Origin: Pyrenophora tritici-repentis
Taxonomy: Eukaryota > Ascomycota > Dothideomycetes > Pleosporales > Pleosporaceae
Assembly: GCF_003171515.1 (NCBI RefSeq)
Contig: NC_089397.1
Location: 1,178,001 to 1,242,000 of the forward strand
Direction: 5' to 3'
Length of the DNA: 64,000 nucleotides
Position 1 is the first letter of the stretch; each line of letters begins with the position of its first letter. The translations under genes and the position numbers were made by a program. Positions 1-64,000 of the stretch are shown piece by piece. The notes beneath the pieces are model-generated. The model searched no databases. It was not told the origin of the DNA and saw only the letters and a program-made list of their open reading frames with translations.

Positions 1-150
1 CCGCGAAGCACCTAGATTGAACACTGCGGCGCGTCCACCCGGGTCGACGACTGAACGCGCAATTCACTGCACCCCCACCACGCTCTCTACCCGGACTGAG
101 ACGTCCCAGACCTGACTTGGAAAGACTACGCGATCCCGATACAAGCGAAA

Positions 151-3025
151 ATGGAGAGTGCGGCCAAGCGCAAAGCCGGCGGCGCTGCTGCGGCTACGGG
201 TGATAGCGACAATCGCCCTGCGAAGCGACAGAAAGGGACGGTACGTGCAGCCCATGGTGGTGGTGGTTGATGCATCGTCTGCTGCGTTCTGGAGATGCAC
301 GAAGCGTGTTGGTTGCGATGCGGGATGGTCCTTAGACCAGACAAGGAGCGCGCGACACCTGGGGGGCTCGACAAGTAGGCCATCACCCGCTGCCGGCCCC
401 TCCTCGCTCCCGCAACACCACGCGTGCGCCGGCGTGGCAGACGGACAATGGAGGAACATGTAGAAACAATTCTTGGAATGATCGCTGACACCGGACCGCT
501 TGCGTGCAGACCGACACCAATTCAAAGTCAGAGACAGTAGCGTCGACAACGGCGGCGGGCATGAAGTTCCTCGACAGCTTGAAGCAGGCAAAAGACAAGA
601 CGTACGTGCCATGTTGGTCACTAGTGTGGCATTGGCAGCTTCCGGCCTTTCTCGCGAGCAATGGTAGCAATTGGCACTGACAGGACGCAGTGGACGACCC
701 ATAGCAGTCCACTTCCTCACCCTACCAGACAAGGTGCGCTCCACATGCCCTCCTTGCATACCCTCAACTGACCATTTCGTCCAGAATGAAGTACCCGAGT
801 ACTACGAATATACCAAGCTGCCTATTGCCATTGACACCATCGAGGTACGCTATTTTCCCGTGTCAGATGTTAATTCATCTGATACCACTCCTCTCCCAGA
901 ACTGCCTCAGGCCACTTGCTTCTACCAAGTCAATCTCGACTACTTCGTTCCTTTCCTGTGAATCGAATATTCTAGCGGGACATTGCTGATCAATGTCTCA
1001 CAGACAAAACTTAATAATGGAGAGTACTCCAGTCTCGCCCAGGTCGAGAGTGACTGTAAACGTCTGGTCAACAACGCCAAAGCATACAACGACAAGAAGT
1101 CGATTATATACGAGGATGCCGAGCGTCTACGCAAAACGGCTTCGAACTGGATGGTCAAGCACAACCCTGCATATAGGGACGGCAACTATGCCGCTGTAGC
1201 TACACCGATTCCTGGGGAGGACAACTCGACTCCCTCAAGACCACCGCCCCGTGTTGCGGCGACACCACGAACTGCAAAACAGACACCGGCTGGCCCAGAT
1301 ACGGACCGCCCCAGGCGAGCGGCTGCCATTGCAGCATCGGCTACACCGGCACCCTCAAAGCTGCGACTGTCGGCATCTGCTGCACCGGACGACGACGAAA
1401 GCGCAGATTACACGGGCAAGACCTTCCAGCAGGCACAAGAGCAGATCGTGAGGGAGATTATGGACTACGAAGAGTAAGTCGCATGTGCCATGCTGCATCA
1501 CGTTCACGCTAACATCCCTCAGCCAAGGCCTACAGATATTTCTACCTTTCCAAAACCTGCCCTCGCGCAGCTTGAAAGATTATTACCAGTTGATTAAGGA
1601 TCCTATGTCTCTGGCTGCCATACAGAAGAAGGTTCGCGGTGTTGTAGGACGTGACCCCCCGACAGGACACACTCTTTTCAAAACTTGGGACGCATTCGAG
1701 ACCAGCTTCAGCTTGATTTGGACGAATGCCCGTATCTACAACGAAGATGGAAGTGACATCTACAACCTTTCGCTTGAACTCGAGGTATGCATACTATCCA
1801 ACGTGTTCTTTCTCCACACACTGACAAATGTAGGAAATCTTCCACAAGAAGCTCGAAGAAGCCAAGTCCAAGGTCAACGAGCCATCGCAACCGAAACTCA
1901 AGCTCAACATGTCTACCCCCGCACCAGCTCCAAAGCAGCAGCTCAAGCTCAAGCTCAAACCGACTCCAGGCTCAGATCCGAACACTCCAAGCGTACGCGA
2001 TTCTGCTACCCCTGGTGTCATTGTCGACAACGATGCTCTTCTACGACAACAGCGACATGTACTTGACAGCATGGGTAGTAATCGGTCCCCCGTTCCACCT
2101 GGAAAATCCGCGACACCCACTGCAACTGCCAACCCGTTTACCGGTCCGAGAGGTGGCGCTGCGACAATTTCGTCTCTCTCTACTAGCCAAACCAGGACGG
2201 CGGGATCTCCGCCAGCAGTTAATGGTGTGAAGCAAGACGTCCAATCTCCTTCTTTGAGTGCTGTCAGGCCAGCAAGCACTGCACCCGATGGTCAGGCTTC
2301 ACGACTTAGCGTTCAGGCACAAACCCCGCTTCCTCACATGGCTCCTCCGCATGCTGTCTCACGAACGGCGAGTGGTAGTCCGCATCCAAATGGTGCCGTG
2401 CAAAATGGCAACTACGTCCCACCGCATCAGCCGACTTACTACGCACCTCCACCCGTTGCTCGTGTCGATAGCTTCAGGAAGGTGCCACTAAAGAGTGAGT
2501 ACACGCAGCCTTTTTCGTGATTTCATTGCTAACTATCTGATAGGCCATCAAGAGGCATTGATACCAAGTATCACATTGAACACCCACCCCGCTCTTGCTG
2601 CAACTGCGCCCTGGTCTGTCAAAATCCTGGCGGACAAGCGGAAGACAGCGTACAGTGCTACAATGGTTGTCGCGCCCACCAACTCCTATATCCAGGTCAT
2701 ACCTAGGGTTCCCATTGCGCTTACAAGCCGCATGTACCGCCTCTTTGTCACCGTGAACGGCAACAAGACCCTCGAGGCCAACCGTGTCCCCGTAACCGCA
2801 GGCATCAACGGTGCGAGTCCCGGTCCTGGCTACGAAGGCGGCAAGAAGAAGGGCGAACCCTTGTTTGAGGGCAAACTGGCTGCTGGCGTGAACCGCATCG
2901 AAGTCGAGATTGTCGCCGAGAAGGAGCGTAAAGGCCAGGTCGAGAGTGGCAGCGCGAAGAAGGAAGAAGTCGAGATTGAAAAGTGCACCATTTTCCTGCA
3001 TCTACAACGAACACCAGCAAACTAG
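151..3025 (+). CDS. RSC4: RSC-type chromatin remodelling subunit with tandem bromodomains (Rsc4-like)
   Basis: Predicted nuclear subunit of a SWI/SNF-class (RSC) remodeller that reads acetyl-lysine on histones. Eight exons keep one frame: 151-240, 510-601, 691-733, 785-844, 1004-1473, 1523-1784, 1834-2494 and 2544-3025, giving 719 residues. All introns are GT..AG. Bromodomain 1 covers about residues 60-160 (block VHFLTLPDK; acetyl-lysine Asn in KAYND). Bromodomain 2 covers about 256-335 (LKDYYQLIKDPMSL; Asn in RIYNEDG). A Pro/Ser/Thr-rich linker follows, then a folded C-terminal region from about 560. There is no BAH domain or AT hook, which favours Rsc4 over Rsc1/2. The start is the first ATG of a Lys/Arg-rich N-terminus. 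Exon edges are by eye; domain identity is firm and the orthology is inferred. Confidence 0.88.
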
Positions 3026-3951
3026 GACACGCTCGCACACGACGGACGGCTTCAAAAGTACCGATTTCTCCCGAGCCCACCGGTCATACATATATCCCGT
3101 TATATCTACAATACAGTTGGGATTAGGATTGGCTGGTGTTGTGTGCTGTTTCTTCACTTTCCTAAGAGCAAGCATAAGAGCATCGAGAGTTGTGGCGTTT
3201 ATAACATGGCTTGCTTTTGTTTTGATCTTACTTTTTCGTCTTCCGGTGATATACCTCAAATTGGGTGGAAAGGATACGGGTGGATGGTCAATTTTTGGTC
3301 GCGTAGGTCACTTCGGGTCAGGTCAGGTCAGGTCGGGGAAAGGGATGGGGATGGGGAAAGCGCGATGTTTAATTCCGCGATTCAGTACAATTGGGGATGC
3401 ATGCCTGAACCATTGATTGGCAAAGACGTACGTACGTCCGGCATCGATAGCGAAGGAGGAGGAGGATTTCGAAGATGCAATTGATTAGTCTAATGTGTAC
3501 GAAAGAACGTCTTGCAAAGACCATGTCGTGTGTGGGTATCTGTCATGTGGCGTGCAACAATCGTCTGTCGTGCGTTTGACCTCTTTCTCTCTGATCGGAA
3601 TAAGCGACGCTTTTTTGGGTACACAGAATACGATGTGTGTACCACGATATCTGGCTTTCTACCTACGATCTGAAGCCGTTTCTCTGTGTTACCCACGGCT
3701 TTTCGATTGAGGATCCCCGCCTCGGATAAAAAGCAACGCGCTTGCATTGCGCGTGCAGGAGCGGTGTGAGTGCGTAATGCGGTACTACAACTTCTCGTGA
3801 GGGAGGTATGCTGCGTCACCGGGGGTACAGGTGTGGACGGGTGTGTGTGGGTGGGACATGGGGAGGTGTGGTGGGTTATAATAGAGGATGGGGGGGGCGC
3901 TGCTACTCACACCTAACTCCAGATCTCCCAACCCATCTACCAATAACCAAC
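3026..3951. other. Intergenic, no gene seen
   Basis: This is the 3' flank of the bromodomain gene and the leader of the next one. It holds a short GGTCA direct repeat near 3316-3337, pyrimidine-poor sequence and only short overlapping frames with no family resemblance. Confidence 0.6.
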
Positions 3952-4786
3952 ATGGCACCCCCCAGGAGTTCTCCTCGTCCACCCCCGCCTCCTCACACCC
4001 ACTCCCACCACCGCCTCAACCTTCCTCCACTGGACCAAACTCCATTTCCGCGACATGCTTCGTCTGCAAGGCGTAACAGGTGCCATGCGGTTCCGCGCCC
4101 CAGATACAGACACCGGGTACTCACATGCGCTGGAAGACGACACGGGGGAGAGTGGAGAGAAGTTACCCCTGTATTTGTATATGTGCGTGTTGAGTGATTT
4201 GGGGGTTGTGAGGGAGGCGCCGTATTATGGGGTTAGTCGGAGGTTGGATTTGGATGAGGAGAATGGGGAGGGTGATGGGGTGAAGAAGGAGGAAAGGGAA
4301 GAAGATAAGAAGATGGTGTTTGATATCGTAGATGCCAAGTTTGCTGTTTACGAAAAGTTGGTCGGGAGGGGGATGATTCCGGTAGTGGAGAAGAAGACGA
4401 AGTCTGTGCTCATCTGTGTTTCCATCACTCCTTCGTCGCCTTCTTCTACACACACAGATACCGATGCAGCTTTCGTCTCACAATCTCTACACGACTCCCT
4501 CCTGGATACGGTAAAGAAAGCGGTACCGCCGGCTCTCACAACACACTCCTGTATGTATCGCTGGGCGGGTGAGGCAGCGCAACCGGATATGCATCCGTTG
4601 ATTGATATCGGGGTCAGTGGGGAGTGGATGGTGACGGTGTTGGTGGTGGATGAGGAGGGGGAGACGCTGATGAGGGAGCATGTATGTATTTTGGTGGAAG
4701 GGTGGGTTAGTGACGTTGCAATGGGGATTGTTGGGGGAGGAAAAGTGGGGGCTGGGGTTTGGGAGGGGGAGGTCATCATGGGGTAG
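3952..4786 (+). CDS. EthD/dimeric alpha-beta barrel-like small protein, frameshifted near its start
   Basis: The frame open from about 3947 to 4786 encodes a compact protein with TFLHWTKLHFRDML followed by LPLYLYMCVL and DIVDAKFAVYEKL, reminiscent of fungal EthD-like dimeric alpha-beta barrel proteins. No ATG lies in that frame before 4055. The well-placed ATG at 3952 (context CCAACATGGC) is one base out of phase. The two frames meet at a run of six C (3958-3963). With five C the product would start MAPPGVLLVHPRL and run to 277 residues, and the corrected length is an exact codon multiple. No AG acceptor exists between 3971 and 4055, so an intron cannot explain the shift. Either a homopolymer indel in the assembly or a real frameshift; alternatively translation starts at 4055. 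The family call is tentative. Confidence 0.55.
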
Positions 4787-4886
4787 TAGTGGTAGGTATG
4801 TTCAGGTATTGAAAATGCATGTGGCGGGCAGATTGGGTATTCTTTTCTTCTCGTGGGGGAACTGAATATACAATTTAGAGCTTTCT

Positions 4887-5673
4887 CTATGAATGGTCGA
4901 ACCAGCACTTCTTCATAGCCCTCTTGTCTGGAAACCGTCTATACGTAACCTTGACTCTCGGATTCTTATCCCGCATAGTTCTCGTGAAGTTCTCAGTCGA
5001 CTCTTCAAAGTTACTCGCTGTAGTGTAGGACGCTCGTTCCTCTTCTCCCAAGCCATCATCCTCATCCTCATCATCTTCAGAATCCGCATCCATATTTGTC
5101 TGCGGAACCCAGACCTCAAACTCTCCCAGATTTGAAAATGCTTGAAGCTTTGGTGTACTGAGACCGATGTCTCCAGACGTTTCCTCGCCTAGATCATCGC
5201 TACTTTCATATCCTGGATCTTCTACTTCTGCCATACCGTACAAGTCCAGGACATCAGCGCAAACTTGTAGTCTGTGTACTTTGTTTCTCTTGTGTAAGGC
5301 AGTCCAGAACCAGTCTTCATATCGCGCTCGGCAGCTGAAGGACCATGTCAGAAGAGATTGATAATCCATCGTAGCTGTCTCTGCGTAAGTTTGTCGTGAT
5401 ACTATGAGGATGCTAGGCGTTGAGTTTGTTTTCTGAAGAAACCTTTTTGAGACTCGGATAGTGAGGGGAAGGCATAACTTCCATATCTCGTCACGGAGTT
5501 CCCTAGGTAGGCGCAAGATTGGGGACTCGATGGTGTTGCGATGTGCACTGTTACTTTCTTAATATGAGAGGTAATATGTCATGCAGTCGATTGACTGACG
5601 TCTTGATTTGCCAATCCATTTTTGGTGTCGTATCGAAGATTCCATTATTCAACTTTAACAGGGGGGTTGCCAT
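4887..5673 (-). CDS. 2EXR/F-box-like fungal protein
   Basis: Two exons on the minus strand, 5673-5600 and 5547-4887, with a 52-bp intron (GTCAGT..AACAG). The product has about 244 residues. The large frame alone would have to begin at a TTG; the upstream exon supplies an ATG and keeps phase, giving IESPILRLPRELRDEIWKLC. That motif is the N-terminal hallmark of the large fungal 2EXR/F-box-like family (LPxELRxxIW/Y). The rest is poorly conserved, with an acidic stretch (DADSEDDEDEDDG) near the C-terminus. Function is unknown. It converges with the EthD-like gene, leaving 100 bp between stop codons. Confidence 0.7.
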
Positions 5674-8600
5674 GTTGCGTGGTGGAGATTGTGTAATGGA
5701 AATTGCGGGGTACGCGGAGGAATGGTGGCAGTGGCCTCATCGCGATGCTGTGAGCTCAGCTGTCTAGCTTAGCTAATACACACGCTATTCTTAGTCTGGT
5801 ATAGTAATTTCTCGTCATAGCAGGCAAGGAAGGTGTAATATACACTCATGGCTTTCACATTTGATAGGTGGTTAGAGGCAGCTGACTTGTTCAAGAATAG
5901 AAGTGCTAGGTGACTGGTCGAGGTGTCAGGTCGTCCATCATAGCTGGTAATCAGACCAAGTGATGGGCCAATAACCCATGCGTTTGTTTTTGGTCACAAT
6001 GCATCGATGTTGTAAAAGCACTGCAGGCAATAGGTACTCAATCTCTAATACCCCTGATATTGAATCACATGAGAGGGGATCTTGTGTCGTTCTTTTGCGA
6101 GTTCGGAAAAAAACACTTGTTGGCTTGATCTGGCCACGTGCTGTAATAGAAAACTACCGTTACCATGACCAAATTGGCATTGGCTTTGGCATGATGAATA
6201 ACGGGAAAAAGCAGCCAAGATATTAGATACAAAACAAGCAATCCACTGGAAAGCCACGTTGTTGCGACTAGGGCATGTGTTGTCTGTACGGAAGTTTTCA
6301 TGGAGAGGGTGTGTGGCGCAAAGCTGAAGTGCGAAGGCTTTCATTGTATAGCTGAATGCCCGAGGGCTGTGGAATGCCATTCTAGACTGCTCAGCTCACC
6401 CCTAATCAGCACAACACCCTAGTCATACGCAGAATTTTCATCATTAGCCTTACTGTACGATAACAGTGTCCGTTGAACTGTACGATCGTATCGTTCCATC
6501 TGACATCTTTACTTTTTTCGCTTATGTATACTCATAAGAGCAGGTAGTGCGACCGTGACCCCGCGAGTTATGGGTTTGTGGAGTAGCCCTGAGATGCTAT
6601 TTCGAGATCATACAACTGATCTTGTTCTTGGATGTGGACAACTACCCCTCGGTAGAACTTGCGCACAGGTCTTCGATTCGTGATCCAAACATCCAAAACC
6701 TGACTGTGAATATTGCTGAGTTTGTCCTTAACGCGCACTCTTGCAATGAACGATCTCGATGCCACGATACAGCCTTTGTGGGTTTAGGTGCGTCTGTACG
6801 AAGAAAAAGAAACGTTTCTGCACCGAACGGCCGAGGTTCCAACACCACGGAAGAGGCAAGAGCTAACCTAATCATCGCACACTGCATTAGAGTAGCAGCG
6901 AGAGTCGCAGCCGAGGCTCTTCGTATTCATGCATCCAGTAGAGCCAAGCTTTCATGGCCTGCTCAGCGGACTTGGCGATCTGCATATTGATATTGGATGG
7001 CCGCCTTGCTAGGCCATCGTTGGCGAATGCATGATATGCCGTGTACCAGCAGCTGTTAGTGCTGCAGTTCAGCGTGGGGTCCGAAGGATTGAACTTGAAT
7101 TGAGAAGAAGTAAAGATATGACAAGCTGGCAACCCAAGTACTGTTGCAACAGCCACTGGCTATGTGAGAATCAGGCAGTGTTAATTTGCTTCACAATATT
7201 CGAATACTGTTGGAATAGAAGCATTGTTAGTCTGAATCTCTAAGTCTGCTGGCTTGGTGATGGAACAAAACCGATCTAGTGTAACCTAGCTCGCGTGTTC
7301 GTGTGGTCCCCGTGGGGTTATGCAGGGGTAAGAGGACGAAATTTGAAATGTGGCGGCCGCTACCTGCCGAATGCTCGGATGCTGCGCCTAAAACATCCCA
7401 TCGCCGAGCAGGTGAAGAAGAAACGATACGCTCGCCTCCATTTTATTCTGAAAATCTGGAGACGATGGTCAGTCAGGTGGCATCCGCCATGGACCCTGGT
7501 GTCGTTGCTGAAGGTCATTGCTGACTTTGTTGCTGACTCGTTTGCCTCTGATTTGAACGTTATCACACACCACCAAAAGCGTGGTGGCCCACGTGCAAAG
7601 CACATACTTCGGTGTCGCCTAGTGCTGCATGTTGATCAGACGAGGAAGAAAGCCGTGTTTTCGGCAAGTGAGACACCCGCACGTTACCAGTGCTAGGGAA
7701 TACATGAGAGACAGCTGAGGACAGGTCATAGAGAGGCGTGGTGGCTTGAAGGGCCTCGCCTGATAAGCTGAGGGTCTTCATGCCAAGGGCGGCGGGCGCT
7801 AAAGTAGCGTCGATCGTTACCAAAATCTAGACCTCGCCATTGCGGCTTCCAACACTCTCTTCGCCAACAGGAACAGCATCCATGAATCTGACAGGACGGC
7901 AAGGAACCGTCACGACCACCCCAGACCCAATACTGCTATTCTTGTCCGACAAAATTCCCGATGAAGCCTTTGCCTTGACCGGTCATTACCTAGCCTGCCG
8001 AGCATACGCTGCCTGGCCCTGTACAACTCACACAAGCTAGAAACGTATTTGGCTCTAACTTAGTAGAACGGGACCGCCAAACTCTTGCTGACAGGTAGTC
8101 CCTGGGGGCGCTGTCCGCTCGTATCGTATTGCAAGCGAATTCCAGCGCCTCCGAAATGCGAAACCTTGTCGACCTTCTACGGTACGCCTCAACTTTGCCC
8201 CTTTTGTCGATCTCGCCATGCTTGACCGGACCTAGTGTCTCAGAGTGGTCTAATCCATCATCTCTATTGGATTAGCATGCGTTCTCTTCTACAAGACCTC
8301 TATGATTCAGAAGTCATTTTTCGAACTAAGGGCTCAAGAGAGGCATGGCTCTTGTTGTGGATCAAGATTGGAGATACTCAACTTGCATATATCTTACACA
8401 TGATAGCTCTAAGATTGGCATCGAATATCAAGTTGATCTGTGGCGACCAGGCGGTCTATTGTTGTTCACCAACATGGCTTAGTTGTTCTTGCCCACACCA
8501 AAATTTCACCACTCTTCAGCCGTTTGGCGCTTGCTCATAGCTAAGCCTGACAAGCCCTGGCTAGGCACGGCTTCCATCTTCTTGGCAACATCGTGAGCGG

Positions 8601-8824
8601 CTTGGAGGGCGCTGTGAAAATGGCGAGACTACGGATCTAAGCGATGGTAGTGGAGACACCAGGTGATAAGTGATTCTGGGCTTGGACTTCGGACGCCGAC
8701 CTGGAGCACATGTGGCTGTTCGCTTGACGCTAAAGAGCATGGTGAAGTGTTTCGGATGGCTCGAGAACTCCAAAAATGGCATATTCGAGACCTTAAGGCA
8801 CCCATCTCCGGTGATGAGTGGAAG
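5674..8824. other. Gene-poor stretch, no confident gene
   Basis: 3.2 kb without a gene I can support. It holds a 78-codon minus frame at 6301-6065 with one hydrophobic segment, a minus frame near 7160-6887 with three Cys that lacks an ATG unless a very short intron is assumed, and minus-strand coding-like remnants at about 7980-7563 interrupted by a stop. None resembles a known family. Confidence 0.5.
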
Positions 8825-8832
8825 TATATAAG
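8825..8832 (+). promoter_or_regulatory. TATA-like box upstream of the multicopper oxidase
   Basis: TATATAAG lies 84 bp before the predicted ATG at 8916 and is followed by a CT-rich leader, a common layout for strongly expressed fungal genes. Assigned by position and sequence only. Confidence 0.45.
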
Positions 8833-8915
8833 ACATACAATGTGCTCATGTCAAGTGCAGTATCAGCTCAGACTTTCTCATACTTGCTCACCTTCTAGTC
8901 TTAATACTCTTGATC

Positions 8916-10723
8916 ATGAAGAACTATCTTTCTGTCGGAGTCGCTGCCATCTTGGCATCACAAGCACTTGCCGGCGATGATGCATGGCTGAGTCCTGTGT
9001 ACAAGCAAATCTTTCAAAACCGGCTCCCAATCCCTCAAAACAAGGAGAAATCATTCACATACACGAATGCGACTACTGGTAACGAGATTGACTTCTACGA
9101 GATCGATGTCAAACCCTATACTCAGCAAATATACCCTGGACTGAAGCCAGCAAGACTTGTTGGGTATGATGGAACGTCACCAGGACCTACCTTTAGGATG
9201 ACAAGAGGCAGGGAGGCCGTCGTAAGATTCAAGAACCACGGCGATAAAGACCTCTCAGTGCATCTCCATGGGTCATTCAGTCGAGCACCCTTCGATGGCT
9301 GGGCTGAGGACACTACTAAGTATGGTCAATACAAGGATTACTGTAAGCAACAATCAATCCCAACAAATATCATAGAAAGCTAATTTGCTTGGTAGACTAC
9401 CCCAACAAACAAGCTGGCCGCACACTGTGGTACCATGACCATGCTATCTACCACACAGCAGAGAATGCCTACTTCGGACAGGCCGGCTTCTATATTCTCA
9501 GAGACCCTGCGGAGGATGCCTTGGATCTTCCCTCTGGCTCATATGATGTACCTCTTGCATTGGCTTCAAAGCAGTACAACGCAGATGGTACCCTTTTTGA
9601 CCCTAAAGACGAGACTGTCTCGCTCTGGGGAGATGTTATTCATGTCAACGGCATGCCGTGGCCTTACATGGACGTGGAGCCTCGCAAGTACCGCTTGCGA
9701 ATCCTGGATACCTCTATCAGCCGCGCATTCAAGCTCACACTCGAAGATGACGCAAGCAAGAAGCTTACCTTCAACGTCATTGGCGCCGACACAGGGCTCA
9801 TGACGAAGCCTGTGCCAAGTGACAACCTCGAGATCTCCATGGCTGAACGTTGGGAGATCGTTGTAGACTTCAGTGCCTATGCTGGAAAGAACGTAACGAT
9901 GAAGAATGCCCGTGACGTTCAGGCCGACGAAGACTACAACAGTACCAACAAGGTCATGCGATTTGTCGTCGGCAAGACCGTCTCCAGCCAAGCAGGAAAC
10001 AAAGCCCTCCCAACGTCTCTGCGCACTGTACCCTTCCCACCAAAGAAGACTGGCATTGACAAGAGTTTTAAATTCGAGAGGAAGAACGGCCAATGGACAG
10101 TCAACGGTGTCACTTTTGCCGATGTCAACAACCGGATCCTCGCTAAGCCCCAGCGTGGCGCAGTCGAAGTCTGGGAGCTTGAGAACTCTTCCGGTGGCTG
10201 GAGTCACCCCGTCCACATCCACCTCGTCGATTTCCAGATCCTTACCCGTACTGGCGGCAAGCGAGGTGTTCTTCCCTACGAGAAGGAAGCGCTAAAGGAT
10301 GTTGTCCTGCTTGGCGAGAACGAGAAAGTCACAGTTATCGCGCGCTACGCTCCTTACGACGGCGTCTACATGTTCCACTGCCACAACCTGATCCACGAAG
10401 ACCACGACATGATGGCCGCTTTCAACGTCACCAGCCTCTCTGACTGGGGTTACCCAGAGACCACCAAGTTTCTTGACCCTATGGAACAGAAGTACCGCTC
10501 CAAAGACATCAACGACAACGACAACAAGAAGGAGACTATCCTTGCCAAGCTAGCCGAATTTGAGGCAATGGAAGCCTACGTTGATCCCGAGAAGATGGAG
10601 GCGTCTCTCGCGCAGTACTGGAATGACAAGGGCGGAAAAGGAACCAGCGGCAGTAGCGCACAGGCTGTTACTCGCCGGACTTCCAAGGCAACGAATTCTA
10701 TTAGAAGGAAGAAGTACACATGA
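8916..10723 (+). CDS. Secreted multicopper oxidase, bilirubin-oxidase/CotA type
   Basis: Predicted to oxidise phenolic or tetrapyrrole-like substrates while reducing O2 to water. Two exons, 8916-9342 and 9396-10723, with a 53-bp intron (GTAAGC..GGTAG); 584 residues. A signal peptide is likely (residues 1-20, ending SQALA). All copper motifs are present: HLHG (116-119), WYHDH (155-158), HPVHIH (413-418) and HCHNLIHEDHDMM (470-482). The Cys471/Met481 pair gives a type-1 copper with an axial Met, as in Myrothecium bilirubin oxidase and not as in high-potential laccases. Length fits that family. The start at 8916 is chosen over an in-frame upstream TTG because it gives a clean signal peptide. Substrate is not predictable from sequence. 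Confidence 0.9.
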
Positions 10724-11081
10724 GCGAAGGAAGAAGCTTACACTGTAAATACTTTGATGTTCCTATTTCCTGAGTAAAATATTGGTTTTGGCGTTACTGG
10801 GATTCTGGCTGGTAGATATTACAACGACACGAAAACTCTTCTAATTTAATTTTCCAAATTCATTATGCACCTTGATTTCTCTAAGTTTACCTGTCACATT
10901 GATTCTTAGTTCGCGTTGCAAGGGGGTTGGGCAGGATCAGCACGTGACCTGCCCGATGTTCTCATAATCCTGTTTTTTTTGTATGCCTGGCTTTTGACCT
11001 TCGTTAACGAACACACCAAAGCGCAAAGCAGAAATACCCAGCATTTCATCATCCGCTCACAAGAAGGAAGAGAGTAAGCAG
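10724..11081. other. Intergenic, 3' flank of the oxidase
   Basis: AT-rich 3' flank with a T8 run near 10973-10980. A frame without ATG is open from about 11000 into the next feature; it may belong to that gene's missing 5' end. Confidence 0.4.
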
Positions 11082-11838
11082 TTCTTGCGGACTATAAGCA
11101 ACTGGACCGATCCAACCTGGGGCTTCTACGTCTATGGCACCTACACGCGTCCATGAGGGGCGGGAGACGTAGGTGAATGCGGTACATCGATTTAGTGAGA
11201 AGAAGCAAAAGATTACAAGTCTAACTACTGATGGCTTGAATTGGTAGTCGACGACGCCCATTTCCAAGAAGTGGTCCGCAAGGTCTACGCCCACGCAGCC
11301 GACAACTTGCGCTACTCCTACCCAGAGCCATATAATCAGCATATGATAGACGCTTCAAGTCTCGAGCCCATTTGCTACATGCTCAAAGCGTCCCTCGACG
11401 TTTGTAAGCATTTCTGTCTAAACTATGTTCCAAGATGCTGCCCCGAGAAGACCCATGAGTCTGGACCTCAGGATGACATTATCGATAAAGAGAGATGCGG
11501 ACCAAGGTGGCGCTGGTGCATCGTTATTGATGATGAGGCGCTCGAGAGTCTTGAGAAGGCGCCCGAGCCCATTGGGGATACATCCACCGAAAGGCGCTCG
11601 CCCTTCCCGTCTAGTATACAATGCCTACAACGCATTTGTCAAACTGCTATCTGCGGATTATACGACATTAGAGAAACCTGTACTGCTTAGTGCAAAGAGT
11701 CGCCAAGGTACAGGAGAGGACCAATGGAACGGTTGGTTCAAATTTTCGCCTTCTTTGCTTAGGCGCGTCTTTCACGAAACGAATCAAGGGAATATCGATG
11801 TTTTCTTCCGCAGTGAGGATAAACCTGTTGAGTTTTGA
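11082..11838 (+). pseudogene. Fungal hypothetical protein, interrupted (NWTDPTWGF family)
   Basis: Coding-like blocks in one order but different frames. NWTDPTWGFYVYGTYTRP ends at a TGA (11152-11154). Next come DDAHFQEVVRKVYAHAADNL to CWYC-like RWRWCIVIDDEALESLEKAPEP (about 11249-11570), and then GIHPPKGARPSRLVYNAYN to the stop at 11838. The order WGFxxY ... VIDDEALESL ... WNGWFKF resembles a widespread fungal family of unknown function whose members have a WGFxxYRT-type N-terminus. The second switch falls on a GGGG run (11573-11576) where three G would keep the frame. The first may be an intron starting at 11147 or 11169. No initiating ATG was found. It could be a real pseudogene, or an intact gene hit by indels. 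Confidence 0.45.
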
Positions 11839-13439
11839 TCTAATTCATGTGGGGTTCTTTGTATGCGCGATTTCGACGCAGCAGTTGTAGCTATAATACA
11901 TGGAGGGGCAAGAGATCCTGGCACCGGTGATTAGATTCATCCTTGGGGCTTGTTCTTTAACAATACGCATTTGCCGGTGCGAAGACAAGTGAGCCAACCT
12001 TTCCTCAAGCTTGGTAGTCATCAATAAATCTCCCCGAAAAGACATATACTTCTGGCTATGAATCCAAAGGCGTGAATTGATCGAGACTACCGGATATGCA
12101 GCCTGATCAGTCACTAGATTTCTGCCTGCTAGAGTCTTGGAGGCCTGGAGGCCTGGAATCTTGAAATCCTACACTACGTCAAGATCCATCCGCTGCCTCG
12201 CCTCACCAGCAGTATCGACTGCAACAATGAGCACCCATGGGCCTAACTCTGTGCGCTCGCGTACCTAGATACATCTACCAGCCTGACTAACTGTAACGGT
12301 TTGGGCTCTGCCAAGACCTATTCTGGTACAAGTTTGGTACTGCTCTCGCTACCACACTTCGTACATCCCACATTCATATATATAGCTGCCCTCCTTCCTA
12401 GCTACTCAGACAATGCAATCCCCCTCTTCCTCGATCCTACCGTTACACTAACTAAGCCTGGAACTCGTGACCATTCCGTGTCTCCACTCACCTAGATCCT
12501 TCGGTCCGGGTTTTCCCATGACCATTTTCTCCACACCCTGATCAGACAATACTCTCGCAAAGTGTTGCGTTTCTTGGCCACAAGAGCCGCCTACGCTAGA
12601 GGCAAAAATTCAGGCACTACTGATGAGCTGGTAGGAAGGCGTATACAACTGATGCACTAAATCTTTGGAGGATCTCGCGAGGTGAGACGAAGAAAATCTC
12701 TGTATGCAAGAAATACATTTTTGTCATCACTTGTTTAATTGGGTACGTCTGGTTAGCATGCGTTCACACAGCAGTCGTGGTCAATATCCGCGGAACGCAT
12801 GTGCATTGCAGTGGCGTATCGTGAGTTATTATGTGCCGGCAAATGGTCAGATTTATTATGGCGGACTTTGTAGAATGGAACCCACTTTGATTGTAAGGGT
12901 ATGTGGGCGAAGACGTATACGTGCGTCGGGTGCTACCTGAGCGGTGAATGCAATGATCAGTTATTTGTAGTAATGTTTATGTATCACGGCGCCACGCGGA
13001 ATTCGAATTGAAACTGATGGAGTGTTGTGATCGGTGATGAGCCGTTTGTACGGATGAACTTCGAGATAGTGGAGTAGAGACACAGCAACGAGGGACTAAA
13101 AATGGCTTGTGCACATACAGAAATTGGGTCATCATGAGGCACGCTTGAAAACACTACTGGTAACCGGCGTTGGTAATACGTGCTCTGTATTCTAGATACT
13201 GTGAACAAGCATGTGAAAGAATTTGCGACAACGAAATTAACAAAAAGACTTCCCATCAGCTAAAGGCTATATAAGCATTGTACTGGTGATCAATATTTAG
13301 CCAGAGAACCGCTGCAGACCCTGTGCTGCTGCATGTCCTTCCCTTTTGTATGTTTACAAAGGCTTTCTTGCGTTCGCTGTTCCGTCTGCTTTGAGGATTC
13401 AGTACGTCTATTTGTCGAGAACATGAGGTTTATACCTTA
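11839..13439. other. Intergenic, no gene seen
   Basis: 1.6 kb of mixed composition with only short frames and no conserved motif. A duplicated GGAGGCCT lies near 12138-12153. Confidence 0.5.
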
Positions 13440-14649
13440 TTGCAAAGGAACGTTCGGTCTCAGACCTCTTCTACCTTTTGTTCTTCTTCTTCTTCTTCTT
13501 TTTCGCTTTGCCCTTTGGCTCTTGCTTCTCACGCGCTTTCGCTTGATTCTCTACTTCTCCATTATTCTCATATGCCTGATTATCATCCTCTTAATTTTCA
13601 TCCATCTTCTTCTTGTTACCATTCCTGTCGTCTTCGGCAGCCCGTTTTTCATTCTCAATCTGAAATCCCCACTTTGCGTTTCGATGTCTCTCAATAGCAT
13701 GGAACATCCTGCTTTCTTCTTTCTCTCCGTCTTTCCACTCCCAATTCTTGTAAAGCCTGATGGCAGCATACAGCCCAGCATCTGCGTCCGACGTTGGGAA
13801 TAATCTCATATCAGGCCCTCGACCGTCGAAAAAGCTTTCGGGGCTCGCGAACGTGCCGCCATTTCGCTTCTCTTCCACAAAGTTGACGAGTCTGGCGATA
13901 CATGCATCACCAACCCAGATTCTCTTCTTTCCAGGCTCATATGTCTCGGGGCGTAGGTAATGATCTTGCATGATCTTGTAAATCCTAAGAAATTGAGCCA
14001 ACCGCGGGCGGGGTGCATCTGGCTGTGATTTCTCCTCCTCTTGCTTAGCTTGTTCCAAGAGTAAAAGAAACATGAGGGGATACTTTTCACAATCTTTAAC
14101 AGCAACAGGCCGACAAAACTCTATCAGTTCTTTATTGCACTTTACTTCTTCTAATATCGCTGCCAGGATCTCGCTGCAATTATGCAGTAGGCGAAGGAAG
14201 TCAAACTACCTCCTCACCTTAAGCATATCTATATAGCGCTGTAGGTATTCAACTGTTTTGATAGGCTGCAGTTCATCTTTGGGCAGCAATGAAAACGACC
14301 CAGCAAGAACAGTCCGCTTCGACTCACTCCAATCGAGAGGTGGATTTAAAAGTTCTAGACGCTTAGCGGCCTGTTTCGGATCGCACATGCTTGTCAAGAG
14401 CTCCTTCACCTGGGCATCTTGTTCTGCTGTCGTTTCCACTGGTTCGTCAAGACCGAAATGGTCGATGAAACAAGTGCCCTTAATTCTACGAGACATATTG
14501 GAGTATTTTTTGTCCTCTTTTGTAATATCAAGAATGCCAAGTGCCATTGACAGTCGCTTGCTGGCTTCTTTGAAATTTCGGGGAGGTCGTCCGTGAAAAA
14601 TGATTTCGGGATCCTGCTGGCCGATGAAGTCTATGAACCCCCATAAAGT
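13440..14649 (-). pseudogene. DUF6604-like gene, C-terminal half, cut off by the inverted-repeat element
   Basis: Minus-strand coding sequence runs from the element border at 14649 through DPEIIFHGRPPRNFKEASKR and then SRRIKGTCFIDHFGLDEP. After an apparent ~48-bp intron (about 14215-14168) it reads ILAAILEEVKCNKELIEFC to a TAA at 13591-13593. The frame is open straight into the element's terminal repeat, with no ATG before it, so this is a 5'-truncated gene. The block IIFHGRPPRNF fits the C-terminal part of the fungal DUF6604 family, whose N-terminal half lies collinear on the other side of the element (20133-21946). Past the TAA the same frame goes on for about 40 codons of charged, Lys-rich sequence, so the stop may be premature. 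Family assignment comes mainly from the partner half. Confidence 0.6.
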
Positions 14650-15215
14650 CAGTAAGGTGCGTCCCTAAGTGCAGAGACACACTGTGTCCCGAGACAGGTT
14701 CACACTACGGACGTCCGGAAATGCTCCTTCTTAATCCTGTCGAGATGTAAATGACACCTAATCATTCTCCAGCTACTACTCCTTAAGTCGACTTACCTCC
14801 GATACAGATTACTATGGTATTAGCTAGGCTATTAATCATTACGTTAACGTCGTCAATCGGCTCTTTAACGACACCCCCCTGTCCATTAACAATTATGCGG
14901 AGCAATTAACTACTCGGAGGGTTGTAAAGAGAGCACGAAGAAGGAAGATTAATTCCTTTAGCTCGTGATCTTATTTCAGCGTAGGAGTGAGCATGCCGGG
15001 AGGTCCGTTGTGTGAAGCAGGCGATCTGTGAAAACGAGCCCGAGCTGGCGCGACGCGCTAGTGTCTCTCAGCATGCATGGGCCTGCATTAGCGCGCTTAT
15101 CCCCCACTGTATTCTATTGTAATGAATTCAGCGCTATGCCCACCCTGTAGCAACTCGAAATAGATGTGGCGCGCGCTGCTGAATTAACATTACTAGAAGC
15201 ATCTAGAAACACGTG
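14650..15215. repeat. Left terminal inverted repeat
   Basis: Reverse-complement match to the right end. Landmarks: 14650-14669 against 19931-19950; GTCCCGAGACA near 14686 against its complement near 19902; the CCCCCCTGT run at 14874-14882 against ACAGGGGGG near 19720; and CGAGCCCGAGCTGGCG at 15035-15050 against CGCCAGCTCGGGCTCG at 19550-19565. The inner edge is approximate. Confidence 0.75.
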
Positions 15216-15333
15216 CATAGTCCTATTCTCCTACGCGCCATGCCCCTTTCTAGGCCAACTTAAAATGCTCACTGCGTACTGTCCCTAACTGCTACCGTCG
15301 TCTCAAGACCGTCGGTAGGATACATGAACAAAG

Positions 15334-18300
15334 TTATTCAGGCATTGACGCAAGATCATTCTCCTGGTGTTGATGCGCACCTGCCTCGAGCAGCATCTTA
15401 ACCACCTGCTCGTGGCCTCCTTCTGAAGCTGCCTGCAGTGCGTTGCCGTACCCTCCACCCTGCGCGTTAACGTCGGCGCCCGCGTCGAGCAGCCTCTTGA
15501 CTACCTGCTCGTGGCCTTCAACTGAAGCTGCGTATAGTGCATTGCTGTACTCTTCGCCCTGCGCGTTGACGTCGGCGCCCTTGTCGATTAGTGTCTTGAC
15601 TACCTGCTCGTGGCCTTCCCATGAAGCTGCCTGCAGTGCATTGCCGTCCTCTCCGCCCTGGGCGTTAACGTCGGCGCCCTTGTCGAGCAGCATCTTGACT
15701 ACCTGCTCGTGGCCTCTAGCTGAAGCTATGTATAGTGCGTTGCCGTACCGTCCACCCTGCGCGTTGACCTCGGCGCCCTTGTCGAGCAGCATCTTGACCA
15801 CCTGCTCGTAGCCTCCTCGTGAAGCTGCCTGGAGTGCATTGTCGTAGACTTCACCCTGCGCGTTAACGTCGGCGCCCGCGTCGAGCAGCCTCTTGACTAC
15901 CTGCTCGTGGCCTCTAGCTGAAGCTGCGTATAGCGCATTGCTGTACTCTTCACCCTGCGCGTTAACGTCGGCGCCCGCGTCGAGCAGCCTCTTGACTACC
16001 TGCTCGTGGCCTCTAACTGAAGCTGCCTGCAGTGCGTTGTTGTAGTCTCCACCCTGGGCGTTGACGTCGGCGCCGTTGTCGAGCAGCGTCTTGACTACCT
16101 GCTCGTAGCCTCCATATGAAGCTGCCTGCAGTGCGTTGCCGAAGCGTCCACCCTGCGCGTTGACGTCTGCACCCTTGTCGAGCAGCGTCTTGACTACCTG
16201 CTCGTGGCCTCTAACTGAAGCTGCCTGCAGTGCGTTGTTGTAGTCTCCACCCTGGGCGTTGACGTCGGCGCCGTTGTCGAGCAGCGCCTTGACTACCTGC
16301 TCGTAGCCTCCATATGAAGCTGCCTGCAGTGCGTTGCCGAAGCGTCCACCCTGCGCGTTGACGTCGGCGCCCTTGTCGAGCAGCAGTCTTGTAATTGTAC
16401 TAAACCCCAACATTGTTGCGTAGTAAAGCGGCATAGGCACGCGATCGAGACTTCTCTCTAAATTCGGCCCTTCCCAAGTACGGTCTGGATCATGCAACCG
16501 GATCCAGTTGAGATATGCAGGCTCCTCTCTGGCCATTAAAGCCATCGTTAGCTGACTGGTTTGTTCTATCTTGTCTCCTGTTTTTCGAAGATGGCTGCTC
16601 CAGAACTCTGCTGTGTACTTTGCAAGTGCGAACGCCTTAAGAGTCTCTCTTGATAATGGTTGCTGAAGCTGGATAAGGTACTCTAAAGAGCTTCTCGTTA
16701 ATGCAATCTGGCATTCGGCCTCTTGCATGCTGTACTGCTTTGCTGACCCCTGCCTGATTCTATCCGACACAAGATACTCCTGCACTGAGTAGTGCGCTAG
16801 CGCGATAATCTGTTGGGCAGGCCTTAATCTTCCGTCCGCTTCGTTCTTCGTGATAGTGACTAGACTAGAGCAGATGTCCAGCACTTCTAGCGGGTCTTCT
16901 AGCACCTCATCACGGTCGAACGCGGGGTCGCGCGCCACGTCAATAGCGACGACTTCAGCGATCTCTTCGACAGACAGCGGCCGCGCAGAGAACGTCAACC
17001 ACTGCAGGATGCGCATCGCATACTTAGAATATTCCTCGCTTATCGTGGAGAGGATGCGGTCGTATGTCTGGTCTAGCGTCCGCGGCAGACTAGCAAGAGA
17101 TTTGCGCAGCATCGCTCGATTGCAGCACTTTCCTAGTGTGTCCAACTGACACACAGCCCATCGGAACCTACGGTACCGTCAGCTGTAACTCTGCGGAGAA
17201 CTAGGTAAAGGCACGTACATCCCGCGAGCTCCGCTCATTAGTGCAGCTTCAATCTCCTGCCTAATAGCGGCGTCCTTGTTCCATTTCGCTAAGCCCTTGT
17301 CGTCACGCAGCCTTTGTTGAACGTATCGTTGTATGTCCTTGTCCACTACGTCCCTCTGAAGACAGATAGTGTCCTCTTCCCCAACGTAACTCTCTAAAGA
17401 CCTCTCAATATCTCGCTCTTTCCGGCTAGTCATAAGCAGGTGTAGGCCGTTAAGCTGCCACCTAGCCACTGTCTCAAGCATGTCCATTAGCTCTGAGCGC
17501 TGTGTACATTCATCAAGGGCGTCAAGAATAACGTAGACCTGTGTGAACTCTTGCATCGCTTGCCGTGTCACTTCTAGAAGCGTATGCAGTGACGGCTGTC
17601 GTTTTCCGTTCTCGCAAGATGAGATCAACGCATCAACGCCCTTGGGTATCACGACCGAACTCTGGAGGAGCTGGTATAGCAGCGAGCGCAGCATAAGCTT
17701 TGGATCCTGTTTCTGTGTATCGTTGAAGTCGAAGTAGAAGTACGCCGTCACCATGCTAGTGTCATCATAGCAGTGCTGCAGCAGATGCTCGATGATGGTA
17801 GAGCTTAGGATCGTCTTTCCACATCCTGGGATCCCATACAGCCACAGTCGCGACGCTGCACTCTCTTTCCATCTCGTGAACTGCTCACCCTCTAGCAACC
17901 AGACTCCGGTCTTAGCCTGCCGCTGCTTATGCGCTTTGTGGTAGTTGGTAGACGGATTAGGCGCCGAAAGCCAGCTGCGTATCTTGTTAAGCTTCTCTTC
18001 TTGGTCTTGACTGCGGCCCTTATGTTTCAGAATAGCCGCGCTTCTCAGCCGCTCAAGTGCGTTCTCTTTGCCTTCGCCATAGATCAGCGGTAGGTGGACG
18101 CCGAATATGCCGAAAAGACAATACGCTCTATCTTCTTCCTCTGTTGTCTGTCGATTCGCTGCCCAAGAGAAACGCTTAGCAACGTCGAACTCGGATAAGT
18201 CGCTCCCTGACAGAGCTTCGATAGGTATGCCTGTAACCTCGTGTATAGGGTGCTGAAGCGACCCCTTGTCCCCTAGCCGCTCTCCCTCTTTAGAGAAGAA

Positions 18301-18759
18301 CTCAACAGAGTAAGGAGCAAGAAGCTCCTGAAGCGTCCAGCCCCGCTTAAACCACCTGCTCTGCTTGAACGCCGACTTACTACCACTTTTTGAGGTGTCG
18401 TTCGCGACGTCTGAAAGGAAGACATAACACCTTTTAGCATTCTGGTACCATCGGAACATAGAGTTAATGGCTTTTGACAGTTCCGTGTTGTTTGCCTTGT
18501 TGATGCAGCAGGTGTCGACCCAGAAGTAGACTAGACCATCCCGTTTAGCCTGTTGCGCGCAGAAGCGAATCTTCCGATATCCTTCCTTGCGTTGTGTGTC
18601 GACGTCTACTGCATTGTCTAGATCTTTCAGATCATCGAAGACCACCTCCTGCTCCCCCCAGGTGTGCGAGAGGATCGCATAGGGAGGAATCTCCTCGCTA
18701 TGTATAATGTCCTTCGTCCATCGAAGCGTCCCGTTGCTTGCGGTGTACAGCAGTCGCAT
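15334..18759 (-). CDS. HET-NACHT-ankyrin NLR (heterokaryon-incompatibility/STAND protein)
   Basis: Predicted cytoplasmic fungal NLR-type sensor. Two exons, 18759-17219 and 17167-15334, with a 51-bp intron (GTACGT..CGTAG) that keeps frame as GARGM-FRWAVCQLD; 1,124 residues. The HET domain is N-terminal (YAILSHTWG near 28; FWVDTCCINK; RGWTLQELLAP near 140). The NACHT ATPase follows, with Walker A GIPGCGKT near 307 and Walker B VILDALDEC near 410, then a helical linker. About ten 33-residue ankyrin repeats (consensus GADVNAQGG..NALQAAS) occupy roughly 770-1105. No frameshift or stop is seen, in contrast with the broken gene around it. It is the only gene inside the inverted-repeat element. Family members recognise a non-self ligand through the repeats and trigger cell death through HET; the ligand here is unknown. 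Confidence 0.9.
15380..16390 (-). repeat. 99-bp tandem repeat array encoding ankyrin units
   Basis: About ten consecutive 99-bp units inside the NLR gene. Differences between units cluster at a few codons (after NAQGG, before NALQ, and in the AASxxG segment). A two-unit block appears twice almost unchanged (RFGN-type plus DYNN-type units), indicating recent duplication or conversion. Confidence 0.85.
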
Positions 18760-19389
18760 CGGGTCTTGTATATATTTGTCTGCACGAGCGGTAGAAGGAA
18801 GTCTTGGAGCCTCGAAGCAGGCTGACAGAATCGACGGCGCACGGCGGCTCGCTCACGTAGGGCGTGGAGATCGTAGCTATCAGGTTTGTTTCGAGTGCTG
18901 AGTGACGGTTTGCTAAGGTAGAGGTGAGGAAGGCTGCCCTCCTCGTTGTTGGGGCAGGCTGCATCTCCAACACCCAGGGCAGGAGGCTGGCCAGGCAGGG
19001 CTGAAAACACATGATCGCGCGACAGCCACCGTGCTGCGAACCGAGAAGTAGGTATTGCCTAAGGACGCGATCTGATAGCTCAGAAAACGCAAGTTACGGA
19101 CAGTCGTTTACTATAAGAGGATGTCAAGATGTCTAAGCAGCGCGTGCTAGTTCGTGCAAGGACACACTGGCCAACTATCGTGGGGCTCGGAACGCAACGC
19201 AGCGACGATAGCGTCAAGAACGACCCGGAACATCTTAAGCGACGCATTTGTCTAACACTAGCAAGCGGTTCTAACGCGGACAACGAAATGCTGTCGATGC
19301 GTATTATGCTGAAAGCTATGTTCACGCAGCCTTCGCCTACCTAATCGTGACCTAAGATTTAAACAGGAGACAGAGCACCCTCGTGCACA
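18760..19389. other. NLR promoter region inside the element
   Basis: 630 bp between the NLR start and the right inverted repeat. It has a short plus frame at 19129-19344 with no recognisable domain. Probable promoter and leader of the NLR gene. Confidence 0.4.
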
Positions 19390-19950
19390 ACCACGGTCGG
19401 GAGCGCTTCTAGAATGCCATCAACATGCGCCACGCCTATTTTGAGAGGTATACAGGACGGGCATAGCGCCGTATTCTTTACGATAGAATACAGCGAGTAG
19501 TGAGTGCGCTAATGCCGGATGATGCATGCCAAGCTACGTTAGCGTATCCCGCCAGCTCGGGCTCGTTTTGAGAAATCTCCTGCTTCGCACAACGGGGCTT
19601 CTGGCATGCACGCTCTCGCGTCGGAGCGATCTCTCAAGCATAGGAAATTGATTATTCTAAGTCGCGCTCTCTTCATAACCCTCCGAGCACTCAATCGCCT
19701 CTTAGAATCGCTAATAAACAGGGGGGTATCGTTAAAAAGCCAATTGACGGCGTTGACGAAACAATTAATAGTACGGCTAACGTAGCAGCAATCTATGTCG
19801 GACGCTAATATTTGTAAGGAGTAACAGATATACAATTATAGTAAACTAATAGTAACTTTACCAGGCTCCAAATGGGAGGCGCCGAAGCTCCGAACCGTCA
19901 ACTTGTCTCGGGACGTGGTGTGTCTCTTTACTTAGGGACGCACCTTACTG
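19390..19950. repeat. Right terminal inverted repeat
   Basis: Partner of the left repeat in opposite orientation. The outermost 20 bases (CTTAGGGACGCACCTTACTG) are the exact complement of the left end. The inner edge, near GCTTCTAGAATG (about 19405), is approximate. Confidence 0.75.
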
Positions 19951-20388
19951 GTTGTGAAGACTCGCTTGAGGACGGCATGTACGATGATTAGAGACTTCCG
20001 TGAATCCCGCTAGGTTCTATCTCGACATTCTGTTACGGTTACTCGACCTTTACTGCAACGTGTAGGAGTACAGTTTTGACTTACTACGTGGATGTAAGTA
20101 GAAATGTTAAACGATTCCGGTCACGCCATGACTTACCATTCCATATCAGGCCAATAAGGAAATTTAGGGAACAGGTTCTTGCATATGTTGTAGAGATGAG
20201 TAACAACCAGGATGATTCCTGTTGTACACTCTATTGTCAACGGTCCTTTTCGTAATATCTTAGTCAAGTTGCACTTGATCAGTCCACATAGAATAGGATT
20301 GTGTTTCCAAAACCAGTGCCTCTTTTGCACCGAACGGCCCATTGCAGCTTCCAGAGTATCTTGATCTTTGACGCGTGTGAGATGATAC

Positions 20389-20445
20389 ATTTCCTATCAG
20401 ACTTTCTGTGGAAAGATTCTTTCCACAGAAAGTCTGATAGGAAAT
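20389..20445. repeat. Perfect 27-bp inverted repeat with 3-bp loop
   Basis: Arms 20389-20415 and 20419-20445 are exact reverse complements around ATT. No flanking duplication was found. It lies inside the DUF6604-like pseudogene at the point where the reading frame changes, so it probably arose by insertion or template switching. Confidence 0.85.
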
Positions 20446-20570
20446 CCAATGGCTGGGAGATGTCTTTCAAACAAAAGGTTTTATAAGCCCCTGATAGGGG
20501 TTGAACGCTTTCCAGAAGCTGTTTTTTCTGGAGTGAAAGTCGAGTGATATCTTTTTTTGCCTCATAGAAT

Positions 20571-20698
20571 CAGACTCCGCAACAATCAATCGGATCGGCA
20601 TGATTGATTCCTATCTAGGTTAAAGGCTGCCTAATGAAGTAATTCTTTAACCTATATAGGAATCAATCATGTCAATCGATTGATTGTTGCGGAGTCTG
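20571..20698. mobile_element. hAT-like MITE with 8-bp target duplication
   Basis: 128 bp, almost fully palindromic. The ends CAGACTCCGCAACAATCAAT and its complement are perfect, with a second matching block (CATGATTGATTCCTAT / ATAGGAATCAATCATG) further in. CATAGAAT occurs directly on both sides (20563-20570 and 20699-20706). TIRs beginning CA with 8-bp duplications fit hAT-type MITEs. Excising it with one CATAGAAT copy restores the host reading frame, which proves insertion into coding sequence. Confidence 0.88.
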
Positions 20699-21946
20699 CA
20701 TAGAATGCATCGCTGATAGAGTCACCAAGAGCGTATTGAAGATCGAGATGTAGCTGCATGCCAAACGTGATCCATATAGCGACCTCATGGGTATCTCGAA
20801 GATGACGCATACCGCGAGTAAGTTCGTCGAACGATGAACCACCACAGAAATCAATTTCTGCTACGGATAGAAATTGAGCCCATTGCAAAGCTTCGAGTAC
20901 TTCTTCCTGGGCCGCTTGGAGTGTGGAGAGATCCTCGTATAACATCAAGAGCCCTGCGTGGTCGTTGGCGCTGAGAGACTGCTTAAGTGCATAGGAAAAG
21001 AGCTTCAGTGCGTTGTAAACATTATAGAAGCATAGTCGCGCATGCTCTTGACCTTGTTCGCTGAGCGTTCCAGTATGGAAGACAAGTGAAGAAGGTAATA
21101 CCAGCATGTTCAAGTTATGTCCATGTTTTTGTAGTAACGGTTCGACAGCGGCGTCCCTATAGAGAAGCAAAGCAGATAAGCACCAAGTCGGATATGTCTT
21201 TGCTGGATACTTGGCTGGTCGAACAAGGGAAGTTTCCAACTCGGTTTCCTTTCGCTGGACTATACAGATAGCTGTGTTGGTCAAAAAGGCCTTTGTGATT
21301 ATGTCCGTTTGATCTTGGAGCTATATGAAAATAAGATGACGTCTGAGAAGCTCGAGTTCCTTTGGGAAAGTCTTGATCTCAAGCCAAAATTCATCTTCAA
21401 TGTTTGACTCATAGGTACTGATCTTGACTTTGGGAACAGATGGCATTTTCCCTAGGTCTACTGCAGTATCCTGGTCATTATCGCAAGTATCATGTACTTT
21501 CAACATGTCGAATAGATTGTCAATAGTTGTTCTCCTCGAAGGCTTTGCGGGGTTTTTCAGTTGCTCGGGTGTCATAATCCTTTGAATACACGGTCTCAGG
21601 ACGTTTAGAGCATCCTGGAGGTAGTCTGCGAAAGCATCATGTTGATCGTCCTTTACAGGGTCATGTCTTGTAGTCCGATACTAGGATGTCACCTCACGTC
21701 GGTATCTGATGGCCCGGGCCAGGATAGTGCACAATTCCATTGGTGGTTTGATGATAGTAGCATTATCGGCTACACATTGTGCCATAGAAGCGAACTCGCT
21801 GTAGTGTATTGTATAACCTTTCAGATTTCCGGCCTTGACACGACGTCGATAACCACATTTTTTGACTCCTGCAGTAGATATCCGGCAATATACTTTGTAT
21901 CCTTCTTGTACTCGGCCCAGTCGTATTGGATTACGTACGGCAACAT

Positions 21947-22310
21947 GCTGATAGTCGGCCCGGATGAGCCGAAGATGAGGAATGGCTGCAGTAAACCCGG
22001 TTCAGCTGTGACCGGCTGGTATTATCTGTGGTTGATGCAGTCGGAGTATGCCCTCTTGAGAGGCAAAGGGCGGAGACAAGAAGCTTACGTCTGCAGACAG
22101 GTGAATTCAGATGATGGCAATAGAATGCAGTGGAGAAAGTGAGGGTCTCAGGAGATGGTAGTTGCAGGTACGTGCCTCGGCAATGGCGTGGGGTGACATG
22201 CCAAGCTACTTGGCCATATTTGGCTAGACTGCCATGCGGACACTCCAGACCGACCCTCTCACTCTGTTGGTGAATCCCGGCGTGTTCAAACAACCTTGGA
22301 ACCACCCACG
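21947..22310. other. Intergenic between DUF6604-like pseudogene and BUB2
   Basis: Divergent upstream region for both genes. No reading frame of note and no recognisable regulatory motif. Confidence 0.4.
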
Positions 22311-23454
22311 ATGACGAACCTGGACATGTTGCTGCTGAAAGGCGCCTCTGCGAGCGATCCAGAGGAGGGCCTGCAAGAATTGCGCTATACGATTTTGACT
22401 AAGGGCATACCCGCTAATAGTGAAGGCATGGTACGTTCACTACATGTTCATTCGTATACATTGCAATTTGATGTGGCGACAAGCTGTGAAAAGAACTAGC
22501 TCTGACGGCGCTCTTCTGTAGTCGGAATTGCGCATATACATATGGCTCATCCTCCTCAACGCGCCCCCTCTTCGCACCGACGTCTATCTCGATCTCGTCC
22601 GCCAAGGCGCATCTCCAGCGCACGCCAAAATCCAGAACGACACCTTCCGTACATTTCAGGGTGATCCTCTGTTCCGACGACGCGTGACCCAAAATAGCAT
22701 TACACGTGTTTTGAACGCTGTCGCGTGGAGACTCAATGATGCACACGAGGCTCGCGTCAATGGCTGGCAGTCACCACCAACACTATCAGAGTTTGGCGGC
22801 AGTCCTGATACATCGATGATGGGCCGTCATTCAGTGACAGGCGGAACCCGCACAGAAGCATCCACCACGAATGATGCCGAGCAGATTGGCTATGTGCAGG
22901 GTATGAATGTGCTCTGTGGCCCGTTTTTATATGCGGCAAGGAGCGAGGTTGAGGCCTTCACAGGCTTCGAAAAGCTCATCACCCAGGAGTGCCCAGGATA
23001 TGTCAGAGGCTCCATGGAGGGCGTACACAAGGGGCTGGCTTTGGTGGATAGGGTGCTAGAAGTGGTCGATCCCAAATTGTATGGACATCTTATGGCGCAC
23101 AACATGGAGGCTAAGATATATGCATTTGCTTCGGTACTCACCATGTGCGCTTGTACGCCACCATTACCGGAAGTTCTTCAGCTCTGGGACTTCCTCTTCG
23201 CCTACGGACCTCATCTGAACATTCTATGCATCGTCGCGCAGCTGGTTCTTATTCGAACAGATATCTTGAACAGCCCAAGGTGAGCCATTCTCTACCGTAT
23301 GTGCAAATAAGTTTTGCTAATATTATGTAGTCCCAACACGATTCTACGCAACCTCCCCGGTCTGAACGCTCAGAAGATTGTCGCTGTAGCTATGAGCTTC
23401 GCCGGCAAGATACCCGAAGATATGTACGCTGAGATAATCAACCACGCAAAATGA
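22311..23454 (+). CDS. BUB2: TBC-domain mitotic exit/septation GAP (Bub2/Cdc16)
   Basis: GTPase-activating subunit predicted to pair with Bfa1/Byr4 at the spindle pole and restrain the Tem1/Spg1 GTPase. Three exons, 22311-22430, 22522-23279 and 23331-23454; 333 residues, close to family length. The TBC domain fills most of the protein. NDTFRTFQGD carries the arginine finger in the IxxDxxR motif, and IGYVQGMNVLCGP carries the glutamine finger. PPLPEVLQLWDFLFAYGPHLN is a conserved C-terminal TBC block. The start is the ATG at 22311; an in-frame TTG lies just upstream. The C-terminus ends EIINHAK. The Bub2/Cdc16 call rests on the short single-domain architecture and conserved blocks. Confidence 0.88.
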
Positions 23455-26400
23455 TACGATGAAAAGGAGGAAAGATTATCATGACACTGAGAATGATTTA
23501 TGATCCTATAAACGTTAGATACCCACGAAGAAACACAGCAAGAATGATTCACAATATACACGATTACGAGTTTTCATTCTCATGTGCCCTCACAGCCACC
23601 ATGTTCCGTTCACCACTGCTGATTGTCTCGGCGAGTTCAACATGGTCGATCTTGTCCCAATATCGTGCAGACACATGCTATGTCCTTGCTCTTTGGTCTG
23701 ACTAGATCATATTACGACCCACTAGGATCGTACATCACCTCAATTTCTCTCGAGCGCCCGACATTCATGCTCCTTTAGTTATCATTATCGTACTATTGCT
23801 GACAAGTTACATCGTTCTAGATCGGTATCAGCATCCTGAATATCACGTTCACTGGGGTGCTTTTCCACAACATGTAGCTTTTGCTATACCAGAAAACCTG
23901 CAATACACTATTATCTAAGTTTACTATGATTACATCACTTCTCCCTTTACATCTCATAACTTCGACCTTTACATCTCATAACTTCGACCTTTTTAATCAT
24001 TAATCTAAATTGCATGCATTCAAGACACCGTCGCTCCTACCAAGATGCCGCGAAACTGGGCGAGCGTACGAGGAATCAAATAGCGTATCATCGAAGTGAG
24101 CAGGCGCCAGTGTAAGAAGATCAGAGAAATTGAGTTGTCACACTGAAATTCTGTCCAAATCCATCTGGGAACTGCGAGTTTGTATTATAAAAGGAAATGG
24201 AGCTCGAAAATCGTTTGATCAGCGCCTTATCTATCATGCGGATAACTTGTGTCTGAAGGTATATGAGATTCACATATCTCTATAATGTTACAGTCCCCAG
24301 ATGTTAAGCAATGAGGGATTGATCTCAACAACTTTCATCTTTCACATTCTGTGTAGCTTATCAATTCTAGTGTAGGTGTCTGGAGTTAAGCACCCGATGT
24401 TATCAGGTGAAATGTCACTGCCATATATATCCACACAAGTCGTTTCAGCAGCAACGTTACGTATTGCTGAACCACTCAGTATCAATGCTGCACAATTCGT
24501 TCAACAAGTGGAATTGGAAGTAGTACTAATTCGTCTATGTGCATATCGATTACACATTAATTATATTCTTTGCTCTGTCATGAAAAAAGGTATGGTTGAT
24601 AGCACATAAGGCAAACCCTCCAGGTTAGTTTTGGTATGAAAATGATGTGCATACGGGGGTATCAGATAGACCCCCCAACCAACCTACAGACCCCCCAAGT
24701 CCACACGACTCACCGTCATCAAATACCCATCCCCACTATCCAAAATTCGCCATCTAGCTCCATCCACAGGATGTGCACAGCCAGAACATCTCTATAGCTG
24801 CCAACTCATTCACCACTAGGCCCAAGAATTCCCATCCCCCGCACCACCCTCAGCATTCCCAATCATTCGGGTCCCCTACTCTTCTCAGGAGTCACTCCAC
24901 GACTCATCCTCTACCCTAGCCACCTGCAAGCTGAATCGAGCTTGCATACCGACATCCCTACATGAACCGACCCTTGTCTTTCAAGCACACCATGTCGCCA
25001 TCTCCCGTCTTATCTCCTTGTTACCTACTAACCCCAACAGGTTGGGCACCATCGTATACCACGTCTACCCGCATGAAAATGACTAGACAGTCACCCCTCC
25101 CCATCACGCCGAACGGCGAGATTTCCACCCGAAGAGATGAAGAAATTGCCAGCCCTGTTTATCCATGACGAGCCTATCATGTACCAGAAACGTCATGTGG
25201 TATTTCACCGAGATGCTGCTGACATGTTATGGGCTGATTTCTATGGTTGTACTTCGGTGAACTCCGCAGAACTGCGTACATGGGTACAAGGGTTACTGTA
25301 GATAGCCGGTACCGGCTCGGTGCGTAGGTATGTGTGTGATTGACGATAGAGTTGTGCCCATAATGTTTTCCCTTAGTCGTCGTCGTTGCGGAAGGTGCGT
25401 AATTGAAAGTTCGGCGACGCTAGGGAAGCGTTGTGGAGTATAGTGTGGTGGTGCAGAAATACGAGGTGGTTTAACTACGCACGCTTTTGTCCTTCAAGTT
25501 CCTCAAATGAAGACTATCACGTACCGCAATTGATCATTCGACAGCGCGTAGAGTCTTAGTCGATGGAAAGATATAAAACGGGGTGCCTGACTGCGGATAT
25601 GGTTGCGAAAGTATCTTCCAACGGAGATGAGAAGCCGTCTTTGGGAAAGTTGATAATACAACGGCGGTACTTGAGCGCTGCAGCAGAGTACAGTACCTAG
25701 GTAAGCGGGGTAACATCAAATTCGAATTAGTTGTTGCTTCTTCATCTTTGGACGAGCAGCGCTTTCTTATCGCCGGATGGGCTTACCAGTCCCGAGGCTG
25801 TTTTTTTCTTAATTAACACTGCAGTGTTGTACCTACCTATAGTACGGGTGTTGAGAGCAATGAGGCTAGCGCAGATTGTCACTAGCCACATTCCAGAACG
25901 CCTCGCAGGGCGGTGCAGACAAATACACCGAGCAGCGACGTAGCTTCCTCTACGCCGGTCGTCAGACCTTACTCGAACATGCACAACACCGCCGACACCG
26001 TATGAGCTATGGTTCGCAGCATGCACTGCATTGTGCATTCGCGACATAATTGCAAGGTTGCAGATATCGCGAGTAGGACTACGGTTTGCGATAGCCCACG
26101 GACGACTCTGGCGGGTAGGTACATCAGAAAAGCGCCGAACTCGGACGATGGAGCTGCGAAGGTCTGGAATAATGACAAGAACCGGAGGGTACATGCAAAA
26201 CAGCTCATTCTTCGGAACTGAAGCCAGCCGCATAGTAGTAATGAGCGAAAAGATCGGACGGTACATTCGACAAAGTACCCGACTATGGCCAAGCAAGTAA
26301 AGACTCGGTCACATATGCGAAGAACGTCCCAGAAACCTTGGAAGTATCAACCCTCAATCTATCACTGTGGGTCACGCGCGCAACAAAGTCACAATGGGAC

Positions 26401-29400
26401 AGATTCTCGGAAGTCGTGGATTCATCCAAAGTTTCTTCTTTTCCCAGGCAGGCCTAGGTCTTTTGTCTGTGCATTTGCGATCTAAAGATCGATCGAAAAA
26501 ACGGCGTTGAACCTACATATATCAAGCCCAACCCATCGCGCGCACAGCTGTCACATCGCAGCATTAGTATCAACGTTATCAACATAGGGCGAACGATCCC
26601 TGCATGAGGTGAGGCTATGCTGGAGTTTATACAACTCCGAAAACTTTCGATATTGCCCGCGGTAGGATCGTCGTCGTCGCGCAACCGCCTCCGCTCTCCG
26701 CAATCTTTCGGCTAGCAAAGCTGACTGCCACCTCCTCCATCGATGCCACTTCCCCGTGGACTCTGGGGTCAAGGTACGGACTGTGGAATCTACCAAGTCA
26801 CAAATGGTCCCTGCGAAACGATGCTCTCTTGCGCATGAAGACTGTGTGCAACCAAGTCTGCAGTCGTCAGTCGATTCCCGTCAGAGCGGGCAAACGACAG
26901 CGGCCGAGACGAGACAAGACAAGGCGAGACGAGCGAGCGAAACTGAGACAGTAGAGTTTCCCCGAAAACGAAGGGATTGGCATTTGCGCACAGATGAACC
27001 GATTCAACTCCAAGCACTCGTCCACTATGCATACCAAAAACTCATCAAGATTTCATCTAACACGCTACCACATACGCGCCATGCACACAATCGCATAGCA
27101 TCCAGAACATCGCCATCGGGAAATGCCCTCGATGAACGCCTTGTTAACGACCGTAGCGCCCACCTATATCACACTCACTCTGCAGCTGGTGGAACATGCA
27201 TCGCAAGCGCGCTCCTACCCAGACACCGGCGTCTCAGCGCGGGGAAACCAAGACAGCGAGGAAGAGGCGTGTACCGCCGACTACATGCGAACTGCAGGAG
27301 AAGGAAGTAGGTAAATTATACAGGAGCGGGCGGGGTGATGTATGGGTAGGCAAACTGTGACGGTATTTTCTCGTAAGCCTTGCTTGTCCTCCTTTATTTC
27401 CTTGACTTTCGTTTACCCCGCTGGTATATGACGCGGATGTGTATCGGCTCCGCTGCGCTGTTGCTGTCACACGCATGAGGGTGGGGTTATGGGTATGGAG
27501 ATAGGGCTGGGAAGGGATGATGCTGACACGCGTGTTTGAGATGAGGGCACATCTAGCCACGGTATCCAAGCGGTTAGAGCGTCGACACCTGACTAGTCCG
27601 TCTCCATGTGTGGATATTGAGGATGTATTCATTCTGAAGAGAGATGGGTACCTAGAAGCGAGTGGAGGGTTTCTTTTTGATAACGAGGCGCAGCGGCTTC
27701 TCGGCACATAGCAAAGACATTGACAGAAAAGGAATACAACCAAGCGTGCACTGTCACAATACCAACACTATCGGACCATAACGTGAAAAACCAAAGCAAA
27801 AGCTGACGTACTCAGCCTTGGGATCTTCGGAACATATCACAACAAGCAAAACCCCCTATCATATTTCATCAGCATACATACGTCATCTTCACTTTGCCTC
27901 GTCACCTCACCCACACCCTCAAGACTCAACAAACTCACATCTGACATCGGGCCCCCGGCCCATTTCCACCCGCCACGCAACTATACCCACCTACCCATCC
28001 GGCGCATTATCGCCCGACCTACCTACCCTAACCCCCCAAGCACGCCGGGGCGGCAACTACTTGTAAACCAGCCAAGCACCCGCATGCCGCAAGCCACCCA
28101 TCTTGGCTGTTTTCCAGCGTCGCTGTAGACATGCGCTTTAATTTTCCAACTTAGGTATAGGTAGCTTCGGCCTCGCTCGTAAGTACACAATATGCAATAC
28201 GTGGTAATGTAGATGGATGGCCTACCTACACAACCCCTGTGACGATCGCACCTGCAGACGGAGATCGCGCCGCACGGGCCATGCCTTTCAGCCTGCCAGG
28301 GCAGAGAGGTCCAGCCCAGCCGGCGTCTTGCAGGCTAGCCTAGCCTTGCCTAGCCTTTGCCCTGCCAGCCCTTGCATGCTTACATTTGCTTAGTCTAGCT
28401 GCCCTTTCCCTTCACTCCTTCCCTTTCCTTCCCTTCCCTTTGCATCACCCAGCACACACCCGCCAGCCAAGTGCCGGCGCCTCGCCTCGCCCCCTGTCGT
28501 AAACGTTGGTGCGCCTTGCGGTGGGGTGGGGGCTGTGAGAGACGATTATGTGAGGCAAGACGGTGGGGTCTCGAGACTGTTGAGGTGTTTCAGTAGAGTT
28601 GCGTACGCCGTCTGGGCAACGTTTTGCTTGCTTTGAGGCTGCACTGGCTTGCGTGTGTGTTTGTCTTGGGGCGTTTATTTTTGGGAACATAGGGAGGAGG
28701 CTCTGGGGGAGGTAGGTAGGGCGGAGGAGGGGGGGGGGGAACGGATGTTTGGTCACGGGGGAGGATGAATGGCGGGATGGGTTATTCCGGGGAGATTTAG
28801 ATTGCGGAATCTTTCGTGGGGTTGTGGTCGCTGATATGCAATATGCCGGTCGATTTTGACGAGTTTTGGTCACTGCGGTATGTGTGCTGTGCTGGCCAAC
28901 GGTGCTACTGCGGAGAGTGAAGGATGGGGTGGTGATATGGTTATTGAGATAGCTAAGTATATGTGCGTACTAGTGTGTGTTATGTACATTATTTACAATC
29001 AAACTCTAGTAATGAGAAGCGACAGAGTGAGAGATTAAGAGGAAAAGCCAAGAACGACGATAATTTGGTGGGAAGAGCAACAAAGGCGCGCATGCATTGT
29101 AAAGTTGTGTTGATGACGAGTTTTCTAAATCGCATTGTCTTTTGGCTGTTGGTGTTGAAAGTAATAAACGTGTGAACTTGATCCTTTCTCCGTCCATGTG
29201 TGCGCATGCTTTGCCAAAAGAAAGTGATTTGCAGTTGCTCTCAGTCTCTAACATTTGAATGCCCGAAATGCGCTTATGCCCTGTTTTGTGGTTGAAGGTG
29301 TTGGAGGAATGAAATTGTCCGGGGTATATTGTTGCCCTTCCCGATTTTAGACGCCGACGCTATGCAAAAGCAGTTGGATACAAGAAAAAAAAAGACACAG

Positions 29401-29703
29401 GACAAAAACGACAAGGAAAGAGGGAAAATGTGCAAAGGGGGGGCAGGGGGGTGATTAGGAAAGCTCCGAGCCAAGAGGTCTAACGCTAGAATGATCTAAA
29501 AAAGATAAAGCATTGAGACCAGCTGGCAGCTTTTAGACGAAAACACAGAACTGAAGCGAGCGCGGGTAGCTAGGGGTATAAAAGAGCGTGAGGCTTTTAA
29601 CTTCGCGCCGGGTCGCGTTATACGTGGTAATACAGTGAATGGAAAAATAAAAACAGGAAAGCAAAACGCTGAAACAGTCAAGGAAATGGGTGACGGAGGA
29701 TGT
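23455..29703. other. 6.2-kb gene-poor region
   Basis: No gene can be supported. Weak frames: 25742-26296 (-), about 26804-27310 (+), 27234-27743 (-) and 28445-28873 (-); all Arg/Ser/Thr-rich, overlapping other open frames, some without ATG. Features seen: a 22-bp direct repeat at 23944-23987, C-rich tracts at 24660-25000 and 27930-28060, CT-rich sequence at 28370-28450, and a long G run near 28729-28739. Possibly UTR or lncRNA sequence, or decayed repeats. Confidence 0.45.
23944..23987. repeat. 22-bp direct repeat, two copies
   Basis: CCTTTACATCTCATAACTTCGA occurs twice in tandem (23944-23965 and 23966-23987), with the first bases of a third copy following. Confidence 0.85.
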
Positions 29704-31616
29704 CTAGTGATCCGCGATATCTTCGTCCATCATCGGGTAGATGATGTCGGCGACAATGATGGCTTGGATGTGCTTGAAGAGAACGAAGCACCACATGCAG
29801 ATGATCGCGATGGAAAGACCATTGCCGACGAAGAGCACAGTCTCGTCCTTGAGAGAGTTACCGATCGAGATGGTAGCAATGACGAAACCAGTGTTGGGGA
29901 AAACCATGGCCCACCATCCAAGATGGAAGTAGACGGCCCATGAGTTGATGACCTGGTAGTAATGTCAGGAACTGTTGTGAAGAAGCAATGTAGTGAGAAA
30001 CTTACAGCAATGAGAGTAATCATGAAGAACCACATAGCCAGAACCCAAAGGAAGAGAGCGACAACGAGAGCGAGCGTCCTGAGTAGCTTGGCGTCGATGA
30101 GACCATCGCCCTGCAAGTCAAAGTCATCGGGAAGCGCGTTGGCCATACCGATCAAAGCCAAGCAGGTGAAAGAAGGCGGGCCGACTGCGATAAACATGGC
30201 ACCTCGATGCTCGCGGTCGGGGTATCCGACCTGCATGAGACGACCAATGTAATGCGCGTACATGAGGATGGCGACAGTGAAACCCAAACCCTGGCAACCG
30301 ATACCGGCAACGAGAATCGGCATTCTGGATGACACAGGCTGATCTTTGGCAATGACCGAGGCGATGGTACCAGCAAGCATGATGGGGAAGATGGGCAGGA
30401 GCCATGATGGCATGAAGCTGTTGAGCTTGTATGTGTGCGAGCAGAAGAGGAAGGAGTACTGGAAACTGGCAAGAAAGAAGGTGATGAAGGTGTATGCCCA
30501 GAACGCCACAGCCATGGTAGTGACTGCCCACGCACGATTGGGGTGATCCATCTCATAGGCTTCTATGACATACTTTTGTGTGCCGGTGATGATGGTAGCA
30601 ATGGACAGGAAGAATGGACCGAGGAAGAGACCCTCACGCTCGTGAGAGATCGATGCTTTGAAGGAGCCAGAGTACTTGGTGAATCGGAGAATCAAGGTCA
30701 TGGTGACGGCGGTGAAGAGCATGAGGTTGAAAATGTAGAAAACGGCGCCGACGGTGATGAGACCAGGGAACTTGTGTGGCTGGATAGCAATGAGGGTACT
30801 AAGACCACCAGTAGCCATAGTCAAGGTGTAGTTTGCCCAGGTGTAGTGCTTGATACGCTGGCCATATGTGAGGTATGGCTGGTTGGGGTCCTTCCTGCCT
30901 GGAATCTTGGTCTTGTGGTCCCATCCCGAGTGGCCATCGTCATGCTTGCCGTGCTTCTCGAGGTCGATGTTCTCCATGGCGGGAGGTGCGTGGTGGTGGT
31001 TTGGGTCTGTGAACGGGTTGTCTGGTTCTCTTGGTCGCTCTTTAGCATCGACGGGATAGCCGTTGGCGTTGACGGGTCCAGGGAAGTATCCCTGTTGCGA
31101 CGGGTACAATGGCGCGGGTGTCTGCACCCATGTGTTTGTGCGAGTTGTCTCGCCGGATACAGTGGCCATATTTTGCGGCGCAACGGACGGTTCTCGGTAC
31201 ATTGGGGCCTGCTGCTGTGGCTGAGGAGGTTGCGGCTGCACCTGCACCTGCTGTTGTGGGTTAGGCATCTGCGAGTAACTGAGCTCCCGGCTGTGCTGCG
31301 GAGAGTGTTGCACTGATTGAGGACCAGAAGGCAGACCGTAGGCCTGTGCTGGTGGTTGTGCCATGGACATCCTAGGACCGGGACCGGCGGGCAAGCCATA
31401 TTGACTCTCTTGCCGAGGTTGGGGAGTGTACTGCCGTTGCTGCTGGGGCGGGTATTGGGCTTGTTGTGGGCTCTGTTGGTACGGGCTCTGTTGTCGAGGT
31501 GGTTGGTACATGTTTGGTTGTTGTGCCGATGGAGGGTATTGCAAGCTGTCGGCATTAAGCGTGTAGGTGTCTTTGGTGTCGAACGACAGTCCTTCTGGCT
31601 GGAAGCGGGTGTCCAT
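29704..31616 (-). CDS. TDT-family transporter (malate/sulfite type) with Gln/Pro-rich N-terminus
   Basis: Predicted plasma-membrane carrier of the tellurite-resistance/dicarboxylate transporter family (Mae1, Ssu1). Two exons, 31616-30006 and 29952-29704, with a 53-bp intron (GTAAGT..ACCAG) joining LIAV to INSWAVYFHLGWW; 619 residues. Residues 1 to about 235 are a low-complexity Gln/Pro/Tyr-rich cytosolic tail. The core starts near LTYGQRIKHYTWANYTLTMATGG and has about ten hydrophobic segments (GLITVGAVFYIFNLMLF, EGLFLGPFFLSIATII, AWAVTTMAVAFWAYTF and others). The C-terminus ends MMDEDIADH. Substrate cannot be told from sequence; malate-type transport is the likeliest family default. The long N-terminal tail exceeds that of characterised yeast members and may be regulatory. 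Confidence 0.85.
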
Positions 31617-34035
31617 TGTGTAGTGAGTGGATAGGTGACCTGCACCAAGAGGAGTGGTAAACGGAAATGACGGCTGTTAAAGGAAAGAAACTATGACGGC
31701 AGAACGCGCAACAGCAATATGTATTAACCAGCACGGGGGCGGTATGATGAGAACCCAAGAGGCGAGCTTGGGACCAGGCCTGTGTCTTAACCAACACCGA
31801 ACAGGATCAACACGGTTTAGAATTGTTCTCCATTTCGGCGCTGTTTCGAACTACGTACCATCCTAGCACTAATTACTTCTGGCGGCTAGTCACAGAGGCT
31901 CAAGCAGGCGTGGTGGGATCGGAGCAAGCTTGGCGCGGGTAGTGTTGCGTACCTGTCCCTGGTATCCACAGCCAGATGTCGAGTAAGCTCTGGGCCGCTA
32001 TCAACGCACGTGCTTGTGATAAAGACCTGAAGTCGACATCGCTTCAAATTAGTCCAAGAATGGAAACCGCAGCTTGGCAGTGCCCGAAGCGCCAAGACGT
32101 TTGAAGTAGCTTCCGTTGCTTGGTATCCACAGAGTGCTTAAAGATGTCCACTGATCTACAGGCGTGGCTATGCTGCTTGCGCACAACACCAAGACGCCAT
32201 GGAGCGATTAGGGGATCTAGTGTTACGCCAGCGGAGTGGCCATTTTGTAGTGACATTGTGAAGAGCGATATGGCGGCTGCTTTGGACCACCAACCAAATG
32301 CATTTTACCAAGGACTTCTCTTACACATGTGCATGGTCCCGAGCAGGATTCATGCTTCAGTCCCCAACGGAGCAGGGCCGAAGACTCATGACATGGTTTC
32401 GGGTAGGCGCCGCGGAACAGGGAGAGACCCTATCTTGGGTACAATGTACCCCCTGTGAAGCTGTAGTGGCCGTCTCCAATTTGGAACACCATGGGATGGT
32501 GCGGTCCGGGATCCTCCGAGAAGGCCAAGGCGGAGCCTCTATGTTCGGGGGTGGGCAGCGAGAAAATGTGATGCACGTCAAGCTTGAAAGCGACGGTGAT
32601 TCGTGCTGCAGTAAAGGGGCTTGAAACGGGTGACGAAACGCTTAAAGCGGAGCTCCTTGTATGACTTGGACGCCAAGGTTCCCGCGTAAAACACACCAAG
32701 AACGACCCACCTAGGCGTCCGACGAAGCCACAGCCGCATACCAAACGACGTCGTTCAGGAATAAGGTTGAGGACAGTTTTGTGCGCGACTGATTGCGTAT
32801 GCCCAACTTGGTCGGACCACGATCATCGCGTGCCCAGGTGGGATTTGCAAATACGGGTCTCAACAATGCTGCAAACGGCGCCCAAGCTTCTTTTTTTTTT
32901 CTCTTCTCTCGTTTATTTATGGCCCTGGCCCGGCCAAGGCTGCGAGAGCCTCAGAGCCTCAGAGCCTCAGGCAGGAAGTAGCCAGATACCGCAACCATAA
33001 GAGCACCGGCCCCCCAGCGCCGGCGCGTTCCAGAAGACCGTGTGCATCGCCGAGGCAATGTGCGACCTGACGGCGCTAGGCCTTGGCTGTTTTCCCTCTG
33101 TTACCGCGCAAACACGACCGACTGGATTAAAATTTCATAAAAATGCATGTAGATCGTCAGCAGTTGCGCGGCGCGTCTTGGACACTCGAATAGTACCACC
33201 ACCTATGCGCTGGTCGGGTGTGGTGGGTCTCTGGCGATGAGTTTGACCTCGATCTCTGGGCGTGGGCAGTGCGCACCAGTGCATTCACTCTCTGCTATCT
33301 TCCAAGCCGCCATTCGGTCCGGCCAAAAGCATCGAGGCATACTTGTCGATGGGTCCATGGGGCGTGTAATAACTCTACATCAATGCACCTTATCACTGGA
33401 TGAGTGCGTAATGAGGCTCAACGGCTTACATGGATTGATCTGCATGAGGCTGAGCCGCAGAACGGGCTGGGCCGTGCGCTTAGTTGAGCGCCTCTTGGGC
33501 GGCACTTTCACATGCTTGATGTCGCTTGGATCACTTATCGCTCCCATTTTGCTTGTTGCGGGCGGAATGGCAACGCCCCGTAAAAGCCTTCGGCGGAAGA
33601 AAGACGTGCAGTTCGCACTCGACTCCCGACCAGCCCAACCAAACCACTGCGCCCAAAGGTCCGAGATTGTGCTCTAGGGTCCCTCTTCCCTCTTCGAGTA
33701 CCTCTGACGTATCTTGACTTACTTTTTTTACCACATACTCCAAGCTTCCCCTGCCCAAGGCACATTGATCGAGACACAGCACGATTCATATACTTGCGAC
33801 GCCGCCAAAGAAGCGTAGCATTGGTTAATACTACCTCTCTTTAGACCATTTACTGCGTATCCAAGTAGATTACATTGTTAAGCCAAGACTGTGCGGCGAC
33901 TTGTCGTTCGTCGTCATCCCATCACATTGATTAGCACCCTCCTACTTATAGGCTTTCGTAGATTCGCCCGAGAAACATCGGTTTCGGATTTGGTGTGTAG
34001 ATCCAGCAAGGCCCTTAACCGTGTATTTGTGTAAT
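31617..34035. other. Intergenic, no gene seen
   Basis: 2.4 kb holding the promoter of the transporter gene (minus strand) and the 3' flank of the Nudix gene. Plus-strand frames at 32298-32624 and 33237-33677 show no domain. A short 8-bp tandem (AGAGCCTC) lies near 32945-32969. Confidence 0.5.
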
Positions 34036-35108
34036 CTACATCTTGCTAGCTTCTCTAAGCACCTCTTTCGTTAGTACTTCACCCTGTTTCCTTATTTCGC
34101 TCAGTCGCCCCATCTTTATTAACTTCTCAATCATCTCCTCGTCCCCAAAATGAGCGTTGTGTTCGAATTCCGGTTCCTCCCCGTACGCCACTCTTGCGGC
34201 CTCGATCAATATTCTCGCTGTCATTCCCCAGATCCTGAACGTTGTCAGACTGTCCAGCGCATCTGGCCCCGGCGTCGAGGGTGACGTAGAGCTGGAAGGT
34301 TTGCGTAGGAGCGAGGGGGATGGTGGAGGTCGTGGCATGTAGAAGTTGTGCATACGCCAGCGCGTTTCGTGCCAATCTACCCATGATCCCCTATACCACT
34401 TCTCTGGCCTTCCGTCTTTTTGAACAGGTGGTGGACCTTCGCCTTCCCATTCCTTGCGCAAGAAGTTGTGGAACGGAGCTGTGAAGACAGCAGCCACCTC
34501 TTTAGGGTCAAGGCGAGGCATCAGCTTTTCTTCGATGGAGTTGTTACTGGCGTCCGCTGAAGAGGAAGATATGGACGACTTATTTGGACCTAGGAACGCA
34601 ACACAGGGTCGTACACCTAGTTCAGTCTTGGCTAGATTGGTAGGCAATTCACAGAGATGTTCTACACTGAAGCCGCGCAGTTTCTCATCGTCCGTGGGCA
34701 ATCCAATTTCCTCGTCGGCTTCGCGGCGCGCAACGTCCCAAGGCGACTCGTCGAGCCTATCTGCTTTCCCTGTGCACATCAGCTCTGCACCCACAAAAGC
34801 ATTGATGTATCATCACACCTCCCGGTAGTGACACCTGTCCAGCATAGTTCCTCAACTGTGCGCTCCGCATCGTGAGCACCACCTTGAGCTCACCATGACG
34901 GTCCGGGAATAGCAGGATAAGAACGGCGGCGCGTCGCGTGAGTGGGCAGTTATGCCATTGCGTCGGTGGAGGTTTATAAGCGCGAAGGCGATCCAATGCT
35001 TTCTGTGGAGTGGTTAGCAGCTACTAGGGGCTGGCCACGCCATAGTCTACTATGCGACTGTTGCATGCGCAGGTGCTGACGTACAACAGATCTTTGAGAC
35101 AGCGCCAT
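34036..35108 (-). CDS. PCD1: Peroxisomal-type CoA/Nudix pyrophosphohydrolase (PCD1/NUDT7-like)
   Basis: Predicted to cleave CoA or related nucleotide pyrophosphates. Three exons, 35108-35085, 35002-34819 and 34769-34036, with introns of 82 and 49 bp; 313 residues. The first exon supplies MALSQRSV; without it the second exon would have to start at a TTG. The order SRRAAVLILLF-type block, RSAQLRNYAGQVSLPGG and then the Nudix signature GKADRLDESPWDVARREADE continuing EIGL is diagnostic of the NUDT7/PCD1 group. Metal-binding READEE is intact. The C-terminal region carries PEKWYRGSWVDWHETRWRMH, a fungal family block. No clear C-terminal SKL signal (ends REASKM), so peroxisomal location is not shown. 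Confidence 0.88.
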
Positions 35109-35810
35109 GGTCGCAGCTTTGCTCTGAGCAAACCATGTCGTCGGCCTCATAGGTTACGTATGACGCTTGAGTCGGAGGGGTTGAAGTAGCGGGCCGAGGC
35201 TATCGTCGTATCGATAGGCGGGAGGGAGCGAAGAAGCCTTCAACCCTCGTGGCGCCCCCAGCAAGCCTGGCTTGGCTGTCGTATCCGCCTTGGTATACTA
35301 TATCACTCCAACGTAGCGGTTTCATCTCAACTCACTACTCTACCATCACTGCAAAGCACAAGATTAAGTAACTTTCATGCAATTGAATCGCATCTCTATA
35401 TGACAGGAAACTCCCGATCGTTATCATCGACATGCGTGGACAGGGAAGAGTGCTATAGATCCCACCGCGTGAGCATGCGTCGACAACTTGCAGCAGATGC
35501 ACAAAAACATAGGAAAGTAGCATGAAATTGCAGCAAAGAACCCATCCGTCAACTAAGCATCGTGAGCCTATCATATGCCGACATTCTTTTAGGGAAATCA
35601 TTTCGCACATGAGAGACCAACGCCAAGATGCCGTGATGTATAGACGACTGCCCGTCCTACCCCGAACCACTTTTGAACCGATCAAATGGGGAGCACTGCT
35701 TGGCTAACAGCTGTGCTCGTATTAGAAGATCGCCGCCTCTAGCTGATGCACCACCGGGACGTTAGTGGGCAAACAGAGGCGGCGAGAAGAAGACAGCAGA
35801 GGACAGCTTC
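35109..35810. other. Intergenic between PCD1 and eIF4A
   Basis: Promoter of the Nudix gene and 3' flank of eIF4A. No coding frame with support. Confidence 0.5.
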
Positions 35811-37367
35811 TTAGATGAGGTCTGTAGAGCGTGTTAGTGTGTGTGCCTATAAATATACATGTCGATTCAAACTTACCAGCCACGTTCATTGGCATCTCCT
35901 CGATCTGTGTGCTGTAGAACTGCTCGATTTCGCGCATCATACGGACATCGTCGGCGGTGACGAAGTTGATGGCAACACCCTTACGTCCGAAACGTCCACC
36001 ACGACCGATGCGGTGGATGTAGTTCTCACGGTTGGCGGGCAAGTCGTAGTTGATGACAAGGGAGACCTGCTGCACATCGATACCACGGGCCAAAAGGTCA
36101 GTGGCGATGAGGACACGAGAAGATCCGGAACGGAATTCCTTCATGATGACATCACGCTGTGCCTGGTCCATGTCACCGTGCATGGCGGAGACGGTGAAGT
36201 CACGGGCAGTGAGCTTGTCGGTGAGCCAGTCGACCTTCCTGCGAGTGTTGCAGAAGATGACAGCCTGGGTGATGGTGACGGTCTCGTACAAGTCGGACAG
36301 GGTGTCAAGCTTCCAGTCCTCCTTCTCGACAGCAATGTAGAATTGCTTGATACCTTCGAGGGTAAGTTCGTCCTTCTTGACAAGGATACGGACGGGGTCA
36401 CGCATGAACTTGGTGGTGACCTCAAGGACGTCCTGGGGCATGGTGGCGGACAGGAGGACGACCTGGGTTGACTGGGGCAGAAGCTGGAAGATGTCGTAGA
36501 TCTGCTCGGTGAAACCGCGAGACAACATCTCGTCGGCCTCGTCAAGGACGAACATCTTCATGTGGTCGGTCTTCAGGACACGACGCTGGATCATGTCGTG
36601 GACACGGCCGGGAGTACCAACAACAACCTGCGGGCCGTCCTGGAGAGCCTTCATGTCGTCACGGACGCTGGTACCACCAATGCAGGCGTGGCACTGGATG
36701 TCCATGAAGTCACCGATGGCGACAACGACCTTCTGGATCTGCTGGGCGAGCTCTCGGGTGGGGGCGAGGATGAGCGCCTGGCAGGCCTTGACGTTCGAGT
36801 CGATCTTCTGGAGGGTCGAGATGGAGAAGGTAGCCGTCTTACCAGTACCGGACTGGGCCTGGGCAATGACATCGTTGCCTGTTGTTTGTGTTAGTCGGTA
36901 TTTCCATTGTCGTGTTCTTGGTGGGGGGGTTTCGGCCCCTCACCGACCACGAAAAAAAGCCCGGCGTAGTCGCATCATCATCTCCTTCAAAATGATCTTG
37001 TCGGAGTGATGGCGGGTACACGACAGTGTTTTTGCTTTCTCGCTACAAGAGTGTGTGGGCGGACTTACCCTTGATGACGGGCATGATGGCGCGCTGCTGG
37101 ATGGCCGAAGGACGCTCGAAACCGTAGGCGTAGACTCCACGGAGGAGCTCAGCCTTCAGGTTCATGTTGTCGAAAGAGTCGGTAATCTCATCGTAGTTGG
37201 ACTCGATCTGGCCTGCGTATGTGTTAGCCTGGATTCACCTTTTTCTCGTGTGCTGTCGTTGTCGCGTTTGCATTCGCACTGCGGGGCGCGCAATATCTAA
37301 CAGCGGCGGAGCAGCAGTCTGGAAGAAACTCACCCTCGGGCACATCCTCAAGACCTTTGTCAGCCAT
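35811..37367 (-). CDS. TIF1: Translation initiation factor eIF4A, DEAD-box RNA helicase
   Basis: ATP-dependent RNA helicase of the cap-binding complex that unwinds 5' leaders. Four exons, 37367-37334, 37212-37069, 36878-35877 and 35821-35811; 396 residues, exactly family size. Start [12 protein letters not shown]. All motifs are present: [10 protein letters not shown] (I), TRELAQQ-type Ia, TPGRV (Ib), DEAD (II), SAT (III), ARGIDV (V) and [13 protein letters not shown] (VI). The last exon encodes only DLI after MNVA, the usual eIF4A C-terminus, so the 11-base terminal exon is well supported. The 190-bp intron before motif I is unusually long for this window. Divergent from the F-box/JmjC gene, with a 456-bp shared upstream region. 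Confidence 0.95.
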
Positions 37368-37823
37368 GATTGCGACTGGGAGAAGCGACTACTGGTGCTG
37401 GACCGTAGTCGAAAGGTTGCTCGTGGCGGGGTTAAAGCGGAGGATCCTCTGGATACCGCCGCGTACTTGTCTGTTGTAGGTGAAAACTAGATACCAGATC
37501 CTCTGCGCGAGAATCGAAGGGGTATCTAGAGTGATTTGAAAATTTATTGTAAGTTGGATTTGGTGGTGATGAAGCAGAAGGTGGGCTGGTGGGTGATGTT
37601 ATAAACCAAAATTTCTTCGCAGGTGCTAAGGCCCGAGCGCTAAGACACTCGCTAATTTTTACAAGAGGCAAACCCTTGGTTGCGCCTTCACTTGTACCGG
37701 TCAATTTTGTAAGCTAGCCTATGACTCCTCTCATCTCTCGTGTCTTCGTTTGCATCTTATTTGCAGCCACAAAAACGCCTGTGCAACGCAAACACTAAGC
37801 ATTGTCCCCCGCTCGTCATTGAC
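37368..37823. promoter_or_regulatory. Shared upstream region of eIF4A and the JmjC gene
   Basis: 456 bp between two divergent start codons. No TATA box stands out. It contains both promoters by position. Confidence 0.4.
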
Positions 37824-39755
37824 ATGGCGCCCGGCATCCTAGAACACCCTGGTATTGCCATTGCCGAATCACGACCAACGAAAAAATTAAAGACATCTGC
37901 AGCCACAGTCCTTGAAGACGACGACGAAGTGGCGAAATTCGTCGCAGTACCGTCGCATCCTCTGGGCATCAAGCCGGCCGGCAATGCGTATACGGCGTCC
38001 GAGAACATCAAGTCAAAATGTGGATTATTTGCCAGCCTGCCTGATGAGCTGCTGAGCCACATTCTTGAGTCATTCGAAGCTGACATCTTGATACGCCTGG
38101 GAAGCACGTGCCGGGCTCTCTATGCTTTTACCAGGTTGGATGAGTTGTGGAGGGCCTTATTCGTAAAGTGAGTACCATGGTAGATCCAAACACAAAGGCT
38201 TGTTTTCCTACCTAGCCATCTCCCAGTCATTTGCAGTCATTTGCGATCATCTCTTAGTCACCGCCAAACCCTTGGTTCGTCGAATTTCAGATCCGTCGTA
38301 CAAATTCCGTCTGCGATGACTGTTCCTGCCCGCCTGACAATTTCCTGACGAGATGTTTGAGCCCAGTGTGCGATGGCCGAGAAATGCTGCATCCTGTCTT
38401 CCAGTCTCATTTATTTCCTGCTTATTGGAAATGACCAAATATTCTTCGCCAACAAGAATGATAATGAAGTGTTGTAAACGTCATGGTGTTTCTTCACGTA
38501 CTGCTTCTTGCTCGCTTGCATCATCGCCTGTAAACCATTTCATAATCGAAGAGACTCCTACTGACTCACGAGTAGCTCTCCCGCCGACGATTTCGAGTGG
38601 CGCGGAACTTGGCGAGCAACCCATCTCAAGATCCCCAAAGAACATGTGACCTCGATACCCTGCAACAATCTATTCTCGGATGCCTTGTATCGGCCTTTTC
38701 AATGCGCCCACACACCCCTCAACCACTATGCGTTGAGCATTCCAAGATCAAATGAGATAGCTCGGTTATCAGATCTCAGTTATGATGAGTATGCGGAGAC
38801 ATGGGTAGACAAGCCTTTCATCCTCACTACTCCAGTCAAGGAATGGCCAGTATACGGTACCTGGACACCGGAGTCGCTCCTAGAAAAGTTCCCAGACACC
38901 AAGTTCCGAGCCGAAGCAGTAGACTGGCCTATGATAAAGTACATGTCCTATATGCACGACAACGCCGATGAATCACCTCTGTACCTCTTCGATCGCGCCT
39001 TTGCCGAAAAGACGAACATCGACATTACAGCGGCACCCCACTCAAAGCAAGCCGCATATTGGAGTCCCACATGTTTCGGCGACGACCTTTTCAGCGTGCT
39101 GGGAGAGCACCGCCCGGACTGCCGCTGGATGATCATGGGTCCCAAGCGCAGCGGATCTACGTTTCACAAAGACCCAAACGCAACGAGCGCGTGGAACGCT
39201 GTCCTCACTGGAAGCAAATACTGGCTCATGTTCCCTGCGGGTCCTGGCATCGAGCCCCCACCTGGGGTCATCGTCTCAGAAGATCAATCCGAAATTACCT
39301 CCCCGCTCAGTATCGCAGAGTATATGCTAACCTTCCACGAACTTGCGCGCCAGACTCCCGGCTGCAAAGAAGGAATCTGTTATTCTGGAGAGGTGTTGCA
39401 TGTACCATCAGGCTGGTTCCACCTCGTTCTGAATCTCGAGGACAGCCTTGCATTGACACAAAACTTTGTCCCGAGGAAGAAACTACCAGACGTCCTGGCC
39501 TTCTTACGCGATCAGCGGAGCGAGGTCAGTGGGTTCAAGGAAGATGTTTGCGATCGGGCATATGAGCTCTTCGTAGAAAGACTACAGGAACAACACCCCG
39601 AGCTACTCGAGCAAGGTCTCGTTGAACTGGAAAACAAGACAAAGAAGAGCCGTGGTAAATGGGAGCAGTTGACCAAGGGAGACGACGAGGAGGAAGTAGC
39701 AGGAGGCTTCAGCTTCGGCTTTGGAGGTGACGACGATGACGCTGATATCCCATGA
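37824..39755 (+). CDS. F-box and JmjC domain protein (JMJD6-like oxygenase)
   Basis: Predicted Fe(II)/2-oxoglutarate-dependent oxygenase linked to an SCF ubiquitin ligase through its F-box. Two exons, 37824-38167 and 38573-39755; 508 residues. The F-box lies at about residues 74-114 (FASLPDELLSHILESF). The junction reads LFVN-SSPADDFEWRGTWRATH in frame. The JmjC core has the iron triad His313, Asp315 (STFHKDPN) and His398 (VPSGWFHLVLNLED), and the JMJD6-type block YWSPTCFGDDLFSVLGE. The C-terminus is acidic (FGGDDDDADIP). The 405-bp intron is long for this genome and uses a weak acceptor (CACGAG), so a small extra exon is possible. Substrate unknown. Confidence 0.87.
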
Positions 39756-41599
39756 GTATGAGGTGGCGTTCGACGGCTCCTTCCAAACAAGTCAGAACAC
39801 AACTTGAATAAACTCTCGCGAAAATCATCCCGGTGAATATCCCGTTCACATGCAAATCGGCCCACCGGCCATTTCCATCCCATCCATCCGTCCACCGGAC
39901 ATGCGCACCACCTCCCTAATACCTATCTCCAACCTTCCTAAATGATACCTTGCACAACTTTCCCCTTTCCCTGCACCGCACCATACCGCGACCGCACCGG
40001 ACGCCGTCTCTCCCCGTAGTCTCTTGGTCCTCCCTTGGCATCAACGCACAGGCATATTCGCCAAGCCGTACCGACCCACGACTCTGCACAGTCCACCAGA
40101 TCGACCTCGCAAGCGCGGACCGCTTAACTACTGTTCCTGCACACGAGCACGAGCGCGTGCTTTTCTGGGCATTTGCCTATTTCCGAGGAAAGACGATCGC
40201 AATTCTTTGGCTTTGGCACTAGGTGGCTTGTCGTGTTGGAGTGGAGCTCTTGGCGAGCTGGACTGTGCGGGATCCGTTGGTTTGGGCACAGAGGCAAGGG
40301 GGAGAGGGAGAAGAGATGAGGCTCTGTTTTTAGATGGGGGGCGATGTGACGCTAGGGTGTTGTTTGGGTTTGGGTAAATTGCAGTGGGGGTTTGTTGAGG
40401 AATTGCATGGAGGGATGATGTCACTGGATATAAGTCATGAGGATTGTACCGGTAGCCTGGTAGCTATTTACTTTTGTTTCACAAGCAACACTATTTGAGA
40501 GTTGAAAGTGTACGCAAAGAAAGGTTTTCGTGTTTTATATGACATGGATGTACTGTGCTGTGGGCAACTAGGGCATTTACCAGTAAAATATTGGAGCTCT
40601 GATGGAGGAAATGAGTGAAGCAACATCATCTTATACTATATTTGTGATCGTCTCAATTTGCAGAATATGAGACTATGATAGCTCTGTGCTACGCTCACCA
40701 CTAATCGTTTCAAACTCTAGATGTATTTCTCTCACAATCCTATCTTATCTGTCTGATTATACACGAATCCTAAAAGAATAATCCTAAAAGAATAATCCTA
40801 AAAGAATAATCCTAAAAGAATAATCCTAAAAGAATAATCCTAAAAGAAAAAGAACATTACATGTACACATATCTACATGTATCCGTCTATCTCACACCAG
40901 CACATCTACACCTCTATCTACATCCGCCTCCCCATCTACATATGTGTACACCCATCTCCACCTCCACCAACATTCACGACACCAAACAAATAACTCCACA
41001 CGCTCAAAAACATAAGACATATTGGAACAAGGTCCCTCTAGTAGTATGACTACTATGGATAACCGAGTGGGAGGAGGGACAAGGCGGGGTGGCTGCAACG
41101 TATTGTATAGACTATCGTATTGAGTGTCGCAGACTCACTCTGTTGTGGTGGGTGCTATTGCCCACCGGGCAGTGCCTGCCACACCAGCATATCATGTGAC
41201 TCCCAAGCACCTTCTACCCTGGACTGAACTCAGATATTCTCAACAAGACATAATAAAACACAACAGAACAAGAACAAAAATCTCAGCCAACGCAAAAAAT
41301 CGAATTAATCCACATCCCATGTGCAGGCCAAAATAAACAGCAGCAAGGGGGAGCTTTAACGCAAAAAGCTCTGGGTATCCCAAAAACAAGCAAACAACAG
41401 AACCGCTACAGCAACGGCAACGGAAACAAGGGTGCGTACGCTCTTTGTACAAGTACAGCGACAGGCCAACAACCCCACAACGCCCATATCCAACGAATCA
41501 CACGCCCACACCCATGCCATCCCAAGCCTACCATGAACCCAAGTCCTAGATCCCCCCAAGCACCACCCCCACCCATCTCACGCATTCCAGACGTCTACA
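39756..41599. other. Intergenic, low-complexity
   Basis: 1.8 kb without a supported gene. Contains the 14-bp tandem array at 40766-40849 and a stretch rich in CATCTAC-like motifs at 40860-40960. It is the 3' flank of both converging genes. Confidence 0.6.
40766..40849. repeat. 14-bp minisatellite, six copies
   Basis: AATCCTAAAAGAAT repeated six times head to tail; the sixth copy ends AAA instead of AAT. Intergenic. Confidence 0.93.
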
Positions 41600-44500
41600 C
41601 TACCCACTCCCCTCACTACTCTCCCCGCCACTAAAATAACTCTGATCCAGCCTTAAAATCCACTCAATCTTCTCCCTCTCACTCCTCGCTCTAAAAATAT
41701 ACGTATTACTTCTTGCGAAAACCGCAAACACGACATCTTTATTTACACCACTAGCTGCATTTCCGGGAACGCTCAACGATGCGCCGCTGCTAACGCTGCC
41801 GCCTCCAGAAAGCAGTCTAGCAATCTGCGGCGAATGATCGATTTTAGCGGTGGATACATTGATTGCGTTAATTTCATCGCCGTCGTTGGAGTAGATGTGC
41901 AGGTATGGTTTACGCAGTTCGACATATCGTCGTATCCAGCGGGTATTTGTCGGATCGGGTGTCATCAGGTAACTCGCCTTCATAAGGTTTGGATTCTTGG
42001 CAACGAAGCGTACAGTAGCTGTGAGACTCGGTGTCGGACTCGGGGATGGAGACGGTGAGCGGGGTGCAAAAGCTGCGCCATTCGATGGCGGTTCCAGATT
42101 CGTTGAATTGAGGATGATTTCCGCGGGGGCCTTTTTGGTCTTCCAAAGCGAGATTATGCGTGTGAGGAGCGCTTTTTGGGAGTCTGTTAAGGACTTGTTT
42201 TTTGAGGCGGCGAGCGCGGAGGTGGGGATGCTGAGAGCTTTGGAGGAGAGGACTGAGCGCGCGGTTTCAATGTCGGCGATGCGGCGGCGGCGCTTTTCCA
42301 TGTCGATGAAGTCGCGGACGAGGGAGACGCCGCGAGGGGTCCAGCCGGAGAGTTGTTCTTCGCCTTTTATGTAGTCGTCTTTTGTGTTCATACGCCAGAG
42401 GTCCGTGGCGCGCTTTACGGAGGTGGGGCGGATGGCGACGTTGAAGATACCGACGGTGGAGTGGACGATCTTGACAGTATTCCAGATGCTGGCGAGGGAG
42501 AAGAGCGAGGTTTGGCGGATATATGAGCGGCCTCGGATCTGAACGAGGAGATCAAAGGAGAAGGTCATCGGTTCGATGAGTTTGGGCGATGTAACGTCGA
42601 AGAGTAGGGTTGTTTTGACCCGGAAGTTGTCTTTCGTCGCACGGTCAAGAATCTGGGAAGCATGTGCAGTGCTGTCCCACCTTCCTACAAACTTCACATT
42701 GGTTGTGCCGTCTGCGTTTTTCCTGATAAGCGGCGGCGAGACCAGATCCACTGGCACTTCCTTGACAGGCGAGCCGTAGTTTGGACAATTGCCTGCTGCA
42801 TCGACCATGCGAATACGGCCCATACGGAGCGCCTTGACACCCTCCCAGTGTATTGTGTCTCCAGCAGTGTGGGTAAGGTTGACGACAATACGACGTGCCA
42901 GACCCTGATGGAGCTGGTACACTCCAGCATCCATAACGCTGCTCTGTGTGACTTCAACCGGCTGATATGTTCCATCATCCGTAATCTCTTGTATCTGTAT
43001 ACGCGAGAAGATATCATGTGTGTCCTCTGTATAAAACTCCGACTCTGGTAAGCGTGCGTTTCGTCGTTTTTGCTTGGGCTGCTCCGCCGAGTCGCGCATG
43101 TCGTCCCAACTTAGCAGCTTGTCAAGATGGATATCTGTCACTTTCGCGAAGATTGATATCCGCAAAAACGTGTCGCGCGGACTTGGATACGGAAGGCTCA
43201 TGCTATGCACACTCTCGAAACGAATGGGCCCTTCGTTGAAATCTGTTATCCAAGTTGTAGTCGTCGCACCGCTCTCATCTGAGATACCGGGCACGAAGAG
43301 CACAGCGTGCACTTGAGTTCCTTCTCGTTCTGGGAAGCCAACGAACTCGTGCATACCGACATTAAACTTGAGCGTAGTTGAAGGAGCCTCTGCGGATGAA
43401 GGTTCTAACGACAGCCGGATGATACCAATAGGGTTTGCCGTATACGGAGAGATCACATCAAGACTAAAGTCCCGTACTCTCGACTCGAATACAGCGGCAA
43501 GCGGAACATCCACATCCCCTATCCGCGTGAACTCAGGCATGCACGGTTCTGAGAAAGGCGACTCAGGGTTGAAATGCTGGAAGTACTCTGGACGGTTCAT
43601 GTACTGATGCATTTGGTGCATCCGCCGTACCCTATCGCGTAGCTTCTGCAACGACCAAAGGTGAACGACCTCATTCTTGAAATCAATGACGCGTATGCCG
43701 ACGCATGGCTTTGATTGATTGTCAAGATACTCGTCGTCTTCTCCAGGGATGCCCATGTTGACCAGGTCGTAGGATGATGGGACTGTATGACCAATATCGA
43801 CGATGCAAAACTGGAAAACAACGCGCTTGTCCATTTGCTGGCTCATGACCTGGGCCTCCTTCAGGATCGCCGCATTTTGCAAAAGCGTCTCCGCCATGGT
43901 GACATATTTCCGTCGCCGCCACTGTTTGGACACAGTCCGGATCAACTCCAGCTGATGTTCGTTCTGTGTGGCCTCGTCGGTTTCCGGTTCTTCGTTGATT
44001 TCAGGCGGGATATCATGTCCTAAGCTCTTCAATTGACGCTTGAATGCTTCTTTCTGCTCCTTCAGTTGCTTCTGCATCTCTTCTTTCGCAGCCCGCAGCT
44101 CTTCCAGCTCAACCTTGGCCTCCACGTCGGCCTTGAGTTTGCTCTGAAAGTCGTCCTTTGACTGCTCAATCTTCCTTTGCATGTCCTCTCGGATCTCGTG
44201 CATCTTTTCGCTACCTTCTTGCTGTGGCGTGGACGGCATCGTCAACATGGTATCCAGCGAGAAGTTGTCCAACGTCCCACTGCCACCAGAGGCATACTTC
44301 TCCCTGTCCCTGAAAGCGTATGAAGACATAGACTCGGTATCACCCTCGTCGCTGTATATCCGACTCTCCGGACGAGCTTTCCGTGTCTCGCGCAGCCTGC
44401 TGAGGTTTTCGAACAGCGCCTCAAAATCCTCGTCTGGAAGGGTCTCGATGCGTTTATCCGGTCCTAGCCAAGCAGTAAGGGCCTCCCTCCGCGCGTAGGA

Positions 44501-46528
44501 AAACTCGGACTCTCGACCGCGTTGCCACAGCGCAGGCGATCCGGCTCTGGGACTGTCTGGGTCGAAGTCGCTGTTCGCTATGCTAATTGCACTGTAGGAT
44601 CTGTCGTGTCCGGGCCTAGGTGCGGGCGAAGGAGAATTCAGATTACCAGCCACTGTCTGTCGGAGAAGGCTTGTTCCGACTTCAGCGCGCTCCGCTCTTG
44701 CTTCTTGTGGGTTATTGAATCGAAAAATGTGGAAGTCGCCAAGGATGATGCGGTGCCCGCTCTTGAGTAACCTGGGCTTATCGATGCGTACGCCGTTAAC
44801 CATGACACTAGCAGTTTCCTGGGGTATCACAGTAACCTTGCCGTCCACATTCTCAAAGTTGCAGTGCTCGGCAAGAATCTGCGAACCATTTAAGCGGATT
44901 TGTGCAGTCTGACCGTCAACGTCTGAGTTTCCCACTGTTGTCGTACCAGGTTTTAGATTGTAGACGAGACATTCGGTCAGAAGTGGATCATCACTCAAAT
45001 TGACCAAATGAGGCATGTTCTTGGGCGTTGAAAGACCAACGAAGCCCTTTTCAATGCTGATTCCTAGCTCTTCTAAGGCAGCCTCGCGCTCCTTGTGAAT
45101 TTCTTCCGTCTTTTGCAGCTTCTCTTCCCAAGTCTGATTCAACTCGGTGTAGAGCTTCTCCGATTGGTCCAGCTGCTCGACAATCTCAGCTTTTGAGACC
45201 TTCTTGATCGATCCATCTGCCTGTGTAATGGAGACAATTTGTTTTTCCAACGGTGTGTCTGGTGCGTACTGTTCTTCTATGATGCCGTTCGCACCCGGAG
45301 CGCCTCCCCCACCCCCACCTAATTGTGACCGCAATTTGGACAGTTCCTCCTTGAGTTCTCTAATCATGCGCGCGTTGGGGTCTTCGTTTACGACGGCGTG
45401 GTTCTTGATACGTTTCGCAGAGTCGGCATAACGGAGCGTGGAGAGGGTTTCGTCGAAGTTGATGTCGGCCGGGGAAATGGCAGCGATCATGGCAGTCATA
45501 CTGTTTCCTCCTAGCGAGTCTTTGAGCAGCCATGTCAAGATGGAGTCTCGGTAGGGAACTTGAGCCTTTTTCTTCCCTGACGACTGATCCGCGAGGGCTG
45601 CAATGACACGACCTAGGGTAGAGAGAGATCGATTGATCTCTGCACCCTCCTTCAGCCTTGCGCCCGTTGCACCTGTCGAGGTAGCTCTTTCCGAACCAGC
45701 CAAATCAACCAAACTAATCTTTGCCACCCTCTCCCCGCTCATGCTTGTCTCGACATCGTGGCGTTTCTGGGTGAGGGTAAGGGTGAAGACGGCGTGCGAT
45801 CGGGAGGAGGTTTCGTTCATGTTGGTCGCGGCGACGGTACGGGCCTTGTTTCCTTCGTCCATCAAGTTCTCGATTTCGGGAAAAGACTGGACGACCAGTT
45901 TGGCCAAATCTTCGACATAAGGACCGGTCGACGGGTGCTCTCGGACACGCAAATTGCCCTTGTTTGACGGATTTAGCAGATCGCGTACGCGCTCATTGTA
46001 GATTTCCAGATATGAGACTTCAACTGTGCATGTTGAATTCTTGTCCGCCTGCAACCCCTTTATCCTCTCAAACATGTCCTGGCAAATCTTGGGAATGATT
46101 CCGTATTCTGCGCCATAGCCCATCATCGAGTACGACTTGCCCGAACCCGTCTGACCGTAGGCGAAAATACAGTTGTTGTAGCCCTGGAAGGCATTGTCGA
46201 GAAGCGGCTTTCCGAGATCCTCGTGGAGGTTGTCTTGGCCCGCATAGTTGGGAGCATCGCGGTCAAAGGACCAGTAGGATCGGTCAAAGGCGAATGTCTT
46301 GGTGCCTTCGGCGGCGGCTTTGGCGGCCTTACCCTTGATATCCAGGTGTTGTGGGGGAGTCAGAATGGTCTGGTCGCCTTTCATCTGCACGATACATTGT
46401 GCATTGCGCGCCTTTTCTGCTTCCTGTTAGTCGCACAGTCTGATAGTCTGTACACGTGCCTGCCTACCTCGTCCGTTAAAAGGCCTGCATCGCACCACGA
46501 CCTTGATATTCCCTCCGCCGGACGCCAT
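41600..46528 (-). CDS. uncA: Kinesin-3 motor (UNC-104/KIF1A type, fungal UncA)
   Basis: Plus-end-directed microtubule motor that moves endosomes and vesicles. Two exons, 46528-46468 and 46419-41600; about 1,626 residues. The motor domain spans roughly residues 1-370 (VVVRCRPF, AYGQTGSGKS P-loop, NETSSRSH switch I, LVDLAGSER switch II, AEINRSLSTLG). A neck coil follows, then an FHA domain near 500-600 (TTVGNSDVDGQTAQIRLNGS; GDFHIF), coiled coil, KIF1B-like stalk, DUF3694-type block and a C-terminal PH domain (RWIRRYVELRKPYLHIYSND; ARSEREKIEWILRLDQSYF) for phosphoinositide binding. The first intron is 48 bp; its acceptor is ambiguous (GAAG is needed for phase; the nearby ACAG is out of phase). 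Otherwise one uninterrupted 4.8-kb exon. Confidence 0.94.
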
Positions 46529-47051
46529 GATGTCTGCTGCGGGCAATGTACTCGTAAAAGCCGGGGTATATGGGGGAAGGAGAAGCCAGCGCGGCCGTCG
46601 GTTTAAGCAGCGATCAGACGCGGAGTCTGTGGGACTTCATGGGCGGCGACGGGCGTTTCGGGCGACCTTTTGGGGCGACTTTTGTTCTTCTTTACGGGTC
46701 AGGAGTAGTTTGTTGTATGGTGTTGTCTTTTTTGGTACGCGCTCAGGGACACGATCCCTGTACGCCAGTGCCTGCAATGCAGCCGACCTATGCGGGATGA
46801 ACGGCTGACGAGAACACACGACTCTGATTTGACCCGGCGAGAAACAAAACAATGGTAGAAACAATGGCGCCCCCCGGGGAAAATATTATCGCAGCTTGGA
46901 ATCGGAATGGCGAGTGAGCGTCAGCCTCGAGGGGTAGTTTACCGTGGCCCGCCGCTCTAAATCATGAACCCTGCGTCATTTCGAGACGATACCGCAAATC
47001 TACTTTTCAACACCATCGATTCTCACACGAGAGCCACACGCACGTCTATCC
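46529..47051. promoter_or_regulatory. Shared upstream region of kinesin-3 and TRM5
   Basis: 523 bp between two divergent ATGs. Contains both promoters by position; no distinct TATA or other element recognised. Confidence 0.4.
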
Positions 47052-48531
47052 ATGTCGGCCCCAGAAGCCACCACCGACGACATGTTCGCGCCGCCTGTGA
47101 ATCGTGCCATGAAGGTGCTCGACCGCAGCTTCTTCCAAAAGACCATTCCCACCTCGGCCGCGCGCATCTTCAACCCCAAGGACATTTCGCGCTGTCGCAA
47201 GGAATTGACCGCCAGCAAGGACACGCTGCCCACCAACCGAGTAGACCCAATAAGAGCGGACCCAGACCTAGAACTCGCCACTAAAGGCAGCAAATGCCTA
47301 CTCCTACGACCCGAAGTGCTTCACACAGGTGAGTCACACGCAGCAGCGGGGTGCGTAGCCATATCTAAGTACTGAGTCCTGAAACCAGGCAGATCGAACA
47401 ACATGGTCCCCTAAGCTACGCTCCCTAGAGCAAGACGGCACCTTAGGCGTAATCCCCTATCAACTCCACCTCGACTACAACTACTTCACCTACTCTGAAA
47501 TCACCAGCGCCACCATCCCCCCACCCGAGTCCAAATACGACGATGAAATACCCCAAGGTTTCGCCCTCGCCGGCCACGTCGCCCACCTCAACCTGCGCGA
47601 GCGCTACTGGCCCTACAAACACCTCATCGCCACCGTGCTCGCAGACAAGAACCCAATGGTCAAAACTGTCATCAATAAACTCGATAACGTCGGTACGGAA
47701 AACGCGTTCCGAACGTTTCAGTACGAGGTTCTGCATGGCCCAGATGACATGAACGTCGAGCTGCGCGAGCAAGGGTGTACGTTTAAATTCGACTTTGCAA
47801 AGGTATATTGGAACACGCGGTTGCACACGGAGCACGAGCGCTTGTGTAACTTATTTCGCGAGGGCGAGGCCATTTGCGATGTCATGGCTGGTGTAGGCCC
47901 CTTTGCCATTCCCGCAGGCAAGAAGAAGTCTTTCGTGTGGGCCAACGATCTCAACCCTGAATCTTACAACGCACTGGTGGGAAACATCAAGACGAACAAA
48001 GTGGGGGATTTTGTGCGTCCTTTTAATACAGATGGTGGAGCATTTATCCGCCAAGCGTCCGTGGATCTATTGACGGGCGGAGAGGTTTCCATACCCATCT
48101 TCCCCAAGACCAAATCCTCCCGCTCGCAGCCTGACAAGGCACCCCCCGCGGCCCTGAAAACCCTCACCCAACCCCGGTTTTTCGCCCACTACGTCATGAA
48201 CCTCCCCGCTTCTGCCATCACTTTCCTGCCCTCATTCATCGGTCTCTACGCCAATGTTCCCGGTCTTCCAGCCCAGGAAATAAAAGACATGATGAAGAAG
48301 CAAGACCAGAAACTTCCCATGATACATGTCCACTGCTTTTCAACAAAGAGCGAGGATAATGTCGCCGAGATCAAGGGTATTTGCGAGGAAATTGGCAGGC
48401 AGCTGCAGTGCAAGATTACGCCTGAGATGGAGGGCGTGGATGTGCATGATGTGAGGGATGTGGCGCCGAAGAAGAGGATGTTTTGTGCGAGTTTTAGGTT
48501 GCCGGAAGAGGTTGCTTTTAGGGGTATGTAG
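47052..48531 (+). CDS. TRM5: tRNA (guanine37-N1)-methyltransferase Trm5
   Basis: Methylates G37 next to the anticodon using S-adenosylmethionine, preventing +1 frameshifts; the fungal enzyme acts in nucleus and mitochondria. Two exons, 47052-47328 and 47393-48531, with a 64-bp intron joined as LHTDRTTWSPKLRSLEQDG; 471 residues. Visible blocks: the N-terminal D1-like region, LNLRERYWPYKHLIATV and AFRTFQYEVLHG before the catalytic domain, SAM-binding ICDVMAGVGPFAIPAGKK and VWANDLNPESYNAL, and the catalytic-loop motif MNLPASAITFLPSF. Start ATG 47052 gives MSAPEATTDD. No mitochondrial presequence is evident at this start; an upstream in-frame ATG was not found. Confidence 0.93.
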
Positions 48532-48717
48532 GTGAAGAAAGGGAGGATAGATGGTGAGTGGAATGATGGTTTTATGGAATTGTAATCTTCTATGGAGATT
48601 CATTACATTACTCATCTTTGTGTCCTCCACCACATTGCTCAAAATATACCCCGCTCCTTGCTTACATAAATCTCTCCTCTCACATGCTCTCTGCATCCAT
48701 CATCCCATTCCATATCC

Positions 48718-51662
48718 TCAAAAGTCCATTAACATTTCATCCTCCACACCATCATCGTACTCTTCCCCCACCTCCTGATCATCCACACTAACCCTCATCC
48801 CACCACTCATCCCACTACCCAGTCGCTCAACTCCGTAACCATCGCCCCTCATCCCACCTCCACCTCCAACACCCACCTCTCCGCCATACAAACTCGGCGA
48901 ATCTGCATCTCTAACAACAGAACCACCCATACTCTCCATCTCCACACTACCTTCCCCCATACTTCCAACCACACTATCAAACCCCCTCTGAACGCCCTCA
49001 TGCAACACACCTCTCACATCTGCACCACCAACCCTCTCATACATGCTCTCCAAACACGCATCAACCTGTATAACCCACCGCATAACCGTCTTCTCGTCCA
49101 CGCCGTCCAGGAAAGTTTCAAAGTCCCCATCAATTACGCTTTCCATGTCTAGAGTGAGAATACTGCTGGAGATGGAGTGGATGTCGATTTGCAGGTTGAG
49201 GGTAAGGTGGTGGGTGTGGAAGCCAGGGGTATGCGCTCAAGGGGGAGTCTGGAGGATTTGGTTCGTTCCAGGGTAGGGTGGTATTTGTATTGTTTGCCTT
49301 GAGTTCTCACGGGAAGAGAGGGGTGTGGGTGATCATGAGATAGGAAGTAGGCTTCTATTTCTTTAGCGGAAGTTTGGTCGCGGGTATCAGGTTTGCGGGT
49401 TTTTAAAGATGGGAGTGGGAGTGAACGGTTTGCGTTGTTGGAAGGGAGTGATATCCTGGCTCTTGGTTGATTTGGTGGCGCCTGGGAGTCCGGGTATGGT
49501 AACTCCTCATTTTGTGTATAGCTGTTTCCTCGGGGCTGTCTGCTCTGCCCAAAGAAGTTTCGAATATCGGACTCGTCTTCTGAGTAGATTCGGGGTCCTG
49601 TCATCCGTTCTGTCTGTTCCAACCTGGACGGATGCTGAGTATATAGTGCCTGGGATGATCTTCCAGGGTCATTAGTACGTTTTTGGCGACCAGAAAGTTT
49701 TGGAGGCTGTGATCCTGGAAATTGTTGCCCCGGCCATCCATCACTCGACTGCATCGGGGGAGGTGCAAACGGCTTATTAGCATAGGCCTGTCGCTTGCGT
49801 TGCGTTTTTGGAGGAGCTGGTGGTGCTGGAAGAGACATGTCCTGCGATGCCGGACTGGATTGTGGAAACATCAAGCTCGCTCGTTGGAAGTCTGCAGGAG
49901 CGGCATGATTTGACCTCTGAGTCCCGACTGAAGGTAACATGAGGTTGTTATGTCGCTGTTCTGCTAGCCTCTCTTCTCTTCCATCGTCAAATGCATCGGC
50001 TTCTGAAGGCCCTTGAGAAAGACGTTGAAAACTGCGCTCTAGCTCCTCATCTAATGGTGGCCTTGCCACGGTCGATCTCAATGACGTCTGTGGGGTTAGA
50101 GGCCTCGCAGAAGACGGTCTATTGGGAGTGACAGAAGGGTTCGGGGAGCTAGAGCGTGCGGCAACACCGTTTTGGCTTTTAGCTGGACTGAGCAATTGTC
50201 CGTTGTCAGCGACTGGCTTTGGTTTAATCGCTGCGTTCATCCGAGCGATAGTCCAAGGGTTTGACACCTCGACTGCGCGAATTCCCTCTTCTTGATCGAT
50301 CGCCGGGGCTTGGCTTTCCTCCAGAAATTCCATGTCATCTTCGTCGATGCCATACATGGTTGACCTCCATCGCGGCTGTGCTCGAGACTTGGGCCCATCG
50401 TCCGGGCCCTGGATAGCATACTCTTTTGCTGCGATGGAAGTCCTATCAGAACGTTGCAGTGCCTCAGGTGAAGGGTCGAGATGCTGTTGGGCAGACATTG
50501 GTGGCTCCTCCTCGCTAACGTTGTCAACTGCTTCAGGATAATAAGACGTCAGCAGCCTATCAAACACGCCCAAGACAACCTCACTATTCTCAAACATGAC
50601 ATCATCTTTCGCTGGCTCTATATTAAGGGTCGTAACTGTCAGGAGGACAAATAATGTTCATGCAAAAGAAAGGTTCTTTCACACCCGCGAGGGATGAGTT
50701 CGACTTGCGGAGTAGCTCTTTGAAGGCCATAACAATTTGCTTGATGGTTCCGCGACTATTGGATAGAGGTCTTCCATCAACAGAGACAAAGGCGCCTTGA
50801 CCTGAGATTTTCAACCCGTTTGCAGTCGGCTTGGGAAGGAAAGCATGGACCTCGAAACCGTCTGCTTCCATCGCAGTCCACTCACACTGAAGGGCGCATT
50901 CTTTGTCAACAACTTTTAAGGCAGCATCTTCAATGTTTGCATTGGCTTTTGGGGCGTATACGAAGTCGCTATTGCTGTTTTTCGCCTTGAGCACGTGGAG
51001 CCTGAAGCGTGTAGTAGGTCTGGCGAGTGCATATGCTTGCATCAACCGCCGAATCTTTGCAAGACATCTCGATGAGTTCTTCAATGCCGTCTGCTTTCTG
51101 ACTGGTATGTAGTCGAAGAATTTAGTCACTTTGACAGTCGTACCAACGGGATGTGAGTCGTGCACGGTGCTGCATTCGTCAGTACCATGCAATTCCGTAT
51201 ACAAGAGACCGTCTTGATGACTTACGAAGCCAGCTCCCCATTACGATTATACTTGGTTTTGACCGCGACTAGCTCTCCTTCTACTCGAGTAGTGACATCA
51301 AGAGAGGCACTCATCTCCGCCATGCTTGATAGTGCCTCACCACGGAATCCAAGCCACTTGCCTCCGACGTTTCTCAAGTCGTGAAAGTCTCTGATTTTGC
51401 TAGTACAGTAGCGACGACAAACGAGAGGGCGATCTTCCGCTGGTATGCCATGTCCGTCATCTTTGACTTGAATTGGATCGATCGTGTTCGGCGTGATATC
51501 CACGAACATGCTCTTCGCTCGCGCATCTAACGCGTTATCTATAAGTTCTTGGACGACTGGGCTGGTATCGACAAGCACTTGACCAGAGCCGATCTGTCTC
51601 GTTGTTGTTGGTGGCAGTGCGGCGATACCGGGTAATGGGATGGTCTCAGGGCATTCTGTCAT
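48718..51662 (-). CDS. MLH2: MutL homologue of MLH2/PMS1 type with two single-base frameshifts
   Basis: DNA mismatch-repair ATPase subunit. Exon 1 is 51662-51226; exon 2 runs from 51169, joined ELAS-STVHDSHPVGTTVKVT. GHKL ATPase motifs are intact: VVQELIDNALDA, VKDDGHGIP and WLGFRGEALSSMAE. The frame then breaks twice. At 50623-50626 (CCCTTAATA on the coding strand) one T too many creates a stop just after CPPDSYDP; without it the product continues NIEPAKDDVMFENSE, the conserved end of the ATPase module. At 49226-49229 a CCCC run needs a fifth C to read RIPPGFHTHHLTLNL. With both corrected the length is an exact codon multiple, 962 residues. No C-terminal endonuclease motif is seen, which fits MLH2. 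Either assembly indels or a decaying gene. Confidence 0.8.
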
Positions 51663-52174
51663 TTTGATAGAAATACGAATGGTGTTGAAATACTCGGCTT
51701 AGTACCGGAATGGTGATTGAGTGACATCCTTGAAGTGTGAGGACCCAAGGTAAGTGCCTCCATGGTGCCTACCTCTTGTTGCACACCCGCGCTTAAGACG
51801 GAAAGAGCCATCGCGCTACGCTTGCGGAGGTCGCGTATCTAGCACTGCGTTGTGGGGTGTGAATCATTATCGTTATGACCGATGTCAACTAGTTTTACTA
51901 GGCTAAACACATATCAATGTGATGGTGCCATGTCTCTGTCTAAGAGAAGTTCAGCATGCGTCATCGGATGTTTTCAATATAGCCAATCACAGCACGGGCG
52001 GCCTTGGAATCCTGCGAAGACTACATGAGCTCTTAAAGGCCTAAAATCTCTACTATCTCTGCTAGTTTGTTGATAAAGTGTATTGCAATTTTCGATCACA
52101 GACAAAGTGCAGTATGCCTTGATGAGACCCAAAAGATTGTACCCATGCTAACCAACTTCTAAGATTTCTCTACC
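51663..52174. promoter_or_regulatory. Shared upstream region of two DNA-repair genes
   Basis: 512 bp between the divergent starts of the MutL homologue and the Ada-type gene. No specific operator was identified. The arrangement would allow co-regulation. Confidence 0.4.
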
Positions 52175-52972
52175 ATGGCCTACGTAACAGATGCCGAACG
52201 GTGGCGAGCCCTCACAACCCGCGACGCAAATTCCGAAGGCCACTTCATCTACTCCATCAAATCCACCAACATCTATTGCCGGCCGGCATGCCCCGGAAGG
52301 CTAGCGCGGAGAGCAAACGTTAGCTTCTACTCGACACCAGTTGAAGCAGAAGCAGCTGGATTCAGAGCATGTAAGCGCTGCAAACCGAACGCTGTACTTG
52401 AGGATCCACAAGAGCGAGCTGTCGAAAAAGCGCAGATGCTCATTGATGAAGCTTTGAGCAAGGACGACCAGAAATCGTTGAAGTTGCAGGATCTAGCGAA
52501 GAAGATCAACCGCACGCCACGGTACTTCCATAAGATATTCAAGAATAAGACAGGGATGACACCAAAAGAGTATGCAAAGAAGAGGGCAGCGGACCGTAGC
52601 AGTCTCAATGCGGCCCCTGCTTCGACGACGACCACCGAGGAAAGCGCACAATCGTGGAACTGGGATGCATGTAACTTCAACGACCTGGTCAACTTGAGAA
52701 CTGACTCAAGTCATACTAGCATGGAAACTTTTCTCATGCCTACAGAGCAGCTGCCGGCAATCTATACGGACGTCGACTTTGATTTGGTCGGTGTCTCCCA
52801 GCCGTGGGCAGACTGGACTTCCTTATGGCCTTTCGACTGGGACAGCCCTGTCGACCATATACCAGCACGCATGTACTCACACGAGAAGAATCTGCCATCG
52901 GCATCGTTCCTCGAGACAGATGCTGCTGCGCTGTTCGAGTGCGATAGCCTCACGGAGCTCTTAAAAGCATGA
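52175..52972 (+). CDS. Ada-type methylphosphotriester-DNA methyltransferase/activator
   Basis: Predicted to take methyl groups from DNA phosphotriesters onto a zinc-bound Cys and then activate transcription. Single exon, 265 residues. The Ada zinc domain is at about residues 1-75, with four Cys in YCRPACPGRL and CKRCKP; the first Cys of CRPAC is the expected methyl acceptor. An AraC/XylS-type helix-turn-helix follows at about 90-135 (LQDLAKKINRTPRYFHKIFK, then TGMTPKEYAKKRA). The C-terminal half is acidic and aromatic-rich (WADWTSLWPFDWDSP), resembling an activation region. The O6-methylguanine methyltransferase domain found in bacterial Ada is absent, as usual in fungi. Head-to-head with the MutL homologue. 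Confidence 0.9.
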   Translation: MAYVTDAERWRALTTRDANSEGHFIYSIKSTNIYCRPACPGRLARRANVSFYSTPVEAEAAGFRACKRCKPNAVLEDPQERAVEKAQMLIDEALSKDDQKSLKLQDLAKKINRTPRYFHKIFKNKTGMTPKEYAKKRAADRSSLNAAPASTTTTEESAQSWNWDACNFNDLVNLRTDSSHTSMETFLMPTEQLPAIYTDVDFDLVGVSQPWADWTSLWPFDWDSPVDHIPARMYSHEKNLPSASFLETDAAALFECDSLTELLKA

Positions 52973-53835
52973 TGCTCACCATGCTGGCTTTCGTTTATAT
53001 GACCGCGCTGTCTGTATCCAATGGCGATATGCACCTGCGATTGTCCTGGCGTAGTGCGCATTGCCCCCAGCCATCTAAGCATCAGGCATCTTCACCATAC
53101 ATCGCCAGACGACTCCATCATATCACGCACCATGGGCAAACTGGTTCGAGCACCGAAGCGCAATATCAACCTAATTCCGAAATCGTCAGCGACAGCCCAA
53201 GTCCCAAATGCCATGTAATGTGCGAAAAAAGCGCTCTTTCAGAGACCAAGTTATAAGCAGCGACGGCGTAACATATGTCGATGCTAGCCATACCTTTTCC
53301 GGCTCTTCCTAAAGTATTTAATGGTCGATGTAAAATTCATCTTTTGAGCTTCGTGTGTCGTGCATCGCGATGATGCTGTGAAAATGGAGAAAGTTGAACG
53401 TACCTTGGGAGAGGGCTACAGGAGCTAGAAGATGTGTGTTGGTTGGGTGGTGTTGATGAATACGTATTCTCATTAGAACAGCGAGGGATAGTGTGCAAAA
53501 GCTGCGCGACAGCATCGCGAAGCTGTACGAAAGTACGTCCAACGTGTTGGAGGGCGAGGCAGAAAAGTTGCAGGTTCGTTTCGGAGAAGGAAGACGCCGA
53601 TGAAGATCCACTTGTGCGAAGCGAGACGCTAACGGCTTTCGTCTCGTAGCTGACCGGGGGTCATTTGGTCATCTGCACACGTGAAATGTTGTATCTTTCC
53701 CACATCTTATCTCTTGTTCTTTTGCATAGGGCTTGCCCTTTGTAGATTATTGATGTATATACCAAGTACCTGTCCAACTGGACAAACTCCAGAAGCGCGC
53801 AAGCCTCATACCCTCCACCATTGCACCCTCCCACA
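52973..53835. other. Intergenic, no gene seen
   Basis: 3' flanks of two converging genes. Only short overlapping frames. Confidence 0.6.
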
Positions 53836-54294
53836 TCAACCACCAACAGCCTCCCAAGCACTCAGCGGATCAGCCCAAATCTCCCAATGCCCAATCTTGC
53901 CCTCGTTATCAAACCCACTAAACCGATAAATAAATCTTTCATCCCACCCCTTCCCCGTCTTCCTACTCGTAAACCTGCCCTTACCGACCACACTCACCAT
54001 CCCCGCCTCAGCATCAACAATGAACCCCTCCTTACCAGGAAAAGCATCATCAGGCAACGCCATCTCAAGCACATCAGTCATCAGTTTGAAATATTCCTCG
54101 CACCCCTCTCTCCCAGCAAAAGTCTTGGCGAGAAAGGGTAGTCGGGTGCGTGACCATTCGGGGCCGTGCTCCGTGATCCGGGGCCAGCTGCTGAAGTATT
54201 GCGCGAGTAGGTCGGAGGGCGGGGGCGGCGCGATCAAGGCGCGGCAGAAGGAGTGTGTGGTCTCGCGTAGTAGTGTGGTGCTGGACGACGACAT
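53836..54294 (-). CDS. SnoaL-like (NTF2-fold) protein
   Basis: Single exon, 152 residues, ATG to stop. LRETTHSFCRALIAPPPPSD, LPFLAKTFAGREGCEEYF, GRFTSRKTGKGWDERFIYRF and WEIWADPLSAW fit the SnoaL/NTF2 fold (helical start, then a curved sheet). Fungal members are mostly uncharacterised small cytosolic proteins; some are polyketide cyclases or isomerases. No secondary-metabolite genes lie nearby, so no pathway is suggested. Confidence 0.78.
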   Translation of the reverse strand: MSSSSTTLLRETTHSFCRALIAPPPPSDLLAQYFSSWPRITEHGPEWSRTRLPFLAKTFAGREGCEEYFKLMTDVLEMALPDDAFPGKEGFIVDAEAGMVSVVGKGRFTSRKTGKGWDERFIYRFSGFDNEGKIGHWEIWADPLSAWEAVGG

Positions 54295-55605
54295 GACTGG
54301 AGGGCGTTTCTCCGCGAAAGGAGGGGGGATGGAAAAAAATACCGGTGAATCAGATAGAGGTTGGTTGACCCTTTCGTCCTTGTAAGCGATGGATGCACGT
54401 GCAGGTCCCGTCCTGTACTGGATTTGTTGGTATTGTTTTTTGGGTCAAAGCACCACCACGCCCCGAAAGGTGATTTGGCGACTAGGGCGTCGTTGTGTGG
54501 CTTGCGCCCGAAGCGGCTGTTCCGTTTGCCTAACAGGTTGTCCGCGCGGTTTGGCGATGCGGTCGGCGTCAGCTAGGACATGTACGTGAGATTATAGTGC
54601 CTTGGGTGAAGACGTTGAGAATATGGAGAAAAGCAGGCGCCTAGGTGCAGTGCTAATCAAGGGTTTCGGGTATGCGGAGTATTGGCCTATGGAAATGAGG
54701 GTTCTGGGAGCACGAAGTGGGCGATCGCGATGAAGTCATTGTGATGGTGCCAATGATGTTATGCAGCGAGCAACCATCTGGGCATGATGCGGAGTCATGT
54801 GTATGTGTTTTACCTAAGCATGTCAAGTGCTCCCGAGGTCTCTCAACGTCCTGTCGGGTGGCAGAAATTTGGAAACCGGTCAGAATCAAGATTATCCTAT
54901 CCAGGAAACATCCTTCGGGCGTGGACCACACAAGTGGTAATCTGCTTACCATCAGCAGCAAAATACGCGCGCAACTTAGAGACATATCTTGACGCTGGCC
55001 ACGCACACGTCGCCCAACACATGCAGCGCGCTACAGTCATCAGCCTGCAACACGACCAATACCTGTCTGATTAGCCCCAACATGCCTCAGCCAACGTGCC
55101 CGGGTAGGGCAGTAGGTAAGGCTGCCACATTATCCACGCGGCTTACGTGTAGCGCCTTACGGAAGTGCCTTTGGTTGGCGCCAACGGAGATATTGTGCTG
55201 ATCCACCACGAGCACTTGCCGACGCAAGTAAGGCATAGTGATAATGATATGATAATACTGACCGTTATTGCAGGTATGTTCGCTTACAGGGCGAAACATG
55301 TGTTTTCATTGGCACCAGCAAAGGAAACAAGTTGTAATAATATAACATGTATTATTTCATACCGAAACGCTATCGACGTTACGTTGTTGACTCTGGGTGG
55401 AATAGTAGAGATACCTGCTGCACTACCACGTTTTCCAAATATCGTAAAAAAGGACAATCAAACGCTCGTGTTGGAGCTAGATGGTAAAACGCCGCGTCGT
55501 GATACCAGACCGTATCCGACAGTCCCAGCCAGGCCCCCTATCGCTTGCATAATGAATCTTCCTAGAATTACAAATTCCCCGTTACACACATTTTAGGCGT
55601 AGCGT
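54295..55605. other. Intergenic, no gene seen
   Basis: 1.3 kb. A 143-codon plus frame at 55165-55596 starts at GTG, lacks an ATG near its start and resembles nothing; treated as spurious. Confidence 0.5.
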
Positions 55606-56771
55606 TCAGTCCATGGCTGTGAAGAGACACACCTGCCGTGCCATCTGGCTCGCAAGCAGTATCTCTCGGAAGACTTGATCCATGCCGCCTCGGAAGTGGA
55701 TGGTGTAGCTGTCGACTTTTCCCTTCCTCCTCTTTTCGCCCCATACTAGCTTGATTGGTTGCGCGTCGTCGCATCGCTTGCCTGTCCTGCTCCCGGGTTT
55801 CGCCCAGTCTTTCTGGTATTCGTAGAGTGTCTCGGGCATAGCGTCGTCATTTGGGTCGCCCTGTTTCCACACAAAGCGACGTCCGCCGTATGTGAAGCGT
55901 CGGGGTGACCACGGAATCTTCTGCTGTCTATCTGGGTATTCCTTGATGGGTTGCGAGAATGGTCCTCGCAAGTGGATGCACCGCGATTTGTAGGCTGCGT
56001 CTTTGGAGGAGTCGGATGAGATGCGCTTCTTGTCGATGCCTGAGAGGAGGATGGATATGCATGGTTGTGGGAACTCGGCAACACGGTAGAACTCTGCGGC
56101 ATTGACCTGGCAGTCGTCGCGGTGTGTGGCCTCCAACATGTACAAGGCGTACTTGTCCGAGTAGTCACGCGCACTGTAAATGTACTTTCTGAAGCCTGAT
56201 GAGCCAGTCCATTCTCGTGTACGATGGAGGTTGAAAGTCGTTGTGGGCTGGGAGGGGTCGAGTAGTGAATGATAGGGGATGCTAGTCGAGGGCAGTTCGT
56301 CGTATGGGGCGTGCGAAACGGGCGAGTAAGAGGTTTGCCATGTCAGGAGGTTTTGGATCTAGGCCTGTCAGTCGCGACCTGGCGACGTCTGGAACATGTA
56401 CTTACAGCCGACAGGCTCTCGCTCTCCTCGTCCAAGTCTCCATTGGCCCCCCATTGGTTTGGTGCTGGTACAAACACACACTCATTGCCTTCTTCGTCGA
56501 TCTGGTCGCTTCCACTCTCAAGATGCGGCCGTAGTGCCCTCTGCCTCTCTCTGTGAATGGTAATCTGTGTTTTGATAATGCGTATCTGCTCATCTGTGTT
56601 GTCGTCTGGCGATATGCTGGTGTGCATGTACTCAATCTCTCGCTCCAGCGCCTTCGCTGCAGCCTCGTGCTGCAGCCATGAAGTATCGTAGAGCCAGGCA
56701 TGCTCGGATTCGAAAGCAGAGCTCCGCAACAGCTCCAGATGTTCCCGGGGTGTGAGTGCGACGTGACCCAT
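55606..56771 (-). CDS. Conserved fungal protein of unknown function
   Basis: Two exons, 56771-56406 and 56358-55606, with a 47-bp intron (GTAAGT..CCTAG); 372 residues. The N-terminal part has a helical coiled-coil-like stretch (HEAAAKALEREIEYMHTSI; KTQITIHRERQRALRPHLE). The C-terminal part is a compact domain, REWTGSSGFRKYIYSARDYS through FYRVAEFPQPCISILLSGID, RRFTYGGRRFVWKQG and PIKLVWGEKRRKGKVDSYTI. I do not recognise the family. An acceptor one step earlier (ACAG) would put a TAG in frame, so CCTAG is chosen. Splicing joins two clearly coding blocks and the ATG is well placed. Confidence 0.8.
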
Positions 56772-59114
56772 TCTGAGCTATGTGTAGTAATCAAGGTCCG
56801 GTTGGTAGAAGTTGGTGTCCAAGTTGCTTCTGAGCGGAAGATACAAAGTTGATTCGGATTGAACGGGGTTGTGTTTCAGCCTGGCAAACAGAAGGAATAT
56901 GGAGCACGGAAGAAATGAGCGAGGGAGGCTGACAGCGTAGTCATAGCGGACAGGCTGGCAGCAGCTGATGAAGCATCAAGGGCCCGCGGGTAGGGTTGCG
57001 CTGCATGCCTGCATCCCCGTCGCGCCCGCCGGCCCCTGTCATACCGACTCTTGCTGCTGTGGCACTGGGGCGTATTGGGGCCAAGTTGCGGTGGGGTTTG
57101 TAGGTGAGGCGCCTTGCGCTAACCACATGCGGTAGTGCGAGATTGAAACTCAATGTAACAGGCGGTCGAGACAGGAACGCAACATGGCCCTAGAGATTAA
57201 TCTTGCCATTGATAGCTTTCGTGCAGAGTGTCCAGTGGCAGGCCTACGGAGTTCCCGACGACCGGTTATGATGCTTGCCGTGCAATCGCACCGGCCCATG
57301 TACCGTTCCAAGGTACCGACGTGTCGGGTGCTCAGGTGTGTGTCTACTTAGAGTCTAGACGTCTGCCTTGATCTTCTGCCTCTGCTTTGCCTTGCCATGA
57401 CCATGACGAGCGTGCTGACCGTCCTAATCAGCAGCCCAGTGCGGGCGCTTAGCAGGCACCGGACTCCGAACATGCGGTCTGTTCTACCGCTATCCCACCT
57501 CACACCACTCACACCCACCGGCTAGTCAGAGTGGCTTGCGCCGCCCCTCAACACCCATGCCCCGCAAGCGTCTTCGAGAACGGGTATGAAACGTTCTATA
57601 CGAGCTTTATTTTCTTCTTGCGCAGGGACAGAGCATCCTTTGAAATCAGCGACTGCGGTGAAGCGTGTTGAGCATACGAGTGAGCCGTCGCGTTGGCAAC
57701 TGGCTGACGGGAGGCTTAACTACCCCACGACTGTTACTCGCTTCAGCCGGCATCGTCGGCTCGCCTTGCGGATAATCCCTTGGACATGATAGTTACCCTA
57801 GGTAGCCCAGACTGCGTAAACTTTACTCAAGAACCTCGCCGTAAACGTGCCACTTTGTCTTTTGCGACGCCACTAAGTACGAGGACGCCAGAAATTAGAG
57901 GCCCGAAAGCGCGCGGCATCATGAACGGCATTGATTCAATCTCCTGCGTTGATTTCTCGTATTCGCAAAGCTGGCGCCAAGCACTCGCGTCCCGCACACG
58001 GTTCCCGAAGATACCCTGGAAATCGTCCGATGCCTTGCATACCTACGTAAACCGCAAAGACACGTATGTAGACAACTTGTCGTTCTCAACATTCAACTTG
58101 GTGCCCGTGCTGGGCCATTTCAAAAACACACGGAGAGCAGGACTGCCATGACCGACCTTGTTACGACGTCGGGACCCTGGAGGACTACTGCGCGTGTACA
58201 TACGCCCAGCCATTCCATCGGATTCAAAAATGACCCACTTGTCCTGTCGGCGTACAAGAAGGATTCGATCGTGTTCCTTCATACTTCCGCCTTGTGTGCC
58301 CAATCGGATGTGGCTGACTTCATGTCTCACAAAGGCCAGGCAACATTGAGACATCTCCACATGAGTCCTCTGTCCTGCTGTCGTCGTATGATACGCGGCC
58401 TTGCCAAGGCGAGCGAAACGGAGGACTCTGACCGGTGCAATTTCTCCCAAGGACGTCATTCCTGGAGGCTTGTGAGGAATAGACTTTCGCTAGAGCCTAT
58501 AGGCAATGCTGTTCGCTGTGCGTATTTCGTTCCAAAACCTGAAGTATAAGAAGACTAAAGACAGACGCGTCATCGACGCTGTAGTAATAGAATGCAGGAC
58601 AACCGCACACCACGACGCCGAACAGGTCGCCGAACAGTAGCAGGATGGCTCACCGCTTCGGTTACGTTGTGACACACTCTCTTTGGTGTCACCTAGCAGC
58701 GCGTGGAGCGTGATATTGGCAAGCTGCAATGCAAGGTACGTAGCCATATACCGTACTCGTTACCGACGCCATGGTTCCGACAGCTCAACTTCATGGCTCA
58801 TGTATTGAAATCTTCTATCGGATGCATATTCCATATTCTCTTTCCAAATATGATAGAATAACAACCTGAACTTGCATGGCGTTTTCGTAGCCTGTCTTCT
58901 AAAATCCTCTGCCTTTTCGTTCCTACTGAACCCTGCCATCTGCTGTTGCATACGGACTCAAGCTACATCATCACGGCACAACGTTGCATCAGCCGACTAG
59001 GCAAGTGTCGGAAAAGCTCGGTAGAGCTCTCGTCAAGATGTTGTGATCGATGGTTCTTCAATTTGGTACGCTAAGGATGCGTACCGTGGTACTGCCAGCC
59101 CACGACCCATCAAA
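56772..59114. other. Intergenic, one weak candidate gene
   Basis: 2.3 kb. Apart from the candidate at 58043-58459 (-), nothing coding stands out. C/G-rich sequence at 56980-57060 and 57400-57560. Confidence 0.5.
58043..58459 (-). CDS. Possible small hypothetical protein
   Basis: 138-codon frame with a true ATG and a middle part that looks protein-like (KEHDRILLVRRQDKWVIFES), but with no recognised domain. A similar-length frame overlaps it on the plus strand (58148-58549), so it may be chance. No intron or promoter evidence. Confidence 0.25.
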   Translation of the reverse strand: MTSLGEIAPVRVLRFARLGKAAYHTTTAGQRTHVEMSQCCLAFVRHEVSHIRLGTQGGSMKEHDRILLVRRQDKWVIFESDGMAGRMYTRSSPPGSRRRNKVGHGSPALRVFLKWPSTGTKLNVENDKLSTYVSLRFT

Positions 59115-59674
59115 TCAATCTCGCAAATCCTCAAACGCTGCGTCGTTCTCGTCAAACGGCTCGAGGTCACCTTTGCCCTTGAAAACCTTGAGGATGGTCC
59201 CCTGCTCACTCAGCACGAATCTTGACCTCTGATTTCCCACTTCCGCCAACGCACTCCACCTCTCCCTGTCCGCCTTATTTCTCTTGTCCCCCCAGCGCCT
59301 CCGCCCTCCTCTTCCAATGGCCCTCTGAAAACGCAATCATAGTCGTCATCTTCTTCACCTTGATGTCGTACACTACCGACACTATCGTGCCCGTCTCTTC
59401 TAGCCAGTTGATCTGCCACAGCTCCCCCCGGCCGAATGCATTGGAAGTTGGCGCGCTGGTAGTTTACGCGACCGGCCATGGGTCCGCCGTGGACGGCGTA
59501 GATGATACATTTAGAGGAAAATACCCAGAGTTCGTAGCGCCATTTTTCGGGGTTGCCATCGCCGTCTTGTGCGTCGTAGTCGTAGACTAGGTGCGTGTCG
59601 AGCATGTCAGTTTGAAAGCTGGGGTCGAGAGGCGTGTTTGTGAGGAAATCGGGGAGCGTGTCGCCGGGTGCCAT
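59115..59674 (-). CDS. Phenolic acid decarboxylase/MoaF-like lipocalin-fold protein with two frameshifts
   Basis: Starts at ATG 59674 (MAPGDTLPDFLTNTPLD). The blocks WRYELWVFSSKCIIYAVHGG, AGRVNYQRANFQCI and, in the next frame, LWQINWLEETGTIVSVVYD match the phenolic acid decarboxylase family, which removes CO2 from hydroxycinnamic acids. The frame breaks at two runs of six C on the plus strand, 59424-59429 and 59288-59293. With five in each, one frame runs to the TGA at 59115-59117 (AFEDLRD). 560 bp minus two is exactly 186 codons, 185 residues, as expected for the family. Most simply explained by homopolymer over-calls; otherwise a recent pseudogene. Confidence 0.75.
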
Positions 59675-61549
59675 TTTGAGTGAGATTGGTATTGAGGGGT
59701 GGGAGGTGTGTTTTCTTTTGTCTGGATGTTGTATGCGGTGCTGGGAATAAGATGGAAGAGTACGTATATACCTGGGTAACGGTTTTATATACAAGCCGCC
59801 GGCTTCACCGGAATGATGACGTGGGGCGTGGGAGCTAACTGTCGTTGCGGCTTCGGCGCTATTGATAAAAACAACATCTAGTCTAGTCTTAGCTATTGGT
59901 GCTAAACGCGGTGATTACCTAACTTTTGCTGTGAGCTCTATCTGAGTCTCATCGACTCATTATCGACAACGAGGTTGAAGGACGAACCAAATCTGTTCAA
60001 GGCAACTTTGCTGTATCGTGAAACTCTGCCACCACCATGGCTCTGACATCATCGTATCTATCCTACACACCATCTTTAGATCTTGTCTTCTTCCTCAACT
60101 TACGCCGCTAGGGCTCAAGTCAATGAAAAAGATAAAATAGAGTTAAGGCATGAGCAGACTGAAAGTGGGCTGACAAGCACCCTCACAGTGTCTACGCAAC
60201 GGAAGTCGCGTGCGCCCTACTTTGGCCCGTTTAACACCCGTCGGGCACTGGTTTTGCATGCCGGCATGCTACTCCCAACCCCCGAAAACATGAACGATGC
60301 CAGCTCGTTCACATCCCTACAATTGAGATCTCTTTGGAGATTGCTCAATGAAGCGGGTGAGATGCTTTGACTCGTACTGCTGATGGCCCATACAGGGTGA
60401 GGTTCCCTCAAACTACGTTGATGGGGCCTTAGAGATAAATTGAAATGCAAGAAGCACACCAACTTTTGGTAGGAGAGGTGAGATCAGAGAATCAAGAAAG
60501 CATGTGTTTCTCTGTTCTCTACATCCAGGTGCTGTGAGTCCCCAACATGACCTGCGTGTGTGAACCAGAGCATAGCACAAGGAGCTCTCATTGGTTTCCG
60601 TGACTCACCAAAGCCGCAGCTGTTTCTCGCATGACTAATTTGCGCGTTCATCGAGCCCCGTACGTACCTGATACGTCCCAATCGGGAAGTCACCGTTTGC
60701 AATGCGGCACACTTTCAAGTCCACGAGAAACGGAGTTTACGCTCCCAGCAAGCTACTTACGTCACAATGTGTATTTGGACTTATCATAGCTCTTATTGTT
60801 GCTTTGTCAGCATTTGAGCTGATGGCTCACTCATGGATAGCCGTAACTTACGTGGCAATCCGGGTGTGAACGGTCTGTAGGTACTGTATTCCAGCTACCT
60901 AATCCAGATGCTATTTACAGTCGAGATGAAGAGAAGAAGAGGAAAGTGGGCGGCCATCCTGCTTTGTTTGGGTTGGTGCACGGCCCACGTTCTGCTGGGG
61001 GAAAGAGTGATAGAAGGAAGGAAGCGACTAGGCTGGCAACCTAGTCATGTGACCTCGGGCTCAACCCGTTACACCGGGCGAGGATTCAACAGGTTGCAAT
61101 GTGCACATATGGCATTAACCAATGGAGATGAGTAGCTCATGGCCTAGAGTGAGCTGGGTCAGTCTCAAAGCCGTCTGTGTACAAACAGAACCTCTGTCCG
61201 AGCTCAATGTGCACACACCGCCTGAAAGGTCAAGTAGAACATTCCTCACTGGATTCTTCCAAACCACTATCTCAATACTCATGATTCAATGTTACATACA
61301 AAGCTTGAGGCATAGAGATTGGGTTATGAGGCTTTCAGACCGACGCGCTCCGCACGGCCGTGAATACGAAATTTCCGAAAAGGGAAATAGAGCGCAATTT
61401 CAATTTATGACGCAACGGACTCATGGAAAGCAAACACTCCATGCTTAGCGTCTCCTTCTATGTCTGGTCTTCTTCGTCACCACGCTCGTGTTGCCTAGGT
61501 ATCCCACTATCCACTTGTTTACTTGACGCAAGGCGCATTACGTCGCAGA
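59675..61549. other. Intergenic, no confident gene
   Basis: 1.9 kb. Frames at 60083-60370 (no ATG), 60908-61135 and 61122-61448 are short and without domains. Confidence 0.5.
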
Positions 61550-63860
61550 ATGGACGACACTTTGTCCGCAGAGTTCAGTGAATATGCCAGCACAATTCAG
61601 GAGTTACTACGCATCAGTGGCGTACCGAACCTTTCTTTCGGGGTCTTCCACAATGGAGTGAACATTTACAGCCACCACGCGGGGCAGGATGGAGTCCAGA
61701 CCGAGTATGATGATGGCGACAAGAGTCTCACGAGACCTCAGCTTCCCAATGACGACACTGTGTATCCGGTCTCATGCCTTTCCAGTCTCTTCCTCCATTG
61801 TACCATAATGCGCTTCATTAAGGAAGGCGTCCTCAACATGGATACGCCAATCCGCGAATATATTCGTGCATTCGAGGAACGCGACGACGACATCGGACAA
61901 CGAGCTACACTTCGCGATCTGTTGACGCATAAATCTGGATTTCCAACAGACAAGCTCTGGTGGCAAAGTACGAAGGCGTCCAAAACAGAAATTATGCAGG
62001 TTGCAGTACACTTGGCAAATGTATCGGATTTCAGGATGCAGAAGAACTACTCCAAATGGAACGATTTTGTCGTACAGACTATTGTTGAGACCGTAACAGG
62101 CCGCGAGTATGAAGAAATTGTCGAAGAGCTTTTCAAAACACCCCTTGGAATCAGTAGCAAGGCGCCATCTGTATTGGACGAGCCTAACGTTGCTTATGCC
62201 CACGAGGTATTGGGTGACGGCCGCATCAAGCCAGTAGATCAGGATCCCATCACGCGCGATGAATGCTTACCAATGCACACAATGAAGCACTCATTATTTC
62301 AGTCTGTTCATGCCCTCCGCCAACTTGTTACTGCATACGACCGCCAACATTGGAACGGGACAGGATTCACACCAGGAAATCTGTTCGTTCGTGTTGAAAA
62401 CGTTTTCAGCATGATGACAGACGCACTACAACCCGGTAAACCTATCCATGTCACGGAGCACTCAGACGGGTGCCAGGCTGGGTTCATCATTATCCCCGAA
62501 ACGCGCAGCGGGGTCATCTGCATGAGCAACGCAACATCAGCTATCGGCTTGTGTAACATTGTTGGCCACCAGTTAGTCGACATGTTGACAGGGGATCATG
62601 TGAAAGAACGATCGCTAGTCAAATCAATTTCCGAAGCGTTCCAAAAGCAGAAGGATCTCCACACAACTTTGATTGGCCGGCTAAGCACTGTGGAACAGAT
62701 ATCGAGTCCTCATAAGACTCTTCTTGTACAGTTTGAAGGGCTGTATCAGAAATTTGAACGCAATGTGACCCTGCGCATTAGGCACGCAGGCCTTGGGCTA
62801 CTAGTAACAGTCGATGGCTCAGAAAAGAGACAGTTGGACTTGAGACGAATGGCAGATGACAAGTTTGTTTGGCTTCCACGATACCCCGGGGATATGCTAC
62901 AAGGCATTGAGCAAGAAGTAACCCTTTCCGAGCGAACCGTTCAGTTCGAGATTGATGGCTCCGAAGTAATTGCGCTGAAATGGCCTCTGAACCCCGAATT
63001 CCCCCCAGAGAATTCCCCCAAGACAACAGAAGCCCCCAAAGAACTCTACGGTTCCGAGCTAATGCTTTTGCCCCCTGAGCTCCGCAACATGATCTGCATC
63101 GAGGCACTCAAGACATCAACCGGAAACATTTGCATGGTGCCCAACGGCCAGGGGTACGTTTTTGTCAGGGATGAGATGACACCAGACAACATTGTCAGAC
63201 CACTTAACCAGACCAAAAACACAAACAAGCAGTTGAAGCAACAGTCACGTGGCCTTGAGCTCACGGCAAATGATCTTTTCGCTGACGGGCGTCACTTTGA
63301 CGAGTTCCTGCGTTCGAACGTAAGTTGAACATGAAAATTGGGCGAAATGACTACACACTAACCACGAATACAACTAGGACGTTCAATTGCAAGCCTGTAT
63401 CCGGAACTTAACTCTGATGGGAGACTTCCTATCCTTCGACAACCCCGAGGAGGCTGACTTACAGCGCATCATCAACTTCGCAAATAACAATAAGTCCGCT
63501 ACAGTGCATATCCGCCTTTTCGGTATGCATTTCGATGATAATCAGAGGATCTTCACGTTCATGGGCTTTATCTACCTTATCAAGAAAGTGATACGTGGAC
63601 AGGGTGCGGCGCTTTTCGGGAGTCTTGACAAACGCGCCAAGAAATGGGGAAGGGTTGAGAGAAGTGGCACGAACATGAACGTATCCAACGTGAAGTTCTT
63701 TCCAAAGGACGCAGATTTCGACGAGGATACTTTCCGAAACAAACTGGAAGTCTGTATCCGAGGGAACAGTAACACGTCCTACATGTTACTGTCAAGACAC
63801 AACGGCGACCCGGAGGCCATAGTAGACTTCGTGAGGGAGTGTTACAATGATGGCATCTAG
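61550..63860 (+). CDS. Beta-lactamase-like pseudoenzyme fused to a 2EXR-like domain
   Basis: Two exons, 61550-63319 and 63378-63860; 750 residues. Residues 1 to about 390 follow the class-C beta-lactamase/esterase fold: GVPNLSFGVFHNGV; PVSCLSSLFLHCTIMRFIKEG; LRDLLTHKSGFP; VETVTGREYEEIVEELFKTPLGI. Where the SxxK catalytic motif belongs it reads CLSS, the YxN motif reads YSK, and the HxG-type motif is degenerate (HSDGC), so catalysis is unlikely. A lipocalin-like middle region follows (LFVQFEGLYQKF-type block, about 400-490). From about 504 a 2EXR/F-box-like start appears (LLPPELRNMICIEAL), extending through exon 2. The fusion is continuous in one frame across the intron. Start ATG 61550 (MDDTLSAEF). 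Role unknown. Confidence 0.8.
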
Positions 63861-64000
63861 CTTACTAGATATCCGTCTCTATGTTTCTTTGCGGAGGAAC
63901 AAAAGTGCTCCAGACTCCACGATCAGAACTTCTAATGTCAAAACTCCGGCCGGTGGAATGAGTGAAGTTGCTCGGCTTATTTAGTCCGAAAAACTGGCTA
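63861..64000. other. 3' flank at window end
   Basis: 140 bp after the last stop codon; nothing recognised. Confidence 0.5.

Follow-up and report, generated by a model that had tools for sequence, protein, structure and literature searches.

Pack-MULEs usually hold captured gene fragments and are bordered by target duplications of about 9 bp. Gene-carrying elements with terminal inverted repeats (TIRs) are already known in Pyrenophora tritici-repentis, a wheat-infecting fungus, in which the gene for histone H3 has been transduplicated by a hAT element (Manning et al. 2013, PMC3538342; also PMC6710886, which mentions Pack-MULEs as well). As described in the portions of these papers that we consulted, the hAT system comprises several near-identical copies with a cellular-type gene between TIRs, a long form having a transposase and a shorter non-autonomous form. 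The sections consulted of three further papers (PMC9594970, PMC12134995, PMC9815663) present Starships as very large, tyrosine recombinase-driven mobile DNA of fungi that carries NLR and HET genes. NLRs are self/non-self immune receptors; among them the HET-D/HET-E (HNWD) family of Podospora, according to an excerpt of PMC1805685, has a HET-NACHT-repeat design with WD40 repeats, active and dead members, and repeat units that differ at few positions.

Here we describe an NLR gene enclosed by TIRs in a window of 64,000 nucleotides of P. tritici-repentis DNA (RefSeq assembly GCF_003171515.1, contig NC_089397.1, positions 1,178,001 to 1,242,000), and its relatives in the same genome. Like the histone H3 hAT, these elements place a cellular-type gene between TIRs in several copies, but they differ from it in their TA borders, in the lack of a transposase in our searches, in old and diverged copies, in purifying selection and in apparent domain exchange. 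They are gene-carrying TIR elements, as are plant Pack-MULE and Pack-TYPE elements, yet hold whole, persisting genes and appear to target TA. Unlike a Starship, the unit is a 5-kb TIR element with a single gene. The receptor shares the design of HET-D/HET-E, with ankyrin instead of WD40 repeats, and the excerpt dealing with that family describes no TIR element. Our literature searches returned no account of NLR cargo in small TIR elements. We conclude that the locus very probably belongs to a family of non-autonomous DNA transposons, low in copy number, in which the NLR is the resident gene.

The element and its inverted ends

The element occupies positions 14653-19947 of the window (5295 bp, including TA at both borders). 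As in TIR elements generally, terminal inverted repeats of about 50 bp stand at both ends, the left one (14653-14702, plus strand; TAAGGTGCGTCCCTAAGTGCAGAGACACAC...) on the 3' side of the NLR gene and the right one (19898-19947, minus strand) on its 5' side; the TIR sequence of this family is TAAGGTGCGTCCCTA. An initial annotation had described the ends as perfect inverted 20-mers. The inverted ends are real, but the extra CAG/CTG is flank, which varies among other copies. Similarity does continue inward on both sides, as that annotation also held: inverted arms at 14650-14718 and 19882-19950 match at 81% and those at 14761-15149 and 19451-19839 at 71%, and the 520-bp ends, aligned globally, agree at 69% over 519 columns, whereas 60 dinucleotide shuffles averaged 44% and reached 52% at most. 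A search of the window for a 28-bp TIR pattern, with no more than 3 mismatches, gave exactly two hits, and 100 shuffles gave none.

Both end modules, each a TIR with its subterminal region, recur at other loci. The left module (14653-15172) matches the end of copy E09 at 95% over 463 bp and the opposite end of copy E10 at 83% over 521; the right module (19428-19947) matches the same end of copy E15 at 90% over about 700 bp and the unpaired end L017 at 81% over 530. The TA at 14653-14654 and 19946-19947 is a putative target duplication. All seven paired copies described below have TA at both ends, 14 of 14 borders in total; these borders have only TA in common, with no longer target duplication among them, and may be read either as a 2-bp target duplication or as TIRs that begin with TA.

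The resident gene and the flanking DNA

A single gene lies within the element, encoded on the minus strand and intact over two exons and one 51-bp intron, in agreement with the earlier description of one HET-NACHT-ankyrin NLR lacking visible defects. Exon 1 (17219-18759) encodes the HET and NACHT (NPHP3_N) domains; the intron (17168-17218) is of the form GT...AG and is spliced identically in protein records P0001 and P0002; exon 2 (15334-17167) encodes a winged-helix region and the ankyrin array and runs through the stop codon. The array (15377-16468) consists of 99-bp units whose differences from one another cluster at few codon positions. The 1124-residue product has the architecture of a fungal HET-E-like NLR, with HET, NACHT and C-terminal repeats, its winged-helix match being weak (23.9 bits, under the 27-bit cut-off). 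This product is also annotated in P. tritici-repentis records, with 100% identity over residues 1-700.

The annotation had further held that the host gene was wrecked on both sides of the element. This stands for the right flank, where a degenerate homologue of P. teres P0241 (DUF6604) extends over about 20139-21946 of the minus strand with in-frame stops and broken frames. For the left flank we obtained no such evidence: P0241 matches the right flank only, no homologue tying the left flank to the host gene was found, and left-flank pieces gave no Pfam match over the cut-off. The right flank also contains a palindromic MITE of another family (20571-20700), a 98% copy of which is present in the right flank of E15.

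Paired copies in the genome

Searches of the 40.9-Mb genome of P. tritici-repentis revealed that the two ends occur together at six further places, as the earlier interpretation had anticipated. The seven paired copies (the window element, E09, E10, E11, E12, E13 and E15) are spread over contigs C1, C2, C7 and C8 and measure 5.3-7.6 kb. A defined unit, in which a pair of TIRs encloses the NLR gene together with some 500 bp of subterminal sequence, is accordingly present, with TA at its borders, at seven sites that are unrelated to each other. Apart from one common MITE, the 900-bp flanks of these copies are unrelated, and blastn alignments between copies are co-linear up to the TIR edge and end there. 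Single alignments span element bases 1168-5295 in E12 and 734-5295 in E15, each covering the gene and the right end together, so that in the paired copies the ends are not independent solo repeats. These results support the reading of the NLR as cargo of a non-autonomous DNA element; transposition itself we infer.

The same alignments bear on a different account, that an ancient NLR family was dispersed by ordinary duplication and that the ends are separate MITE-like repeats gathered beside genes. The copies are indeed old and interleaved with those of other genera, two clusters are rich in MITEs of 143-146 bp whose TIRs are related (the sites listed include 19 short facing pairs), and ends at six loci (L014 and L016-L020) are unpaired. 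But the ends face each other at seven sites, the sequence just outside them is unrelated between copies, and it is not credible that two MITEs should have inserted at matching distances from a gene seven times over; the unbroken alignments, which begin at the TIR edge and continue across the gene, largely refute this account, which we consider unlikely to be correct by a wide measure.

The contents of the units vary. A NACHT gene is present in six of the seven paired copies, five of which also have HET, and E09 gave neither a HET nor a NACHT match. Complete NLR genes were demonstrated in the window element and E11; those of E10 and E15 are probably intact too, to judge from their matches to annotated full-length records (P0032 and P0021, respectively). 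N-terminal parts differ among copies, being HET-NACHT in some, a stretch without Pfam match before NACHT in E11, and HET with ankyrin at the unpaired locus L017. At L014 a copy border falls exactly at the TA of GACACC/TA/ATCATT within the end of another copy; a second border of this nested copy was not found. Paired copies and L014 contain every 74-81% homologue of the NLR first exon, except one fragment outside elements (C10:4144763-4145822, 75-77%), which is the sole candidate for a parental gene copy; the remaining homologues in the genome are at 56% or less. RIP as the main cause of copy decay was considered and is not favoured, since the RIP indices of the copies are not extreme, although TAG/TAA stops in E13 and L014 leave some room for it. 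A TIR scan of viral contigs gave no matches.

Transposase and superfamily

The earlier characterization of the element as non-autonomous and devoid of a transposase fits our searches. It resembles transduplicated, Pack-type elements in having a cellular-type gene between TIRs, and among the ORFs that we scanned in the window copy, in E09 and E11 and in a portion of E12 no transposase domain turned up. Of the 454 DDE_1 candidates 150 were scored, and a check by eye placed none of these 150 in a paired copy or within any facing pair. A DDE_1 match close to L018, one of the unpaired ends, was rejected as a partner: it is flanked by inverted repeats of its own (L018:2560-4393) and forms a separate element.

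The TA borders suggest the Tc1/mariner, Fot/pogo type. Fot1/pogo-type elements of this genome likewise have TIRs, and most of those fetched begin with TAAC, but their TIR sequence is different: the 30 fetched DDE_1 loci included no autonomous element with TIRs of the window family, the repeats diverging after the opening bases, and at one of these loci (L063) no inverted repeat was found. In view of this dissimilarity, and with none of the scored DDE_1 matches inside a facing pair, we do not assign the element to Fot1/pogo, although it may work like a member of that group. From sequence features, we regard the window element as a putative non-autonomous TIR DNA transposon and leave its superfamily open.

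A further possibility is that the elements travel within larger mobile DNA and that their small TIRs no longer matter. Starships are plausible vehicles insofar as the part consulted of PMC9594970 reports that those of P. tritici-repentis contain HET and NACHT genes, and that of PMC9815663 reports NLRs as transposon-carried. Against this stand the size of the unit, only 5.3-7.6 kb with TA and TIR borders, the distribution of copies over four contigs with unrelated flanks, and a scan of ORFs in the window copy, E09, E11, L017, L020 and a portion of E12, which brought up no tyrosine recombinase domain; we judge passenger status extremely improbable.

Age, selection and presence or absence

Ten comparisons among the first exons of five copies gave dN/dS values of 0.15-0.23; the NLR first exon is under purifying selection. 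Between-copy dS of 0.5-1.06 led us to reject a recent burst of copies. In the gene tree the P. tritici-repentis copies scatter among other genera, the ten rows from this species needing nine changes against a mean of 9.1 for shuffled rows, and on this phylogenetic evidence the copies are to be regarded as old and trans-specific. Such scatter suits ancient paralogues with losses as well as it does mobility. Alternaria P0003, P. teres P0006 and Clathrospora P0015 are among the closest NLRs from outside P. tritici-repentis. Two P. tritici-repentis proteins of the same NLR clade, P0009 and P0048, have best matches here of only 82% and 80%, so that their genes are absent from this assembly; presence/absence variation of the NLRs, a suggestion of the initial annotation, is thereby backed at the protein level.

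A second TIR set and its HET and NACHT genes

Six of eight other facing TIR pairs enclose HET or NACHT matches, where about 1.6% would be expected at random; the count is partly post hoc, the second TIR pattern having been picked after HET genes were seen near three earlier TIR matches, and the expectation rests partly on rough sizes for some contigs. This count did not take in the MITE-rich clusters C5:3.24-3.37 Mb and C8:2.13-2.31 Mb, except for the ends at C5:3252756, C8:2188901 and C8:2143676. A strict next-neighbour rule applied to 130 listed sites gave nine other pairs, six holding HET or NACHT; under it pair F drops out and two MITE-cluster pairs enter, in neither of which a HET or NACHT match was seen by eye. 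Four pairs without HET match (E, F, G and H) had been fixed before NACHT matches were known, and two of them proved to contain NACHT; F (C9:82042-85891) and H (C3:503566-508010) showed no match to either domain. A TIR-like pair at C6:1662521/1669430 encloses a HET match at C6:1663978; the 2.2 kb of its interior that was read, which does not include that match, contains no ORF of at least 100 residues. Facing pairs hold 9 of the 106 HET matches and 9 of the 43 NACHT matches of the genome, and most of its NLR-class genes are not in such elements.

Discussion

We propose that a TA-targeting transposase encoded elsewhere, most likely of the Fot1/pogo-like Tc1/mariner type that is abundant in this genome, would bind the TIRs and move the unit by cut-and-paste. 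Expression of the NLR would be driven by a promoter of its own within the subterminal region, and the protein may serve as a HET-E-like sensor, with recognition falling to the ankyrin array, oligomerisation to NACHT and the triggering of cell death to HET. Recombination would swap ankyrin units and N-terminal domains, as well as ends, between copies, and some receptors would be maintained intact by selection; the predicted outcome is an NLR repertoire that varies between isolates.

A selfish variant of this proposal holds that the NLR is retained for the profit of the element and not of the host, for instance because mycelia or nuclei without it are killed or excluded. Purifying selection on the cargo of old copies and the presence of HET/NACHT cargo in two TIR sets agree with it, as does the action of HET-NACHT genes in cell death in Podospora (PMC1805685, in the excerpt consulted), but host benefit through allorecognition predicts the identical pattern and nothing in the data favours the variant directly; we hold it to be very improbable.

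The growth and spread of NLR and het repertoires in fungi, and their variation among strains, are a standing question, and large Starships were already known as carriers. A 5-kb unit bearing one receptor, present in several copies with exchangeable domains and accompanied by a second, related TIR set that encloses HET/NACHT genes too, would offer a simple and directly testable route, and raises the question of whether the receptor is in the service of the host or of the element. More tentatively, and as an idea that we think less likely to be right than wrong, there may exist a Pleosporales-wide TIR transposon system specialised in allorecognition genes, with at least two related TIR sets having HET and NACHT as standard cargo, N-terminal effector and ankyrin modules shuffled between copies, and passage between isolates and perhaps species, amounting to a mobile NLR repertoire. 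If true, this would constitute a distinct mobile part of the fungal NLR repertoire, corresponding here to the NACHT matches within facing pairs. Since several elements carry receptors of the same class, mobile DNA may help to reshuffle the receptor set.

A probable mobile element carrying an intact NLR gene

The initial annotation had described an inverted-repeat-bounded element containing one intact HET-NACHT-ankyrin NLR gene and no transposase, and our analysis of the window (C8:1178001-1242000) confirmed this description with small corrections. The element has its borders at 14653 and 19947, with a terminal inverted repeat (TIR) of about 50 bp at either end; the two ends are inverted copies beginning TAAGGTGCGTCCCTAAGT..., and their similarity extends inward beyond the TIR at 69% over 519 columns, compared with a mean of 44% and a maximum of 52% in shuffles. 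The sole gene inside, on the minus strand, is defect-free and has one 51-bp intron; its product of 1124 aa contains HET and NACHT domains, a weak winged-helix match and ankyrin repeats, and residues 1-700 are 100% identical to annotated P. tritici-repentis proteins. Within the element no transposase ORF was found. Expression of the NLR would be driven by the 5' end module of the element itself. The right flank of the element contains palindromic repeats at 20395-20455 and 20571-20700, and a Rab-GAP TBC domain ORF (22522-23283) lies to the right of a degenerate DUF6604 gene.

Interrogation of the whole genome (40.9 Mb, 41 contigs) with each end and with the TIR established that the two ends do occur together elsewhere, in at least six further copies: E09 (C8:1633919-1640669), E10 (C2:1737654-1743915), E11 (C7:351382-356851), E12 (C7:361254-366567), E13 (C1:5733490-5738886) and E15 (C1:7568833-7576443). 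The number is a lower bound, since only the best candidates were scored. Unpaired ends were located at L014 and L016 (C10), L017 (C2), L018 (C5), L019 (C8) and L020 (C1), of which L018 and L019 represent a single region duplicated almost without change, with 4.7 kb in common at 99.8%. Across 900 bp of flank, the seven paired sites show no relationship beyond one 130-bp MITE in common; TA is present at all 14 borders of these copies, and no longer duplication occurs. The window copy aligns unbroken with both E12 (4205 columns, 82%) and E15 (4651 columns, 82%), starting at the edge of the right TIR and continuing across the gene. At L014, one border of a copy lies within the end of a second copy, at the precise position of a TA found in the uninterrupted copy; the far border of this nested copy was not found there. 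Paired ends at unrelated sites, TA borders, unbroken alignments and the nesting at L014 together argue, at the level of sequence, that the element is a mobile unit and not two chance repeats; the paired copies, TA borders and co-linear alignments likewise favor the earlier proposal of a non-autonomous element with NLR cargo.

Within E15, a palindromic insert of about 130 bp breaks up the TIR; the palindromic repeat at 20571-20700 of the window also adjoins that copy, and an 859-aa ORF with a hAT dimerisation domain (L020:353-2929) lies near an unpaired family end.

Cargo of the copies and exchange between them

HET-NACHT-ankyrin genes occur in the window copy, E10, E12, E13, E15 and L014. Complete genes were established for the window copy and for E11, whose NLR of 1023 aa, encoded with two introns, has the same length as the recorded protein P0122 and differs in its N-terminal part, where no Pfam match was obtained at E 0.1. 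The searched first exon contains no stops in the window copy and E10, one in E12, three to four in E13 (varying with the stretch taken) and many in L014; E15 has none over residues 1-513 and one TAA further on. Since the genes of E10 and E15 match annotated proteins (P0032 and P0021, respectively) over residues 1-760, intron aside, both are probably intact. E09 carries ankyrin repeats next to a DUF7580 gene, with no HET or NACHT match, and L017, with one recognised end, encodes a full HET domain and ankyrins with no NACHT match.

Two P. tritici-repentis records from outside this genome combine such parts differently: P0204 has a HET domain fused to an E11-like NACHT, and in P0001 the N-terminal part of the window NLR is followed by a C-terminus that ends in the same 25 residues as the E12 reading frame, a joint that may be an assembly error in the record. 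Cargo modules appear to have been exchanged between copies, and the ends seem to have been exchanged as well. E10 and E13 share one end over 595 bp at 97%, yet their genes differ at dS 1.06; the ends of the window copy and E09 agree at 95% over 463 bp, and the window copy and E15 at 90% over about 700 bp of the 5' side. The 3' end of the window copy is closer to the 5' ends of E10 (83%) and E13 (81%) than to its own opposite end (70%).

The best matches in this genome to the P. tritici-repentis NLRs P0009 and P0048 reach only 82% and 80%, indicating that this assembly lacks both; P0012, P0054 and P0070 have no close match among the family copies compared.

Selection, age and kinship

First exons of five copies gave dN/dS of 0.15-0.23 in 10/10 pairs, stop codons being skipped. 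A comparison of 67 ankyrin units drawn from six loci puts the peaks of amino-acid variation at positions 2, 12, 13, 21, 25 and 28 of 33; eight positions are invariant, and pN clearly exceeds pS at positions 2, 13 and 25, in what is a simple count rather than a test of selection. The pattern resembles that described for the WD repeats of HET-D/HET-E (PMC1805685) and is suggestive of a functional recognition surface.

The 10 P. tritici-repentis rows are spread across a tree of 42 proteins, requiring nine changes (shuffled mean 9.1), seven of them forced by well-supported branches. The window copy is placed beside P. teres and Alternaria, E12 beside Clathrospora and E15 beside a Phaeosphaeriaceae protein; P0012 and P0070 are the only P. 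tritici-repentis rows that pair together. Given this scatter and dS among copies of 0.5-1.06, we reject a recent burst as their source; they represent either old lineages persisting with much loss or elements crossing species borders. In a midpoint-rooted tree of 37 proteins built for the E11 type, five Teloschistaceae (lichen) and 3/4 Monosporascus sequences lie amid Pleosporales, and E11-type NLRs of lichen and Sordariomycete records (P0124-P0128 and P0133) show 74-79% identity. These may reflect horizontal transfer or contamination; several lichen and Monosporascus records are metagenome-assembled and possibly contaminated, so we draw no conclusion of transfer.

A second TIR set and related MITEs

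A relaxed TIR search retrieved, among the sites listed, facing pairs 4-7 kb apart, mostly with TAACGTCC-type ends. HET or NACHT matches fall in six of eight pairs outside the window family, compared with 1.6% for a random interval (binomial P 5e-10, partly post hoc): C3:1415534-1421770, C6:1870574-1875466, C1:1733039-1737021, C6:1662521-1669430, C1:173636-178504 and C5:1443741-1449489. A strict next-neighbour rule applied to 130 listed sites gave 6/9. Within pairs A and E, the two of the eight whose ends were read, the TIRs agree at 64/71 and 62/71 positions. The left end of pair A matches the left TIR of the window at 23 of the first 30 positions and at just 35/71 overall; the case for kinship between the two sets thus depends on the outer 30 bases. 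Facing pairs hold only 9/106 HET and 9/43 NACHT matches of the genome, which counts against too wide a claim.

Single TIR-like sites at C5:1534585, C9:85221 and C7:58482 each have a HET gene belonging to the same wider clade 1-4 kb away (at C5:1535862, C9:87022 and C7:62637, respectively), and may mark additional elements of which one end went unrecognised.

Short MITEs (143-146 bp) whose TIRs are related form 19 facing pairs among the sites listed, as would be predicted for a transposase acting in trans. Two regions are rich in them, C5:3.24-3.37 Mb and C8:2.13-2.31 Mb, and may be a segmental duplication, L018 and L019 being nearly identical. At L018:46-1832, a presumably hydrolase-like ORF lies between two 145-bp MITEs; this looks like two solo MITEs flanking a gene, not one element.

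Mobilisation and significance

The TA borders, TIRs and MITEs point to a transposase of the Tc1/mariner superfamily. The genome contains at least 150 matches to the DDE_1 transposase domain, many in open frames, and at 30 transposase loci that were read most TIRs begin with TAAC and then diverge from the family TIR. A Fot/pogo-like enzyme would mobilise the elements in trans, an inference to which we assign even chances.

In P. tritici-repentis, transduplication of histone H3 by a hAT element is known (PMC3538342, PMC6710886). NLR/HET genes may also be cargo of Starships (PMC9594970, PMC12134995, PMC9815663); among the open-licence PMC papers listed, titles and opening abstract text yielded no report of small TIR elements with NLR cargo. 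The high interest of the window element lies in its belonging to a family, and in the repetition of the same pattern by the second TIR set.
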